Assembly (NCBI RefSeq): GCF_900109825.1
Contig: NZ_FOBL01000008.1
Coordinates: 1 to 64,000, forward strand
Source: Alkalibacterium putridalgicola
GTDB lineage: Bacteria; Bacillota; Bacilli; Lactobacillales; Carnobacteriaceae_A
Direction of reading: 5' to 3'
Length of the DNA stretch: 64,000 nucleotides
The position numbers and the translations under genes were made by a program. Below, piece by piece: positions 1 to 64,000 of the stretch. The notes beneath the pieces were generated by a model. The model saw nothing but the letters and a program-made list of their open reading frames with translations. It had not been told where the DNA came from and ran no database searches. Numbering within the stretch: the first letter of the stretch is position 1; every line of letters starts with the position of its first letter.

Positions 1-168
1 CCTGGCTGACCTGACTGCGACATTTCGACCTCCGAAGTGTTCACTCGCTGATCCTGGCTGACCTGACTGCGACATTTCGGCTACCAAAGTGTTCACTCAT
101 TGATCAATGTACTCATGACTGCGACATCTCGACCGTAAAAGTGTCTATTCAGTCTTTAGTAATAAGTG
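1..168. repeat. 52-base tandem array A (cut by window edge)
   Basis: The word GACTGCGACAT (last copy GACTGCGACAT followed by CTCG) starts at 13, 65 and 117, an exact 52-base period, and is followed in each unit by a GTGTTCACTC-like word. The first unit holds a hairpin: ACATTTCG at 20-27, loop ACCTC, CGAAGTGT at 33-40, with one T-G wobble. The array probably continues left of the window. The same core recurs at the same period near 26.4-26.7 kb. It lies beyond the terminator of the minus-strand gene at 247-1188. Confidence 0.85.
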
Positions 169-201
169 AGTGGTCTCTACATCTGTTCTTTTATTTACGA
201 A

Positions 202-228
202 AAGAAGCTAGCACGCGGCTAGCTTCTT
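202..228 (-). terminator. Intrinsic terminator after the acidic membrane protein gene
   Basis: An 11-bp perfect stem, AAGAAGCTAGC with GCTAGCTTCTT, and a five-base loop. Read on the minus strand it ends in a short T run. It sits 19 bases beyond the stop codon of the minus-strand gene. Confidence 0.8.
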
Positions 229-246
229 CTTTATTGCTTTCAACCC

Positions 247-1188
247 TTATCCTTCAGTATCAGGATCATCACTCGTTTGTTTGCTGTCGTTTTGCGTAGT
301 GGTGTCAGCCGGTTCTGTGTCATTGGCTGGTTCTTTAGTGTCCGTCTGCTGATCTGAATCTGAAGCGGGCTTCTTGTTTTCCTCTTTTACCGGTTCGTCT
401 GCCGGTTCGTCTTCAACGGGTGTTCCTTCCGTCTGATCTTCATCCGGTTCATCTGTTGAGTCGGGTTCAGATGGGTCGACCGTCCCATCTTCTGTTTCTT
501 CCGTCGGCTCTTCTTTTACTGGATCCGTCGTCTGGTCACCCGTCTCATCCTCTTTATCAGTGGACTCATCTTTTTCTGTCTTTTCGTCAACCTTGTTGGC
601 TGAGTCTTCGTTAGAAGTGTCTGGTTTCACGGACGGTTTTTCCGCGGGCTCGTTGTCTGTCTGGCTTGTCTCGTTTTTGTCAGATGACTGGCTGGTATCT
701 GAGTTACTTGACGAGTCAGTCTTTTGAGATGAATCACTATCTTTTGGCGCTGTCCATTCGGATTCTGATGATGACGAGGCTGTTTCTGCCGTCTCTGTCC
801 ATTCTGTTTCTTCATTTGCCGACTCTTCTTCGACATCTGAAACGTCCGTCTCTTCATCCAGCTCCGACGTTTCAAGGTCTTCTTCTAAGTCCTTATCCGC
901 ATCTTCGTCAACAGCTTCCTCTTTATCGTTGCTGTTATCCGCTTTTTCCAGCTCATCGGTCCGGTCGTCATTCTCCTCTTCAGAAAAACCCTCTTCTTCC
1001 GCCGCATCCACTGCCGAATCCACAGCCTGCAATTCCTGTCGGTCGATACGATGCTGGGACCGTCCGATGCCGATCGTTACAATAATGAACAAAACGAGGA
1101 CCAGTGCTGAAATGACACTTGATGCTGCCTTATTCTCTTTGAGAAATGAAACTAAGGAGTGAAAACTATCAGCAAGTAACTTTTTCAT
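247..1188 (-). CDS. Membrane-anchored acidic low-complexity protein, function unknown
   Basis: I do not recognise a family. The protein is about 313 residues. It has a short basic N-terminus, one hydrophobic segment at about residues 24-43 (ASSVISALVLVLFIIVTIG), then an extended tail made almost only of Glu, Asp, Ser, Thr, Lys and Pro with no folded domain visible. The topology suggests a tail outside the membrane. The start was taken at the ATG at 1188 because AAGGAG lies seven bases upstream; a reading frame start six codons earlier has no such site. The LysM autolysin and PBP1A in this window also carry acidic tails. The gene stands alone, with its own terminator. Confidence 0.7.
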   Translation of the reverse strand: MKKLLADSFHSLVSFLKENKAASSVISALVLVLFIIVTIGIGRSQHRIDRQELQAVDSAVDAAEEEGFSEEENDDRTDELEKADNSNDKEEAVDEDADKDLEEDLETSELDEETDVSDVEEESANEETEWTETAETASSSSESEWTAPKDSDSSQKTDSSSNSDTSQSSDKNETSQTDNEPAEKPSVKPDTSNEDSANKVDEKTEKDESTDKEDETGDQTTDPVKEEPTEETEDGTVDPSEPDSTDEPDEDQTEGTPVEDEPADEPVKEENKKPASDSDQQTDTKEPANDTEPADTTTQNDSKQTSDDPDTEG

Positions 1189-1291
1189 AAGACGTCTCCT
1201 TTTCAACCTAGTTTAATCCAGTATAACACAGCTGCCGCAAACTGATGAGGGCTTTTCGATAAAAAGCTATATATTATATAAGAATAATCAA

Positions 1292-1333
1292 AAAACATCC
1301 CCTCTACTGTCACTAAACAGTAAAGGGGATGCG
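1292..1333 (-). terminator. Terminator of pepV
   Basis: A long stem pairs CATCCCCT with AGGGGATG, extended inward by CTG/CAG pairs. On the minus strand it is followed by six T residues. It lies about 20 bases after the pepV stop. Confidence 0.9.
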
Positions 1334-1353
1334 TCATATTGAGTCTATTCTGA

Positions 1354-2760
1354 TTATTTAATCAGTTCATAAATGGCTTCTGCATAGATGGCCATAGCGT
1401 TCATCAAGTCATCCACTGCCATGAATTCGTTGGCCTGGTGCATGGTGTCCACACTGTTCGGGAACATTGCGCCGTAAGCGACACCGCGTTCCATCAAGCG
1501 GCCGTATGTGCCTCCGCCGATGACCTGTTCGTGGGCATCCAAGCCTGTCTGACGGTGATACACGTCAAGCAGGGTCGTGACTAAAGGATCAGTCGCCGGT
1601 ACATAATGTGGCTCTTTTCCGTTAGCTTTTGATAAAGTCACGTCATAGTCTGACAGTTTAGCTTTGAACGTTTCAAATAAAGCATCCTCTGTCGTGCCTT
1701 GAGGGTAACGCATGTTCACAGTGATCTTGCCGCATTCATTCGCCTTGAATGAGAAGACGCCAGGGTTGGAAGTCAGTTCACCCATCGTTTCATCTGTGAT
1801 GTCGATGCCTAGTTTTTCACCTTTAGGATCATCGTGCAGATACAGCATCGTCAGTTCCAGGAAGGCTTTGGCATCTTTGGCAAAGTCGAAATCTGAAAGG
1901 TAACGTGCCAAGTAGGTTGCTGCATTGACACCGCTGGCTGGCTTACTTCCGTGAGCTGCTTTACCAACAAATTCTAAAGTCACTTGATCACCGTCGACAC
2001 CGGCTGTTCCTGTGACAGGCAGGCCATCCAGGAAGTCTGCCAAGCTGTTTTGCAGGGCATCTGGGTTCTGGCTCTTAACGACTGCTACGGCATCTTGAGG
2101 GACCATGTTCGGACGCAGACCGGCTTCAAACTGAACCAGTTCTTCTGATCCGCCGTCGACTGCCCCTTTGGTTTCGATAAAGACGGTCGCATTGCCTTTT
2201 TCACCGTTGATGATCGGGAATGTTGCGTCAGGCGAGAACCCAAAGTCCGGTTCCTGTTCGGTTTCCAAATAATGCTTGATGCCTTTCCATTCACTTTCTT
2301 CGTCTGTTCCGATGATGAAACGGACTTTTTTAGATACGGGCAGGTCAAGCTCTTTGATCATTTTCAGTGCGTAGTAAGCTGCCACGCCGGGTCCTTTGTC
2401 GTCACTTGATCCGCGGGCATACAAACGGCCGTCTTTGATGACCGGCTCGAAGGGATCGGTTTCCCAGCCCGTTCCTGTTGGCACGACGTCGACGTGAGCT
2501 AAAACGCCCATCAGCTGATCGCCGTCACCGTATTCGATGTGGCCGGCCCAGTTGTCGACGTTCTTCGTTTCAAAGCCGTCGCGCTCGCCTAATTTAAGAA
2601 AGGCTTCCAGGGCTTCTTTTGGTCCCGGTCCTACAGGGGCGTCGTCCGTGGCTTTATCGTCGTCACGTACAGAATCGATCTTCAGTAATTCAAATAAATC
2701 GTCAAAAAACGCGTCTTTGTGCTGCGCTGCTTCTGCTTTCCAGTCTATATTTTGTGTCAT
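1354..2760 (-). CDS. pepV: Dipeptidase PepV (M20 family metallopeptidase)
   Basis: Cytosolic di-zinc dipeptidase that splits dipeptides, the last step of peptide use in lactic acid bacteria. The 468 residues match the usual PepV length. The M20 metal-site motifs are present: LAHVDVVP with His89 and Asp91, SSDDKGP with Asp120, GTDEESEWKG with Glu154/155, SPDATFP near 178, and a C-terminal His441 in TMHQANEF. The ATG has a GGAGGA sequence a few bases upstream. It is a single-gene unit with its own terminator. The family call is secure; the exact substrate range is inference. Confidence 0.95.
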   Translation of the reverse strand: MTQNIDWKAEAAQHKDAFFDDLFELLKIDSVRDDDKATDDAPVGPGPKEALEAFLKLGERDGFETKNVDNWAGHIEYGDGDQLMGVLAHVDVVPTGTGWETDPFEPVIKDGRLYARGSSDDKGPGVAAYYALKMIKELDLPVSKKVRFIIGTDEESEWKGIKHYLETEQEPDFGFSPDATFPIINGEKGNATVFIETKGAVDGGSEELVQFEAGLRPNMVPQDAVAVVKSQNPDALQNSLADFLDGLPVTGTAGVDGDQVTLEFVGKAAHGSKPASGVNAATYLARYLSDFDFAKDAKAFLELTMLYLHDDPKGEKLGIDITDETMGELTSNPGVFSFKANECGKITVNMRYPQGTTEDALFETFKAKLSDYDVTLSKANGKEPHYVPATDPLVTTLLDVYHRQTGLDAHEQVIGGGTYGRLMERGVAYGAMFPNSVDTMHQANEFMAVDDLMNAMAIYAEAIYELIK

Positions 2761-2986
2761 TTATTCGTCCTCCTTGATTGAGTATCAAAACGTACTCTCT
2801 TTTACCATTTTATCATTAATTTCATGAAACTCCAATCAATGTGTCAGGATTTTGTCGGAAGATTTCTGGTCTTTACGTTTTTTCACACGTATTTTTCTTC
2901 TTTAACAGTCGTTTTGGCGTGATTCTTTCAGGCAGAAGTACTACACTAAGGATAAGAACATTTGTCAATTTCAGGAGGTATATCAC

Positions 2987-3832
2987 ATGGAAAAAATCAC
3001 TAAAGATAAAGTCAGAGCTTTTCTTCCGACCCGTGAACGCGACAGCTATAAAGGGTCCTATGGCCGGGTCCTGTTTGTGGGCGGCAACGAGAATATGGGC
3101 GGGGCGATCATCCTTGCTGCCTCTGCCGGGGTCTACAGCGGAGCCGGTCTGGTCACAGTGGCCACCCACCCTTCCAATAAAGCCGCCCTGCATGCCCGTC
3201 TGCCGGAAGCGATGTTCACGGATATGACTGACACACAGCAGCTGAAACATTACGTCGAGTCGGTGGACATGATCGTTTTGGGACCAGGTCTTGGACGAGA
3301 TGAAACAGCACTTGCTGTCTTACAGACCGTCTACGAGACCGTCAAGTCTTATCAGATCCTTTTGGTGGACGGCGACGGTATCTATCTGCACGTTAATGAA
3401 ACAGTGCCTGAACCTGATGCCACGCTTGTCCTGACACCTCATCTCGGAGAATGGCGTACACTCACTCATCTGGCGCCTGATGATCAGTACGATGATGTCA
3501 ATCTGGGCTATGCCAAACAGCTGAACGCTATTGTCGTCCTTAAAAAAGCCCGTACAGAAGTCTATTGTGATGATGAAGTCTGGGAGAATACGACTGGTAA
3601 TCCGTCCATGGCGACCGGTGGGATGGGCGATACTTTGGCCGGCATGATCGGCGGCTTCGTTCCTCAATTCGATACCATCAAAGAAGGCGTATTGTCAGCT
3701 GTTTATCTGCACAGCTATATCGCAGATGACCTCAGCCTGACACATTATGTGACGCTGCCGACCGCCATCATCAAAGAGATCCCTAAAGTCATGAAGGAGT
3801 TCTCGACAGATAAACACAGGCGCTGGATCTAG
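2987..3832 (+). CDS. nnrD: ADP/ATP-dependent NAD(P)H-hydrate dehydratase
   Basis: Metabolite-repair enzyme that dehydrates damaged NAD(P)H hydrates back to NAD(P)H using ADP or ATP, ribokinase-like fold. The 281 residues show a glycine-rich GSYGRVLFVGG near 24-33, the PHLGEW motif at 151-156, and GNPSMATGGMGDTLAG with the catalytic Asp215 in the GxGD anion hole. An AGGAGG precedes the ATG. This is the short form with only the C-terminal dehydratase domain; no epimerase domain is fused. The next gene on the same strand is a small membrane protein after a 116-base gap. Confidence 0.93.
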   Translation: MEKITKDKVRAFLPTRERDSYKGSYGRVLFVGGNENMGGAIILAASAGVYSGAGLVTVATHPSNKAALHARLPEAMFTDMTDTQQLKHYVESVDMIVLGPGLGRDETALAVLQTVYETVKSYQILLVDGDGIYLHVNETVPEPDATLVLTPHLGEWRTLTHLAPDDQYDDVNLGYAKQLNAIVVLKKARTEVYCDDEVWENTTGNPSMATGGMGDTLAGMIGGFVPQFDTIKEGVLSAVYLHSYIADDLSLTHYVTLPTAIIKEIPKVMKEFSTDKHRRWI

Positions 3833-3948
3833 GACTTGACGAGCTGAAAAGGTACGGCCGATCGCTTCACACTATTTTCCATTGCCAGTCATCAGCAGAA
3901 ACGATACAATTAAATAGTGACCAAGTTTACTGTGAAGGATGACCTCAA

Positions 3949-4212
3949 ATGAAAAAGAAACTGTTATGGATCAGTGTATGGACCTTTATACTGGGTTTTA
4001 TTCTGATGTATCTGAATTTTCAGCTCGTATATTTCCTGGGTATCGCGGCACTGTTCGTTTTCACGCTCTGGCAGATGCCCAAAGCCAGCGGTGAGTATTC
4101 TGATGAAGAATATGCCTACGAAAAGCGCAAGACGATCTGGACGATCAGCATTGCAGCCGCTTATATCTCTGCCGGCTTTCTTGCACTCATTCTGCAGACG
4201 TTCGTCTTGTAG
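3949..4212 (+). CDS. Small membrane protein, 87 residues, function unknown
   Basis: I do not recognise a named family. Two adjoining hydrophobic stretches lie near residues 5-38, then a charged loop (KASGEYSDEEYAYEKRK) and a third hydrophobic segment near 62-85, so two or three membrane spans are likely. GAAGGATGACC lies just upstream of the ATG, giving a plausible ribosome site. It is followed by a bidirectional terminator shared with the convergent pseudouridine synthase gene. Confidence 0.7.
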   Translation: MKKKLLWISVWTFILGFILMYLNFQLVYFLGIAALFVFTLWQMPKASGEYSDEEYAYEKRKTIWTISIAAAYISAGFLALILQTFVL

Positions 4213-4239
4213 AGACTGTCGATTTCAAGGATAAACAAT

Positions 4240-4306
4240 AAGACATGAACCAGTCGGGGCTTCCCTTTTTCACTAAAGGCGAGCGTCAGACGGTTCATGT
4301 CTTTTT
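4240..4306. terminator. Bidirectional terminator
   Basis: AAGACATGAACC at 4240-4251 pairs with GGTTCATGTCTT near 4292-4303, with T runs on the plus side. It lies between convergent genes that end at 4212 and 4321. Confidence 0.85.
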
Positions 4307-4320
4307 GTATTGTATTCTGT

Positions 4321-5049
4321 TTAACTGTTTCTCAGCAGATCGATTTCTTCATCCGTGAGGGGTCGGTAAGCGCCCAGTTCCAGTTGGGGATCCAGTTTCA
4401 GTTCCCCCATTGATAGGCGCTTCAAGAAAATCACCGTTTTGCCGACAGCCTCCATCATGCGTTTGACCTGATGGAATTTGCCTTCCTGGATGATGACCTC
4501 CACGCGTGATGTGCCGGACGCTTCGTCCGTTTCCAGAATGATCAGTTCAGCCGGCATGGTCTCGAAGGATTCGTGATCGTCGGTGAGCGTGATGCCTTCT
4601 TTGAATATCTTGACATCTTCTTCCGTGACCAGTCCCTCGACTTCTGCAAAGTACTTCTTGTCTACGTGGTGTTTAGGTGAAAGCAGACGATGCGTCAGTT
4701 TCCCGTCGTTGGTCAGGACTAAAAGCCCTTCTGTATCGATATCCAGACGACCGACCGGATGCGGCTCCTGGAGACTGTCCTGTGGTTCCAGTAGATTCAG
4801 GACTGTTTCATGAACATGGTCTTCAGTCGCGCTGATGACCCCTTGAGGTTTGTTCAGCATGAAGTAAACGAATTCCTGGTAGTCGATGCTTTCCCCGCCG
4901 ACTGTCACCGTATCCGTTTCAGGGTCGACATGCGTTTTTGGATCGACAATGATTTCATCATTCACTTCAACGATCTTCTTTTTCAGCAGTTTCTTTACTT
5001 CTTTGCGTGTACCTAAGCCGCTGTGGGCCAGTAATTTATCTAAACGCAT
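4321..5049 (-). CDS. rsuA: 16S rRNA pseudouridine synthase, RsuA/RluB family
   Basis: Isomerises a specific uridine to pseudouridine in rRNA. The 242 residues hold an N-terminal S4 RNA-binding domain (about 1-50, starting MRLDKLLAHSGLGTR) followed by the catalytic domain with VGRLDIDTEGLLVLTNDG, whose Asp103 is the expected nucleophile. KPQGVISA near 68-75 and GKFHQVKRMMEAVG near 190-205 are also typical. The gene starts about 40 bases after the flippase-like gene stop and is probably cotranscribed with it. The exact target base (position 516 class) is inference from the family. Confidence 0.92.
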   Translation of the reverse strand: MRLDKLLAHSGLGTRKEVKKLLKKKIVEVNDEIIVDPKTHVDPETDTVTVGGESIDYQEFVYFMLNKPQGVISATEDHVHETVLNLLEPQDSLQEPHPVGRLDIDTEGLLVLTNDGKLTHRLLSPKHHVDKKYFAEVEGLVTEEDVKIFKEGITLTDDHESFETMPAELIILETDEASGTSRVEVIIQEGKFHQVKRMMEAVGKTVIFLKRLSMGELKLDPQLELGAYRPLTDEEIDLLRNS

Positions 5050-5088
5050 AAGCTCTCCTTTCGTCTTGCTCGCTTGTCTGTTATCTAT

Positions 5089-6774
5089 CTAGTTCATTCT
5101 CAGTTTACGTCTCACACTAGCAGCTTTGGCTCCGACCAGCCGATCAGCCAAACGTGTTTTCAGTGCCAGCGATCCGTATATAAGGATACCGACCACCGCA
5201 AGGACCGCCAGAGCGATCAGGGACTGGAACCGGCTGTTGTAGTCGATAAAGAAGTTCAGTCCGAATTTTGTCAATCCAGTACCTGCGCCCATCACTAATG
5301 AGATGAGTAAAATCAGCAGTGAACGTCTGAAGAGACGTGTGGCAGAATAATGTGTGTTTTTGTGCATGATAGTCATCATCAGTCCGCAGCTGACTAAAAA
5401 GCCGGCTATGGCTGACAAGAGCATGCCATAAGGTCCAAACAGCCAGACGAACAGTACCTGACTGATGATCTTCACGACCAGTCCCGTAAGCAGGGCTTTG
5501 ATCGCCGGACGCGTCAGATTAGAAGCCTGCAGGATATTCCCGAGGACAGCATATAAAGCAACAAAAATACTCATGGCAGCCGATACCTGCGTGATGCTGG
5601 TTCCCAGGTCACTGTGGCCGTAGAAGATGGCATACAGCGGTTCGGCAACGATAGCCATACCGATGGCAGCCGGGAACATGGCGAACAAAAGGAGCTGTAC
5701 GGCTTTAGAAAACTGTCTTCTGACTTCATTCATATTATTTTTCGCGATCAGGTCACTGATCAGCGGAACGGAAGCGATCGACAGCGCCGTACCAAATGAC
5801 GTCAGCACCATGATCAGCTTGTGCGCATTCCCCTGCGTGATGCCGTATGTTTCTTCGATCATGTCCAGACTCATATCAGAAAAGGCACGCATCAGTGGAC
5901 TGTAGGTCAGCTGGTCGACCATCTGGAAAACGATGATACCTGTAGCAATAATGATAAACGGAATCGATGTTTTGATGATATTGACGATCAGCTGATTGGG
6001 AGACACGGAAACTTTCCCAGCACTTTCTTCCGGTGCATAGTCAAAGGCCGTCTTCATGTGTTTGAGATTATAGGCCAGAAAGCCCAGTGAGAACACCGCG
6101 CCTACAAATGCCGCAAAGGTTGAATACGCCACGGCTGTGACGACTTCTCCACCCATCACCTGTCTGATCATATAGACGGCGCCTAAAAGGAAGATGATCC
6201 GTGTCAGCTGTTCCAGGATCTGCGAGATCGCTGAAGGCGCCATATTATTGTGGCCTTGGATAAAGCCGCGGGTCACACTCTGGGCCGGGATGATCAGCAA
6301 AGCCGGCGTGAGGGAGCGCATGATGATCACGGCTTCACTCGTACTTGACGACGGACTGGACTGGGCGATTAGAGGTGCTATGAAATACATGACCAGCGCA
6401 GACAAGACACCAGTGAATGCCATGATTTTAAGTCCCTGTTTGTATATCCCTTTGGAGACTTCATACTCACCCAGAGCATTGTAATAACTGACCTGCTTTG
6501 AAATGGCAGAAGGCACACCCGCTGTGGCCAGTGCCAGGAAAAAGCCATAGGGCGTATATCCCATCTGATACAGCGCCATGGCCGCGTTCCCTGGTTCCTG
6601 ACCGCCCATCCAGGCAAACCAGGGGATAACATATAATGCCCCTAGGATCCTTGACGTCATACTTCCGGCAGTCATCCATGCAGCTCCACTGACCATTCTA
6701 CTATCGTGAGAGTCGTCTTTATGAACTGCCTTATTTGTTGTATCGTTATTCATTTTATTGAAACCTTCTTTCAA
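5089..6774 (-). CDS. Polysaccharide/lipid flippase-like protein, SpoVB/YtgP (MOP superfamily)
   Basis: Integral membrane protein of 561 residues with a soluble basic/acidic N-terminus and about 14 hydrophobic segments spread along the chain, as in the multidrug/oligosaccharidyl-lipid/polysaccharide exporter superfamily. The opening segment SRILGALYVIPWFAWMGGQE resembles SpoVB/YtgP proteins. Members move lipid-linked oligosaccharides across the membrane; some act in peptidoglycan precursor export. It is upstream of the pseudouridine synthase gene and likely shares its mRNA. Whether this one carries lipid II cannot be read from the sequence. Confidence 0.85.
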   Translation of the reverse strand: MKEGFNKMNNDTTNKAVHKDDSHDSRMVSGAAWMTAGSMTSRILGALYVIPWFAWMGGQEPGNAAMALYQMGYTPYGFFLALATAGVPSAISKQVSYYNALGEYEVSKGIYKQGLKIMAFTGVLSALVMYFIAPLIAQSSPSSSTSEAVIIMRSLTPALLIIPAQSVTRGFIQGHNNMAPSAISQILEQLTRIIFLLGAVYMIRQVMGGEVVTAVAYSTFAAFVGAVFSLGFLAYNLKHMKTAFDYAPEESAGKVSVSPNQLIVNIIKTSIPFIIIATGIIVFQMVDQLTYSPLMRAFSDMSLDMIEETYGITQGNAHKLIMVLTSFGTALSIASVPLISDLIAKNNMNEVRRQFSKAVQLLLFAMFPAAIGMAIVAEPLYAIFYGHSDLGTSITQVSAAMSIFVALYAVLGNILQASNLTRPAIKALLTGLVVKIISQVLFVWLFGPYGMLLSAIAGFLVSCGLMMTIMHKNTHYSATRLFRRSLLILLISLVMGAGTGLTKFGLNFFIDYNSRFQSLIALAVLAVVGILIYGSLALKTRLADRLVGAKAASVRRKLRMN

Positions 6775-6851
6775 AGAATCCTTTTGTGTTGCGCTAAAAG
6801 GTCAAGCACTTTACTTAAACAGTCAATATAGCGGATTATTATTTTATTCAG

Positions 6852-6879
6852 AAAAAAAGGAGCACACGGCTCCTTTTGA
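6852..6879 (-). terminator. Terminator of the ABC exporter gene
   Basis: AAAAGGAGC pairs with GCTCCTTTT around a five-base loop. On the minus strand it is followed by a run of T residues. It lies about 95 bases past the exporter stop. Confidence 0.85.
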
Positions 6880-6972
6880 CCTAACCCCTATTTTACTGTT
6901 TTAATCATAAGGGCGCAATCGTTTAGCGTAAAGATTCATGAAACGTTCCAGAATTGTCACTCAATCGTTATA

Positions 6973-8736
6973 TTACCTTTCTTCTGACAACTGCTGACTG
7001 GCGAACAACTGATAAAGCGGGTGAGTTTTCAGCAGTTCATGATGCTGTCCCATGCCCGTCAACCGTCCTTCTTCGATAAAGAGGATCTTATCCGCGTCCA
7101 GGATCGTTGACAGCCGATGGGCAATGACGAAGGTCGTCCGTCCCTCCATCAGTTTATTCAAAGCCTGTGAAACGATTTTTTCAGACTGACTGTCCAGACT
7201 GGCTGTTGCTTCATCCATCATCAGTATCTTGGGATTTCTTAAGAAGGCCCGGGCGATATTGATGCGCTGACGCTGTCCGCCAGACAGTTTGATTCCGCGT
7301 TCGCCGATCTCTTCTTCGAGTTTATCCGGGAACTGTTCGATGAATGTCTTCGCATAGGCCATTTCGAGCACTTCCCACAACCGGTCTTCTGTCAAACTTT
7401 CCGGGTTCGGCAGTCCATAGCAGAGATTTTCTCTGATCGTACCCGACATCATCGCATTTTCCTGAGACACATAGCCGATCTGACTGCGCCAGGACTGCAG
7501 ACTGATCTCTTCGACCGGCATATCGCCCACACGTATCTCACCGCTGTCTGGGGTATAAAACCGTTCGAGCAGGGCAAAGAGCGTCGATTTCCCGCCCCCG
7601 CTCGGTCCGGCAAAGGCGATCTTCTCACCCGGCTGTGTTTCAAACGAGATCTGCCTGATGACTTCCTTGTCTGATTCATAGGAAAAGCTCACGTTGTCAA
7701 AAGTTATCGGCAGATCGTCGATCGCTACTTCTTTGCCCTCAGCTTTCTCTTCTTCTTTTTCGTCGAGGATCTGGGCGATCCGTTCGGTGGCGCCGGCCGC
7801 TTTCTGGATCTGCATGAAGAAGTTCATGAAGGTGGTGATCGGAAAGATGACCTGGAACAGATACAGCAGGAAAGCGACCAGCTGTCCCGTCGTCATAACG
7901 CCGCGTGCTACACGGACCCCACCATAGCCGATGACGAAAACCATGACCCCCATCATCAGTGTATACATCAAGGGACCAATAATGGCGATATACTTGCCTT
8001 CTTTCAGACCGATACGATACAGTTTATTAATATTCTGCTCGCCTTTATTTTTTTCGAAGGTTTCTGCTGTCGAGGATTTCATCAGTCGTATCTCAGCGAT
8101 CGTCTGCTGGACTTTTCCGGAAAACTGAGCGGTTTCGTCCTGCATTTCCCGGGAAACTTTAGCGATGCGTTTACCTAGAGGACGCGTAAGGATCAGCGCC
8201 AGCGGGACGGCTGTGAGCATGACCAGTGTCATCTGCCAGTCCATGACGATAAGGATGAAGAAGATGCCGATCAGTGTCAGGATCCCGTTGATGAACTGCG
8301 GGAAGAAGGATGAGATCAGGTTCTGCACGATGGACGTGTCATTCGTTAGACGGCTGACGATTTCTCCGGAGGCATACCTGTCAAAGAACGATACCGGGAG
8401 CCGGATGATTTTGTTCCAGAGAAACTCTCTCAAACCCGCCACCACATGCTGCCCGATTTTATGTAAGACATAGTTTGAAAAGCCGTTGAATAAGACTTGT
8501 ACGATAAAGATACCGATGACGGCGCCGATCATCCACGGGGTAAAGAAATCAAATTCAATACCATCGATAAACTGCTGGGTGGCCAGCGGGATCATCAGCT
8601 GGGTCACTGTGGAGATGATGCTGCCAGCCAGACCAATGGCAATTAGTCCTTTGGATATGTTGGTCGACCACAAGAGACGGCTGAATTTTTTCAGGTCCTG
8701 CTTGGTCGGTGTTTTGAGTTCTCTTTTTCTATCCAT
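6973..8736 (-). CDS. ABC half-transporter, multidrug/lipid exporter type (BmrA/LmrA-like)
   Basis: A transmembrane domain of six predicted spans (roughly residues 25-320) is fused to one ATPase domain. Walker A GPSGGGKST lies near residue 380, the signature LSGGQRQRINIARA, Walker B ILMMDEATASLD and switch IAHRLST follow. Such half-transporters work as homodimers that export drugs or lipids. The start was placed at the ATG at 8736 because GAGGAG lies seven bases upstream; 13 upstream codons in frame lack this. The protein is then 587 residues. It is monocistronic. An 18-base perfect palindrome lies 95 bases upstream. The substrate is unknown. Confidence 0.9.
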   Translation of the reverse strand: MDRKRELKTPTKQDLKKFSRLLWSTNISKGLIAIGLAGSIISTVTQLMIPLATQQFIDGIEFDFFTPWMIGAVIGIFIVQVLFNGFSNYVLHKIGQHVVAGLREFLWNKIIRLPVSFFDRYASGEIVSRLTNDTSIVQNLISSFFPQFINGILTLIGIFFILIVMDWQMTLVMLTAVPLALILTRPLGKRIAKVSREMQDETAQFSGKVQQTIAEIRLMKSSTAETFEKNKGEQNINKLYRIGLKEGKYIAIIGPLMYTLMMGVMVFVIGYGGVRVARGVMTTGQLVAFLLYLFQVIFPITTFMNFFMQIQKAAGATERIAQILDEKEEEKAEGKEVAIDDLPITFDNVSFSYESDKEVIRQISFETQPGEKIAFAGPSGGGKSTLFALLERFYTPDSGEIRVGDMPVEEISLQSWRSQIGYVSQENAMMSGTIRENLCYGLPNPESLTEDRLWEVLEMAYAKTFIEQFPDKLEEEIGERGIKLSGGQRQRINIARAFLRNPKILMMDEATASLDSQSEKIVSQALNKLMEGRTTFVIAHRLSTILDADKILFIEEGRLTGMGQHHELLKTHPLYQLFASQQLSEER

Positions 8737-8830
8737 AAAAACGCTCCTCGATTCCTGCTTCATTAATTGTTTCAATGCTCTCTTTTATTTTAACGCATCC
8801 TCTGGTAGTAAGCTATTAGAAATGAAGAGG

Positions 8831-8848
8831 TTGAGCCGGCCGGCTCAA
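8831..8848. promoter_or_regulatory. Perfect 18-base palindrome upstream of the ABC exporter
   Basis: TTGAGCCGGCCGGCTCAA is its own reverse complement. It lies about 95 bases before the exporter start and about 90 bases beyond the tandem array that follows leuS. It could be an operator or a loop-less hairpin. No nearby regulator gene suggests a partner. Confidence 0.4.
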
Positions 8849-8937
8849 TCTCTACCCTTATTGGTGCTTTCATTTCCAGTTTTTCCGATGATTGCTTCAG
8901 ATTTTTTCTGGGGAAACAAAATTTTTCGATTGCTGTG

Positions 8938-9515
8938 CTTTCTTGCTGCGTATTCCGTGAACTCATAGACTACTGTAAGACCCAACTTTGGGAATTCTTC
9001 CTTATTCCAGGAACTCATGCGCTACTGTTCGTGTCACTTTCGGGAATACAGTCTTATTTCCGGAACTCAAGACCTACTGGACGCTCCAGATTTGGGAATT
9101 CTTCCTTATTCCGGGAACTCAAGCGCTACTGGACGCTTCAGATTTGGGAATTCTTCCTTATTCCGGGAACTCAAGCGCTACTGGACGTTCCAGCTTTGGG
9201 AATTCTTCCTTATTCCAGGAACTCAAAGCTTAAAAACCTTGCGAGTTCCGGTTATAGACTGCTATAGCACTATCTCAAAAATCAAATGGTCCAGGAGTTG
9301 CGGTTATCAGCCGGGATAATAGGAGCACGACCCCATTGCTTTATCCGAGTTAGGGTTATAGGCTCTTATAATAGTAACCCAGACTCTCTAGAACTAGCCA
9401 GTTGGGATTATGGCCTGTGATAACAGGAACTCGCTGCCCAGTAACCTAATGAGTTATCGTTATCAGTCCCAATAACAGCATCTCATGTACCTGTAATCTC
9501 CTGAGTTGCGGATAA
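8938..9515. repeat. 52-base tandem array B with conserved hairpin, about 11 units
   Basis: Units start in phase at 8938, 8990, 9042, 9094, 9146, 9198, 9250, 9302, 9354, 9406 and 9458, exactly 52 bases apart. The left half has units like GGGAATTCTTCCTTATTCCG; the right half has GAGTTNNGGTTAT-type units that hardly resemble it, yet the phase is kept. Each unit except the first holds an 18-base hairpin of a 5-bp stem and 8-base loop: GGAAT/ATTCC on the left, GTTAT/ATAAC on the right. No gene covers it. Open frames here are by-products, since 52 is not a multiple of three. It fills the gap between the leuS terminator and the ABC exporter. Confidence 0.9.
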
Positions 9516-9596
9516 AGACGCTCACCGGCAAAGCTTTCCGGTCGAACCCATCAAAATTAGTCCAACCCAGTGATGTTTTTCATTTAAACAGGAAAA

Positions 9597-9618
9597 GGAA
9601 TCAGCCTGAGCTGATTCC
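9597..9618 (-). terminator. Terminator of leuS
   Basis: GGAATCAGC, loop CTGA, GCTGATTCC. On the minus strand it ends in TTTTCC. It is 27 bases past the leuS stop. Confidence 0.85.
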
Positions 9619-9644
9619 CTCCACTTTACAATAGATTAAAAAGC

Positions 9645-12062
9645 TTAGTTCGCTACGATATTGACCAGTTTGCCAGGAACGACGATCACTTTGCGGATCG
9701 TTTTTCCTTCGAGGAATTCCTGGATGCGTTCATTTTCCATTGCCATCGCTTCCAGATCATCCTTGGAGATGGAACTTGATACCTGTGCCTTCGAACGGAC
9801 TTTGCCATTCACCTGGAAGACTACGGTAACTTCGTCTTTGACCAGTTTGGTCTCATCGAAAGTAGGCCAAGGTTCATAAGAAATACTTTCTTCAGATCCG
9901 TTCACCTTTGCCCAGAGCTCTTCGCCCAAGTGCGGTGCAACAGGCGCCAGCATCTGAATGAACCCTTTAACATACTCGAGCGGCAGACCTTCTGCTTTAT
10001 AGGCCGCATTCGTGAAGACCATCAACTGCGAGATAGCCGTATTGAACTGAAGAGCTTCATAGTCTTCGGTCACTTTCTTCACCGTCTGGTGGTAGACGAC
10101 TTCAAGCGACTTGTCGTTATAGGTCGTGATGCGGTCACGGAGCTTACCGTCTTCGTCAACGAGCAAACGCCAGACGCGGTCCAGGAAGCGGCGTGAGCCT
10201 TCGAGCCCCTCTTCGCTCCAGGCGATCGCTGCATCAAGCGGACCCATGAACATTTCATAGACTCTTAACGTGTCTGCGCCAAACTTGTCGACCACATCGT
10301 CCGGATTGACGACATTACCTTTAGATTTCGACATTTTCTCGTTGTTCTCGCCCAGGATCATGCCCTGGTTGTACAGTTTCTGGAACGGCTCTTTGGTTGG
10401 GACCAGGTCCAGATCGTACAGGAATTTATGCCAGAAGCGCGCGTACAACAAGTGAAGCACGGCATGTTCTGCTCCGCCGATATACAAGTCGACCGGCAGC
10501 CATTTCTTCAGTTTTTCAGGATCTGCCAGCATCTCCGTGTTGTGCGGATCGATAAAGCGCAGGAAGTACCATGAACTACCTGCCCACTGCGGCATAGTGT
10601 TGGTGTCGCGTTTACCCTTCATACCGGTTTCTTCATCCACGACATTGACCCAGTCGGTGATATTTGCCAGCGGTGATTCTCCCGTTCCAGACGGTTTGAT
10701 CTCCGTCGTTTTCGGCAGGATCACAGGCAGGTCTTCTTCAGGGATCGTCGTAGTCGTGCCGTCTTCCCAGTGGATCACAGGAATCGGCTCGCCCCAGTAA
10801 CGCTGACGGGCAAAGAGCCAGTCTCTCAGACGGTAAGTGGTTTTACGTTCGCCGATATTTTTCTCTTCAAGGAAGTCAATGATCTTGTCTATAGCCTCTT
10901 CAAGTCCGAGTCCATTCAGGAAGTCAGAGTTGATATGCTTGCCGTCGCCGACAAACGCTTCTTTCGTGGTATCTCCGCCTTCTAATACTGGACGGATCTC
11001 CAAGTCATACTTCTGTGCGAATTCAAAGTCACGCTCGTCATGCGCCGGTACAGCCATGATCGCGCCTGTCCCGTAGGAAGCCAGGACATAGTCGGCGATC
11101 CAGATCGGCATTTCTTCTCCATTGACCGGGTTGATGGCATAGGCCCCTGTGAAGACACCCGTTTTGTTTTTATTCAAGTCCGTACGCTCAAGATCGGATT
11201 TTTTGTCTGCTTCTTTACGGTACGCATCGACCGCGTCTTTCTGGTCAGCCGATGTGATCTTGTCGACCAGATCAGATTCAGGCGCCAAGACAGCGTAAGT
11301 CGCTCCGAATAGTGTGTCTGGGCGTGTCGTGAAGACGGAGAAGGATTCTGATAAGTCTTTGACGTCAAAGGTCACTTCTGCCCCTTCAGATTTGCCGATC
11401 CAGTTGCGCTGCATGTCTTTGATATGTTCAGGCCAGTCCACGTCTTCAAGGTCTTCCAGCAGACGGTCGGCATAAGCTGTGATCTTAAGCATCCACTGTT
11501 TCATCGGCTTGCGGTAGACAGGATGTCCGCCGCGTTCAGATTTCCCGTCGATAACTTCTTCATTGGCCAGCACTGTCCCTAAGGCCGGACACCAGTTGAC
11601 AGGGACTTCTGCCTGATAAGCCAGGTCGTGTTCCATCAGTTTCGTGAAGATCCACTGCGTCCATTTATAGTACTCGGGATCCGTGGTGTTGATCTCTCTT
11701 TCCCAGTCATAACTGAACCCGAGCGAGTTGATCTGACGCTTGAAGGTCTGGATATTCTTTTCTGTGAATTCCGCCGGGTCATTCCCAGTATCCAAAGCAT
11801 ACTGTTCTGCAGGAAGTCCAAATGCATCCCAGCCCATTGGATGAAGGACGTTGTATCCCTGACTGCGCTTCATTCGTGAAATGATATCTGTTGCGGTATA
11901 GCCTTCCGGATGTCCCACGTGCAGGCCTTGACCTGACGGGTACGGGAACATATCCAACGCATAGAAAAATTCCTTGTCGTCATCTTCCGTTGCTTTAAAA
12001 GTATGGTTCTCTTTCCAGAATTCCTGCCATTTCTTTTCGATCTCGTGATGATTAAAAGACAT
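9645..12062 (-). CDS. leuS: Leucyl-tRNA synthetase
   Basis: Class I aminoacyl-tRNA synthetase that charges tRNA-Leu, cytosolic. The 805 residues match the bacterial enzyme. The HIGH-type motif reads HVGH at 48-51 within [17 protein letters not shown], and the KMSKS loop is EKMSKSKGN near residue 577. An editing (CP1) insertion lies between them. AAGGAGAGAA precedes the ATG. A T-box leader directly upstream, with a CUC specifier, means expression responds to uncharged tRNA-Leu. Confidence 0.98.
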
Positions 12063-12117
12063 GTTGTTCTCTCCTTTTTTTTACCTTATCTCACTGTGTT
12101 CGCGGTCCCTCTGACAA

Positions 12118-12383
12118 TAAAAAAAGCCCTATGTTCAGCTTATATTTCACTGAGCATAGGGCGTTAAAGTCGCGGTACCACCTATATTTGCCGCCTGCTA
12201 CTTAAAGAATACCAGGCAACCTCTCTCCTTAACGCGGAACACGTCTTTAAGACTTTGATAGCTTAAAGCTGCATCGACTGCGGGCGAGTTCAGTTAGCGT
12301 CTCGTGTATTTTCACCAGCCATACACTCTCTAAGTCAGACGATTCACTTACTACTCCTGCAAAGCATTTAAATCTTTTACTTA
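12118..12383 (-). promoter_or_regulatory. T-box leader of leuS (tRNA-Leu sensing riboswitch)
   Basis: Read on the minus strand, the leader contains the specifier-loop sequence CTGAACTCGCC with a CTC leucine codon at 12288-12286, a stem I apical region with AGAGAGTGTATGG, the T-box core GGTGGTACCGCG (about 12169-12182), and a terminator GCCCTATG/CATAGGGC at 12162-12126 followed by five T residues. Uncharged tRNA-Leu would stabilise the antiterminator and let leuS be transcribed. The UGGU bulge fits a tRNA ending in ACCA. Confidence 0.95.
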
Positions 12384-12411
12384 TCATACCAAAGCTTTGA
12401 GACCGCCGCAA
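12383..12411 (-). promoter_or_regulatory. Probable leuS promoter
   Basis: On the minus strand TTGCGG (12411-12406) is separated by 17 bases from TATGAT (12388-12383), a good sigma-A match placed directly before the T-box leader. Confidence 0.7.
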
Positions 12412-12504
12412 CACTTATTTGACTCTAAAGCATCCTTTGGAAAAAAGCGCCGCTGTTTTAATAAAAGAGCGTATACTGTTGTATGACGTATTGGTAAATG
12501 ACAG

Positions 12505-12645
12505 ATCTTAACAAGTAAACAGAAAAATTGCCGTCACTTGTAAAGATAATCGTGAATCGTGATAAGTGAGTCTTCAAATCTTCGTCACTTGTCTTGCAAA
12601 CAGCTTACCGGTACAAGTGAAGATGAAACCACGCGTCACTTGTTC
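12505..12645. repeat. 51-base array C: three spaced hairpins
   Basis: Three dyads are centred at 12526, 12577 and 12628, exactly 51 bases apart. The arms are ACAAGT/ACTTGT, ATAAGTGA/TCACTTGT and ACAAGTGA/TCACTTGT, with 15-base centres in the last two. The word GTCACTTG starts at 12533, 12584 and 12635. The array lies between the terminator of the LysM gene and the leuS promoter. The rest of the gap (12412-12504) shows nothing that I can identify. Confidence 0.8.
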
Positions 12646-12676
12646 CAAAACCATTCAATCGCTCTTAAAACAGTTG

Positions 12677-12707
12677 AAACCCAGCTGCAAGGTACGCAGC
12701 TGGGTTT
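12677..12707 (-). terminator. Terminator of the LysM autolysin gene
   Basis: A 12-bp perfect stem, AAACCCAGCTGC with GCAGCTGGGTTT, around a seven-base loop, ten bases past the stop. Confidence 0.85.
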
Positions 12708-12716
12708 CTGATTAGA

Positions 12717-15700
12717 TTAGACCGTTAAACGCTGATTTACAAAAATCAGATCGCTTTTCAGATCGTTTAGTTCTTTGAGTTCTCTAACTGACAGGTTCAG
12801 CGCCTTAGCGATGTGCGATAAGGTGTCCCCTGACTTTACCGTATAGGTTTTGTTTTTTGCTTCCGTTTCTGCTGACTCAGATTTTTCATCATCAGAAGGA
12901 ACGTTGACCGTCAGTTTCTGATTGACAAAGATGATGTCGCTTTTCAGCGTGTTCCATTCTTTCAGCTGGCTGACCGTCACCTTGAACTCTCTGGCGATGT
13001 GAGAAAGTGTATCGCCGGCTTTGACCTGATAAGTCAAAGCCTTCGTTTGTTCAGATGAATCAGGTTTAGAAGGTGCTGGTTTCACGTTATCTGTTTCCTT
13101 ATCCTCTGCGTCAACGCTGGCATTTTTTTGCCCGAGCTTCAGTGTCTGTCCGACATAAATACGGTCTGCATTTTTGATGTTGTTCAGTTTCATCAGCTGG
13201 GTCAGTGAAACGCCGTAAGTACGTGCGATAACGCCGAGCGAGTCGCCGGCTTTGACTGTGACAGTTCTTGCTGCATTGTCTACGGCATCATTCTGCTGGT
13301 CATTTTTTACCGGTTCCGTCTTTTCTTCTTCGATTTGATCCGCTCCGTTGACCTTCAGCTTCTGACCGACATAGATGACATCTCGTGTCAGTCTGTTGGC
13401 TGACTTGAGTTTGGAAACGGTCGTATCAAAGCGTTTGGCAATGTGGCTCAATGTATCGCCTGACTTCACGGTGTAGGTCGCGTCGACTGGTGCTTCTTCT
13501 TTTACAGGCTTGTCTGCCGGTTTAGACGGTTCAGGCTTGGCGTCCTCTACCGACTTGCCGGATATGCGCAGTTGCTGGTTCACGCGGATCAGATCACTGG
13601 AAAGCTTGTTCAGTTCTTTCAGCTGAGCGACCGTCATGTTGAATTCTTTAGCAATGTGACTTAAGGTGTCGCCGGCTTTTACTGTATAGATGTCTTCGTG
13701 TCCGGACGGTGTAGCCTCTTCTGATTCCGGTTTATCCTGCTTGTCTTCTTCTTTTACAGGCTGTTCACTAGAATCCATTGCCGTCTTTGGAAGAGTCAGT
13801 CGCTGACCGACATAAATACGGTCTGAAATCAGCTTATTCGCTTCCTGAATGGCTTTCACCGTCGTCTTGTAACGCTTGGCAAGCTGGGACAGCGTGTCAC
13901 CACTGACGACTAAGACAGACGATGCTTCGTCTGTATCCTCTGGTTCTTTTTCACCTTGTCCACTGTCTTCTTTGACTTCATCTTCAGCATCTAGAACGGG
14001 CTCATCGTTCTCTTCAGGGACTTCTGTGATTTCAGGAACTAACAGCTTCTGGTCGACATAAATAGTGTCCCCGGTGAGTTTGTTCATTGCTTTGAGCTGG
14101 GCCACGGTTATGCCAAAGCGCTTGGCGATGTGAGAAAGTGTGTCGCCGCGTTTGACTGTGTAGCGTTCATCTGAGGCGTCGCTGTCTTCTTCCGCTTCAT
14201 CTTCTACCGGCGTTTCTGAAGGGCTCTCCTCAGGCTTGTCTGGCTCTTCGTCCTCTGAAGGTACTTCTGTTTCTTCATTTTCTTCAGAATCCGCTGCGTC
14301 TTCAGCTGGGGCTTCCGGAGAGACTGGCATATCGGGCGTTTCGGTTTCTTTATCCTGCACTGGCACGATGAGTTCCTGACCCACGAAGATCAGATCACCG
14401 GTCAGTTTGTTCGCTGCTTTCAGCTCACGAACGGTCGTGTTGAATCTCTGTGCGATCCGACTGAGTGTATCCCCGCTGATGATCTTATAGGTCGTTACTT
14501 TTTCGTAAGGATTTTCTGGCGTTGCCGGATTTTCCGGTGTGCCGGTCTCTGCGCTGTCTTTATTCACGTCGACCTGGTCAAAGCGCGTCAGGTCGAACTG
14601 TTCGATGATCCTGTTCAGTTTAGATGCATAAGTTGGATCCGTGGCATATCTTCCCTGCAGCCATAGTGTGGCGTCTTTATAGCTCGTTGTGTTTTCGGCC
14701 CAAGTCCCTGAGTAAAAGGCAGAATTGCTTCTTAGACCCTTGCGCAGAAGATTGGCATTATCCTGGAGCGACTCTTCATAAGACGGATATTTCTTGAAGT
14801 TATCAGTGATCGTGATCCAGCCTGTATTCGGATAATATTCCTGCGTACGTTTGGCTACGGATTCGCCTTTATACGAACCCTTGATGCCGAACAAGTTATG
14901 ATTTGGCGGCAGGGACAGACTGCTCTTGCCGTAACCGGACTCCAAGCTGGCCTGGGCGATCATGACAGAGGCATAGATATTCTGTTCGCTGGCCACACGC
15001 TGGGCATAGCCCGAGATGTTTTTCACGAATTCCTGCGGTGTGCTCACCTTATCTAAATCATCTGGTCTGGTCGGCTGCGGAACCTTTGCCTCTTCTTGAC
15101 CCGCTTCATTTATAGCCAGGACCTGACCGACCGATAAACGGTTGACGTTAGTGATGTTATTCAGTGCTGCCAGTTCAGCCACTGTGGTCTGGTATTTTTG
15201 TGCGATCTTGCCCAACGTATCTCCCGACTTGACGACATAAACCAGAGCCTCTTCCTCTTCTTCAGCTGCACTTGGCGTCTCTTTTGTTTCAGATGGTTCT
15301 AGAATCTCAGCAGGTCTGACAGTTTCGACATTTTCCTCATCCTTGACTTCCTGAACCGGGTCCGTGCCATCTACTCCCTCCGGCTCATCAGTTACTGCTT
15401 CAGTTGCTTCTATGTTCTGCTCTAATAGCTCTTTATCCTCTTCTTCTGATGTGGCAGCTGTCTCAGTTATGTTAAGGACTTTTGGCTGTGCATCTTCTTC
15501 TACTGCAGTATCCAGGCCGTCAGTATCCTGATCGTCTGTCATTTCTACTGTTTCTTCATCTTCTGTATTTGAATCATCAGTAAGACTGCGCTCAAGGAGT
15601 GCATTGAATATCGTATCCAGTTGCTCATAAGTCAGTGAATGGCTATGTAATTGCTCCAATACACTTTCTCCACCAGCCAGTTCGATCATTTTGATCAGCT

Positions 15701-16013
15701 GATTTTTGATGATCTCAAGTTCTTCTTTCTGTTCCTCTGTCAGTTCTGTGATCACTTCGGCCGTTTCACTGTCTGCTTTATCATCTGCTTCAGTGTCTGC
15801 TTCATCGCTTTCGGTTCTTTCGATCTGGTTGTACTGCTCATAAAGGTCTCCCAGCTTTTCCTGGTCGATATCCAGTTCTTCTGCATTCACTGCTGGACTA
15901 AATCCGCCAGAAGCGACCAGCCCGGCCAGTATCCCTGTGGATAAAGCAAAAGATTTTGTCTGCGATTTTAGATGTATTTTAGTATTAAGGGGCATGTAAT
16001 GTCTTTTCATCAT
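12717..16013 (-). CDS. Secreted N-acetylglucosaminidase-type autolysin with nine LysM domains
   Basis: Cell-wall hydrolase of about 1098 residues. It has a signal peptide (FALSTGILAGLVASGGFSPAVNA), an acidic Glu/Asp/Thr-rich region to about residue 255, one LysM (VKSGDTLGKIAQKY), then a GH73 glucosaminidase domain (QEFVKNISGYAQRVASEQ onward; ASLESGYGKS and NHNLFGIKGSYKG) and eight more LysM modules separated by acidic linkers. LysM binds peptidoglycan glycans; GH73 cuts the glycan strand. The start was placed at 16013, where GAGAGGAGC lies ten bases before ATGATG; an in-frame ATG 14 codons upstream has no such site. Nine LysM copies, one of them before the enzyme, is unusually many. It likely acts in daughter-cell separation. 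Confidence 0.93.
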   Translation of the reverse strand: MMKRHYMPLNTKIHLKSQTKSFALSTGILAGLVASGGFSPAVNAEELDIDQEKLGDLYEQYNQIERTESDEADTEADDKADSETAEVITELTEEQKEELEIIKNQLIKMIELAGGESVLEQLHSHSLTYEQLDTIFNALLERSLTDDSNTEDEETVEMTDDQDTDGLDTAVEEDAQPKVLNITETAATSEEEDKELLEQNIEATEAVTDEPEGVDGTDPVQEVKDEENVETVRPAEILEPSETKETPSAAEEEEEALVYVVKSGDTLGKIAQKYQTTVAELAALNNITNVNRLSVGQVLAINEAGQEEAKVPQPTRPDDLDKVSTPQEFVKNISGYAQRVASEQNIYASVMIAQASLESGYGKSSLSLPPNHNLFGIKGSYKGESVAKRTQEYYPNTGWITITDNFKKYPSYEESLQDNANLLRKGLRSNSAFYSGTWAENTTSYKDATLWLQGRYATDPTYASKLNRIIEQFDLTRFDQVDVNKDSAETGTPENPATPENPYEKVTTYKIISGDTLSRIAQRFNTTVRELKAANKLTGDLIFVGQELIVPVQDKETETPDMPVSPEAPAEDAADSEENEETEVPSEDEEPDKPEESPSETPVEDEAEEDSDASDERYTVKRGDTLSHIAKRFGITVAQLKAMNKLTGDTIYVDQKLLVPEITEVPEENDEPVLDAEDEVKEDSGQGEKEPEDTDEASSVLVVSGDTLSQLAKRYKTTVKAIQEANKLISDRIYVGQRLTLPKTAMDSSEQPVKEEDKQDKPESEEATPSGHEDIYTVKAGDTLSHIAKEFNMTVAQLKELNKLSSDLIRVNQQLRISGKSVEDAKPEPSKPADKPVKEEAPVDATYTVKSGDTLSHIAKRFDTTVSKLKSANRLTRDVIYVGQKLKVNGADQIEEEKTEPVKNDQQNDAVDNAARTVTVKAGDSLGVIARTYGVSLTQLMKLNNIKNADRIYVGQTLKLGQKNASVDAEDKETDNVKPAPSKPDSSEQTKALTYQVKAGDTLSHIAREFKVTVSQLKEWNTLKSDIIFVNQKLTVNVPSDDEKSESAETEAKNKTYTVKSGDTLSHIAKALNLSVRELKELNDLKSDLIFVNQRLTV

Positions 16014-16167
16014 GTAATAATTGCTCCTCTCAAATATATATCTTGTTCTGTTCATATATTATAACGCTCTTTTTTAAAAAGAGAAATGCCTGAACTGCTT
16101 TAAATCGTTTTGTTACCATATCGTAATATAAATAGTGTTATAATCTAACTAACCATTTACTAAATAT

Positions 16168-16209
16168 ACGAGACGGTCAGCACTTTTTGCTGCTCATTCA
16201 GTACGTCTC
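16168..16209 (+). other. Nested inverted repeat in the leader of the methyltransferase gene
   Basis: GAGACG at about 16170 pairs with CGTCTC at about 16204, enclosing a CAGCA-CTTTT-TGCTG hairpin. It lies between a TATAAT (16139-16144) and the TTG start at 16242, so it would be in the leader RNA. No T run follows, so it is not a standard terminator. Confidence 0.35.
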
Positions 16210-16241
16210 ACTAAATATAACCATAAAGGAGTTTATCTCAG

Positions 16242-16805
16242 TTGTTACTTTCAGCTTTAGCTTATTCGCATGCATTGATGAATCAGACCATCCAGCCCGG
16301 TGATACCGTCATCGATGCGACAGTCGGAAACGGACACGATACACATTTGCTCGCCCGGCTTGTCAAAGATACAGGAAAAGTGATCGGGTTCGACATCCAA
16401 AAACAAGCGATCGACACGACTAAAAGACGGTTGATCGAGGCTGGTTTAGACCAGCGTGTCCAGCTCCACCCTATCGGCCATGAGAATATAGTAGACATCC
16501 TTCCTCCAGCAGAAACCGTTTCACTGGTCGTCTACAACCTGGGCTATCTGCCAAAAGGGGATAAGTCGATCATCACTACGCCCGGGTCCACATTGAGCAG
16601 TGTCAAACAGGCCTTATCCCGTCTGAAAAAGAACGGACTGGTCCTATTGATGGTTTATTACGGTCATCAAGGCGGTGAAGAGGAAAAGGATGTCATCCTG
16701 GACTACGTTGAATCTCTTCCACAGAAAAACTATTCTGTTTTACACTATAACTTCCTTAATCAGAAAAATTCTCCACCTTTTCTCATTGCCATTGAAAAAA
16801 AATGA
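16242..16805 (+). CDS. Class I SAM-dependent methyltransferase, YtqB-like (rRNA methylase family)
   Basis: The 187 residues form a Rossmann methyltransferase: DTVIDATVGNGHDTHLLAR near 24-42 is the SAM-binding motif I and VIGFDIQKQAI is motif II with the acidic Asp. YNLGYLPKGDK near 97-107 is the characteristic catalytic-region motif of the YtqB family, often annotated as putative rRNA methylase. The frame begins with a TTG; AAAGGAG lies ten bases upstream and no ATG fits better. It is divergent from the LysM gene. The substrate is not known from sequence. Confidence 0.85.
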   Translation: MLLSALAYSHALMNQTIQPGDTVIDATVGNGHDTHLLARLVKDTGKVIGFDIQKQAIDTTKRRLIEAGLDQRVQLHPIGHENIVDILPPAETVSLVVYNLGYLPKGDKSIITTPGSTLSSVKQALSRLKKNGLVLLMVYYGHQGGEEEKDVILDYVESLPQKNYSVLHYNFLNQKNSPPFLIAIEKK

Positions 16806-17040
16806 TCCAGAACTCATAGACCTTATCGATCAATAGAGAAAGTAGATAGAGTAATGTTCTTCAGTCTATTCAAGTCCTGCACTATTCAGGCTGTATGAAG
16901 ACAGTCGGTCAGATAAGTGAATGGATGAATAAAAAAGCAATCAGTCAAACTTCCCCCATATTTTAATCTAAAAGGTTTATTTAGTTGTCACTTGCGATAC
17001 CTGTCTGATCATCAGTCCAAAAATAATACTAATAACACAT
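16806..17040. other. Intergenic gap, nothing identified
   Basis: No open frame with a ribosome site, no repeat of 51-52 bases and no strong hairpin are visible between the methyltransferase stop and the terminator of the nucleoside transporter operon. Confidence 0.5.
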
Positions 17041-17077
17041 AAAAAGGTCACCCGATGAAAGAACCGGATGACCTTTT
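17041..17077 (-). terminator. Terminator of the nucleoside transporter operon
   Basis: AAAAAGGTCA pairs with TGACCTTTTT with further CCG/CGG pairing inside. On the minus strand the stem ends in five T residues nine bases past the last permease gene. Confidence 0.88.
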
Positions 17078-17085
17078 TTCTTAAA

Positions 17086-18042
17086 TTATTTTGATTTAAC
17101 GAATGTGTTTCCTAAGTCTTTAGGTGCGACAGAACGTCCTACAACACCGACTAGAATGATGATAGTCAATAGATATGGCAGAACCTGCAGCCAGACTCCT
17201 GGAATATCTTGAATGATCGGAATATAGTTACCGATACGGGCTAAACTTTGAGCAAATCCGAAGAAGATAGCTGCTGCCATTGCTCCTAAAGGATTCCATT
17301 TACCAAAGATCATAGCCGCCATCGCGATAAATCCTTGCCCGGCAACCGTCAGGATACCGAACTCATTATGGATCGCTTGAGCTTGGATGGCACCACCGAT
17401 ACCGCCTAAGAAACCAGAGATCATAACGCCTGCATATTTCATCAGATATACGTTGATTCCTAATGTTTCAGCAGCATGTGGATGTTCTCCGACTGAACGC
17501 AGACGCAGGCCAAAGCGAGTCTTAAATAAAACGACCCAAGCAATAACTGCAGTCAGGATACCCAGATAAGCAGGTCCAGACGTATTCTGGAAGAAAATCG
17601 GACCGATAACTGGAATCTTTTCCAATAAGAAAATGTTAGCAAAGCCGAATGAACGTGCTAATGGACCTGTTTGAGCTGCACCATAAATGGCACGTGTCAG
17701 GAACACAGCTAAAGCTGGTGCGGCTAAGTTGATAACTGTACCGGAAACGATATGGTCAGCACGCAGGTTGATCGTTGCCACCGCGTGGATCAATGAGAAT
17801 AAGATCCCGATAAGTCCACCGGCTAAAAGACCTAACCAAGGCGTCATAGCGCCAAATGTACTGTAAAACATCAAGTTGAATATAGCTGACATAAAGGCAC
17901 CCATAACCATGATACCTTCCAGTCCTATGTTGACGACCCCACTACGCTCAGAGAACGTTCCACCTAAAGCAGTAAAGATCAATGGAGCGGCATATACTAA
18001 TGAACTAGAAACGATCAACTGTAATAATGAAACAATATCCAT
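17086..18042 (-). CDS. nupQ: Nucleoside ABC transporter permease (NupQ/YufQ-like)
   Basis: Inner-membrane permease of 318 residues in the branched-chain/ribose-type permease family, with about eight to ten hydrophobic segments. TFSERSGVVNIGLEGIMVMG near 28-47 and GFIAMAAMIFGKWNP near 237-251 are typical of the second subunit of BMP-type nucleoside transporters. It follows the first permease with only two bases between. Together with the ATPase and lipoprotein upstream it imports nucleosides; the exact nucleosides are inferred from the family. Confidence 0.9.
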   Translation of the reverse strand: MDIVSLLQLIVSSSLVYAAPLIFTALGGTFSERSGVVNIGLEGIMVMGAFMSAIFNLMFYSTFGAMTPWLGLLAGGLIGILFSLIHAVATINLRADHIVSGTVINLAAPALAVFLTRAIYGAAQTGPLARSFGFANIFLLEKIPVIGPIFFQNTSGPAYLGILTAVIAWVVLFKTRFGLRLRSVGEHPHAAETLGINVYLMKYAGVMISGFLGGIGGAIQAQAIHNEFGILTVAGQGFIAMAAMIFGKWNPLGAMAAAIFFGFAQSLARIGNYIPIIQDIPGVWLQVLPYLLTIIILVGVVGRSVAPKDLGNTFVKSK

Positions 18043-18044
18043 GC

Positions 18045-19118
18045 CTATTCTCCTCCTTTTTCTGCAGTTTTATTGCTTTGCATTTTATCCAGTGCCACAC
18101 GAATGATGTAGTTCGCACCGACAAAGAATATGATTGCAGCAATAACGATATCGGCCATTTCATCGGGTACGCCTGCACGGTTAGGCATGAAGCCAGCCCC
18201 GACATCAAGGACACCAAATAAAATAGAAGAGAAGAATATACCGATCGGATTACCTAACCCAAGTAAGGCAACAGCGATCCCGTTGAACCCTAAACTTGGC
18301 AGTCCACTTTGTGTAAAGAGGTTTCCAAATGTTCCTAATCCGTGAACAGCTCCACCTAAACCAGCTAAACCACCACTGATCAGCATGGACAAAATAATAT
18401 TTCTTTCTGCACTCATACCGGCATAAGTCGAAGCATCTGGATTCAATCCAACCGCTCTGACTTCGAACCCGGCTGTCATCTGAGTCATGAAGACCCAGTA
18501 CAAAATAACAACAATGATAGCAATGAATAGTCCCATATTGATTCTGGAACCTTGAGTCAAGTCTGTTAACCAGCCGACACTCAAACTTGCATTGTCACTG
18601 ACACGATCAGTCGTGTTACCGGTAGTCAGGACATTTCTGATAATATAGTTTGTTAAGTGCAGCGCGGTGTAGTTCAACATGATCGTAACGATAACTTCAC
18701 TTGTTCCAAAGTAAGCACGTAAGGCACCGGCAATACCAGCCCAAACAGCTCCAGCAATGATAGCCGCACCGATACTTAATGTCAGCAGGATGATTCTCGG
18801 TAAATCAGGGAAACTCAAAGCTACCCATATGGCTGCGACCCAGCCAGCCAGCAATTGACCGGCGATCCCGATATTGAAGAATCCTGCTTTAAATGCAATG
18901 GCAAACCCCAAACCTGTAAATGTCAGGACTGTAGCTTGTCTCATTGCTTCACCCATGAAATAAGGACTATTGAATACACCCATCAACATCGCCTGATAGG
19001 CATCGATCGGATTATAGCCGAATAACAGCATTAGAAGTGCCCCAAAAATGAATCCTAAAAGAATGGATAAAGTAGGTATGAGTAAAGCATTAAATCTATT
19101 TTGATTCGTCGTTAGCAA
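18045..19118 (-). CDS. nupP: Nucleoside ABC transporter permease (NupP/YufP-like)
   Basis: Permease of about 357 residues with many hydrophobic segments; FNIGIAGQLLAGWVAA and SEVIVTIMLNY mark the family. The open frame could begin at an ATG at 19139, but the AAAGGAG lies just after that ATG, so the TTG at 19118 (ten bases after the site) is the better start; a CTG one codon earlier is possible. The gene then overlaps the ATPase stop by 23 bases, consistent with coupled translation. Confidence 0.88.
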   Translation of the reverse strand: MLTTNQNRFNALLIPTLSILLGFIFGALLMLLFGYNPIDAYQAMLMGVFNSPYFMGEAMRQATVLTFTGLGFAIAFKAGFFNIGIAGQLLAGWVAAIWVALSFPDLPRIILLTLSIGAAIIAGAVWAGIAGALRAYFGTSEVIVTIMLNYTALHLTNYIIRNVLTTGNTTDRVSDNASLSVGWLTDLTQGSRINMGLFIAIIVVILYWVFMTQMTAGFEVRAVGLNPDASTYAGMSAERNIILSMLISGGLAGLGGAVHGLGTFGNLFTQSGLPSLGFNGIAVALLGLGNPIGIFFSSILFGVLDVGAGFMPNRAGVPDEMADIVIAAIIFFVGANYIIRVALDKMQSNKTAEKGGE

Positions 19119-20730
19119 CAGTCTCACGCTCCTTTCCATCTTTTACAGCGTTCCCGGCTGCTCCAGCCGTTCCAGCTTTGATATCTTTATTGGCTAATTC
19201 TTGTTTCGCTTTTTCAAGCGGAACTCCGGCCATCAAGAGACCCAATTCATTTTCTGATGTTTCGTCTGCATTGACGATCGCAATGATTTTTCCGTCATAC
19301 ATAACAGCTATGCGGTCAGATACATTCATAACTTCATCCAATTCATAACTCATGAGTAAAACAGCTTTTCCATTATCACGTTGTTCGATCAAACGCTTAT
19401 GAATGTATTCGATCGCACCGACATCCAGCCCGCGTGTTGGTTGAGCAGCGATCAGTAAAGCAGGGTCCCTGCTGATTTCTCGCGCAATGATCGCTTTCTG
19501 CTGATTCCCACCAGAAAGTGATGCTGCTGTTGATTCTTCACTTTGTGTACGGACATCGAATTCTTTTATCAGTTTCTTAGCGTATTCTTTGATCTTGTCA
19601 TGCTTCAAGAAACCATTTTTGCTGAACGGTTCCTGATAATACTGCTGAAGACTCATGTTCTCTTCCAGTTTCATCGGCAATACCAGACCGTGACGGTGTC
19701 TGTCTTCAGGGATGTGTCCCAACCCTGTTTCTGTGATCTGACGTGGTTTTTTACCCGTAATGTCATGTCCGTCCAATTTGATCGTTCCCGATTCCACTTT
19801 AGTCAACCCTGTGATGGCTTGAATAAGTTCTGACTGGCCGTTACCGTCAACACCGGCTATCCCTAAAACTTCGCCCGCTTTAACTTCAAGATCGATACCT
19901 TTGACGGCTTCCAATCCACGAGATTCTTTAACAGTCAGGTTCTTGATTTCAAGAACGGGACCTTTAGGTTTGCTGGCTTCTTTATCTACTTTAAATGAAA
20001 CAGAACGTCCGACCATCATGTCAGCCAATTCCTGTTGAGACGTTTCTTTTACGTCAACAGTATTGATACTCTTACCACGACGGATAACTGTACAGCGGTC
20101 AGCAACTTTTTTGATCTCATCCAGTTTGTGCGTAATGATGATGATCGATTTGCCTTCCTCTGTCAATTTCTTCATGATGTCCATCAATTCATCGATTTCC
20201 TGAGGTGTCAGTACCCCTGTCGGTTCATCGAAAATCAGGATGTCCGCACCACGGAACAACGTTTTAAGGATTTCAGCACGCTGCTGCATTCCTACAGTAA
20301 TGTCTTCGATCCTGGCAGACGGGTCTACTGTCAAACCATACCGTTCCGATAAATCTTTTACATCTTTTTCAGCACCTTGATCGTCCATGAATCCATAACG
20401 ATGTTTTTCTTTCCCTAACATGATGTTCTCAGCTACTGTGAATTTATCCACGAGCATGAAATGCTGATGCACCATACCAATACCTAACTGATTCGCTTTT
20501 TCAGGTGAATCAATTTTTTCTTTCTTACCGTTTACATATATTTCTCCTGAAGTCGGTTCTAACAATCCAGACAATATGTTCATCAAAGTGGATTTACCCG
20601 CACCGTTTTCTCCTAAAAGGGCGTGAATCTCACCTTTTTCGACATTTAAATGAATGTTATCATTCGCTTTGAATTCGCCGAATTTTTTTGTAATGCCTTT
20701 CATTTCTATGACTTTTTCTGTCTGTGCCAC
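19096..20730 (-). CDS. nupO: Nucleoside ABC transporter ATP-binding protein (NupO/YufO-like), two ATPase domains
   Basis: A 544-residue duplicated ATPase that drives nucleoside uptake. The first domain has Walker A GENGAGKSTLMN near 40-51 and ILIFDEPTGVLTP near 165. The second has a degenerate Walker A, GVDGNGQSELIQ, near 300, and the signature LSGGNQQKAIIAREI, as in sugar/nucleoside ATPases of this type. It is 163 bases after the lipoprotein gene, behind a hairpin, and overlaps the first permease. The C-terminal Ala/Gly-rich tail is a minor oddity. Confidence 0.93.
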   Translation of the reverse strand: MAQTEKVIEMKGITKKFGEFKANDNIHLNVEKGEIHALLGENGAGKSTLMNILSGLLEPTSGEIYVNGKKEKIDSPEKANQLGIGMVHQHFMLVDKFTVAENIMLGKEKHRYGFMDDQGAEKDVKDLSERYGLTVDPSARIEDITVGMQQRAEILKTLFRGADILIFDEPTGVLTPQEIDELMDIMKKLTEEGKSIIIITHKLDEIKKVADRCTVIRRGKSINTVDVKETSQQELADMMVGRSVSFKVDKEASKPKGPVLEIKNLTVKESRGLEAVKGIDLEVKAGEVLGIAGVDGNGQSELIQAITGLTKVESGTIKLDGHDITGKKPRQITETGLGHIPEDRHRHGLVLPMKLEENMSLQQYYQEPFSKNGFLKHDKIKEYAKKLIKEFDVRTQSEESTAASLSGGNQQKAIIAREISRDPALLIAAQPTRGLDVGAIEYIHKRLIEQRDNGKAVLLMSYELDEVMNVSDRIAVMYDGKIIAIVNADETSENELGLLMAGVPLEKAKQELANKDIKAGTAGAAGNAVKDGKERETVANDESK

Positions 20731-20828
20731 TACCGATCCCTCCCTATCCTCGTTATATTTTTATAACATTTCACATTATTACTTATTCAAAGTATTTGTG
20801 CAAGTGATTTAATTAAATTATTAGAAAA

Positions 20829-20856
20829 AGCGCCAGCCGATAGACCAGCGCTTCAT
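20829..20856 (-). terminator. Attenuating hairpin between the nucleoside lipoprotein and ATPase genes
   Basis: AAGCGC pairs with GCGCTT with further imperfect pairing, and on the minus strand is followed by TTTTTCT. Placed after the lipoprotein gene, it would let that binding protein be made in excess over the transporter subunits. Confidence 0.7.
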
Positions 20857-20893
20857 TATTAACTTTTAGAACTCTGAACTTTGAACTATTTAA

Positions 20894-22000
20894 TTATTCT
20901 TGACTGTATGAGAATTCTGGAACTTCGACTTCTCCGTCGATAACAGCTTGACGAGCTTCTTCTACAGCAGTCCATGCCTCTTCAGAAAGGTTACCTTCTA
21001 CCAAGTCAACGCCGCCTTCTTCTAAACCATAAGCGATCGTTTCTCCACCAGGGAATCCTTCTTCCATTGCCTGGTTAGCAGATTCCTGGATAGCCGTTCC
21101 TACTCGTTTAAGTGTTGAAGTTAGAGTAAGGTTTCCGCCATCGTATTCGCCTTCTTCTTCTTGGTCACGGTCGACACCGATTACCCATAATTGATTATCA
21201 GGATCTGATTCCATGCGGTTACGTGCTTCTGTAAAGACACCGTTACCTACAGCACCAGCTGCGTGGTAAATCACGTCTGCGCCGTTTGAGAACATACCAG
21301 CTGCGATTTGTTGACCAATACCTGCATCACCGAATGACTCTGCATACTGAACGTCTACTTCTACACTGTCATCAGCGTGAGCAACACCGGCAGTAAATCC
21401 TGTTTCGAAACGGTCGATGACTGGTCCGGCGATCCCGCCGATAAATCCGACTTTTCCTGTTTCAGTTGTTTCAGCTGCTGCAACACCGGCTAAGAAAGCT
21501 GCCTGATGGTCTGCGAATGTTAGAGATACAACGTTATCGCGGTCAGAAATATCATCAACGATACCGAAGTGCTGATCCGGATTCTGATCGGCTACCTGGT
21601 TAACTGAATCAAGCAATAAGTATCCAATACCATAAATAATGTCATATCCATCTGTTAAAGCCTGATTCAAGTTAGGTACGAAGTCTGCTGAGTCATCAGA
21701 TTGATAGTATGCGTAACCATCGCCTTCTTCTAGTCCGTTGTTTTGACCCCATTCCTGCATACCTTCCCAGGCTGACTGGTTGAATGAACGGTCGTCTACG
21801 CCACCTTCATCGGTAACCATACCGATCGAGAAGTCAACAGCTTCTGTTTCTTCTCCAGCTTCTTCACCAGAATCAGTTCCTGTTTCTTCTTCTGTTGCTG
21901 GATCCTCAGCTGGATCCGATGCATCTTCTCCTTGACAAGCTGCTAAAAGAAATGCTGATGAACCAATTGCGAGTAAACTTCTTAACTTCATTTTTGACAC
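20894..22000 (-). CDS. nupN: BMP-family nucleoside-binding lipoprotein
   Basis: Substrate-binding lipoprotein of the BMP/Med family that captures nucleosides outside the membrane. About 368 residues: a signal peptide with lipobox FLLAACQG, an acidic linker, then the periplasmic-binding fold beginning FSIGMVTDEGGVDDRSFNQS, which carries the family's DDRSFNQ nucleoside-site motif. The start was set to GTG at 22000: AGGGGG lies seven bases upstream, whereas an ATG three codons later is 16 bases away and the longer frame has no site. It is the first gene of the operon. Confidence 0.93.
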   Translation of the reverse strand: MSKMKLRSLLAIGSSAFLLAACQGEDASDPAEDPATEEETGTDSGEEAGEETEAVDFSIGMVTDEGGVDDRSFNQSAWEGMQEWGQNNGLEEGDGYAYYQSDDSADFVPNLNQALTDGYDIIYGIGYLLLDSVNQVADQNPDQHFGIVDDISDRDNVVSLTFADHQAAFLAGVAAAETTETGKVGFIGGIAGPVIDRFETGFTAGVAHADDSVEVDVQYAESFGDAGIGQQIAAGMFSNGADVIYHAAGAVGNGVFTEARNRMESDPDNQLWVIGVDRDQEEEGEYDGGNLTLTSTLKRVGTAIQESANQAMEEGFPGGETIAYGLEEGGVDLVEGNLSEEAWTAVEEARQAVIDGEVEVPEFSYSQE

Positions 22001-22049
22001 GGTAATTCCCCCTACTGTTTTTTTAGTTGCTTTAAGGGTCAAAGAAGTT

Positions 22050-22084
22050 CTATTACAGTGAAGGTCTTAAGATTACCGTAATAG
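22050..22084 (-). other. Hairpin in the leader of the nucleoside transporter operon
   Basis: CTATTAC at 22050-22056 pairs with GTAATAG at 22078-22084 around 21 bases, about 50 bases before the GTG start. It does not match the purine riboswitch core that I know. Its role is unknown. Confidence 0.35.
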
Positions 22085-22190
22085 TTCAACTGTTAACCCT
22101 TTCATGGATATATAGTAACACTCCTGTAATAAAAATGAAAGTTAAAATTTTTTAATCTTTTTTTAACCTGCTTTTATCAATATAAACCAG

Positions 22191-24557
22191 CTAATTTTCA
22201 TTTGCTTGTTCAGCGTTATCAGCCATCTGATCTTCCGTCACAAGGACTTCCCTCGGTTTAGATCCTTCGTGCGGCCCCACGATTCCCCGGACCTCCATTT
22301 CATCTACGATTCGCGCTGCCCGGTTGTATCCGATCCTGAAACGTCTCTGTAACAAGGAGATACTTGCGGTCTGCATGTCGACGACCAGATCGACGGCATC
22401 GTTGTAAAGTTCGTCTTCAGACTCGCCTGCTTCTGTTTTCGGTTCATCTTTAGGGATCATTTCTTCAACATAATTGGCTTCCTGCTGATCTTTTACAAAT
22501 TGGACGACAGCTTCCACCTCTTCATCGGAAATAAACGCCCCCTGCACACGGGTGGCTTTGTTGGCACCCATCGGCTGGAAGAGCATATCTCCTCGGCCTA
22601 AGAGCTTTTCAGCGCCGTTACTGTCCAGGATCGTACGTGAGTCGGTCCCGCTTGATACGGCAAAAGCAATGCGCGACGGCACGTTGGCTTTGATGATCCC
22701 TGTGATAACATCCACACTCGGTCTTTGTGTGGCCAGGATCATATGGATACCAGCAGCCCGGGCCATTTGAGCGAGTCTTATGATCGCATCCTCCACTTCA
22801 TTGGAAGCAACCATCATCAAATCGGCCAGCTCGTCGACGATAACGACAATGTAAGGCAGTGGCAGTAAGCCCTCATCATTTTCAGCGTTCTTCTTCTTGA
22901 CGTACTGATTATACCCTTCCATATTACGGGTCCCGCTGGCCGCAAACAGTTCATATCGACGTTCCATTTCCTGAACCACTTTATGCAGCGCCTGAGCGGC
23001 TTTCTTCGGATTGGTCACGACGGGTGTCAGGAGGTGCGGAATGCCGTTGTAGACGTTCAATTCGACCATTTTCGGGTCGATCATCATCAGCTTGACTTCA
23101 TTGGGTTTCGCTTTGAGTAAAAGGCTGGTGATCATGCCGTTGATCGAGACGGATTTACCCGAACCGGTCGCTCCGGCAACAAGCAAGTGAGGCATTTTCG
23201 CCAAATCAGCCATGGCTACATTCCCAGCGATATCCCGGCCTAAAGGTACTTCTAAAAGTTTTTCTTTATTATTGACTTGTCCTTCGATGGTATCTCTGAA
23301 GGAAACAGTGCTGACTTCAGAGTTCGGCACTTCGATCCCGATGACTGCCTTGCCAGGAATAGGTGCTTCCATCCGGATATCTTTGGCAGCCAGCGCCAGC
23401 GCCAAGTCATCGGCTAAGTTGACGATCTTACTGACTTTCACACCTGTAGCAGGCTGAATCTCGTATTTCGTTACAGCCGGGCCAAGATTGGCTTTGGTCA
23501 CTTTCGCTTTCACACCAAAACTTTCAAACGTTTCTTCCAGTTTTTTGACGTTTTTCTGGATGATCGAATATTCATCTGACTGGTCCACAGCTTCATGTTC
23601 ATCTAAAAGTGTAACAGGAGGGAGTTTATACGACTGGTTTTCTTCTTCCCCGATCTCAAATTCCACCGGACCGTCTTCTGCTGTACTTTCATCTGTCTGA
23701 CCGGTTTCTTTGGCTTGTTTCGCAGACTCTTTGTTCTCCACCTGCTGCTTGTACTTTGCCTGCAGTTCCTGATAACCTTCGATTTCCAGAGCTGTCTGCT
23801 CGGATTCCTGGTTCTGGTTCTGCATGACGCTTTCTTCTCTAGGATCACCTGGCTGAGTGACAACTGTCTTATCCGGTTTATTCTTCTCTTTTTTAGATTT
23901 GGACTTGCCTTTGTTGTTCTTTCTGATCTTGGCTTTTTCAGAACGTTTGGCTCTGAACTCTTTGTAGCCATTCCCTATCCACATGAGGACAGCTTTGAGA
24001 GCATGTCTTATGCGGTCAAACAGCTGACGGTAAGAAAATTGGAAAAAGGTCATGATCCCAAAAAAGACGAGCGCGATGATCATCAGGTATGTCCCTACCA
24101 CACTAAACAGGAAATAACTGACACTGAAGAACAATGAACCGATCATGCCTCCGCCTATATCCGTCCCGATAGTATTGGATGTGAACTGCGGCCAGAAAAA
24201 GCGCCAGGTCGCCACGACACTGTTTATGGAATCATTGATGATCGGTGCGAACCACCGTGAATGAAGAAAAACCAGCCAGGCAGTATATAAAAGTGCGCCA
24301 CCTCGTGTTCTGGCTCCTTTCAGGCTTGGCCAGTCACCTTTAAGTATGAGATAAATGCCGAGTCCTAATAATATGATTGCTGAAAATGTATAGGTTTCGC
24401 CAACGAAAAATCGCAGGACATTGGTAAAGAATCGTCCCACAAAACCGAATGATCCCAAAGTCAGGATACTCATGAATGACAGGATGAATCCGATCCATTC
24501 CGGTGCGATGACGTGCTGTTTTTTCTTTGGTCTTCCTCGTTTCTTTGTACGTGCCAT
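22191..24557 (-). CDS. ftsK: DNA translocase FtsK/SpoIIIE
   Basis: Septal DNA pump of 788 residues. A basic N-terminus precedes about four membrane segments (residues 18-175), a charged linker follows to about 300, then the hexameric motor with Walker [14 protein letters not shown] near 460-472, Walker [13 protein letters not shown] and the RPSVDVITG loop. The C-terminal winged-helix gamma domain ([20 protein letters not shown]) recognises polar DNA motifs. It moves the terminus region of the chromosome through the closing septum. It is a single-gene unit, shorter in the linker than the E. coli protein, as usual in Bacillota. Confidence 0.96.
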
Positions 24558-24730
24558 CTCTGCACTCCTTCCTTGATATTCTGGTTAATTATAGCATGAA
24601 ATGTCTTTCCAAGGTAGGCCGGGTCTGACTCTAACTGGTTAGTGAATGCTATCTTTTGACCTAAGCCTCTATAGACAAGTAAACTGATAGTATACCAAAA
24701 ATATCTATTGGACTATAAAAAGGAGGATTT

Positions 24731-25105
24731 ATGATGGGTTCTTTATTTAAAGATTTTTTTGATCAGGGGAAAAACCGCGACTCCAGTGGTGAAGTCATTT
24801 ACACGAATGATCCATTGGGAAGTTCCGGCAAACAGAAGATGCGTGCAGAAATTTCAGGACGTGTCCAAGGTGTAGGTTTCCGCTTTTCAACCAAACAATC
24901 TGCAGATGAGTTAGGTGTCAAAGGTATTGTGCGCAATGAACCCGACGGAACTGTTTATGTGGAAGGTGTCGGGGAGCAGGATCAGTTAAATCGATTCATC
25001 GAAGCCCTTCGCAAAGGACCTTCTCCTGCTGCAGAAGTGGAGAAAGTTGTCGTGACCTATGACCAAAACATTGAAGAAAAATCAAATTTTTCACAGGCCA
25101 ATTGA
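24731..25105 (+). CDS. Acylphosphatase with N-terminal extension
   Basis: Small enzyme that hydrolyses acyl phosphates. The core from about residue 37 (MRAEISGRVQGVGFRF) keeps the phosphate-binding loop GRVQGVGFR with its Arg and the VRNEPDGTV motif with the catalytic Asn. At 124 residues it is longer than the usual 90 because of an N-terminal stretch of about 36 residues, MMGSLFKDFFDQGK onward, with no known domain. AAAAGGAGG lies just upstream; either of two tandem ATGs may start. It is followed 82 bases later by yidC on the same strand. Confidence 0.9.
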   Translation: MMGSLFKDFFDQGKNRDSSGEVIYTNDPLGSSGKQKMRAEISGRVQGVGFRFSTKQSADELGVKGIVRNEPDGTVYVEGVGEQDQLNRFIEALRKGPSPAAEVEKVVVTYDQNIEEKSNFSQAN

Positions 25106-25187
25106 ATTCTTTCTTCCATTAAGGTATAGTGGTGAATAGCGTGTTAGGAAACCTAACCACTAATTCAACTTAAAGGATTGAATATAA

Positions 25188-26168
25188 TTGAAAAACCGTA
25201 CAAAAAGATGGCTTTTATCAGGTGGAATGCTCTCCATCGTTTTATTTTTATCAGGGTGTATGCGAGTCGATGAAGCTGGTAATCCTACCGGTGGCATGTC
25301 ACAGTTCCTCTATGATTACCTCGTCCTGCCGACACAAAATTTCATAGAGATCCTGGCAGATATCACCGGAAGTTACGGATTGGCGATCATTGCGATTACC
25401 TTTATCGTTCGAATTTTGATCCTGCCTTTATCGATCAAACAGCAGCGTACGACTATGGAACAGCAGGCAAAAATGTCCACAGTCAAGCCGGTTACTGATG
25501 AGATTCAAGCTGAAATGAAAGAAACAAACGATCAAAAAGAGAAACAGGAACTCCAGGCAGAGATGATGGAGATTTATCGAGAAAATAACGTCAATATGCT
25601 GGGTGGTCTATCTGGGTGCCTGCCGCTGCTGATTCAATTGCCGGTATTCACCGCCATGTTCCAGGCGATCCGCATGTCCGAATCTATTCAAAGCGCCACA
25701 TGGTTAGGGATCAATCTTGGTGATCCAAGTATCTTCCTCGCTGTGCTGACCGGTGTTTTATATTTCATCCAGACAAAAGTCATGCAGGCGGGTATGCCCG
25801 AAGAAACGCGCAAGCAGACAGGTGCCATGATGTACATGAGTCCTGTGATGATTTTGATATTCTCGATCACTGGTCCGGCCGGGCTGACTTTATACTGGTT
25901 CGCCGGTGGATTTGTAGCGATCGGCCAGTCGCTGATCACGAACTTATACTACAAACCAAAACTGGAAAAAGAGATGGAGAAAAAGCACGGTGGCAAACCT
26001 GTGATCAAACGTAAGAAACGCAAGCGTAAAACAGTCCAAGCCACTGAAACTGACACTGAATCGAAACAGCTCAACCCTGCTCCTTCCGCAAAAAACAGAC
26101 GACGCAATCAAAGTCCGTTTGAGCAGAAAGAGCGCAGAAATACAGGTAAACAGAAACGCAACAAGTAA
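25188..26168 (+). CDS. yidC: Membrane protein insertase YidC/OxaA, lipoprotein type
   Basis: Inserts and folds proteins in the cytoplasmic membrane, alone or with SecYEG. The 326 residues begin with a lipoprotein signal, LSIVLFLSGCMRV, then five membrane segments; GSYGLAIIAITFIVRILILPL carries the conserved Arg of the hydrophilic groove. The C-terminal 60 residues are strongly basic (KRKKRKRKTVQ), which in Gram-positive homologues contacts ribosomes. Translation starts at TTG 25188 after AAAGGA; no ATG fits. It is followed by a strong terminator. Confidence 0.94.
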   Translation: MKNRTKRWLLSGGMLSIVLFLSGCMRVDEAGNPTGGMSQFLYDYLVLPTQNFIEILADITGSYGLAIIAITFIVRILILPLSIKQQRTTMEQQAKMSTVKPVTDEIQAEMKETNDQKEKQELQAEMMEIYRENNVNMLGGLSGCLPLLIQLPVFTAMFQAIRMSESIQSATWLGINLGDPSIFLAVLTGVLYFIQTKVMQAGMPEETRKQTGAMMYMSPVMILIFSITGPAGLTLYWFAGGFVAIGQSLITNLYYKPKLEKEMEKKHGGKPVIKRKKRKRKTVQATETDTESKQLNPAPSAKNRRRNQSPFEQKERRNTGKQKRNK

Positions 26169-26180
26169 GTAGTATGATAA

Positions 26181-26206
26181 AAGGAGACGCCTCGGCGTCT
26201 CCTTTT
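26181..26206 (+). terminator. Terminator of yidC
   Basis: GGAGACGCC, loop TC, GGCGTCTCC, then five T residues, 13 bases after the stop. Confidence 0.92.
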
Positions 26207-26228
26207 TCTTTTGCTTTTAAATGGGGTG

Positions 26229-26300
26229 ACGATGTGGCCAAGGCCACATCGTTTCCTTATTGAGATCTTTCAGGTGGTAAGCAATCGCCTGGGCGATTGC
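26229..26300. repeat. Two tight hairpins, 50 bases apart
   Basis: ACGATGTGGCC/GGCCACATCGT at 26229-26252 and GCAATCGCC/GGCGATTGC at 26281-26300 each have only a two-base centre. The centres are at 26240.5 and 26290.5. Their sequences are unrelated, but the spacing is close to the 51-52-base period of the array that starts right after them. Confidence 0.7.
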
Positions 26301-26305
26301 CGTCC

Positions 26306-26745
26306 TTTTAGGTCTTATCTTAGTCGTTGGTGTTTACTCGTCTGCTCTTCTGCTCGTGACTGCGACATTTTGTCCGCCCATCTGTTCACTCATCCGCTTC
26401 TCTGCTCGCGACTGCGACATTTCACCTCCATAACTGTTCACTCATCGGTTCCTCTGCTCGTGACTGCGACATTTCGACCGTCTAATTGTTCACTCATCCG
26501 CTTCTCTGCTCGCGACTGCGACATTTCGTCCGTCTAACTGTTCACTCATCCGCTTCTCTGCTCGCGACTGCGTCATTTCGTGCACCTACCTGTTCACTCA
26601 TCGCCTTCTCTGCTCGCGACTGCGACATTTCGTCCACCTACCTGTTCACTCGACCGCTCCTCTGCTCGTGACTGCGACATTTCATCCACCTAACTGTTCA
26701 CTCATCGCCTTCTCTGCTCGCGACTGCGACATTCTACTCTGAAAT
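26306..26745. repeat. 52-base tandem array D, eight clear units plus one decayed
   Basis: GACTGCG starts at 26358, 26410, 26462, 26514, 26566, 26618, 26670 and 26722, always 52 bases apart. A typical unit reads GACTGCGACATTTCG, a variable six to eight bases, CTGTTCACTCATC, then a CTCTGCTCG end. A decayed unit sits at 26306 (only its TGTTTACTCG part is kept). The core matches array A at the left edge of the window. It lies between convergent genes yidC and the NERD gene. No protein is supported: the period rotates the frame. Confidence 0.9.
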
Positions 26746-26772
26746 CTAAAACATCTAAAGTTAACCCTCTGT

Positions 26773-27702
26773 TCAAGAAAGACTATGCAATAACCGTCCT
26801 ATTCTTCTTTTAATCAACTTTCCATCGATCCAGTCATACACTAGTGCTGTTGTAAGTTTTGTTTCCGGGAAAAGCAAGGTAAGTTCATCTATATGACTTA
26901 GCAGCAGTCTGTCATTTTTCCGTTGTTCACCGCAGTCCCGACAGATAGCCTGACGCTGGGTCAGTTTCAAGTTGAATGAATGGCAGTTACTGCAGATGAG
27001 TCCTTTTCTCAAATCTTCGTAAGCATAATTTTGAGGTGTTCCTCTGTACTTTTCGCCGCTTCTGCTTTCCGACTGCAGCTTATTGATGAGCCGGATGCAT
27101 TCTTTTGATGACTGTGTCTGATTCTTTTTCAGTTTCTCAAAGTGCTTCCTGATTTGTGTCGGCAGAATAAACGGGTCACTGATTTTTGCATCGTATAGCG
27201 TAAAGGCTGGATTGACGAAAATCACATACGAATGTACCTCAAAAGTTTCAGTCCACTGACTTAAAATCTGCCGAAGAACTTTCTCTGTCCGGTTCAATTG
27301 GATACTCGGACAGATGAATTCCTGTCCTTTGAGACGGCGGAAGTGTCCCGACAACTGCTGGTGTTCCCCTTCATAATTTTTCACTTCATACAGATTGAGC
27401 GTGTTGCCAATAAGGATCAGGGCATCGATCTGTGCTGTCGACCCGTTGTAAGTGATTAGCCGGTCCTGCAGACATTCCCTATCCGTACCCAGATAATTCT
27501 GAATAAGCTTGTCAAAGAGTGCTTCGCCCTCAAACCCCTTTTGCAGATTGATCATATACTGCTGCTGAGCATGCGCCAAATGAGTCCGGCTGTTCAGCGA
27601 CTCCAGTATTTTCAGCTGATCTGATTTCTTTCTCTTCGTCTCGTTCGTCCTTTCCATCCTGTTAATCATGTATGACATGTCAGTCATCTCCATCATGTCC
27701 AT
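26773..27702 (-). CDS. NERD (nuclease-related) domain protein with C-terminal zinc ribbon
   Basis: The 309 residues contain a NERD domain near 50-160: FEGEALFDKLIQNY, then AQIDALILIGNTLNLYEVKNYEG, where the Asp and the E-x-K pair match the PD-(D/E)xK nuclease-like core. A putative zinc ribbon follows near 230-260 (CSNCHSF, CRDCGEQ). GGAGGAG lies just upstream of the ATG. The role of NERD proteins is mostly unknown; DNA processing is suggested from the fold. It stands alone, convergent with yidC across array D. Nuclease activity is inference. Confidence 0.85.
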   Translation of the reverse strand: MDMMEMTDMSYMINRMERTNETKRKKSDQLKILESLNSRTHLAHAQQQYMINLQKGFEGEALFDKLIQNYLGTDRECLQDRLITYNGSTAQIDALILIGNTLNLYEVKNYEGEHQQLSGHFRRLKGQEFICPSIQLNRTEKVLRQILSQWTETFEVHSYVIFVNPAFTLYDAKISDPFILPTQIRKHFEKLKKNQTQSSKECIRLINKLQSESRSGEKYRGTPQNYAYEDLRKGLICSNCHSFNLKLTQRQAICRDCGEQRKNDRLLLSHIDELTLLFPETKLTTALVYDWIDGKLIKRRIGRLLHSLS

Positions 27703-27787
27703 TTATGCTCCTCCAATTCTATAGAAATTCATAATTCCTTCTATAGTAATTACTACCCAACAAATCAGAAACTGACTTTTTTTGTCA

Positions 27788-27827
27788 AAAAAACTCCGAA
27801 CCATACATAAAGATGTACGGTTCAGAG
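27788..27827 (-). terminator. Terminator of the ArlRS-like operon
   Basis: On the minus strand CTGAACCGTACA pairs with TGTATGGTTCGG (one mismatch/wobble), followed by seven T residues. Confidence 0.88.
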
Positions 27828-27859
27828 TGAAGGTATTCTATTCTAGATGATATTCTTTA

Positions 27860-29401
27860 TTAGTCTTCGCTGGTACTGGCTTCCGTGTTTTTCAAAGAAG
27901 TCTTTGCTTTTTTAAGTTTCGGTAATTCGATCCGGAAGATAGATCCGTGATGCAGGACACTTTCTGCCCAAATTTTCCCATGATAGCCTTCGATCAGCTG
28001 CTTAGCGATAGATAAGCCCAGTCCATTACCGCCTTTGTGACGACTTCTCGCTTTGTCGACACGATAGAAACGGTGGAAAATTTTCTCGGTATCTTCTTCA
28101 GTCATCCCTTCACCAAAGTCCTGAATGGCGATCTGAATATTCGAGCCATTGTCAGATACACTCAAATGAACTACTTTCTGATCTGTCGAATATTTCACTG
28201 CATTATCCAAGAGGATGATCAATATCTGCTCAAGATGATTACGGTAAATATTGACATAGGTTTCTTTGTGAAGGTCATCATCCAGAATAAAAGTGAAATC
28301 AGGATGGACCAGCTTGAAGTTGTTGTAGGTCTGATTGATGAGTTCACGCACGGATGTCCGTTCATTTTTATAATGGATCTCCACCTGTTCGGCACGGGAC
28401 AAGTCGAGCATCTCCTGTACCAGGCTCTTCATGCGTTCGATTTCCTGAAGCGATGCACTGAGTGACTCGTCCAGAACGACAGGATCATCTTTACCCCAGC
28501 GGTTCAGAAGTTTCATATGTCCTTCTACGACAGCCACTGGTGTGCGCAGCTCATGGGATACATCCTCCACAAACTGTTTCTGCTGTTCGATGTTCCGCTG
28601 CATCCGATCGAGCATGGCATTGTAGGCATTGGCCAGTTCTGTCAGCTCATCGTTCCCGTCTCCCACATCGATACGTTCACTGGACTCAGGATCTTTTTCA
28701 ATGATATGCATGGCTTCGGTCAACCGGCGGATCGGCTGTAGGAAGGAAATGGCTATAATATAACCGATGACCCCACTAAAGAGCAGGGCGATGACCCCCG
28801 TCAGAAGGATCGCACCTAAAACACTTCTGAACAATTCGTGATAGGACGACAAGGTGTTGATGACCTGGACGTATCCGATCCGTTCATTGTTCAAAAAGGA
28901 GTAGACGGGCGTGATGGCCGATAAAGCTTCACCATTCGGCCCTTCTTCCACCGATTCGATCTGAAGCGTTTCATTCGGTTCAAAGGCAATATCGCTATCA
29001 TTGGTTTCATATAATAATTCTTCTTCAGGGTTGTAGACTCTGATCACAATACTCCCTTGACTTGCACGCAAAGGCGTACTTCGCTGATTCTGCGTCTCTT
29101 CGATAATGGGCATTTCAGGGGTCAGATACAACTCCTGCTGATCCAGGATCTCTTCAACATCCTCTTCTGTCAGATCGTAAAAGTGCTGACCGAATCGTTC
29201 TGTCAAATTCACCATGACATTCCTGACCGCCTGCTGTTCATTGTCGATCATGATCTGCTGAAAAGTGATGAACAGGATCGTAGAAAATATGGTATAAGTT
29301 AAGAATAGTGCAATCGCAGCCCCGATAGTCCACTTCCATCTCAAAGAAATACGTTTTTTCTCATTTATTCCTTTCGTATCAACGGCTGCTTGAGGTTTCA
29401 C
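27860..29401 (-). CDS. arlS: Sensor histidine kinase, ArlS-like
   Basis: Membrane sensor of 513 residues. Two membrane segments (about 24-50 and 190-220) flank an extracellular sensor, then HAMP, a HisKA domain with DVSHELRTPVAVVEGH (phospho-His near 283), and a catalytic domain with LLDNAVKYS, DFGEGM and GNGLGLSIAK. It phosphorylates the response regulator encoded just upstream. Translation begins at a GTG that overlaps the regulator stop (GTGA), so the two are translationally coupled. The ArlS name rests on domain order and partner similarity; the signal sensed here is unknown. Confidence 0.88.
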   Translation of the reverse strand: MKPQAAVDTKGINEKKRISLRWKWTIGAAIALFLTYTIFSTILFITFQQIMIDNEQQAVRNVMVNLTERFGQHFYDLTEEDVEEILDQQELYLTPEMPIIEETQNQRSTPLRASQGSIVIRVYNPEEELLYETNDSDIAFEPNETLQIESVEEGPNGEALSAITPVYSFLNNERIGYVQVINTLSSYHELFRSVLGAILLTGVIALLFSGVIGYIIAISFLQPIRRLTEAMHIIEKDPESSERIDVGDGNDELTELANAYNAMLDRMQRNIEQQKQFVEDVSHELRTPVAVVEGHMKLLNRWGKDDPVVLDESLSASLQEIERMKSLVQEMLDLSRAEQVEIHYKNERTSVRELINQTYNNFKLVHPDFTFILDDDLHKETYVNIYRNHLEQILIILLDNAVKYSTDQKVVHLSVSDNGSNIQIAIQDFGEGMTEEDTEKIFHRFYRVDKARSRHKGGNGLGLSIAKQLIEGYHGKIWAESVLHHGSIFRIELPKLKKAKTSLKNTEASTSED

Positions 29402-30090
29402 GTACGCATCACGTAGCCTGTTCCTCTGACCGTTTGAATATAACTTTCTTTTCCTGGAACATCGATCTTGTTACGCAGGTATCTGATATAGACGTCCACC
29501 ACGTTGGTTTCCACCTCAGTTTCATATCCCCAGACTTTATTTAAAAGCACTTCACGCGACAAGACGACGTTCAAGTTCTCCATCAGTTCGACAAGGAGTT
29601 CGTATTCTCTTTTAGTCAGTTCAATGACTTCTTCTCCGCGTTTAACGACACGGTTTTCTTTTTCGACCGTAATGTCTCTATACGTGATGGTCGTCTGACG
29701 GCTGACGTTTTCTTCTGTTTCGATTTCGATACGACGAAGCAGTGCACGCATGCGCGCCAATAATTCTTCGATCGCGAAAGGTTTGACGACATAATCATCC
29801 GCACCATGATCGAAACCAGAAACACGGTCAATAACAGAGTCGCGGGCTGTCATCATGATGATCGGCACGTTGCTGACCTGACGGATGCGTCGGGCAACAT
29901 CGATACCATTTAATTCGGGCAGCATCAAGTCGAGCAGGACGATATCCCATTCTTTATTTTCATCGACTGCCGCTTCCAGACCTGAACGACCGTCAAAACG
30001 GACTTCCGTTTCAAACCCTTCATGTGTCAATTCTAGTTCAACAAAGCGAGCTAAGTTCTTTTCATCTTCAATAATTAAAATCTTTGCCAC
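29398..30090 (-). CDS. arlR: OmpR-family response regulator, ArlR-like
   Basis: About 230 residues. The receiver domain has the acidic pair in IIEDEKNLARFVELEL, the phospho-accepting Asp in DIVLLDLMLPELNG, the Thr in MMTARDS and the Lys in DYVVKPF. A winged-helix DNA-binding domain with TKREYELLVELMENLN and the C-terminal GTGYVMR follows. The opening resembles ArlR closely. The start was set to GTG at 30090, eight bases after AGGAG, rather than the GTG three codons upstream. First gene of the pair. Confidence 0.9.
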   Translation of the reverse strand: MAKILIIEDEKNLARFVELELTHEGFETEVRFDGRSGLEAAVDENKEWDIVLLDLMLPELNGIDVARRIRQVSNVPIIMMTARDSVIDRVSGFDHGADDYVVKPFAIEELLARMRALLRRIEIETEENVSRQTTITYRDITVEKENRVVKRGEEVIELTKREYELLVELMENLNVVLSREVLLNKVWGYETEVETNVVDVYIRYLRNKIDVPGKESYIQTVRGTGYVMRT

Positions 30091-30250
30091 GTTTTTCACT
30101 CCTACTGTTTTTTTATGCGTTTATGAGTTTAAATTAATGTGATTTTTCCTGACATTACGCCCTTTCAGTTTACCACAATTTTGAATAATTAGAAATGTAA
30201 GACTAATCTAATTTAAACATTATAACAAGTTATAAAATTTATAACGAGAA

Positions 30251-30284
30251 AATAGTAGGTTTTCGGAATGAAAACCTACTATTA
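30251..30284 (-). terminator. Terminator of gnd
   Basis: AATAGTAGGTTTTC pairs with GAAAACCTACTATT around a short loop, 28 bases past the gnd stop; minus-strand reading ends in TTTTC. Confidence 0.85.
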
Positions 30285-30311
30285 TAACTTTTTTTATAAA
30301 ATAACCTTAGT

Positions 30312-31751
30312 CTAGTCCCAGCTTTCTTCACCTTCGTTACCATACCAGTCGAAGTGGAACGTTCCTTCTTTATCTACTCGCTGATACGTGTGCGCACCGA
30401 AGTAGTCACGCTGTGCCTGAATGATGTTTGCCGGTAAACGTTCTGAACGATAGGAATCGTAGTAGGCGATCGCTGATGAAAAGGCTGGTACAGGAACGCC
30501 TGCCTGCACTGCCAGTCCAACAAGATCTCTCACTGACTGCTGATATCTTTCAGCAATATCCATGAAATATTCATCAAGGACCAGGTTCTTAAGTTCCGGT
30601 TCACGTTCATACGCTTCCGTGATTTTTTGCAGGAAGCGCGCACGGATGATACAGCCGGCACGGAAGATTTTAGCGATTTCACCATATTCGAGGTTCCAAT
30701 CATGTTCTTTAGATGCTGTCCCCATTTGGGCGAAACCTTGTGCATAACTCATGATTTTACTGAAGTATAAGGCTTCTCGCATTTTTTCGATCAGTTCTTT
30801 TTTGTCGCCATCGTAAAGTTTTGTTGCCGGTTTAGGCAGGACTTTGCTGGCTTCCACACGTTCTTCTTTCATTGCTGAAATATAACGGGCAAAGACAGAT
30901 TCTGTAATCAATGGAAGTGGGATGCCCAGGTCCAAAGCACTTTGAGACGTCCATTTACCGGTCCCTTTGTTTCCGGCACGGTCCAGGATGACATCGACCA
31001 TGTCTTCTCCTGTTTCAGGATCTTTTTTAGTCAGTGCATCGGCTGTGATTTCGATCAGGAAGCTATCCAGTTCGCCTTCGTTCCATTCGTTGAAGACTTC
31101 TGCCGCTTCTTCATTTGACAAGCCGACCATATTTTTCATTAAGTCATAGGATTCGGCGATCAGCTGCATGTCGCCATATTCGATACCGTTATGCACCATT
31201 TTGACGTAGTGTCCGGCGCCATTCGGTCCGATATAGGTCACGCATGGTTCACCGTCGGCCGGAGCTTTGGCTGCGATTTTTTCAAGGATCGGTGATACAA
31301 GATCGTAGGCTTCTTTTTGTCCGCCCGGCATGATCGCTGGACCTTTAAGCGCGCCTTCTTCACCGCCGGATACGCCGGTACCGATGAAGTTGATGCCTGA
31401 GTCTGCCAGTTCGCTGCTGCGACGCATCGTGTCCTGATAGAATGTATTTCCACCGTCGATAAGGATATCCCCTTCATCTAAATAAGGCAGTAACTGCTGG
31501 ATCACAGCATCTGTTCCTTTACCGGCTTGAACCATCAACAAAATCTTTCTTGGTTTTTCAAGAGAATCGACGAATTCTTCCAGTTCATAGGTAGCTACGA
31601 CATTTTTGTCAGGGTTTTCCTCGACTACCGCTGTTGTTTTTGATGACGTACGGTTGTATAGCGACACAGAATAACCGCGGCTCTCGATATTCAAGGCCAG
31701 ATTTTTCCCCATGACAGCCATTCCGATGACGCCGACTTGTTGTTTACTCAT
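30312..31751 (-). CDS. gnd: 6-phosphogluconate dehydrogenase (decarboxylating)
   Basis: Oxidises 6-phosphogluconate to ribulose 5-phosphate with release of CO2 and NADPH in the pentose phosphate pathway. The 479 residues are full length. The Rossmann domain starts [21 protein letters not shown]; the substrate site includes [11 protein letters not shown] near 125-135 and a catalytic Lys in [14 protein letters not shown] near 180-193; GNKGTGKWT is also conserved. AGGAGG precedes the ATG. It is monocistronic. Confidence 0.97.
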
Positions 31752-31929
31752 TGATCAAACTCCTCCTATTATTTCGTGCTGAATTACTTATCTCTTTTCT
31801 TACAGAGTTTACCTTTATATATTAACAAAATATGAACACTTTTGAAACTCTCAACTTGACTCTTGCATTTTAAAGCTACTTTCAGTACACTTATAGCTGA
31901 AATGAATTAAGAAAGTGGGTGCACATCCT

Positions 31930-32043
31930 ATGGCTAACAGAAAAGAAAAAGGATCTACAGGCACAATGACACGCATCGTGATCGGTATTCTTGTTCTGAC
32001 GATGGTTGTCCCAGTATTTGCTTCATTACTGAGCGTATTATAA
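31930..32043 (+). CDS. 37-residue membrane peptide, DUF4044-like
   Basis: A very short gene: MANRKEKGSTGTMTR, then one hydrophobic segment IVIGILVLTMVVPVFASLL ending SVL and a TAA. The basic N-terminus plus single span resembles the DUF4044 family of tiny proteins common in Lactobacillales; I cannot search to confirm. A GAAAGTGGG lies upstream but is a poor ribosome site. A strong terminator follows at 32068-32107, and the plus strand has no other gene here, which supports expression. Function unknown. Confidence 0.65.
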   Translation: MANRKEKGSTGTMTRIVIGILVLTMVVPVFASLLSVL

Positions 32044-32067
32044 TCAACAATCACTTAAACATCCTGG

Positions 32068-32107
32068 AAAAAATCTCTTGTCTGCTATTCAGACAGGAGA
32101 TTTTTTT
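32068..32107. terminator. Bidirectional terminator between DUF4044-like gene and recN
   Basis: AAAAAATCTC-GTCTG pairs with CAGAC-GAGATTTTTT. It serves both the small plus-strand gene and recN, which ends at 32116. Confidence 0.88.
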
Positions 32108-32115
32108 GATTCCAG

Positions 32116-33834
32116 TCATTTCTTTTTGACACGCTCTTTTTTCTTTCCGGCTAGTTTCAGTAATTCACTTGCAGTTTCTTTAGTCAGTTGAGTCAGTTCA
32201 TCTCCGGAAAGCATACGCGCGATCTCTTCCACACGGTCATTCTCCATAAGACGTTCCACACTTGTCTGCGTGCGTTCATCGTCTGTAGTCTTTTTGATGT
32301 AGAGATGCTGATCAGCCATAGCAGCGACCTGAGGCAGGTGAGTGATACACAGGACTTGTGAATGCTTGGCGACCGAATAAATTTTATCCGCGATCGCCTG
32401 AGCCACACGGCCGCTGACACCGGTATCCACCTCGTCAAAGATAATGCTCGTGATGCCTTGTGACTGCGAGAAGATCGTCTTCATGGCAAGCATCATACGC
32501 GACAGTTCTCCGCCGGATGCCACTTTACTCAGTGCTTTCAACGGTTCACCAGGGTTGGTGGAAACAAAGAACTCGATCTTATCGATTCCCTGTTCGGTCA
32601 GCACCGGTTCATCTGCTCCAGCAGCTTCAGGACCTTTGAACGCGACTTGGAATTTCACTTTTTCCATGTAAAGTTCTTTCAGCTGTTCCTGAATACTGTT
32701 TTCCAGTTCAACTGCTGTCTCTTTTCTGATGGCTGACAGTTCTTCAGCCAGTTTGCGGGCCTGAGTCTGAGCGGTTTTGATTTTTTTACTTAATCCATCC
32801 ACTTGCTCTTCTCTATTTTCCAGACTCTTGAGTTCTTTATCTGACTTCTCAAAATGATCAAGTATGGCTTCCACAGAATTTCCGTATTTCCGTTTCAGCT
32901 GCTGAATAAAATTCAAGCGGGTCTCGATCTCATTGAGCCGTTCTTCATCATACTCCAGACCATCCAGTTCAGAATAAATATCACTGGCCGCTTCCTGGAG
33001 CTGGAAAAAGGCTGTGGACAAACTTTCCGATATCTGCTTGAATGACTCGTCTATGTTTTCCACAGCAGCCATTTTTTCCATAGCCTGCCCGACACTGTCG
33101 AGTCCACTGTATTCTTCTCCTTGAAGGGCCGCATAACTGGAAGATAAGGCTTCGACGATCGCCTGATGGTTCGCCAGTTTCTTCTCTTCTTCCAGCAGCT
33201 CCTCTTCTTCATTCGGATGCAGCTGGGCCGCTTCGATTTCATCGACCTGATACCTTAAGATATCCAGGCGCTGGGCCAGTTCCTGTTCGTTGAACACCCA
33301 CTGGTCGCGCTCTCTAGTCAGCTGTTTAAAATCGTGAAAGACATCCTGGTATTCTTTCTTCAGTTTGAGCAGCTCTTTGGGGCCAAAGTAGTCGAGCAGA
33401 TGACTGTGATATTCAGTTACCATGAGCTCCTGATGTTCATTCTGTCCATGGATATCGATCAGGTGACTGCCGATTTCTTTCAGTACGGCAATGGTCACGA
33501 TGCTCCCGTTGATACGGCAGACGGTCCGGCCGCTCGTGAAGATCTCACGCTGAACAAGCAGAGTATTGGCTTCATGTTCGATCTCATGTTCACTGAACAG
33601 AGCCATAAGCTCCGCTGACGGTCTGAAACTGAATTCACCTTCCAGGACACATTTTTTTGACCCAAAGCGGACAAATTCTGTCGATCCTCTTCCTCCAGCC
33701 AGCAAGCCTACTGCATCAATGATAATGGACTTTCCTGCACCGGTTTCACCCGTCAATACAGTCATGCCCTCTTTAAAGTCTAAGAACAATTCTTCTATTA
33801 TTGCAAAATTGTTGATCCGCAACGATTCTAACAA
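32116..33834 (-). CDS. recN: DNA repair protein RecN
   Basis: SMC-like ATPase of about 572 residues acting early in double-strand break repair. The N-terminal Walker A is VLTGETGAGKSIIIDAVG, followed by long coiled coils (about 150-350) and a C-terminal ASGGELSRMMLAMK signature and IIFDEVDTGVSG Walker B. The start was set to TTG at 33834, seven bases after AGGAGG; the longer open frame runs back into argR with no site. It follows argR by 31 bases, as in many Bacillota. Confidence 0.95.
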   Translation of the reverse strand: MLESLRINNFAIIEELFLDFKEGMTVLTGETGAGKSIIIDAVGLLAGGRGSTEFVRFGSKKCVLEGEFSFRPSAELMALFSEHEIEHEANTLLVQREIFTSGRTVCRINGSIVTIAVLKEIGSHLIDIHGQNEHQELMVTEYHSHLLDYFGPKELLKLKKEYQDVFHDFKQLTRERDQWVFNEQELAQRLDILRYQVDEIEAAQLHPNEEEELLEEEKKLANHQAIVEALSSSYAALQGEEYSGLDSVGQAMEKMAAVENIDESFKQISESLSTAFFQLQEAASDIYSELDGLEYDEERLNEIETRLNFIQQLKRKYGNSVEAILDHFEKSDKELKSLENREEQVDGLSKKIKTAQTQARKLAEELSAIRKETAVELENSIQEQLKELYMEKVKFQVAFKGPEAAGADEPVLTEQGIDKIEFFVSTNPGEPLKALSKVASGGELSRMMLAMKTIFSQSQGITSIIFDEVDTGVSGRVAQAIADKIYSVAKHSQVLCITHLPQVAAMADQHLYIKKTTDDERTQTSVERLMENDRVEEIARMLSGDELTQLTKETASELLKLAGKKKERVKKK

Positions 33835-33865
33835 AGACAAACCTCCTAGTCTGTTAATGATTAGT

Positions 33866-34315
33866 TTATATAAAGGAGATGATTCTTCTCTGGAAACGTT
33901 CTGCACTTTCTTCATCACGACAGATGACTAAGACCGTGTCGTCGCCTGAGACACAGCCGAACATTTCACTGTACTTGGCTGTCTCGATCAAAGATCCCAG
34001 TGCAAAGGCATTTCCGGGAAGCGTTCGAATTAAAACAAATTCTCTCTGGGTGTCGATGGATACAAAGGCATCTCTCATCAAGCGGGAGAGTTTCTTGGAA
34101 ATATCGTAATTCATCTCAGGAGGTAGATTATACCGATAGCCGCCGTCCTGAGCCGGTACTTTCACCAGCTGCAGTTCTTTGATGTCTCTGGAAATCGTTG
34201 CCTGAGTGACTTCGATCCCACGTTCATGCAGTTTATCGACGAAATCTTCCTGCTTTCGAATTACATCCTGCTGAACGAGCTTCCTCAGCAATTGATGTCT
34301 TTCTTTCTTTTTCAC
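33866..34315 (-). CDS. argR: Arginine repressor ArgR
   Basis: Hexameric arginine-dependent regulator of arginine genes. About 149 residues, the normal length. The N-terminal winged helix includes ATISRDIKELQLVK; the C-terminal hexamer domain has GDDTVLVICRDEE with the Asp residues that bind arginine. The start was set to GTG at 34315, eight bases after AGGAG. A second GTG is three codons upstream. The argR-recN order is the classic one. Confidence 0.93.
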   Translation of the reverse strand: MKKKERHQLLRKLVQQDVIRKQEDFVDKLHERGIEVTQATISRDIKELQLVKVPAQDGGYRYNLPPEMNYDISKKLSRLMRDAFVSIDTQREFVLIRTLPGNAFALGSLIETAKYSEMFGCVSGDDTVLVICRDEESAERFQRRIISFI

Positions 34316-34513
34316 TTTTTTCACTCCTATGCATGTTTGCCTCGTTGTGAGCTTCACAGGTCGTCAGTATATTTATACAGTTTATACACTCTTATTATAC
34401 TTCTTTTCACCATATATGCCAACATCAACACTTTGAGAAGCTATGTTCTTTTAAACACAGCAGCTGCATAGAAAAAGCAGTTTATTAATATTATAATCGA
34501 TTATATACAGTGA

Positions 34514-35320
34514 TCAGTCAGCAAACAGCGCTTCGCTGATCACACTGTTCACATGTTCCTCTTTGCTTTGAGGTGTTTTTCCTCTTAAAACGATATGGGC
34601 CAGAAATTCTTTGTTTCCTTTCCCGCCTTTAATAGGTGAGGGAATCACTTGTTTCACTTCAAACCCCTGATCATAGAGATAATCCACACTGTCTCTGACT
34701 ACATATTCGTGAACGGACCGGTCGGTGATAATGCCTTTTTCGCCGACATCCTCTTTATGTGCTTCAAACTGAGGCTTGATCAGCGCCACGACTTCGCCGC
34801 CTTCTATAAGGATCGTTTTCAGCGTCGGAAAGATTTTTTTCAGAGAAATAAACGAAACGTCGATCGTCGCAAATTCAGGTCTTCCTTTTTTGAAATCGTC
34901 GATCGTGACATGTCTGAAGTTAGTCTGTTCCATCACTTCGACGCGTTCATCGATCCGCAGTTTCCAGGCCAGCTGGTTCGTCCCGACATCCAGGGCATAG
35001 ACACGATTCGCCCCCTGCTGCAGACATACATCGGTAAAACCACCTGTCGAGGCTCCGATATCCAGAACGATCCGGCCGCTTAAGTCTATGTCGAACACTT
35101 CAAGGGCTTTTTCCAGTTTTCTTCCGCCGCGACTGACATACAACTGATCAGTCCCTTTGATATAGACGGTTGTATCTCCCGGCCATTTTTCTCCTGCTGT
35201 AAAAATCTGTTCTTCCTTTTCCGTATAGGCTTTCCCAGACATGATGAACCGCTTCGCCTTTTCACGATTTTCGGCCCATCCCTGTGCAATAAGCAAATCA
35301 TCTGCCCGTTCTTTTTTCAC
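34514..35320 (-). CDS. tlyA: TlyA-family rRNA 2'-O-methyltransferase
   Basis: The 268 residues have an N-terminal S4 RNA-binding domain (RADDLLIAQGWAENREKAKRF) and a FtsJ-like methyltransferase domain with VLDIGASTGGFTDVCLQQGA near 87-106 as SAM site and a K-D-K-E type set (TIDVSFISLKKI). Family members 2'-O-methylate rRNA; older annotation calls them hemolysins. The start is a GTG after GCGAGGTG. It lies 24 bases after ispA and so in the same operon. Confidence 0.92.
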   Translation of the reverse strand: MKKERADDLLIAQGWAENREKAKRFIMSGKAYTEKEEQIFTAGEKWPGDTTVYIKGTDQLYVSRGGRKLEKALEVFDIDLSGRIVLDIGASTGGFTDVCLQQGANRVYALDVGTNQLAWKLRIDERVEVMEQTNFRHVTIDDFKKGRPEFATIDVSFISLKKIFPTLKTILIEGGEVVALIKPQFEAHKEDVGEKGIITDRSVHEYVVRDSVDYLYDQGFEVKQVIPSPIKGGKGNKEFLAHIVLRGKTPQSKEEHVNSVISEALFAD

Positions 35321-35344
35321 TTTTTCACCTCGCTGTTGAGCATT

Positions 35345-36226
35345 TCAATTCAATTTAAGAGACTGGATAAAGGACTCCAGCAGTTCTTTGTCAAAGTTAG
35401 ATATACGGTTGTTTATCGCCTCGTTCAGTGCCAAAGCTTCATCAAGATGTTCAGCGAAAAGCTCCTGTGCACGTTCCAGTCCAAGTAAAGCCGGATAAGT
35501 GCTCTTGCCATGTTTTGCATCTGCTCCGACACGTTTACCGAGTTCTTCTTCGGTACTGCTGACATCAAGGATATCATCTCTGATTTGATAGGCAATGCCG
35601 ACTTTGTCAGCTATCGTATCCAGATCGCTTAGGGTGTTCTTGTCTACTTCGGATAAGATCCCTGCCGCTCGAAAAGCGAATCGAATGAGCATACCTGTTT
35701 TACGTGAATGGATCGAGGCCAATTCTTCGACGGTCAAGTCTTTGTTTTCACCATCCATATCTGCCTGCTGTCCCCCGACCATGCCTTCATGTCCTGATGC
35801 TTGAGCCAGTTCTCTTACCAAGGCAAGTTTGAGTTTATCGGAAAGTTCTCCCTCTGTCACAACTTCAAAAGCCTTGGTCAAAAGCGCATCGCCAGCCAGT
35901 ATAGCCGTCGCTTCGGTAAACTTGATGTGACTGGTCGGCTTGCCTCTTCTCAAGTCATCGTCATCCATTGCGGGAAGGTCGTCATGTATAAGCGAATAGG
36001 TATGGATCATCTCAAGCGCTGCCGCAGCCGGGTAAGCCTGCAATACATCCTTATCAAAAGCATTGACCAGCGCGATCAGGATAAGTGGACGAAGTCGCTT
36101 GCCCCCTGCTTCCAGAGAATAGCGCATGGCTTCTTCAATTGCTGTCTGGCTTTTATCCTGAACCAGATTAGTTAAATACTTTTCAAATGATTTTTTGTAG
36201 TTTTTAGTAAACGTCTGAAAATGCAT
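35345..36226 (-). CDS. ispA: Farnesyl/geranyl diphosphate synthase
   Basis: Condenses isopentenyl diphosphate with allylic diphosphates to make farnesyl diphosphate for lipid carriers and quinones. The 293 residues have both Asp-rich motifs: DDLPAMDDDDLRRG (first) and QIRDDILDV (second), plus GGKRLRP. It lies 32 bases after xseB. The neighbouring dxs found in bacilli is absent, which fits the mevalonate route usual in Lactobacillales. Confidence 0.94.
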   Translation of the reverse strand: MHFQTFTKNYKKSFEKYLTNLVQDKSQTAIEEAMRYSLEAGGKRLRPLILIALVNAFDKDVLQAYPAAAALEMIHTYSLIHDDLPAMDDDDLRRGKPTSHIKFTEATAILAGDALLTKAFEVVTEGELSDKLKLALVRELAQASGHEGMVGGQQADMDGENKDLTVEELASIHSRKTGMLIRFAFRAAGILSEVDKNTLSDLDTIADKVGIAYQIRDDILDVSSTEEELGKRVGADAKHGKSTYPALLGLERAQELFAEHLDEALALNEAINNRISNFDKELLESFIQSLKLN

Positions 36227-36258
36227 AGCCGGCTCCTTTTATGTCATTAAGTAACTGT

Positions 36259-36474
36259 TCAGTCTTCAAGTATTTCTTCATTCCCATTCTCATTGACCAT
36301 TTTCGTTACTGTTTTTTCCGCATCTTCTACGATACTTTTACAGTAGCGACTCAATTTGATGCCTTCCTGAAACTGATCCAGTGCCTCTTCCAGAGGAACA
36401 TCACCTTGTTCGAGTTTTGTCACGATCGTTTCCAGTTCTTTCATTGCTTCATCGAATGTTTTTTCTTTATCCAT
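36259..36474 (-). CDS. xseB: Exonuclease VII small subunit
   Basis: About 71 residues, all helical: MDKEKTFDEAMKELETIV, VPLEEALDQFQEGIKLSRYC. It partners XseA to degrade single-stranded DNA to oligonucleotides. The ATG at 36474 has GGAG six bases upstream; an in-frame ATG seven codons earlier falls within xseA and lacks a site. The gap to xseA is 13 bases. Confidence 0.93.
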   Translation of the reverse strand: MDKEKTFDEAMKELETIVTKLEQGDVPLEEALDQFQEGIKLSRYCKSIVEDAEKTVTKMVNENGNEEILED

Positions 36475-36487
36475 AAAGTTCTCCTTT

Positions 36488-37837
36488 TTACTCAATTTCT
36501 TTCTTCACTGTTTCTTCCACTCTCGCTTTGATGCTGCCATCCGCGACCGTGATGTCGATTTTATCCTCTGCAGTAACCTGATCCACTGATTTGACTACGC
36601 CCGCTTCATTTTGTGCAATGGCATAACCACGACTAAGGATCTTCAGCGGGGATAAATGATCCAGTGACTGTATCAGGCTATTCACATCGTTTTCCTGATT
36701 TTTTACGTAGTGTTTAGCTGCTGACATCAGCTGTTTCGTCAGTTGTTCTCTATTTTCGGCAGCCTGTCTGACCTTGGCGCAAGGGTGATAGGCTTTCAGT
36801 TCCTGGTCTAAGAGCTGTACCTGGTACTTGTCTTCCTTGACCTGATCATCGACGGTCCGGATCAGCTGGTCTGTCAGCTGATCAAGGTTCTGACTGTATC
36901 CATCATACAAGCGTCTGGGCTGTCTGAAGATATACGAACGCTCCAGACGGTCGACACGTTCTTTTTCACGACGGATGATCGTCGTCATCGCCTGCGTCAC
37001 CCGCTGACGGTTCTGGTCGATCCGGCCGACTTCTTCAGTCAGCACCGGTACCGCCAGTTCGGCAGCCGCTGTCGGTGTAGCAGCTCTGATATCGGCAGCT
37101 AGATCAGCCAGGGTAGTATCCGTTTCGTGTCCGACAGAAGAGATGACAGGCGTTCGTGCATTTGCGATAGCCAGCGCCACCTTTTCTTCGTTGAACGGAA
37201 AAAGGTCTTCGAAGGACCCGCCTCCACGTCCGACGATCAGGGTATCCAGGTCATAATCCTGATCTGCCTGACGGATGCTTCTGACAATGGAATCTGCGGC
37301 TTTGTCTCCCTGAACGACGGCTGGGAACAAGTACAGTTCCACTATGGGAAAGCGTCTTTCGATCGTTGTCTGGATGTCTCTGATAACGGCTCCGCTCTGA
37401 CTTGTGATGATCCCGATTTTTTTCGGGAACCGCTTGAGCGGCTTCTTGCGTTCGAGATCAAACCAGCCTTCTTCGGTCAGTTTCTTCTTCGTCTGTTCAT
37501 ACGCGGCATAAAGCTGTCCCAGTCCTTCCGGTTCGATATGGTCGACATAAAGCTGATAAGCGCCCGTCTTTTCATATACCGATAAACGGCCGACCGCTAA
37601 TACACTCATGCCTTCTTCCAGATCTATCCCCAGTTTCTGCTGTTCGTTGTAAAACAGCACAGCAGACAGCTTAGCTCCCTGATCTTTGATGCTGAAGTAC
37701 TGATGCCTGTTCCGGCGTTTCGGATTATAGTTCGATATTTCTCCTTTGACAAAGACACGTTCCAGATAGGGGTCCTGATCAAACTTGCGTTTAACGTAAC
37801 GTGTCAGCTGAGTAACAGTTAGGTACTCCTGGTCCAT
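36488..37837 (-). CDS. xseA: Exonuclease VII large subunit
   Basis: The 449 residues begin with an OB-fold (YLTVTQLTRYVKRKFDQDP) followed by the catalytic domain with IGIITSQSGAVIRDI, LIVGRGGGSFEDLFPFNEE and SVGHETDTTLADLAADIRA, then long coiled coils where the small subunits bind. It is first in the xseA-xseB-ispA-tlyA-argR-recN run. A terminator separates it from nusB; folD, which often sits here, is missing. Confidence 0.95.
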   Translation of the reverse strand: MDQEYLTVTQLTRYVKRKFDQDPYLERVFVKGEISNYNPKRRNRHQYFSIKDQGAKLSAVLFYNEQQKLGIDLEEGMSVLAVGRLSVYEKTGAYQLYVDHIEPEGLGQLYAAYEQTKKKLTEEGWFDLERKKPLKRFPKKIGIITSQSGAVIRDIQTTIERRFPIVELYLFPAVVQGDKAADSIVRSIRQADQDYDLDTLIVGRGGGSFEDLFPFNEEKVALAIANARTPVISSVGHETDTTLADLAADIRAATPTAAAELAVPVLTEEVGRIDQNRQRVTQAMTTIIRREKERVDRLERSYIFRQPRRLYDGYSQNLDQLTDQLIRTVDDQVKEDKYQVQLLDQELKAYHPCAKVRQAAENREQLTKQLMSAAKHYVKNQENDVNSLIQSLDHLSPLKILSRGYAIAQNEAGVVKSVDQVTAEDKIDITVADGSIKARVEETVKKEIE

Positions 37838-37895
37838 ACATTTTTTTCCTTCCTGATTTTCATTTCTGTTAGTTATGTAAATAGAAAAAGAGCAG

Positions 37896-37925
37896 AAAAG
37901 CAGACGGTCTTCCGTCCTGCTTTTC
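37896..37925 (-). terminator. Terminator after nusB
   Basis: GAAAAGCAG-ACGG pairs with CCGT-CTGCTTTTC; minus-strand reading continues into CTCTTTTTCT. It lies between nusB and xseA. Confidence 0.82.
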
Positions 37926-38010
37926 GCCCTCTCTTACTGCTCGTCATTCATCTCAGTTCTTGAGCTCATCCATAACAAAAGCAGATAATTTGGGAACGAC
38001 AGAAAAAGTT

Positions 38011-38496
38011 CTATCTATTGTCGGCAATACTCTGCAGGATGCCGTTGACGAACTTGCTTGACTTGTCATCATTGAATGTCTTCGTCAGTTCGATCGCTTC
38101 GTTCATGACAACACGCTTATCTACTGCCGGCTGGTAAACCAATTCATATGTCGCTAGTCTCAACAGTAATAAGTTGGTCCGCTCCAGACGGTTTATCGTC
38201 CAGTTTTTCAAATGCTTTGTAATCGTCTGATCGATATCGTCACGATGCTCTTGAACACCATTTACTAACACTCTCAGATAGGTGATGGCATCAGTCACGA
38301 TTTCTTCTTTATTTTTTTTGTTTTCTATCGGTAGAACAGCAGCCATCGCTTCTTCGATCGAACGGTCGTCTTTATGCGACAGCGTACTATCAAGGGCTAA
38401 TTGAATGGCTTCATCTACAGTCAGTTCTTCATGGGTAGCTAATTGGAAAAGAGACTGAAAGGCTTTTTCCCTAATTACACGCCTTACAGTGGTCAC
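38011..38496 (-). CDS. nusB: Transcription antitermination factor NusB
   Basis: RNA-binding helical protein for rRNA operon antitermination, with NusE/S10. The 161 residues are typical: REKAFQSLFQLATHEEL at the start and the C-terminal AIELTKTFNDDKSSKFVNGIL. The ATG overlaps the stop of the Asp23-family gene by four bases (ATGA), so the pair is coupled. The product may bind boxA RNA. Confidence 0.94.
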   Translation of the reverse strand: MTTVRRVIREKAFQSLFQLATHEELTVDEAIQLALDSTLSHKDDRSIEEAMAAVLPIENKKNKEEIVTDAITYLRVLVNGVQEHRDDIDQTITKHLKNWTINRLERTNLLLLRLATYELVYQPAVDKRVVMNEAIELTKTFNDDKSSKFVNGILQSIADNR

Positions 38497-38912
38497 TCTT
38501 CCTCATCCTCTTCTCTGTCCAGGTCAAACAAGTCCTGGAATGATGTTTTTTCCGGTACGATATCTGCGATATGGATATTCACTTCGGCTAACGTGATATC
38601 TGTCATATGGAAGATCTGTTCACGCACTTTCTTCTGGATGGCTTGCGCGACTTCAGGTACGTTGACGCCAAACTTGAAGTAGCAGTAGATATCTACTTTC
38701 AAACCGTCTTCGTCAGAAGTTAAATGCACACCTTTTTTATGATTCGGTTTCCCGAAGGCGATTTTCATCTTTTTGGTAAATTTCCCCTGCATGGCATAGA
38801 CGCCATCCACTTCGTTAGCCGCAATACCGGCAATAACTTCAAGCACTTCAGGGGCGACTTCGATTTCACCGAAAGGATTGCTCTGGTTTGTTCTCATCAC
38901 TTTTTCTTCCAC
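38493..38912 (-). CDS. Asp23/Gls24 family envelope-stress-like protein (YqhY-like)
   Basis: About 139 residues with the family core GEIEVAPEVLEVIAGIAANE and CYFKFGVNVPEVAQAIQKKV. In B. subtilis the matching gene yqhY sits in the same place next to nusB and efp and affects fatty-acid synthesis control. The start was set to GTG at 38912, seven bases after AAAGGAGG; the open frame runs ten codons further up. The C-terminus is acidic. Confidence 0.9.
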   Translation of the reverse strand: MEEKVMRTNQSNPFGEIEVAPEVLEVIAGIAANEVDGVYAMQGKFTKKMKIAFGKPNHKKGVHLTSDEDGLKVDIYCYFKFGVNVPEVAQAIQKKVREQIFHMTDITLAEVNIHIADIVPEKTSFQDLFDLDREEDEEE

Positions 38913-38950
38913 TGTCGTTCCTCCTTTGAAATGGTTCAGCAAACTTTTAG

Positions 38951-39508
38951 TTACGCGCGGGAGACGTATGTTCCTTCGGCTGTATTGATGACCAGTACAT
39001 CATCTTTGTTGACAAACAAGGGAACAGTTACGACTGCGCCTGTTTCCAGTGTAGCAGGTTTTGACCCGCCGCCGGATGTATCACCACGGATACCCGGTTC
39101 AGTCTCTACGACTTTCAGCTCGACTTTGTTAGGGACTTCGACACCAATGACTTCGCTTCCGTACATCATGATGCTGACTTCCATGTTTTCTTTCATGTAT
39201 TTCAGTTCTTCTTCGATGCGCTCGCCTGGGATCTCCAGCTGTTCATAAGTGTCCGTGTCCATAAAGACATGGCTGCCGTTATTATCATAAAGATACTGCA
39301 TCGTTTTGGTTTCGATATGTGCTGCCTCGAATTTTTCGCCGGCTCTGAATGTTTTATCCTGCAGAGCACCGGTACGCAGATTTTTAAGTTTTGAACGGAC
39401 AAACGCAGCACCTTTACCTGGTTTAACGTGCTGAAATTCCACGACACGCCAGATGCTGTCATCATATTCGATCGTTAGTCCTGTTTTTAAATCACTTGTA
39501 GATATCAT
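38951..39508 (-). CDS. efp: Elongation factor P
   Basis: Helps ribosomes through polyproline stretches. The 185 residues form three beta-barrel domains: start [16 protein letters not shown], then [21 protein letters not shown], whose loop carries the modifiable Lys, and the C-terminal [20 protein letters not shown] signature. AGGAGG precedes the ATG. It lies 125 bases after the peptidase gene. Confidence 0.97.
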
Positions 39509-39633
39509 TCGATTTCCTCCTAGTTACCTCTCGATCGGTATTCAAGAACCGATGAGTTTGCTTGCTTCTATTGTATCATGATTAGGTATGAAAACCTATT
39601 TTCACAGGTAATTTTTTCTATAAATTTAACTTT

Positions 39634-40695
39634 TTAAAGCTGGATCAGTTCTTTGGTTACCTTCATCAGATTGCGGTTACCATCTTTCGTGATGACCAGA
39701 TCGTCTTCAATTCTTACCCCGCCCAATCCGGGAATATAAATTCCGGGTTCATTGGTGATCACATTGCCTTCGACCAGCGGTTGTTCGTTTCGGAAATTGA
39801 TCCCTGGATTTTCGTGAACTTCCAGTCCGATGCCATGACCGGTAGAATGACCAAACGCATCACCGTAGCCTTTTTCAGTAATGTATTCTCGGGCGATCGC
39901 ATCCAGTTCTTTACCTGTGATACCAGGTCTGGCCGCCTCGTTCACTTTCAGCTGGGCATCCAGAACGATCTGGTGGATTTTCTTCAGTTCTTCCCCGGGA
40001 TCGCCCAAAGAAAATGTCCGTGTCATATCTGAAACATACCCTTTATAGTAGCAGCCGAAGTCTATCGTGATCATGTCGCCCTCTTCGATCTCCTTGTCAC
40101 TGGCCACCCCATGAGGCATTGCAGAACGCTTGCCGCTGGCCACGATGGTGTCAAAAGAGACACTTGTCGCACCTTGTTCACGCATCAAAAAGTCAAGTTT
40201 GTTGGCGACAGCTATTTCTGTCACGCCGGGTTTGATATAATGCAGTATTTCTTCAAAGGCGTGTTCCGTGATCCGGATCGCCTTCTGGATGGTTTCGATT
40301 TCGTCTTCGTCTTTGATTTCTCGCAGCGATTCCAGCAGTCCGCTGCTTGGGTTCAGTTCACATGGCAGCATGTCTCTGATCTGGTCGAATGTAGCATAGG
40401 TCACGAAATCTTTTTCAAAACTCAAAACATTGATTTTTTCATTTTCAACGATCGTTTTCACTTCATCATATATTGGTCCTGTATTTTGGATCACTTCAAA
40501 GCCGACAGCCTGTTCTGCAGCCTGTTCGGTATACCGGAAATCGGTAACGAAGTATGCCTTGTCCTGCGTCATGACGCTCAGCCCCGTCGATCCGGTAAAT
40601 CCGGAAGCATATCTCAGATTATATGGACTTGTTATAAGTAATGCTTCAACGTTCTGTTCTTTCATCTTGTTCTGAATTTTTTCTACACGTGACAT
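39634..40695 (-). CDS. Xaa-Pro aminopeptidase/dipeptidase, M24 family (YqhT-like)
   Basis: Metallopeptidase of 353 residues that cleaves next to proline. The creatinase-type N-terminal domain runs to about 130; the M24 'pita-bread' domain has the metal ligands in TIDFGCYYKGYVSDMTRT, GHSTGHGIGLEVHE and NEPGIYIPGLGGVRIED. It is placed next to efp as yqhT is in bacilli. It is a paralogue of the pepQ gene near 56.4 kb. Specificity is inferred from the family. Confidence 0.92.
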   Translation of the reverse strand: MSRVEKIQNKMKEQNVEALLITSPYNLRYASGFTGSTGLSVMTQDKAYFVTDFRYTEQAAEQAVGFEVIQNTGPIYDEVKTIVENEKINVLSFEKDFVTYATFDQIRDMLPCELNPSSGLLESLREIKDEDEIETIQKAIRITEHAFEEILHYIKPGVTEIAVANKLDFLMREQGATSVSFDTIVASGKRSAMPHGVASDKEIEEGDMITIDFGCYYKGYVSDMTRTFSLGDPGEELKKIHQIVLDAQLKVNEAARPGITGKELDAIAREYITEKGYGDAFGHSTGHGIGLEVHENPGINFRNEQPLVEGNVITNEPGIYIPGLGGVRIEDDLVITKDGNRNLMKVTKELIQL

Positions 40696-40820
40696 AGTTA
40701 CACCCTATTCTCTAATTTGAATTCCACTCTGTTCATATCTATATGAACACTCCTTTTTTATTATAGCAAAGTAGGGCCGAAAAATAAACGCGTACCGGTA
40801 TGTATGTCCATTGTCTGGTT

Positions 40821-40875
40821 ATTAAGAAAGAGCATTCTGTTAAGACTTATACGTCTATCTTCAGAAATGCTCTTT
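40821..40875 (-). terminator. Probable terminator of the comG operon
   Basis: On the minus strand AAGAGCATTTCTG pairs with CAGAATGCTCTT with extra pairs towards the centre, followed by a T-rich stretch. It lies about 95 bases past comGG. Confidence 0.65.
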
Positions 40876-40965
40876 AGGCTGTCCAGTTTATTTTTTGAAA
40901 AATCAAACTCTTTTTCGTGATACTTATTTATTACAATCCTTTTGATAGTTATTGACAGGTACAAA

Positions 40966-41454
40966 TCATTCGTTTCCCGTTAATGTCTCTTTTTCTTCCA
41001 CCCCTCCACTCGATTCCCCTGTCCCTCCCGTACTGCTGTTTTCATCAGCCAATGGTACATCAGCTGGATCCGGATCTCCTTGAATGATCAGTATTTCCTC
41101 CAGAGTGGGGTCCGGCTCGACGATGAACCTCTGCCGGCTCGTATAGCGATTATTTAAATAGGCTACGAGTGAATACTCTGCGTCCGTCTCTTTCAAGATC
41201 TCCACGTGCCCCTGACTGAAATAAAGGGTGGCTGTCTCCACATCTTCCCATACAAGTCTGTCTTTGAGCATTGACTCACTCACTTCGATCAGTGCTTTTG
41301 CCTCATACGACTGACTGATTTGCTGCAGCTGCATCAGCTGGTTGTAGACGACCCCTGTCACTGATAAGATCAGAAACGAGATGAACAACAGTAAGTGAAA
41401 GGTCGACAGCAGCAGACTGCCTTCTTCACTCATATATCTTTTTATCGGCATCAT
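40966..41454 (-). CDS. comGG: ComGG-like minor competence pilus protein
   Basis: Last gene of the comG operon, 162 residues. The N-terminus (MSEEGSLLLSTFHLLLFISF) is pseudopilin-like with one hydrophobic helix, but the Phe-Thr-Leu-Ile-Glu pattern and Glu at position 5 of the mature helix are lost, as is usual for ComGG. The rest is poorly conserved, with an acidic and Gly/Ser-rich tail. The ATG overlaps the comGF stop (ATGA). Identification rests mainly on position. Confidence 0.78.
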   Translation of the reverse strand: MMPIKRYMSEEGSLLLSTFHLLLFISFLILSVTGVVYNQLMQLQQISQSYEAKALIEVSESMLKDRLVWEDVETATLYFSQGHVEILKETDAEYSLVAYLNNRYTSRQRFIVEPDPTLEEILIIQGDPDPADVPLADENSSTGGTGESSGGVEEKETLTGNE

Positions 41455-41912
41455 CCACTGTCCTTTTCATTCACACGAAATTTGGCGCTGTACTCTTCAC
41501 CGTTATTACATTCGACCTGGATCGTTAAGGTCTCTTCAAGCAATGAGAACTCGGCAGCTGACACTTCCAGCAGGATCGGCTGATGACCAAGCGACCCTAC
41601 CTGTCTCCGGATGATCTGAAAATAACGCTCATATGAGACCGTCTTAATCCGCTGATCTTCTGGGTCATAAATATCGAAACTCACTTTGTTCCTGCTGGCT
41701 GTGACGTTTCCACTGTCTTGGAGTTCATATTCCAGCTGATTGATAAACAGATGCCATTCGATCTGCCGTTCATCCTTTATCTGGCTCCGTGTCGTCTGGA
41801 TCTGTGAAATGGCAAAGGAAAACAAAAGCACACAACTGCTCAGTATACTTAGAGTGATGATGACTTCCAGTAGTGAAAAACCGTCGTCTCTCGGCATTCT
41901 CATGGATTCCAC
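41451..41912 (-). CDS. comGF: ComGF-like minor pseudopilin
   Basis: 153 residues with a prepilin signal, PRDDGFSLLEVIITLSIL: cleavage is expected after Gly, with Glu at mature position 5. It is thought to join the transformation pilus. It overlaps comGE and comGG by a few bases, fitting coupled translation. Confidence 0.85.
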   Translation of the reverse strand: MESMRMPRDDGFSLLEVIITLSILSSCVLLFSFAISQIQTTRSQIKDERQIEWHLFINQLEYELQDSGNVTASRNKVSFDIYDPEDQRIKTVSYERYFQIIRRQVGSLGHQPILLEVSAAEFSLLEETLTIQVECNNGEEYSAKFRVNEKDSG

Positions 41913-42232
41913 TCTGCGGCTATGAAATCGATCTCCCTGACTCGATCTTCTTCGATATAAATATGAATACTGCTGTCTGTTTCAAAGCTGTGCGCTTTTA
42001 CATCACCGGATAAGAACTGACGGCTCTTCAGATCATCCTTATCGTAAAACAAAGCACTTTCGTATAAGAACCGGTTCAGTTCAACGTCAGTTTTTGTCTG
42101 CTCCCTTATCACCAGCAGCTCCATGGCAAACGGAAAGACGATCCCGATAAAAAAAGCCAGTATACTGATGCTTACGAGACTTTCAAGCATGATAAAACCG
42201 GAATCTTTTTCATTCAATGACAAACCGTCCAC
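41900..42232 (-). CDS. comGE: ComGE-like minor pseudopilin
   Basis: 110 residues with the prepilin-like start EKDSGFIMLESLVSISIL (Gly-Phe cleavage site, Glu at +5). The C-terminal part is variable. It overlaps comGD by 23 bases. The call rests on the signal and the operon position. Confidence 0.82.
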   Translation of the reverse strand: MDGLSLNEKDSGFIMLESLVSISILAFFIGIVFPFAMELLVIREQTKTDVELNRFLYESALFYDKDDLKSRQFLSGDVKAHSFETDSSIHIYIEEDRVREIDFIAAEWNP

Positions 42233-42662
42233 TCCCCATCTGAAAACTCACGGTCACTCTTCCGTGAATAGTATTGAAATTCAGTTCGTTGATATTACCG
42301 AGATTGCCTGAACTTCGTGAAAACTGGTATTCTTTTGATGTTCCGTATAAAGAGATGGACTCAGGTAAATACAGGATATGATTGGCCGGATGATCACTGT
42401 TTTCTTTCCCCGTGACTCGGAACCGTATCAGCCGGTTGGTCGGCCGCACCTCCATGTTCGTCCAGTGATCATTGATGACCGCTTCGGTCTGGATCTGTGT
42501 GATCCCCGAACGCAGAGCTTCAAAGAACAGCTGGGTTTCCGTTTCTTTTTTCAGCTGGGCAAAGTGCATGACTGGAAAGGTCGCCAGCATTGAAACGATC
42601 GATAAGACAAGCACAACTTCTATGAGTGTGAAACCATCGTCTTTTTTAAGTGTTGCAAACAT
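42210..42662 (-). CDS. comGD: ComGD-like minor pseudopilin
   Basis: 150 residues. Class III signal KKDDGFTLIEVVLVLSIVS, with the canonical GFTLIE cleavage motif. Minor pilin of the competence pilus. It starts 15 bases after comGC. Confidence 0.88.
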   Translation of the reverse strand: MFATLKKDDGFTLIEVVLVLSIVSMLATFPVMHFAQLKKETETQLFFEALRSGITQIQTEAVINDHWTNMEVRPTNRLIRFRVTGKENSDHPANHILYLPESISLYGTSKEYQFSRSSGNLGNINELNFNTIHGRVTVSFQMGSGRFVIE

Positions 42663-42677
42663 GCATTAACTCCTTAG

Positions 42678-43013
42678 TCAGGGTAGACTGGTTTCTGTCT
42701 TGGCTTTGACGACGCCATTAACTAAATCAAACCCTTCAGTTGCTTTTGTCAGTTGTTTATCAGTGAGATAGTTTGCTGTTTTCATAGTCCCGAACGAGTC
42801 TGGAGCTTCATTCTTATCCATCTTGTACATATCCACCTGGGACTGGAGTACACTGGCTATGGCTTCATCTCCAGTATCGGCGGCATCGGTCTGTCTTCCG
42901 GACAGGTTCGGTACAAAAAGCAGGAGCAGGGCTGAGATGATGAACAGCACCAGTGACATTTCAATTAATGTAAAGCCTTCTTCCCGTTTTATCCATGCAT
43001 TTAAGTTTTTCAT
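42678..43013 (-). CDS. comGC: Major competence pseudopilin ComGC
   Basis: 111 residues with the signal KREEGFTLIEMSLVLFIIS and a short soluble domain typical of ComGC (QVDMYKMDKNEAPDSF). It is the main subunit of the transformation pilus that captures outside DNA, after cleavage by the prepilin peptidase ComC, which is not in the window. GAGGG lies five to six bases before the ATG. Confidence 0.94.
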   Translation of the reverse strand: MKNLNAWIKREEGFTLIEMSLVLFIISALLLLFVPNLSGRQTDAADTGDEAIASVLQSQVDMYKMDKNEAPDSFGTMKTANYLTDKQLTKATEGFDLVNGVVKAKTETSLP

Positions 43014-43028
43014 TTTTTCCCTCTTTCC

Positions 43029-44093
43029 CTAAAATGTCTGCAGCGCATTGAAAGTCGGCAGCAGCAAAGCCGCATAGATCGCCACGATCACCAGCGCCAC
43101 GAATATAAAGATGACTGGCTGGACCCAGTTCATCACCTGTTCGATCTGTTTATCAAATTCCTCCTCGCATTCTCTTGCATACATTTCCAGTTCCTGTCCC
43201 AAGTGCCCCGACTTCTCTCCCTGTCTGACCACCAGGATGACTTCTTTTTTCAAAAATGCCAGTTCCTGGAGACTGTCATGAAAGGACTTTCCCTGTTTCA
43301 TTTCCATTTCGATATATTCTCCTACTTCAGTGATCAAAGGAGACAAGGTATTCTTTTTCATGATCGTGACGACTTCCAGGAGACTACTGTTACCTTTCAG
43401 GAGAAACCCCCATTCATTGGAGAAAAACTGGCTCCAGTACAAGGTGAACAGTGATGACCGCGTCCATCTGGTCAGCCACTGCAGACGGTTCATCGGTGTC
43501 AGTTTTCTTCCCTTATTAATCAACAGCAGCAGGATGAGCAGAAAGACAAGGCTCCCTCCGGCCAGGATCACAGGCGCATGATAAACGCCCGCAACCACCA
43601 GACGCGTGCCGATATCCAGCTGCTCTGGCTGAAGTGCAGTCAATTCATGGATATGCGGCAGGAGGACGAACCGCATCGCCAGCAGCATGATCATGACAAA
43701 AAACAGGAGAACAACAGGATACTGCAAAAGGGCTTGCATTTTCCGCTTCTTTTCCGCCTGTTTCAGCAGCTGACTGCCCGCTTTCACTGCTGTCTGGGCA
43801 AGCTGACCATGAAAAAGGGAGAAATACAGCTGAGCACACACGACATCTGAAAAGCCGGCCTCCTTTAACGCCGCAGAAAAAAGTTCGCCGCGGCTGACTT
43901 CCTTGTGAACGACTTCGATCATCTGTCTGGAGTCGCTGTCCACGATGGTCTCCAGAAATACCAGCGCTTCCTGCAGTGAAAAACCGTCCAGAAGCAGCTG
44001 GCCGCAGCGTTTTAGGAAACGTCCCTGACGCAATGTTTCTTTATGCGTTCGAAATAAAGTAGCGGTGGTAGGTTTTTTCAGTGATATAGCCAT
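43029..44093 (-). CDS. comGB: Competence pilus assembly membrane protein ComGB
   Basis: 354 residues of the GspF/PilC platform family, with two F domains, membrane segments near 140-160, 190-215 and 325-350, and motifs LLLDGFSLQEALVFLE and VVRQGEKSGHLGQELEMYA. It couples the ComGA ATPase to pilin insertion. Its ATG lies 53 bases inside comGA and has AAAAGGTG seven bases upstream. Confidence 0.92.
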   Translation of the reverse strand: MAISLKKPTTATLFRTHKETLRQGRFLKRCGQLLLDGFSLQEALVFLETIVDSDSRQMIEVVHKEVSRGELFSAALKEAGFSDVVCAQLYFSLFHGQLAQTAVKAGSQLLKQAEKKRKMQALLQYPVVLLFFVMIMLLAMRFVLLPHIHELTALQPEQLDIGTRLVVAGVYHAPVILAGGSLVFLLILLLLINKGRKLTPMNRLQWLTRWTRSSLFTLYWSQFFSNEWGFLLKGNSSLLEVVTIMKKNTLSPLITEVGEYIEMEMKQGKSFHDSLQELAFLKKEVILVVRQGEKSGHLGQELEMYARECEEEFDKQIEQVMNWVQPVIFIFVALVIVAIYAALLLPTFNALQTF

Positions 44094-45117
44094 TCACATA
44101 CACCTTTTCCAGTAAATGATTGAATTCCCGGCTGCCTGATGCATTAGATAATGATTCTCCCACCGCACTGTCGCCCAGCACAGCACCCATTTCTTCCGCC
44201 GTCATCACTTCAAACAGAGCCAGCCGTTTTTTCCCTCTGGCGTGATGCGAACAGTAGGTCTGGCAATTCATCCCACACAACGGACAGTAAAGCGGCAGCA
44301 AAGTCTGAAAAGCGACGCCGATCAGGGTCTGTTTGAGCAGTGGCAGCCCGACGCCCAGTTCCTGCATCCTTGAAATGACGCCTCTGGCATTTTTAGCATG
44401 GATCGAAGCAACGAGGAGATGACCGGTCAGTGCCCCGCGTATCACCATTCGGGCTGTTTCTTCATCCCGGATTTCTCCAACGATGATGACATCCGGATGA
44501 TGCCTGAGACTCGATTTTAAAAGATGCTCGTAGGTGACTCCGGCTGTTTCATTCACTTGAGTCTGCAGAAAGCTTCTTTCTTCTATCTCCACCGGGTCTT
44601 CCACGGTGATGACCTGCTGTTTCTCTCCCTGCATGCGGTTCTTGATCAGATGATACATGGTCGTGGTCTTGCCTGAATCCACTGGCCCAGAAAACAGCAG
44701 CAGACCCGATTTCGCCTGAACCAGCCGCTCCAGTTTCTCCCATTCCTGAGAGAAGAATGTCCCCGGAACGAGTGAATCCTCCTCTTTCTGCTTAAGCAGA
44801 CGGATGACCAGTGATTCCTGCGACTGGTAGTTACTGATCGTAGAAAACCTGCAGTCGATGGCTTTCTCACTCAGCTGAAATGTCGTACTGCCGCTCTGCG
44901 GGCGACGTCTTTCCCCCACGTCCATATTCGACAGAAACTTAAAATAAGAGATGAGCCGGGTCCCTTCTTCCCGGTCCAGATAGTACTGTTTTTCCATCTG
45001 ACCGTTCAGACGAAAGTATACGTCATAGTGCTTCTGTTCCGGCAGTATATGGATATCGCTGGTCCGGTAAGAATCAGCCATCGTGAGCAGATGGCCGGCA
45101 AAGGCTTCGGTGTCCAT
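44041..45117 (-). CDS. comGA: Competence pilus assembly ATPase ComGA
   Basis: Traffic ATPase of 358 residues in the GspE/PilB family powering pilus extension. Walker A is SGPVDSGKTTTMYHL near 145, the Asp box follows, Walker B/His box is IIVGEIRDEETARMVIRGA and LLVASIHAKNA. A cysteine cluster (CPLCGMNCQTYC) lies near 275-287. The start is ATG 45117, with GGGAGG five bases upstream; a GTG one codon earlier is closer. First gene of the seven-gene comG operon. No TACGAATA competence box is visible upstream. Confidence 0.94.
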   Translation of the reverse strand: MDTEAFAGHLLTMADSYRTSDIHILPEQKHYDVYFRLNGQMEKQYYLDREEGTRLISYFKFLSNMDVGERRRPQSGSTTFQLSEKAIDCRFSTISNYQSQESLVIRLLKQKEEDSLVPGTFFSQEWEKLERLVQAKSGLLLFSGPVDSGKTTTMYHLIKNRMQGEKQQVITVEDPVEIEERSFLQTQVNETAGVTYEHLLKSSLRHHPDVIIVGEIRDEETARMVIRGALTGHLLVASIHAKNARGVISRMQELGVGLPLLKQTLIGVAFQTLLPLYCPLCGMNCQTYCSHHARGKKRLALFEVMTAEEMGAVLGDSAVGESLSNASGSREFNHLLEKVYVNGYITEKTYHRYFISNA

Positions 45118-45266
45118 CACATCCTCCCTTTCATAATTTATTTGTCCTACCTTATATATTGTCCATTTATTTTATTGCTCACGAAAAAAACCTCAAATAA
45201 ATGGAATTTTTTTCCACCTACTCAAGGTCTTGGTCTCATCTATTACGTTTTCTTCCTGATTATCGG

Positions 45267-45992
45267 TTAAACTTCTGCATTATGGTAGACTTCGCTGACA
45301 TCATCGTCGTCTTCCAGCGCATCGATCAGGTTCTCAAATGTTTCTTCCTTATCGGCAGGCACCGGTAAAGTCGTCTGCGGGATCATGGTCAGTTCTGCCT
45401 GATCCAGTGTGAAGCCTGCTTCTTTCAGTGCATCTCTAACCGCTGTAAAATCTGAGGCTTCCGTATAGATCTCAAAAACTTCGTCACTGGTTTCCAGTTC
45501 TTCGCCACCGGCTTCAAGCACTTCCATCAGCATCGTGTCTTCGTCCACATCCAGACCTTCGCGGTCGATCGCAATGTAGCCTTTACGGTCGAACATGTAG
45601 CTCACGGAGCCTTTTTCGCCCAAAGAACCGCCGTTACGGTCAAAAGCCACTCTCACATTGGTGCTTGAACGGTTCTGGTTATCCGTCAAAGCATGCACGA
45701 GTACGGCGATCCCGTTAGGTCCATAGCCTTCATAAATCACTTCATCGTAGTTGTCACCCTGACCGGCATCGGTCGCACGTTTGATTGCACGGTCGATATT
45801 ATCGTTGGGCATGTTGTTCGATTTTGCTTTGTCCACAGCCAGGCGCAGAGATGCGTTCATTTCCGGATCCGCTCCGCCGTCTTTTGCTGCTTTGTATATT
45901 TCTTTAGATAATTTCTGGAATATCTTTCCGCGCTTGGCATCTTGTGCCCCTTTACGCTGCTTGATATTATTCCACTTTGAATGTCCTGCCAT
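45267..45992 (-). CDS. yebC: YebC/PmpR-family protein
   Basis: 241 residues, starting [20 protein letters not shown], the family hallmark, with [21 protein letters not shown] in the middle. Long annotated as transcription regulators; recent work ties some members to ribosome function at proline stretches. The ATG at 45992 has AGAGG seven bases upstream. It lies just upstream of comG on the same strand, but a 146-base gap separates them. Confidence 0.95.
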
Positions 45993-46071
45993 CACAATTC
46001 CTCTTTCCTGAATTTGATTTACGTTTTTCCTTTGTTATTATACCAAAATTTCCAGCTATATCAACCGCACA

Positions 46072-46112
46072 GAAAAAGAGTGATTTCGCTTACAACCCAC
46101 TCCTTATCCTTT
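46072..46112 (-). terminator. Possible terminator of the VanZ-like gene
   Basis: On the minus strand AGGAGTG pairs with CACTC around 16 bases and is followed by TTTTTC. The stem is short. Confidence 0.5.
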
Positions 46113-46136
46113 ATACGTTTTTTCTTCCAGTGAGTA

Positions 46137-46658
46137 TCAGGATCTGAACCGCAGTTTCTGTCGTCTTCTTCCTTTGGGCTTGGCAAGAAGTGCTATAGCC
46201 ACACCAACAAGAGCGCCGGCGGTATCCAGCATCACGTCTTCCATTAGCGCCGTACGGTTCGGATGGAAGGCTTGTCTCAGTTCATCAAAGGAGGCATAGC
46301 CGACCGAAAGCAGCAGGGCCACTAAAAACGTGAGCCACGGTTGAGCCACCCGGTTTCTCAGGCCTAAAAACCAGAATAAACCCAGCAGGAAGTAAGAGAC
46401 AAAGTGCGCCCCTTTTCTGATGAAGAATTCTATAAATCCTATGTAACCTTGTGACGCAATGCTGACTTCACTGCCGGCATACATGAATTCGACCCGTTCC
46501 AAAAGACCTCTCAAAGGTTCGCCCTCAAGCCACTGATGAAGCAAAGGCTGCACATTCTGGTCTTCATACCCCATGGAAGAGCTGTAAAACAGTAAAGCCA
46601 TCATACCAAAAGCAAGCAGCAGATATATATTATCGATCGGTTTTACTTTTCTATTCAT
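46137..46658 (-). CDS. VanZ-like membrane protein
   Basis: About 173 residues with four or five membrane segments. RKGAHFVSYFLLGLFWFLGL and SVGYASFDELRQAFHPNRTA, with DVMLDTAGALVGV, are the family signature. VanZ-like proteins affect resistance to some glycopeptides and antimicrobials, but most are uncharacterised. The ATG at 46658 has GAGGTG seven bases upstream. There is no van cluster here, so a resistance role is not implied. Confidence 0.88.
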   Translation of the reverse strand: MNRKVKPIDNIYLLLAFGMMALLFYSSSMGYEDQNVQPLLHQWLEGEPLRGLLERVEFMYAGSEVSIASQGYIGFIEFFIRKGAHFVSYFLLGLFWFLGLRNRVAQPWLTFLVALLLSVGYASFDELRQAFHPNRTALMEDVMLDTAGALVGVAIALLAKPKGRRRQKLRFRS

Positions 46659-46767
46659 TCCAACACACCTCATTCAGTCAATAACTCTATTCTAACTGAT
46701 GTGTCTGGATATGGAAAGAAAAAAACGATACAATAAAATCAGTCTAATTTAAGGGGAGAGATATTTA

Positions 46768-48573
46768 ATGACAGCATCACAGAATTGGAATATGGACAGC
46801 GTATTTTCAGGGGGAAGTCACTCCGAGGCTTTACAGTCTCGTATTAAAGAGCTTGACACACTGATCAAGGAAACGTTGACTCAAATCAGTGAATGGCAGC
46901 CTTCCAAGGACCATCCGGAATTCAACGAACTGGCCTCGTTCCTGAAAAAAAGAGAAACGATCGGGAACGGCCTGTCTGAAGCCGGGACCTTTGCCCGCGG
47001 TCTGTTTTCAGCCAATACTAAAGATCTTCAGGCAGCAAAAGTCGTGAATCAGCTCAGTACCGTCGCCAGTCAGATGAGTGAAGTGGAAACCCTCTTCATG
47101 AAAAAACTGAAAGATGTACCGGAAAACGAATGGGAAACTTTAGTCGCGACCGAACCATTTAAACAGAGTGCTTTTCCGCTGCAGGAGAAAAGAGAAAAAG
47201 GTCAGAAGTTATTATCTGAAAAAGAAGAGAAAATCATTCAAAAACTGTCTCTTGACGGGTTGAATGGGTTCGGTAACATGTACCAGACCATCGTCAACAG
47301 TGTCAATGTGCCGTTTGAAGAAGACGGCAAAATCACTTACCTGTCAGCTGGACAGGCAGCCAATAAGCTGACAGGTTCTGAAGATCCTGCCGTCAGAGCT
47401 CGTCTTTTGAAAGACTGGGAGATCGCCTGGAAGGAAAAAGCGCCGCTGTTTTCCGATACGCTCAACCATTTGGCCGGTTTCAGACTTCAGACTTATGATC
47501 TGAGAGATGAGAAAGACTTTTTGAACCCGCCGCTCGAATACAACCGCATGAAAGAAGAGACACTGAATACCATGTGGGACACGATCACAGACAACAAGCC
47601 GAAAGTTGTCGAATTCCTGAACCGCAAGGCAGCTTTAATGGGCAAAGACAAGCTTAACTGGGCAGACGTCACAGCCCCTGTTTCCGTTGGTGATTACGAG
47701 CCTAAAACATATTCGTTTGAAGAAGCACAGAACTTTGTGACGACTCACTTTGGGACATTCAGCCAGGAGATGCAGGACATGGCGCAGCGTGCCTTTGACG
47801 AAGGCTGGGTCGAAGCCGAAGACAAAGAAGGCAAGCGCCCTGGGGCTTACTGCTCCAACCTGCCGGAGAGCAAACAATCCCGTATTTTCATGACGTTTTC
47901 AGGCAGTGCCAACAATGTGTCGACACTGGCTCACGAATTAGGTCATGCTTATCACAGCCATGTCATGCGTGATTTGCCGGCATTGAACCGCAGCTATGCC
48001 ATGAATGTAGCCGAAACCGCCTCGACTTTTGCAGAAATGCTGATATCTGATGCCACGGTCGAAGCTGCTGCCTCTGAAGAAGAAAAAATCGCCCTCCTGG
48101 ACAGCAAGATCTCACGTGCGGCGATCATGTTCATGAATATCCACAGCCGTTTCCTTTTCGAAAAACGTTTTTACGAAGCCCGTCAAAACGGTCTCGTCAA
48201 CGAAGAGGAATTGAGCACCATTATGGAAGAGGCACAGAAAGAAGCCTTCCTGGATTCGCTGGACACTTACCATCCAACGTTCTGGGCAAGCAAACTGCAT
48301 TTTTATATCACAGGGATCTCCTTCTACAACTTCCCATACACATTCGGTTTTCTGTTCAGTCTGGGGATCTATTCCAAAGCCAAACAGGAAGGCCAGTCCT
48401 TCTCTGACGACTACCGAAACCTGCTGAGAGATACGGCCAGCATGACGACGGAAGAACTTGCTGAAAAACACTTGGCAGTCGACCTGACCCAGCCTGATTT
48501 CTGGCAGTCAGCAATCGATGAGATCTTAACGGATATCGATGAGTACCTTGCATTGACTGCAGACCGCATTTAA
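46768..48573 (+). CDS. pepF: Oligoendopeptidase F (M3 family)
   Basis: Zinc metallopeptidase of 601 residues, cleaving medium-length peptides in the cytosol. The zinc motif HELGH is at 389-393 in STLAHELGHAYHSHVM, with the third ligand Glu in NVAETASTFAEM. GGGGAGAGA precedes the ATG. It is a single gene with a strong terminator. A typical peptide-using enzyme of lactic acid bacteria. Confidence 0.95.
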   Translation: MTASQNWNMDSVFSGGSHSEALQSRIKELDTLIKETLTQISEWQPSKDHPEFNELASFLKKRETIGNGLSEAGTFARGLFSANTKDLQAAKVVNQLSTVASQMSEVETLFMKKLKDVPENEWETLVATEPFKQSAFPLQEKREKGQKLLSEKEEKIIQKLSLDGLNGFGNMYQTIVNSVNVPFEEDGKITYLSAGQAANKLTGSEDPAVRARLLKDWEIAWKEKAPLFSDTLNHLAGFRLQTYDLRDEKDFLNPPLEYNRMKEETLNTMWDTITDNKPKVVEFLNRKAALMGKDKLNWADVTAPVSVGDYEPKTYSFEEAQNFVTTHFGTFSQEMQDMAQRAFDEGWVEAEDKEGKRPGAYCSNLPESKQSRIFMTFSGSANNVSTLAHELGHAYHSHVMRDLPALNRSYAMNVAETASTFAEMLISDATVEAAASEEEKIALLDSKISRAAIMFMNIHSRFLFEKRFYEARQNGLVNEEELSTIMEEAQKEAFLDSLDTYHPTFWASKLHFYITGISFYNFPYTFGFLFSLGIYSKAKQEGQSFSDDYRNLLRDTASMTTEELAEKHLAVDLTQPDFWQSAIDEILTDIDEYLALTADRI

Positions 48574-48605
48574 AGGTAAATCGAAATCAGTGAATAGACT
48601 AATTC

Positions 48606-48652
48606 AAAAAGGAGCAGCACATCCTTTCACAGGGTGATCGCTGCTCCTTTTT
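48606..48652 (+). terminator. Terminator of pepF
   Basis: AAAAAGGAGCAGC pairs with GCTGCTCCTTTTT, 33 bases after the stop. Confidence 0.9.
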
Positions 48653-48679
48653 GTTTTATCTATCAGTTGATTTCCTGAA

Positions 48680-49075
48680 AATAGGCTGATTGAGCTCACT
48701 CAGTGTACATCTTCAGCCGAGTACTGTCTATCAGACCGGCATTGAGCGTGCTGAACAGTCGTTGTTACTTGAATAAGCTCAATGTGGCCTTCATTAAGCT
48801 TGCCCGGATTAAAACGGGGCCGAGTACGTCCAATGTCCCCATCATTGAACGTACCCGCTGCTTCTAAGCATTTGGGTGCGGCTTATTCCTTCTTCATTAA
48901 CACTGCTCAGACTGATTTTACGCTCAGCACGTCGAATGCACACGTCATTGACAGTACTCAAGCGGAATCTGAATTGAGTACGTCTATTGTGCCCTCTATT
49001 CACACCGCTCAAATTTTTTCTGATCTGAGCACGTCCATTAAAGGCTGCATTCGACTCACTCAGCTTAACTCATAG
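48680..49075. repeat. 51-52-base array E, about eight diverged units with long dyads
   Basis: The repeated (C/A)ATT word has its A at 48689, 48741, 48793, 48844, 48896, 48947, 48998 and 49049, steps of 52, 52, 51, 52, 51, 51 and 51. Units read roughly GAGYACGTC, AATG, a seven-base centre, CATTGA, then a CTC(A) word. The best dyad is at 48824-48854: GTACGTCCAATG, loop TCCCCAT, CATTGAACGTAC, twelve pairs with one mismatch. It lies between the convergent pepF and NlpC genes. No gene is supported. Confidence 0.82.
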
Positions 49076-49261
49076 TACGACTAAATCGAATCAAAACTCT
49101 GCACCTTGTAAGCCCAGGAATATTTGCCTGAAAAAGTGAGAATGGTATTGTGTCGACAAGTCCTAGTGAGAATGGTCCTTTACCTGCACCTCTCTTATCC
49201 TGAATTCAAGGATCTGTTCACATCCTTCGACCTTTTTTTCTTACTGCCCTTCCGTATAGTC

Positions 49262-49285
49262 GATTCTCGTCAGCGGACGAGAATC
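49262..49285. other. Perfect 10-bp hairpin beside the NlpC gene
   Basis: GATTCTCGTC, loop AGCG, GACGAGAATC, followed on the plus strand by TTCCTTCTTT. It lies 187 bases after array E and 17 bases before the NlpC terminator. Between 49076 and 49261 I see only two copies of GTGAGAATGGT, 30 bases apart. Confidence 0.55.
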
Positions 49286-49301
49286 TTCCTTCTTTAAATA
49301 C

Positions 49302-49350
49302 AAAAAAGCCCTGATGACAACAACTTCTCAGTTTTGTCATCAGGGCTTTT
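49302..49350 (-). terminator. Terminator of the NlpC/P60 gene
   Basis: AAAAAAGCCCTGATGACAA pairs with TTTTGTCATCAGGGCTTTT around a short loop; T runs on both strands. Confidence 0.92.
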
Positions 49351-49367
49351 CATCCTATTATACTTTT

Positions 49368-50756
49368 TTAATATCTACCGTATCCGACGAAACGACGTCC
49401 CCAGTAATTCGAATTGACTTGAGTATAAGCCACACCCGTGCTTGACTGAGATCCGATGAATTGGCCGTTACCGACGTAGATCCCTACGTGACTCACACGT
49501 GAGCCGTTTTCAGAAAAGAATACCAGATCTCCTGGACGCGGATTCGATACCTTCTGTGAAGACGCGTACTGACCGGCTGCGGAGCGTGGCAGACTGACTC
49601 CGACTTGCCTAAAGACATAGCTCGTAAAACCTGAGCAGTCAAATGCAGCGGTCGTTGATCCACCATATAAATAAGGGGTTCCTAATACACCGTTGGCATA
49701 GGAGCTGATCTGTCCCCAGGTCACGCCACCACTCGATGGAGCTGGTGCTGGAGTCGGTTTCGGATCAGGTTTTGGCTTGCTTGTTTCTTGAACCGGCTGT
49801 TCCTCTGTATTTGCTGCACTAGAAGAAGTGGGTTCCTCACTGCTGACTGATGTACTGGCATTGGCTGATTCACTGGAAACTGACTGAGAAACATTGACGG
49901 TAGAACTATCAGCCAGTTCGCTTTCATCAGATGAAGAAACGGAGACTTCTGCTTCTGCTTCGGCACGTCTTCTCTCTTCTGCTGCGCGAGCGGCTTGGGC
50001 TGCTTCTTCTCTGGCAGCGACCAGCGACACTACTGCTTTTTCAGCTTCGGCTTTTTCAGACAAGAAGCGGTCCCGGTCTGCTTGAGCTGTTGCTCTTTCA
50101 GCAGCAAGCTGGGCAACCAGCACTTCTTTTTCCAGACGCTGCTGCTCCAGCTCTTCTGACATGCCTTCCAGTTCAGCGGCTAGGGCATTCTGTTGGACGA
50201 TCGTTTCTTCAGTGTGATCCTGTTTTTCAATGACTGCCTGCTGGTCTCTCACCTGTGCTTCTACCAGTTTACGGTTCGTGTCGACAAGGTTGGCAACGAC
50301 ATCGATACGTCCCAGGATATCACTTAAGGATTCAGCGTCGATGATGAATTCGATGAAATTAACTGTCTGACCATCTACCTGGATCTTTCTTGCCTGTTTC
50401 TCAAGCTGCTCGTTACGTTTTTCAATAACGATTTCGAGCTCAGCAACCTCTTCCTGCAGAGCTTTCATTTCCTTATGGGCTGCTTCCAGTTTTTCTACAA
50501 CCTCTGTGATTCGTTCTTCGTTTTCTGAAATTTCATTATTTATCGTATTCAATTCGTCTTTTGTAGCTTGAACGTCAACTTGCAAAGAATCGATCGTATC
50601 TTCCAAGTTATGTACCTTGTTTTCAGTTTCTTCTATTTTTTTAACATTTTCCTGAATGGCTTCATCGTATTCGTTCGCAAAAACTTCAGGTGTGAGTGCA
50701 AGTGAACTCAATAACAACGTACTTGTGAATGCAGATATAATTAATTTCTTGATCAA
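49368..50756 (-). CDS. Secreted coiled-coil NlpC/P60 peptidoglycan hydrolase (PcsB/CwlO-like)
   Basis: About 462 residues: signal peptide (IKKLIISAFTSTLLLSSLAL ending VFANE), a long coiled coil from about 30 to 260, a Ser/Glu-rich linker, and a C-terminal NlpC/P60 domain with catalytic Cys near 373 (FDCSGFTSY) and His near 420 (VSHVGIYVGNG). Proteins of this layout cut peptide cross-bridges during growth or division, often controlled by FtsEX and WalRK. The start is TTG 50756, nine bases after GGAGG. A WalR-like box lies about 120 bases upstream. Confidence 0.93.
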   Translation of the reverse strand: MIKKLIISAFTSTLLLSSLALTPEVFANEYDEAIQENVKKIEETENKVHNLEDTIDSLQVDVQATKDELNTINNEISENEERITEVVEKLEAAHKEMKALQEEVAELEIVIEKRNEQLEKQARKIQVDGQTVNFIEFIIDAESLSDILGRIDVVANLVDTNRKLVEAQVRDQQAVIEKQDHTEETIVQQNALAAELEGMSEELEQQRLEKEVLVAQLAAERATAQADRDRFLSEKAEAEKAVVSLVAAREEAAQAARAAEERRRAEAEAEVSVSSSDESELADSSTVNVSQSVSSESANASTSVSSEEPTSSSAANTEEQPVQETSKPKPDPKPTPAPAPSSGGVTWGQISSYANGVLGTPYLYGGSTTAAFDCSGFTSYVFRQVGVSLPRSAAGQYASSQKVSNPRPGDLVFFSENGSRVSHVGIYVGNGQFIGSQSSTGVAYTQVNSNYWGRRFVGYGRY

Positions 50757-50873
50757 CGGACATTCCCTCCATATTTGGGTGAATTTAGATGGGCAAAAAG
50801 TATATATCCCATTAGTACTGAGCATGTTTTTTCTTAACTATGGTTAAGTATAACACTTGCGAATAATAAGCTG

Positions 50874-50890
50874 GTTTCAATAAGATTACA
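50874..50890 (-). promoter_or_regulatory. WalR-like box upstream of the NlpC/P60 gene
   Basis: On the minus strand TGTAAT, five bases, TGAAAC. Compared with the WalR consensus (two TGTWAH hexamers five bases apart) it has one mismatch. WalRK commonly controls wall hydrolases of this type. The site was found by eye. Confidence 0.45.
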
Positions 50891-51026
50891 CTTCCATGTC
50901 ACTTAGACATCTTTCACAAGTCAGAAAGTACCGAATACTTGCAATTTGGCGCTCCAACACCTATACTTTTTAGTGATTACACTTATTATTTTTGTGTATT
51001 GAACTGTATTCTAGGAGGAAATAATC

Positions 51027-51992
51027 ATGAGTGACTACCGCGTATTACTGTATTACAAATATGTACACATTGAAGACCCCGAAAGATTCAGAGATGAACA
51101 TATGAAACTGTGTCAGGACATCGGACTGAAAGGACGCATTCTCGTGTCCGAAGAAGGCTTGAACGGCACCTGTTCCGGTACGATCGAACAGACAGACCGT
51201 TACATGGAAGCCGTTCGTTCTGATGAACGCTTCAGTGACATTTATTTTAAAATCGATGAAGCCGATGGCCATGCATTCAAAAAAATGCATGTGCGCTACC
51301 GTCCCGAAATCGTTTCATTGAAACTGGGCGAAGAAGACCACGATGCCAGCGAGCTGACCGGTAAATTCTTAGATCCGGTCGAATGGAAAGAAGCACTGGA
51401 AGATGAGAACACTATCGTTCTGGATGCCCGTAACGATTATGAATACGATCTGGGACACTTTAGAGGAGCCATTCGCCCTGATATCCGTTCATTCAGAGAA
51501 CTGCCTGAATGGATCAAAGAGAACAAAGAGAAATTCATGGACAAACGCATCGTCACCTACTGTACCGGCGGGATCCGCTGTGAAAAACTGACGGGCTGGC
51601 TGATGAAAGAAGGTTTTGAAGATGTGGGGCAGCTGCATGGCGGTATTCACCACTATGGTACCGACCCTCAGACACAAGGAGAAAAATGGGACGGTAAAAT
51701 GTATGTCTTTGATGAACGCATCAGCGTAGACATCAATAAAGTAGACAAAAAAGTCATTGCCAGAGACTGGTTTGATGGTGAGCCATGTGAACGTTACGTG
51801 AACTGTGCGAATCCTGAATGCAACCGTCAGGTCATTATGTCAGAAGAAAATGAACATAAATATCTGCGAGGCTGTACGCATGACTGTCGTGTACACCCCA
51901 ACAACCGTTATGTTGAAGAACATCAGTTGAGCTGTGAAGAGGTAGAAAAGCGTCTCGAAGCTATCGGTGAAAGTCTTCCTGAAAAAGTATAG
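51027..51992 (+). CDS. trhO: tRNA uridine(34) hydroxylase TrhO (rhodanese-like)
   Basis: 321 residues. The N-terminal acylphosphatase-like domain ([17 protein letters not shown]) is followed by a rhodanese domain whose loop [10 protein letters not shown] carries the active Cys near 179, and a Cys-rich C-terminus ([18 protein letters not shown]). Family members hydroxylate U34 of certain tRNAs in an oxygen-dependent way. AGGAGG precedes the ATG. It is a single gene. Confidence 0.92.
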
Positions 51993-52000
51993 TTTCCATC

Positions 52001-52027
52001 CCCTCTGCACTGTTACAAGGCAGAGGG
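52001..52027 (+). terminator. Possible terminator of trhO
   Basis: CCCTCTGC pairs with GCAGAGGG around 11 bases, then ACTTTCT; the T run is weak. Confidence 0.55.
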
Positions 52028-52114
52028 ACTTTCTATACTGCCTTAACAATTCCGTCACATAACCGAATTAGTTACAGGAATACCCTGCCTTTCGTTTTAT
52101 TTTTCCTCTGATTT

Positions 52115-52123
52115 TGCTATAAT
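52115..52123 (+). promoter_or_regulatory. Extended -10 promoter of the PBP gene
   Basis: TGCTATAAT at 52115-52123 is a consensus extended -10 (TGn before TATAAT), 43 bases before the PBP start; the -35 region is weak. Confidence 0.6.
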
Positions 52124-52166
52124 ATACCAAGTCATATCACTATATAAACTAAATAAGGAGCCTATA

Positions 52167-54794
52167 ATGAAACGATCTGAAAATGAAGAACAAAAACAGT
52201 CGGAAGAAACCACAGAAACTGAACAGTCATCGCGTTTTGAATCCGTTGTCTATTACTTCGATATCTTTTACCGTGTCGTTAAAGCTTTAGTCATTTTACT
52301 CATTATTATTTTGCTCGTTGCCGGCTCTCTCGGAGCAGGAACAGCAGTCGGATATTTTGCCTCTCTTGTTCACGGGTCAGAGATCCCGAAACGTGAGGAA
52401 ATGGTCAGCCAGATACAAGACTACACACGTAAATCAAGTATGTATTATGCAGATGGTAGTCTGATCAGTGATGTACGCTCAGATTTGCTGCGTACACCAA
52501 TCCCACTTGACCAGGTTTCAGATCTGCTGATCAATGCTGTTGTCTCAACTGAAGATGAATACTTCTTCGAACATGAAGGCGTGGTGCCCAAAGCGGTGGC
52601 CCGTGCTTTAGTTCAGGAACTTTCTGATTCCGGAGCAACAACCGGTGGATCTACTTTAACGCAGCAGCTGATCAAACAGCAGATCCTGTCTCCAGAAGTC
52701 ACGCATGAGCGTAAGGCAAACGAGATCCTGCTTGCTTATCATCTGGAAAATGAAATAGACAAAGATCAAATACTGGAAGCTTATCTTAACGTTTCCCCTT
52801 TTGGGCGTAACAATAAAGGACAGAACATTGCAGGGGTCGAAGAAGCTGCACAAGGCATATTTGGCGTCTCAGCAAGCGACGTATCGCTTCCTCAGGCCGC
52901 CTTCATAGCCGGATTGCCACAGCGCCCCATCGTCTTCACTCCTTATACAAATTACGGACAGATAAAGGAAAGCCACGACTTAAGTATTTCACGCCAGCAT
53001 GAAGTCTTGTTCCGTATGTACCGTGAAGGTCATATCACCCAAGAAGAATATGAAGAAGCTCGCGCCTACGATATCACTCAGGACTTTATCAATCAGGAAA
53101 ACATGGATTATGACGATAATACCTACGTATATGATATCGCGCTCGAACGCTCTCTGGAAATACTTTCAGAACACTTCATGCAGGCTGAAGAAGTCACGGA
53201 TGAAATGCTCGAGGAAAATCCTGAATTAGTCGAGGAATACAATGAACGCGCAAAATACGCTCTTGAAAACCAGGGCTACAAGGTCCACACTACTGTCGAC
53301 AAAGAAATCCATGACACCCTTGAACGTGTTACTGCTGAATACAAAGATCAGCTGGGAGCCCCACGTTACTATACGTATGAAGATGACGAAGGTGAAACAC
53401 ACGAAGTCGAAGTGCCTATCAATACCTCGGGTGCTATGATCGATAACAGAACAGGACGTGTCATCGGATTTATCGGCGGTGCTGATTACACTACAGAACA
53501 GTACAACTATGCTTTTAAAAGTAACCGTAGCCCAGGTTCCGTCTTTAAACCTTTAGCTGTTTATGGTCCGGCGCTTGAAAATGATATCATCACACCAGCT
53601 ACGATTATTCCGGATACCCCTTATGAAGTTCCAACCTGGGACTCAGATGTGGGCGATTATGTCGGTCATCCTATAACCAATGCGACACGCATAACGAATG
53701 AATGGATGACAGCTGAAAAAGCAATCACAATATCTCAAAATATACCTGCTGCGAAGATCTTCATGGAGATGAAAGATGACCATGTCTCCGAAAAATATAT
53801 CCGACGCATGGGAATTTCCGAGGCAATGATTCCAAGCAGCGAGTTTGATAATGCTTCTACTGCTCTTGGGGGTTTAACTGAAGGTATTCCTCCCGTTGAC
53901 TTAATGAGTGCTTTCTCCACGATAGGAAACAACGGTGTCCATGCAGATGCCTATATCATTGAACGTATCGAGGATAGTAACGGAGAAACAGTGTACGAAC
54001 ACAAACATGAAGAAACCCGTGTCTGGGGAGAGGATTCAAACTATCTTCTCGTCGATATGATGAGAAATATACACGTTCAAGGGACTGCTCGTGGAACCAT
54101 GGATAACCTTCCTTTTGAAGCAGACTGGATTTCAAAAACCGGTACGACACAGGATCGCAAAGATATCTGGTATGCCGCTAGTACACCCCGCATCACGTTT
54201 GGGACGTGGATCGGCTATGGTAATGATAATTTCCGCTTGGGTGACGACTTTGGTATCCATCCAAGCCGCCGTAACCGTAATTTCTGGGCTGAACTGATGA
54301 GTGCCGTTTATGAAGTGAATCCTGATATTTTCGGGGTCGGCGAAGAATTCCCTCGTCCGTCCAGCGTGACTGATGAATCAGTTATCCAGGCTACCGGAAT
54401 GAAGTCCGGAACCGTAGAAACGCCAGGAGGCAGCACTTTTAATTTCTCTGGGCCAACTCATACTGAAGTGTTCAAAAAAGATAATATTCCTGGACCGACT
54501 GTCTATGACTTCGCTATCGGAGCTACAGATGAAGAGCTGGCACAATTCTGGGGAGGCAGACGCCCTTCAGAAGAGTCCGAAGATGAAGATGAGTCTGACA
54601 ATGAAGAATCCGAAGATAACAACGATTCAGAAGAAGAATCGGAACCCGAAGCAGAACAAGATCCACAAAGCGAACCAGAAGAAGAAGCTGATTCCGAACC
54701 GGAACCTGAAGAGGAAGAGAATCAGGAACCTGAACCGGAATCGGATGACTCATCTGATGAAGACACTAGTGATTCAGAAGAATCTGAAGAATAA
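52167..54794 (+). CDS. pbp1A: Class A penicillin-binding protein (PBP1A-like)
   Basis: Bifunctional peptidoglycan synthase of 875 residues. After a cytosolic tail and one membrane segment (about 36-70), the transglycosylase domain has STEDEYFFEHEGV with the catalytic Glu near 129 and GGSTLTQQLIKQQ. The transpeptidase domain has SVFK near 457 (Ser nucleophile), SQN, and SKTGTT near 652-657. The last about 100 residues are an extremely acidic Glu/Asp/Ser/Pro tail. AAGGAG precedes the ATG. It ends with a strong terminator. Confidence 0.95.
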   Translation: MKRSENEEQKQSEETTETEQSSRFESVVYYFDIFYRVVKALVILLIIILLVAGSLGAGTAVGYFASLVHGSEIPKREEMVSQIQDYTRKSSMYYADGSLISDVRSDLLRTPIPLDQVSDLLINAVVSTEDEYFFEHEGVVPKAVARALVQELSDSGATTGGSTLTQQLIKQQILSPEVTHERKANEILLAYHLENEIDKDQILEAYLNVSPFGRNNKGQNIAGVEEAAQGIFGVSASDVSLPQAAFIAGLPQRPIVFTPYTNYGQIKESHDLSISRQHEVLFRMYREGHITQEEYEEARAYDITQDFINQENMDYDDNTYVYDIALERSLEILSEHFMQAEEVTDEMLEENPELVEEYNERAKYALENQGYKVHTTVDKEIHDTLERVTAEYKDQLGAPRYYTYEDDEGETHEVEVPINTSGAMIDNRTGRVIGFIGGADYTTEQYNYAFKSNRSPGSVFKPLAVYGPALENDIITPATIIPDTPYEVPTWDSDVGDYVGHPITNATRITNEWMTAEKAITISQNIPAAKIFMEMKDDHVSEKYIRRMGISEAMIPSSEFDNASTALGGLTEGIPPVDLMSAFSTIGNNGVHADAYIIERIEDSNGETVYEHKHEETRVWGEDSNYLLVDMMRNIHVQGTARGTMDNLPFEADWISKTGTTQDRKDIWYAASTPRITFGTWIGYGNDNFRLGDDFGIHPSRRNRNFWAELMSAVYEVNPDIFGVGEEFPRPSSVTDESVIQATGMKSGTVETPGGSTFNFSGPTHTEVFKKDNIPGPTVYDFAIGATDEELAQFWGGRRPSEESEDEDESDNEESEDNNDSEEESEPEAEQDPQSEPEEEADSEPEPEEEENQEPEPESDDSSDEDTSDSEESEE

Positions 54795-54808
54795 GATATA
54801 AGATGTTA

Positions 54809-54846
54809 AAAGAGACTGGGGGTACCATTCCCCCAGTCTCTTTTTT
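54809..54846 (+). terminator. Terminator of the PBP gene
   Basis: AAGAGACTGGGGG, loop, CCCCCAGTCTCTT and a T run; one of the strongest in the window. Confidence 0.95.
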
Positions 54847-54921
54847 ATATAGATCATTATTTTGGCAGCGTCCTATTATTTTTTAATCCAACTCCTGTGG
54901 ATATGTTGTAAGCATGATTCC

Positions 54922-55100
54922 ATAACTTGTTAAACTGAGCCTTAATCAAAGTACTGCTAAAGTTTGATTAGTGACCAGTTCCTCAACAATTTTCTCAGGA
55001 ACTAGTCTCAATAGAACTTTAGCGACCAGTTCCTCACAAATATGCTCATGAAGTTGTCTCAATAACAGTTTGGTTCTCCACTGACATCATCGAGGAACCT
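54922..55100. repeat. 51-base array F with hairpins, three units
   Basis: GACCAGTTCCTCA starts at 54973 and 55024, 51 bases apart; a decayed unit precedes at 54922. The 54973-55007 hairpin pairs GACnAGTTCCT with AGGAACTnGTC around 13 bases. Another perfect stem, TAATCAAA/TTTGATTA, is at 54943-54970, and GGTTC/GAACC at 55072-55099. It lies between convergent genes pbp1A and ccpA, between their terminators. Confidence 0.7.
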
Positions 55101-55136
55101 GCAGCTGCTCGTATTTTTTTGGGACCTTTACATAGC

Positions 55137-55164
55137 AAAAGAGGCCGGGTTTCCCCGGCCTCTT
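55137..55164 (-). terminator. Terminator of ccpA
   Basis: AAGAGGCCGGG, loop, CCCGGCCTCTT, 13 bases past the stop; minus-strand reading ends in TTTTGC. Confidence 0.9.
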
Positions 55165-55176
55165 CTCATCAACTTT

Positions 55177-56178
55177 TTACTTCGTTGTTCCTTTTGAACC
55201 GATCGTATAAGGTAATGTGATCGTTTTTTCCTCTGTTTCTTCTTTATTCATCAGCTTCGTCAACAGACGCATGGCTACTGCACCGATATCATAAAGCGGC
55301 TGTTCCACTGTGGTCAGTCTCGGTCTGGACATCGCAGTCAGCTTGGAGTTGTTCGATGTGATGATTTCAAAGTCCTCAGGTACGCTTACGCCACGATCAA
55401 GTGCCGCATTCAAAACACCTAAAGCTAATTCGTCATCTGCAACTACGGCTGCTGTTGCACCAGCTTTATTCAGCTGTTCGTAAACGGCTTCCCCTACTTT
55501 ATATGTGTATTCAGACTGTAAGACCAAGTCTTCTTCATAAGGTAATGACGCTTTTTCCAAAGCCTTCTTGTAACCATTCAGTCGATAGATACCATTGATC
55601 GGTTCTTCGTGACTTTCAGAAATGAACGCTACTTTTTTATGTCCATTATCGACCAGCATCATTGTGGCATCTTCTGTGGCTTGTTCGTAATCGATGTTGA
55701 CGCTGCCTACCTGTTCGTCCGGATCCACTGTACCCGCTAACACGACAGGTGTGCGGGAGCGTGAAAATTCAGCACGCAGTTCATCAGTGATCTTGTTACC
55801 CATGAAGATAACACCATCTACCTGTTTCGCCAGCAGTGTATTCAACACCTGAACTTCTTTTTCTTCATTCTTATCTGAGTTTGCCAAGATGATATTATAT
55901 TTGTACATCGTTGCAATATCATCGATTCCGCGAGCAAGGGATGAGAAATAAAGATTCGTAACATCAGGGATGATGACCCCTACTGTTGTGGTCTTTTTAC
56001 TTGCCAGTCCACGGGCCACTGCGTTTGGACGATAATCCAAACGGTCGATGACCTCTAGTACCTTCTTTCTGGTTGTTGGTTTAACGTTCGGGTTGCCATT
56101 GACCACACGCGAGACAGTCGCCATAGAGACGCCGGCTTCACGGGCAACATCGTAAATTGTTATTGTTTGTTTATCCAT
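55177..56178 (-). CDS. ccpA: Catabolite control protein CcpA
   Basis: LacI-family master regulator of carbon catabolite control, acting with HPr-Ser-P. The 333 residues begin with a helix-turn-helix ([27 protein letters not shown]) and hinge ([20 protein letters not shown]), then the effector core with VDGVIFMGN. It is divergent from pepQ, an arrangement common in lactobacilli and relatives. A cre-like site lies in the shared upstream region. Confidence 0.96.
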
Positions 56179-56242
56179 GATATAACTCCTTCTAAAGAGA
56201 TTTGATTTTTTTGTGAGCGCATTCTTCTTAATATAGGATAAC

Positions 56243-56256
56243 AGAGTCCGCTTACA
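56243..56256 (-). promoter_or_regulatory. cre-like site between ccpA and pepQ
   Basis: On the minus strand TGTAAGCGGACTCT compared with the cre pattern TGNAANCGNTNNCA differs at two fixed positions; the TGTAAGCG core is intact. It lies 65 bases upstream of ccpA and could serve autoregulation and control of pepQ. Confidence 0.5.
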
Positions 56257-56383
56257 ATTTCAATTATAAGATGTAATTTTCATGAAATTTTCTAACTATT
56301 TTTCAGAAAAGGCTTTCTTCAGCTATACTATGGCCTTTTTTTCTGATAAACTTAATCTAAATCACAGAAAAGAAGGGTTACTC

Positions 56384-57484
56384 ATGACATTGATAAAGAA
56401 GCTTCAACAGACGATGCGCGATAAAAAGTTAGACATGCTTTATTTTGATGAACCATTGACCGTTGCCTATTTAACTGGTTTTGAAAGCGAGCCGCACGAA
56501 CGTGTAGTGGCTGTGCTGGTGTTCTCCGACAAAGTCTGGATGATCGTACCGGAACTTGAAAAACAGTCGGCCAAAGCAGCTGCCACATGCGACCGGATAC
56601 TCTCCTACAAAGATGAAGTATCCCCCTGGTCTCTCCTGAAAGATGCTTTAAAAGGCGAAACAAATAAGACCAGGCACGTCGGAGTTGACGAAGAGTCGCT
56701 CGTAGTCTCGCGTTATCATGAGTTAAAAGACGTATTCTCAACCGCCTCATTCGTAAATAGTACGTCGCTCATTCAGAATCTGCGAGTGATCAAACAATCA
56801 TATGAAATCGACATCATGAAAGAAGCCGGACAACTGGCGGACAAAGCACTGGAAATCGGCATGTCTTCACTTAAAAATGGTATCACCGAAGCAGAAGTCG
56901 TTGCCTTGATCGAATATGAGATTAAAAAATATGGGGTCGAAAAGATGAGTTTCCCGACCATGGTTTTATTCGGTGATCACGCTGCGAGTCCGCACGGCAA
57001 CCCAGGAAGTCGCAAGCTCCAGCCAAATGAGTGGGTCCTTTTTGATTTAGGGGTCGTTTACAAGGGCTACACAAGCGATATGACCCGGACAGTCGTTTAC
57101 GGCCAAGCGGATAAAAAGACACAAGAGATATACAACGTCGTTAAAGATGCTCAGGAGAACGCACAAAACTTTATTAAGCCCGGCGTACGTGCCGGTGATA
57201 TCGATAAGGCAGCCCGCCAGCATATCGAAGATGCCGGTTATGGTGAGTACTTTTCTCATCGACTGGGACACGGTTTAGGAAAATCTGTTCACGAATATCC
57301 TAATATCGCACCCGGAGTTGCACTTGAGATCGAAGAAAATATGTGCTTCTCGATAGAACCCGGTATTTACATCGAGGATTACTACGGTGTCCGTATTGAA
57401 GACTGTGTCTATGTCACAGAGTCGGGGGCCTTGCCGCTCACTCATACACCAAAAGAAATGATCGAACTTCCTATAAAAGAATAA
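56384..57484 (+). CDS. pepQ: Xaa-Pro dipeptidase PepQ (prolidase)
   Basis: Cleaves dipeptides ending in proline; M24 family. About 366 residues from the ATG at 56384, which has a GAAGGG upstream; the open frame runs 34 codons further but that part is not prolidase-like and lacks a site. Metal ligands are in FDLGVVYKGYTSDMTRT, HRLGHGLGKSVHEYP and SIEPGIYIED. It is divergent from ccpA and is a paralogue of the peptidase at 39.6 kb. Confidence 0.93.
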   Translation: MTLIKKLQQTMRDKKLDMLYFDEPLTVAYLTGFESEPHERVVAVLVFSDKVWMIVPELEKQSAKAAATCDRILSYKDEVSPWSLLKDALKGETNKTRHVGVDEESLVVSRYHELKDVFSTASFVNSTSLIQNLRVIKQSYEIDIMKEAGQLADKALEIGMSSLKNGITEAEVVALIEYEIKKYGVEKMSFPTMVLFGDHAASPHGNPGSRKLQPNEWVLFDLGVVYKGYTSDMTRTVVYGQADKKTQEIYNVVKDAQENAQNFIKPGVRAGDIDKAARQHIEDAGYGEYFSHRLGHGLGKSVHEYPNIAPGVALEIEENMCFSIEPGIYIEDYYGVRIEDCVYVTESGALPLTHTPKEMIELPIKE

Positions 57485-57487
57485 TAA

Positions 57488-57536
57488 AAAGTCCTGCCCA
57501 AAGACGTCTAAGTCTTCCTGAGGCAGGATTTTTTTA
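57488..57536. terminator. Bidirectional terminator of pepQ and the DUF421 pair
   Basis: AAAGTCCTGCC pairs with GGCAGGATTTTTTT. It overlaps the stop of the downstream DUF421 gene, which converges on pepQ. Confidence 0.85.
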
Positions 57537-58046
57537 CTGTTTTTCAATAAAAATAAAATCTTCTTTTTCGAGTTGTCTTTTTTCCGAATCTGACATAACA
57601 GTCAGTGTCCCATCTGATTCCAGGATAATGGCTGAGATCCCTTCAAAAGACACATACCCTGACTTTCTTATCGCCTGCTTCAATTCATTTCTGTCGACCC
57701 GTTCTTTTCTCATCGCTTGTTCCTGGAAGGTGTCATTATAATAGAGTAATGCAGGATCCGACTTTAACAAAGATCCCACCGATTTATATCGGACAGACAA
57801 CCAGGTCGCCACATGCTGAAGGGTGACCAGCATGGCAAAGGTCAATATACCGCTCCAGAAAGAGGCTTTATAGTTGACAATGGTCGTTGCAAGTACCGAT
57901 CCTAAAGCAACGGTCACAATGAAATCAAAAGCATTCATCTTGGACAACGTTCTTTTCCCTGAGGAGCGTAAAATCAGGACAATAGAAATGAAACTTACCA
58001 CACTGATTGCTATGAGTTTTACGGCTTCAATCAAACTGATCGTCAT
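57534..58046 (-). CDS. DUF421 membrane protein (YetF/YrbG-like), second of a pair
   Basis: 170 residues: three N-terminal membrane segments (to about 85), with SGKRTLSKMNAFDFIVTVALGS, then a small soluble domain ending ISAIILESDGTLTVMS. This is the DUF421 layout. Function is unknown; some family members are linked to spores or stress. Its start overlaps the upstream paralogue by 20 bases. The two copies share their layout and motifs, so a tandem duplication is likely. Confidence 0.88.
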   Translation of the reverse strand: MTISLIEAVKLIAISVVSFISIVLILRSSGKRTLSKMNAFDFIVTVALGSVLATTIVNYKASFWSGILTFAMLVTLQHVATWLSVRYKSVGSLLKSDPALLYYNDTFQEQAMRKERVDRNELKQAIRKSGYVSFEGISAIILESDGTLTVMSDSEKRQLEKEDFIFIEKQ

Positions 58047-58575
58047 CTGAATCCTTCTTTCTTTTTTTACTTTTTTTATCCAAATCTTGTAATGTATCCA
58101 AATTATTCTCTTTACTTTTTTCTTTCGGGAGTACAGAAATGGTTCCGTCTGTTTCCAAAATCACAGCTCCCACTTCTTCGATCCTTCCGATGCCCTGTTC
58201 ACGCATGGCTTGCAGCACTTCCGATCTGGGGATACGTTCCTTCTTTAGGATCGCTTCATAATACGTCCCTTCATAGAAAAGCAGTGTCGGATTGGCCTTC
58301 AACAACGTATCAAAGAAGGTATACCTGGAAGAAAGCAGGCTGGAGAAAAACTGGAACAATAGCAGCAGAAAAATGACATACAGCCCCTGGAAGAGATTTT
58401 CCTTATAGTTGATCAGCATATTCCCGAATACAGCACCAACCGAGACCGTGATGATAAAATCAAAAGCATTCATCTTCAAAAGTGTCCGTTTGCCTGATAG
58501 CCTGAGCAAAAACAGCACGATGACATAGCTGAAAAAGGCAATCAGGAAGAGTTCACTCATTTGTCTGATATCCAA
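58027..58575 (-). CDS. DUF421 membrane protein, first of a pair
   Basis: 182 residues with the same layout as its neighbour: membrane segments, LSGKRTLLKMNAFDFIITV, and a soluble domain with VGAVILETDGTISVLPK. It differs in a highly charged C-terminal tail (LDKKSKKRKKDSDDDQFD). The frame starts with TTG at 58575, close behind GAAGGG; an ATG five codons on is possible. Function unknown. Confidence 0.87.
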   Translation of the reverse strand: MDIRQMSELFLIAFFSYVIVLFLLRLSGKRTLLKMNAFDFIITVSVGAVFGNMLINYKENLFQGLYVIFLLLLFQFFSSLLSSRYTFFDTLLKANPTLLFYEGTYYEAILKKERIPRSEVLQAMREQGIGRIEEVGAVILETDGTISVLPKEKSKENNLDTLQDLDKKSKKRKKDSDDDQFD

Positions 58576-58611
58576 TCTTCCCTTCCCCCTCTTCAGGCTA
58601 TTTTGTGTATG

Positions 58612-58640
58612 AAAAAGGATGCGATGTTAACCGCATCCTT
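58612..58640 (-). terminator. Terminator of the YtxH/DUF948 pair
   Basis: AAGGATGCG pairs with CGCATCCTT around eight bases; minus-strand reading ends in TTTTTC. Confidence 0.85.
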
Positions 58641-58662
58641 CCCCTCACTTTTTGTCTTTCCT

Positions 58663-59169
58663 TTACTTGTTGTCAGGATTGAAATAAGTGGCATCTGTTT
58701 TGTCGTCTTCTGTATCCAACTGGGATTCGGCACTTACTGCACGAGACGTTGTTTCTGGAACCGTCGGATCATTTTTTTTAGACTCTTCCTTATTCATTTT
58801 TCCTTTGACTTTTTCAGCTGTTTCTCTTGCTTCTTTTTTGATTTTATCCAGATTCTCTCCGGCTTTCTCCATATTTTCTTCAGCTTGACCACTTAACTGT
58901 TCATAACTTGCAGAAGCATCTTTCTTATAGTCTTCCGTTTTTTTGCTGACAGAATCTTTCAATTCCATGCCTTTATCTTTTGCTTTGTTCACGTAATCTT
59001 TAGCCTGATCCTTTGTTTTGACAGTACGGTCCTTGATGTCGCCACGTACCTCTTTACCTGATTTTGGAGCAAGAAGTAGTGCAGTCAAACCGGCAACTGC
59101 AGCACCAACAAATGTCCCGAGAACAAAACCTTTTACTTCGTATACTTTACCTAATTTATGGATCAACAT
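58663..59169 (-). CDS. YtxH-domain membrane protein
   Basis: 168 residues: one N-terminal glycine-rich membrane segment (GFVLGTFVGAAVAGLTALLLAPKSGKEVR, the YtxH mark) then a long charged helix (DQAKDYVNKAKDKGMELKD). Family members are general-stress proteins in bacilli. AAAAGGAGAGA precedes the ATG. It follows the DUF948 gene by 46 bases and likely shares its mRNA, as in B. subtilis ytxG-ytxH. Confidence 0.9.
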   Translation of the reverse strand: MLIHKLGKVYEVKGFVLGTFVGAAVAGLTALLLAPKSGKEVRGDIKDRTVKTKDQAKDYVNKAKDKGMELKDSVSKKTEDYKKDASASYEQLSGQAEENMEKAGENLDKIKKEARETAEKVKGKMNKEESKKNDPTVPETTSRAVSAESQLDTEDDKTDATYFNPDNK

Positions 59170-59215
59170 AATTTAACATCTCTCCTTTTTTATTTATCGA
59201 TGGATAGCTGACTTA

Positions 59216-59626
59216 TTATTTTCTTCTATCTCTGCTCATGGTCGAACCTACTTTTTTTGCAATACCTATGGATGCACCTCTCTTGGAAACACTCGCTAAG
59301 TGAGAACTTAAGTTGCGAGTCGAATGGTTCAGACTGGAAACGGACTCGCCTAAATCTCCCACAGCTTTGAATAAAGGATCGGTCAGTCCGAGTTTACCAT
59401 TCACATCATCCAGTGTGACATTCGACTTATTAAGTAATCCTTCAACCTCGATCAGAAGAAGATCGGCATCTTTGGTTATGGTGCTTAAACTTTTATTCGC
59501 TTCCTCTACTGTTGTATTCAGTTCGGAAACCATTTTTGCCACTTTGAACAGCACGTAAACCAGACCTAAAACGAGTACTGCAAAAGCTATTGCTGCAATT
59601 AATGCTGCTATTTCTCCACCTGTCAT
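59216..59626 (-). CDS. DUF948 membrane protein (YtxG-like)
   Basis: 136 residues with an N-terminal membrane segment (GGEIAALIAAIAFAVLVLGL) and a coiled-coil-like region (ELNTTVEEANKSLSTITKD). Usually paired with YtxH. Role unknown; stress or envelope is inferred from bacilli. AGAGGGATAA precedes the ATG. Confidence 0.9.
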   Translation of the reverse strand: MTGGEIAALIAAIAFAVLVLGLVYVLFKVAKMVSELNTTVEEANKSLSTITKDADLLLIEVEGLLNKSNVTLDDVNGKLGLTDPLFKAVGDLGESVSSLNHSTRNLSSHLASVSKRGASIGIAKKVGSTMSRDRRK

Positions 59627-59791
59627 ATTTATCCCTCTTTCTTATATTCTGTATGAATTAAGGTTACCACTTAAGTTGATTTAAATGCAACTGAGATGAT
59701 TTGAATCTATGATTAAATTGTATCTTTTTAAAATCATGTTAAAATGATAAGTGACTATATTATTTAATCAGAAGATCGTAAAGGAGCTATT

Positions 59792-60673
59792 ATGGATCAG
59801 ACGCCAGAACCTCTAGAAAATGTTGATGAACAAATAAATGTATTTATGAAAAAGTGGAATGCCATTGAATGGCAGGAAATTGCCTGGTCAGTTATTATTG
59901 TACTTCTACAAATCATTTTAGCCGTTATTATATTCTTCATATTAAGACGTATCGGCCGCTATGCGATCGAAAAAGTCTTTAACCGATACATCAGGGAAAA
60001 GCATACGGTACCCAACCGACTGAACACCCTTCATAAATTAAGTAAAAATATTTTCAATGCCGTCCTCTACTTCTTCCTGATCTATGTGATCCTGGAACTG
60101 ATCGGTATTCCTGTCGGGACACTGCTTGCCAGTGCCGGTGTGATCGGTTTAGCTTTGTCTTTAGGTGCTCAGGGCTTTGTTGCTGATATCGTGAATGGTT
60201 TTATGATCCTGCTTGAAAAACAGATCGATGTTGGCGATGTTGTTGAGATAAGCGGGATCACAGGGACTGTGGAAGATGTAAATCTGAAAACGACACAGGT
60301 CAAAGATTTTGACGGGACACTGCATTTTATCCCCAACCGTGAAATCACGATCATAAGCAACCGTTCCCGTGCGGACATGCGTGTTCTTATCCAGATAAGA
60401 CTGTATCCGTCTACTGATCTGGAAACAGTGAGGAAAGTTCTGGAACAGGTGAATAGTGACGCCATTCCTGAATATGATGAGATCACGCTTGCCCCAACTG
60501 AAATTTCTTTTGTACCTGTGGGACCGGGACAATTGGCTGTTCAAGTCATTATGTATACGAAATCCGGTACACAATACGGCATGCGCAATGTTTTTTATGA
60601 GAAGTATGTGGATGCGTTGACAAAGGATGGCATCGCTCTTCCCAACGTCACACTAGAATTACCGAACGGATAA
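59792..60673 (+). CDS. Small-conductance mechanosensitive channel, MscS family (YkuT-like)
   Basis: 293 residues. Three membrane segments (about 30-52, 85-105, 110-145), the pore helix GLALSLGAQGFVADIVNGF, then the beta domain (QIDVGDVVEISGITGTVEDV) and alpha/beta tail. It opens under membrane tension to release solutes in osmotic downshock. GTAAAGGAG lies before the ATG. It is convergent with the CbpB-like gene, the B. subtilis homologues of which (ykuT and ykuL) are also neighbours. Confidence 0.93.
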   Translation: MDQTPEPLENVDEQINVFMKKWNAIEWQEIAWSVIIVLLQIILAVIIFFILRRIGRYAIEKVFNRYIREKHTVPNRLNTLHKLSKNIFNAVLYFFLIYVILELIGIPVGTLLASAGVIGLALSLGAQGFVADIVNGFMILLEKQIDVGDVVEISGITGTVEDVNLKTTQVKDFDGTLHFIPNREITIISNRSRADMRVLIQIRLYPSTDLETVRKVLEQVNSDAIPEYDEITLAPTEISFVPVGPGQLAVQVIMYTKSGTQYGMRNVFYEKYVDALTKDGIALPNVTLELPNG

Positions 60674-60697
60674 ATCATGTTGATCTGCACAAATACG

Positions 60698-60754
60698 AAA
60701 AAACCACTTCAATCAGCTCAGTCATTCGTAAGCCGATTGAAGTGGTTTTTTATT
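60698..60754. terminator. Bidirectional terminator of mscS-like and cbpB-like genes
   Basis: A 17-bp perfect stem, AAAAAACCACTTCAATC with GATTGAAGTGGTTTTTT, between convergent stops. Confidence 0.95.
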
Positions 60755-60756
60755 GC

Positions 60757-61236
60757 CTACTGGGCAATCGTTTCTTTATCCTTAATGATATATTTTTTTT
60801 CGAATTCATGGGCGATACGATTCGTCCCTTTAAGTATTTCGCTGCGTGTGATGATTCCTTTAAAATATCCGTCACTATCAACAACTGTGATAAAGGCATA
60901 ATCGACCAGCATATGAAGAACATCTTCCAGTTCAAATTCTTCTAATACATAGGGATAATCCCTATCCATGACTTCGCCGACCTCGATTTCCCCTAATTTT
61001 TCAAAATGGACATCCTGTATGTCCATAATCGTCTGCATGATCGTCGGCATTGAGATGAGTCCACGCATTCTTGACTGATCATCCAAGACAGGTACCACAG
61101 CATACTTGTCGGTCGTCAGTAAAAGCAGGGCATGATCGAGCCTGTTCTTGACACCAACGACTGCCACCTGTTCTGCCGGTTTGACTAATGTTTTCTCACT
61201 CTCGATCAGCAGTCTCTTTATCTTTTCACCTATCAT
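60757..61236 (-). CDS. cbpB: CBS-domain protein, CbpB/DarB-like
   Basis: About 159 residues made of two CBS domains (LLLTTDKYAVVPVLDDQSRMRG and DYAFITVVDSDGYFKGI). The homologues CbpB and DarB bind cyclic di-AMP and in its absence activate the Rel alarmone enzyme. The start was set to ATG 61236, with GGAG seven bases upstream; an in-frame ATG ten codons earlier has no site. That this copy binds c-di-AMP is inferred. Confidence 0.88.
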   Translation of the reverse strand: MIGEKIKRLLIESEKTLVKPAEQVAVVGVKNRLDHALLLLTTDKYAVVPVLDDQSRMRGLISMPTIMQTIMDIQDVHFEKLGEIEVGEVMDRDYPYVLEEFELEDVLHMLVDYAFITVVDSDGYFKGIITRSEILKGTNRIAHEFEKKYIIKDKETIAQ

Positions 61237-61415
61237 TTCTTCACTCCTTGTACCCATTATACTCACTTATATTGTACCTTTTTTTCTTTTGAATTCCAAA
61301 ATAAAACCATCATTTCAGAGAAGATTCTTAGATGACTTTTGAACATTCTTATCAGGTCTACTCTTTATAGTGGTTAAGACCTTTAAATAAATGAGAATTC
61401 AATGAGGATACCTGG

Positions 61416-61940
61416 CTATTGATCAGTGAATGATACAGTGGTATTCAGATCGAGCAGAATATTGTGATCCTGATCATAATAGTTGAGTTCAGCTGATGAA
61501 AGGTCATCAGCGATATGCATCACTAAATAGGTCCCTTTATCTCTGTTTCTGGGCTGCGCAATGCTGCCGGGATTAATAAAGGTAATGCCATCTTCTGTTT
61601 CGACTTTTGGGATATGGGTATGACCGTAAAAAACCACTTTAACATCTGCTGCTTTGGCTTCTGCTGTCACTCTATCGTATGAACGCTTCACGCTGTGCTT
61701 ATGACCATGGACGAGCAGATAACGAAATCCGTTGATATATTCTGTACGGCTCAATTGGAATTTATTCGTGATGTCCATATTGCCGAGAACCGTCTTATAT
61801 GTCTGCCAGAGTGGATGGTCTTCCATCAATTCTGAATCCCCGCAGTGCACCCATTCATCGGTATCTTCCTGATGGATCATATAAATCTCTTCCATGAAAT
61901 ACGTATTGCCGTGATTGTCACTGACCACTACTATTTTCAT
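61416..61940 (-). CDS. YfcE/MJ0936-family metallophosphodiesterase (YsnB-like)
   Basis: 174 residues with the metal motifs SDNHGN near 7-12, HCGDSE near 33, GNMD and LVHGHKHS, FYGHTHIPKV. A small calcineurin-like phosphodiesterase of unknown natural substrate. It is last in the murI-rdgB-phosphodiesterase operon, the same order as racE-ysnA-ysnB in bacilli; gap 18 bases. Confidence 0.92.
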   Translation of the reverse strand: MKIVVVSDNHGNTYFMEEIYMIHQEDTDEWVHCGDSELMEDHPLWQTYKTVLGNMDITNKFQLSRTEYINGFRYLLVHGHKHSVKRSYDRVTAEAKAADVKVVFYGHTHIPKVETEDGITFINPGSIAQPRNRDKGTYLVMHIADDLSSAELNYYDQDHNILLDLNTTVSFTDQ

Positions 61941-61958
61941 TCTGCATCTCCCTTTCCA

Positions 61959-62567
61959 CTAGTTATTCAGCCAGTCATCCAAATGGTGTTCCAGCTTCTT
62001 CAACGCATCTGCCCGATGGCTGATCTGATTTTTTTCAACCTGGGAGCATTCCGCCAGCGTCTTTCCTTTTTCAGGCAAATAAAACAGCGGATCATAACCG
62101 AATCCATTCTCTCCGCGAGGGACGCCGGCGATCTCACCGTCCAGTCTTCCTTCAATGACTAAGGATTCTTTTCCGGGATGTGCCAGAGCAAGCGAACAGT
62201 GAAAGTGTGCCTGTCTCTCATTTTCATTTTTATCGGCAAGTGCATTCAATAGCTTGGCATTGTTTTTGGCATCATTTTTTTCTTCGCCGGCATAGCGTGC
62301 AGAATAAACGCCCGGTTGACCATACAGAGCATCCACGACTAATCCTGAATCATCTGCCAGAACCAGGGTGTCCAGTTTTTCTGCAATCGTTTCTGCCTTC
62401 AGCAGCGCATTCTCGTTAAAGGTCGTCCCTGTTTCCTCCACATCCTCAATATCCGGAAAATCCAGCAGGGTTACGATCCTGTAACCTTTTTTATTAAATA
62501 GTGCTTCAAATTCTTTCGCTTTTCCTTTATTCTTTGTCGCTATAAGAATCGTTTTACGTTCATCCAT
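61959..62567 (-). CDS. rdgB: XTP/dITP diphosphatase RdgB/HAM1
   Basis: Removes non-standard purine triphosphates from the nucleotide pool. 202 residues: ATKNKGKAKEFEALF near 10-24, ETGTTFNENALLKAETIAE with the catalytic Glu, ADDSGLVVDAL and the C-terminal SHRADALKKL. It starts four bases after murI and is translationally linked to it. Confidence 0.95.
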   Translation of the reverse strand: MDERKTILIATKNKGKAKEFEALFNKKGYRIVTLLDFPDIEDVEETGTTFNENALLKAETIAEKLDTLVLADDSGLVVDALYGQPGVYSARYAGEEKNDAKNNAKLLNALADKNENERQAHFHCSLALAHPGKESLVIEGRLDGEIAGVPRGENGFGYDPLFYLPEKGKTLAECSQVEKNQISHRADALKKLEHHLDDWLNN

Positions 62568-62571
62568 TCGA

Positions 62572-63381
62572 TCATTTCAACCTTTCCAGTGAAATACTTT
62601 TTATATCGAGCTGATCCGTTTCCAGCCAGTTTTCTACAATGGTCCTGAATCTGGCTTCCGATCCTGTTGTAAAGATCTGTATCGTTCCTTTACTATCAGT
62701 TGCCGTTTCGAGTCCTTTTTTTTCTAAACCTTTAGCCACTTCATAAGAGGTCAATGCGCCGGAATCAACTAAGGTCACATCCTGGCCTAAAACCTCCTGA
62801 ATAAAAGGGGCAAGCAGCGGGAAATGTGTACATCCCAAAATGACTGTATCCATTTTGGGAGTTTTGAAACCAGCGAGTTTTTCTTCGACCAGCGTCCTTG
62901 CTTCTGCAGATTCATAGGCATTTGCTTCTACGATATCCACGAACTCGGGGCAAGCCAGGCTTTTAACCTCTATCTCTCCATCCTTTTCTAAAAGAGACTG
63001 TTCATAGAACCCAGATTCGACTGTACTAACTGTAGCTAGTACACCTATTTGCTTGGAGTCTGATGTGGAAACGGCCGCTCTACTTCCTGGCCCAACCACC
63101 CCTATGACAGGGATATCTACCTTACTTCTCACTATTTCCAGAGCATGAGCAGTGGCCGTATTGCAGGCGATAACGATCATCTTGACATTCTGATCCAGCA
63201 GGAACTGGACCAGCTCCAGCGTAAAGGTTATGATTTCTTCTTTTGTACGATTTCCATACGGGCACCTTTTGGTATCTCCGATATAAACAAACGACTCATT
63301 CGGCAGACGGTCTTTCACAGCTTTCAGTACTGTCAGACCACCTACACCTGAGTCGAGTAATCCTATTGGTCTATTCAACAT
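62572..63381 (-). CDS. murI: Glutamate racemase
   Basis: Makes D-glutamate for peptidoglycan. 269 residues with the N-terminal LLDSGVGGLTV (catalytic Asp near 10), the two catalytic cysteines in IACNTATA near 73 and LGCTHFPLL near 185, and YGNRTKE. First gene of a three-gene operon, divergent from the yslB-like gene. Confidence 0.96.
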   Translation of the reverse strand: MLNRPIGLLDSGVGGLTVLKAVKDRLPNESFVYIGDTKRCPYGNRTKEEIITFTLELVQFLLDQNVKMIVIACNTATAHALEIVRSKVDIPVIGVVGPGSRAAVSTSDSKQIGVLATVSTVESGFYEQSLLEKDGEIEVKSLACPEFVDIVEANAYESAEARTLVEEKLAGFKTPKMDTVILGCTHFPLLAPFIQEVLGQDVTLVDSGALTSYEVAKGLEKKGLETATDSKGTIQIFTTGSEARFRTIVENWLETDQLDIKSISLERLK

Positions 63382-63592
63382 ATCTATACAACCTTATCTC
63401 AGTTACTTTCTTGTATTTGAATTTATTGTTCTCAATCATGCTAAAATTAACATCTTACTATAGAAACCTCGTTAAAAAAAAGGTAAAATGAATAAGTATG
63501 ATTTTTGTCTCCTCTTCCATTATAAAGAATCTACTGGAAAAGTGAAAGACAAAACGCGCATACATTAGAGACGAAAAGCGAGAGGTGAATCT

Positions 63593-64000
63593 ATGCACGC
63601 TGAAAATCAACACACATCCCACTTGGACAGTATCAGTCTCTTAAGAGATGCTCTTTTACCCAACTTACTTAAAGAAGATGAAGCAGATATACTGTACTGG
63701 GCCGGAAAGGAACTGGCTCGTTCTCATACCTTTTCATCCCTGGAAGATCTCATTCAACAGACCGGCACCGTTTTTGCAGGTGAATTGATGCAGACAAAAT
63801 CGACCAAAAAAACCCTGCACTATGACATGACGGGTCCACTGGTCACACATCGTCTGTCTCATACGACCGATCCCACTTTTTCGCTGGAGGCCGGCTTTCT
63901 TGCAGAAGGTTATCAGACGGTGACCGGTGACTACACAGAAGCAACCTACGCCGTCTATCCCAAAAAATCCCTGGTCACTTTTTTACTGCAGTCTGATAGT
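63593..64000 (+). CDS. yslB: YslB-like DUF2507 protein, cut by the window end
   Basis: The frame is open from ATG 63593 to the last base (136 residues seen). It begins MHAENQHTSHLDSISLLRD, then WAGKELARSHTFSSLEDLI, AGFLAEGYQTVTGDYTEATY. This is the DUF2507 pattern, related to heme-NO/V4R-type folds; the role is unknown. AGAGGTGA lies before the ATG. It is next to murI as in several Bacillota. The true end is outside the window. Confidence 0.82.
   Translation, partial: MHAENQHTSHLDSISLLRDALLPNLLKEDEADILYWAGKELARSHTFSSLEDLIQQTGTVFAGELMQTKSTKKTLHYDMTGPLVTHRLSHTTDPTFSLEAGFLAEGYQTVTGDYTEATYAVYPKKSLVTFLLQSDS

Follow-up and report, generated by a model that had tools for sequence, protein, structure and literature searches.

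Phased arrays of paired inverted arms at a 52-base pitch in Alkalibacterium: putative sites for a sequence-specific DNA-binding factor

The stretch of 64,000 nucleotides analysed here (the window) is Alkalibacterium (Carnobacteriaceae) DNA that carries the tandem arrays A to D. Array D (26331..26733, + strand) lies between a gene coding for a YidC/OxaA family membrane insertase on its left (PF02096; 25188..26168, + strand) and a convergent gene for a NERD-domain protein on its right (PF08378; 26773..27702, - strand). Terminator-like hairpins on the + strand are found behind the yidC gene at 26179..26206, at 26228..26253 and, directly before the array, at 26281..26300; each hairpin of this interval (26179-26305) is a strong palindrome, and a similar order of hairpins is seen in two of the compared genomes (G003 and G004). 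Array D comprises seven complete 34-bp paired-arm units placed exactly 52 bp apart (starts at 26358, 26410, 26462, 26514, 26566, 26618 and 26670), with a single 3' arm at its left edge (26331) and a single 5' arm at its right edge (26722). The original prediction of periodicity across 26306-26745 is thus real, the measured periodic stretch being slightly narrower. In the first unit the 5' arm (26358..26370, + strand) reads GACTGCGACATTT, the 3' arm (26379..26391, - strand) is an inverted half-site ending in TGTTCACTC, and an 18-bp locus-specific linker (26392..26409, unstranded) leads to the next unit. Array A (1..150, + strand), flanked by a gene for an unassigned protein on the - strand (247..1206), has three units within the window (starting at 13, 65 and 117) before the contig start cuts it off. 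It continues on contig C16, whose own start lies inside array A and which adds two full units; in G004, the flanks that are two contig ends here are contiguous across a single orthologous array. Assemblies break within 51/52-bp arrays at further contigs as well (both ends of C49, and C50, in the source genome, G000; both ends of C9 in G001; C84 in G010), and since contig ends so often fall inside arrays, the copy numbers and array lengths in these drafts are minima.

The 52-base unit is common to arrays A and D. With up to two mismatches, the core GACTGCGACATTTCG occurs ten times in the window, thrice in A and seven times in D (26358 to 26670), with every step equal to 52, against a mean of 0.18 in shuffled sequences. 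The second word, GTTCACTC, begins 11 bases past the core in two units of A and in every unit of D, so that the fixed distance proposed earlier holds for all of these, while the word is degraded in the third unit of A. The earlier statement that the remaining bases are alike within a locus and different between loci describes D well (identity over the 18 linker bases 0.84; between A and D 0.23) and A only weakly (0.47), as the edge units of A are degenerate. The same prediction spoke of two distant copies of one family, which is too few. Searching the source genome with the core word at up to one mismatch recovers only array A, its continuation on C16 and array D; a profile built from the 34-bp arm pairs, in contrast, yields 55 matches (E <= 0.05) in at least 12 places, and in G001 117 matches (E <= 0.001) in about twenty. 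In a sample of 148 genomes of the order, this profile finds the family in just seven, namely five of Alkalibacterium and two of another genus of the same family (g9). Matches to the core pattern in named genomes come from A. subtropicum and Marinilactibacillus piezotolerans; a match in Ruminococcus was set aside as a chance hit, there being no array there. Also discarded were carriage of array D on a plasmid, for which there was no match, and occurrence on viral contigs, where the eight matches are about the number estimated by chance. No part of the window matches Rfam 15 at the gathering score.

Alignment of the units reveals a modular anatomy: a pair of inverted arms of about 13 bp surrounds a spacer of about 8 bp, and this 34-bp module is followed by a linker of 17-18 bp. 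Columns 1-34 hold the arms (GAGT/GACT...ATTT and ...ACTC) with the spacer between them, and columns 35-52 the linker; the 34-bp frame aligns without gaps across units of five species. Arm identity between loci comes close to that within them (0.94 in D, 0.90 in A and 0.86 between A and D); whole-unit differences group by locus. In G001, columns compared over 12 loci show identities of 0.97 and 0.94 for the two arms, 0.46 for the spacer and 0.34 for the linker, with 0.25 expected from composition. Arms of these loci, gathered with a profile (the R1 model) that favours loci with similar arms, are 0.90 identical between loci versus 0.92 within, and linkers between loci fall to 0.31, near chance; the same profile also gathered loci of the source genome with a between-locus arm identity of only 0.72, which speaks against pure collection bias. 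Judged from these alignments, the earlier explanation by local homogenisation after a shared origin accounts for the linkers and the central spacer but fails for the arms. Of 92 adjacent spacings in G001, 88 measure exactly 52, and in G007 all 18 are 51. As the linkers are near saturation in sequence but almost devoid of indels, their length appears to be constrained: the sequence is gone and the spacing is retained.

The inverted symmetry varies among arrays. An ungapped dyad score is not significant for arrays A and D; among 68 arrays collected by period alone, dyads are enriched overall (23 at p < 0.05), and some arrays are without them. An exact arm phasing of 21/31 bp in all families had to be dropped, the arm distances being spread mostly over 18-26, and so had strong compensatory covariation in the A/D family, where the covariation is modest. 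The middle of the G001 arms is non-complementary (TCGACA versus GTGCnn), and this feature is kept at 12 of 12 loci.

Comparison of orthologous loci, with one genome per species throughout, shows that the arrays occupy identical gene junctions in sister species and contain different words there. Downstream of yidC, a periodic array of 51-52 or 102-105 bp is found, within the sequence read, in eight of the 12 Alkalibacterium genomes, the source genome included; G009 shows the start of an array before a run of N, the contig of G010 ends inside an array, and G005 and G008 have no array at this locus. At the A locus, all six compared species have arrays. When the A and D loci of these six species are compared, arm identity is 0.80 within a genome versus 0.65 and 0.62 within a locus and 0.63 across both (permutation p = 1/720), the linkers giving 0.38 versus 0.28. 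Because the 5' arms served as extraction anchors, the 3' arm was tested alone, and it too follows the genome (p = 0.003). Likewise, in an anchor-free test on the 68 arrays chosen by period only, the nearest neighbour comes from the same genome in 59% of cases, as against 12% expected (p = 0.0005). Hence, arm words follow the genome rather than the locus, and such genome-wide change in concert suggests that some component of the cell reads them.

The A/D words are one of several unrelated families within a single genome, as illustrated in the window by arrays B and C and further among the 68 period-collected arrays. Array B (8951..9226, + strand; 5.3 units of 52) uses the words GGGAACTC and GGGAATTC, and is adjoined by a degenerate array (9243..9480, + strand) with a pitch of about 52 bp and GAGTT..GTTAT..ATAAC..CTC dyads, a similar counterpart of which is present in G004 (C28:212031); the two together (8951-9480) lie between genes for an ABC transporter and a leucyl-tRNA synthetase. 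Array C (54968..55064, + strand), with about two units of 51 and a strong dyad GACCAGTTCCT..AGGAACTAGTC, is placed between convergent genes for a penicillin-binding protein and a LacI-type regulator. Elsewhere in the source genome (G000 C49:78459-78703, locus L208), a second word type, GACCTTGTCATTT..AAATGACAAGGTC, forms near-perfect palindromes at a 51-bp pitch alongside the A/D type, and in G003 loci A and D are occupied by words related to it. A single 105-bp unit in G011 (C27:119835-120249) combines neighbouring dyads that have perfect arms and different letters (GAGTCCTACA..TGTAGGACTC and GAGTGCTACA..TGTAGCACTC), and arrays at three sites of G001 (C3:44516, 49577 and 62681) share yet another word pair, CTTTGCGTGACCTTT and AAAGGGCACGCATTCC, with similar inverted half-sites. 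With several word families in each genome, a single specificity cannot serve every array.

Across 1.9 Mb sampled as stretches rather than whole genomes from 12 Alkalibacterium and one Marinilactibacillus, tandem-repeat periods cluster sharply at 51-52 and at multiples of this length, with about 42 arrays per Mb. Arrays of the 52 type are also present in 200 kb of G021, a second genus of Carnobacteriaceae, and none were seen in 200 kb of G016, of the same family. They sit behind gene ends and, with gene intervals delimited by a simple open-frame caller, are markedly concentrated between convergent genes: an array is present in 33 of the 169 convergent intervals but in only 34 of the 804 remaining ones (odds ratio 5.5, p = 4e-10).

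We posit, at roughly even odds (about 0.5), that these are phased arrays of a putative sequence-specific DNA-binding factor. The arms, whose identity is kept genome-wide while the linkers are free, behave like sites read in trans; they would be read as DNA by such a factor, which is probably dimeric and cooperative. Its specificity might drift between species, with the arms at many loci of one genome following. The linker and central spacer would then keep their length and the helical pitch, each unit spanning about five turns, but carry no information in their sequence, which could drift and be evened out only within a locus, through slippage or unequal exchange. Given their positions behind gene ends and between convergent genes, the arrays would probably serve as nucleoprotein blocks with a structural or insulating role. 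Counting against this reading are the coexistence of unrelated word families in one genome, the bias of the locus collection towards similar arms, the dyad scores of A and D, which lack significance, and the modest covariation within the A/D family.

The main rival to the recognition of DNA words holds that the arrays act as RNA, with read-through from gene 3' ends producing strings of hairpins that serve as stabilisers, decoys, sRNA precursors or attenuators of convergent transcription. This is unlikely, though a serious contender. Arrays are indeed located behind gene ends, and B. coagulans transcribes arrays of a related 52-nt kind (PMC8625621). Arms from the two sides are a better match when both come from one genome than when they come from different ones (p = 0.0018), and those of G003 and G011 are near-perfect complements despite their altered sequence. 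Folding of the arrays also beats that of shuffled sequences, with z of -2.7 and -2.5 on the two strands and -0.3 for the control; however, it does so equally on both strands, and single D units, tried as candidates for an RNA hairpin, fold no better than shuffles. Nor is there any sense advantage over antisense for arrays in tandem context (p = 0.31), and G-T mismatches between arms are about as frequent as A-C ones (41 versus 37), in what is a weak test as mismatches are shared by descent. The absence of a strand preference in the folding, sense and mismatch tests favours DNA-word recognition, and the non-complementary middle of the arms at the 12 G001 loci points to recognition of sequence rather than pairing. 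Moreover, separate hairpins would need no linker of fixed length.

Constancy of the linker length also bears on a neutral origin, in which slippage and unequal exchange, with ectopic conversion now and then, generate satellites and homogenise them wherever insertions are tolerated, the pitch being merely inherited. Homogeneous units at each locus with locus-specific linkers, whole-unit differences that group by locus, and placement where promoters are absent are all in keeping with this proposal. Nevertheless, conversion should move linkers along with arms, whereas between loci the linkers are near chance and the arms 90% identical; the spacers are near saturation yet almost without indels; and one pitch recurs in word families that are unrelated, as well as outside the genus. 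We accordingly view neutral satellites as rather improbable. Spread of REP/BIME-like elements by a RAYT (Y1 transposase) is far less plausible: the alternating inverted repeats, extragenic and convergent positions at gene 3' ends and species-specific words would fit, but Y1_Tnp is missing from seven of the 12 genomes, including the array-rich G001, G003, G006, G007 and G011, which excludes it as a general driver, and the source genome has only partial Y1_Tnp matches. The fixed pitch, conserved loci and old, diverged linkers likewise stand apart from such elements. The alternation of conserved words with variable stretches of a set length might recall a remnant CRISPR-like array of repeats and variable spacers. 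This is very improbable, as the linkers of one array are near-copies rather than dissimilar spacers between identical repeats, each unit has two conserved words, and each genome holds dozens of arrays.

Tandem repeats of 52 nt with constant length and variable sequence have been published in Bacillus and other Firmicutes (Subirana & Messeguer 2020/2021; PMC8161180, PMC8625621), in a search limited to at least four units per array, and their conservation between strains is only partial. The A/D-type arrays belong to this class (PMC8161180): they share its length of 51-53 nt, its non-coding nature, its several families of equal length and differing sequence per genome and its short words, which are specific to a species and often accompanied by their reverse within one repeat; array D has seven complete units, and array A three plus two on C16. 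They differ in being found in Carnobacteriaceae (Lactobacillales), another order, in being resolved into arms in inverted orientation and spacers that are fixed in length but free in sequence, and in their conserved loci with replaced words, arm sharing across loci and convergent enrichment. What is new here is the anatomy of the unit and the membership in another order, the class itself being already published. The STAR elements of Staphylococcus, also a member of the Firmicutes, are likewise intergenic and consist of short conserved cores in tandem; their core is different, and they are not known to contain a 52-bp paired-arm module. The REP/BIME elements of Enterobacteria and Pseudomonas (PMC2817692, PMC3733652) resemble the present arrays in their extragenic inverted modules, alternating orientation and regular spacing, but the latter lack a general RAYT, have a pitch of 51-52 and are wholly different in sequence between families and species.

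More broadly, and quite tentatively, families of DNA-binding factors may co-evolve rapidly and genome-wide with arrays of phased paired sites at fixed addresses between convergent genes, their words being replaced in concert at many loci, as a bacterial analogue of the co-evolution of satellites and their binding proteins. The published class combines a constant length of 52 nt with variable sequence, a combination so far without explanation. The anatomy of conserved arms and free spacers narrows the range of explanations and turns the matter into a testable question, namely the identity of the factor that reads the arms and the reason for keeping the pitch. Loci that stay in place while their words are replaced in concert offer a natural experiment, in which comparing species could lead to that factor.
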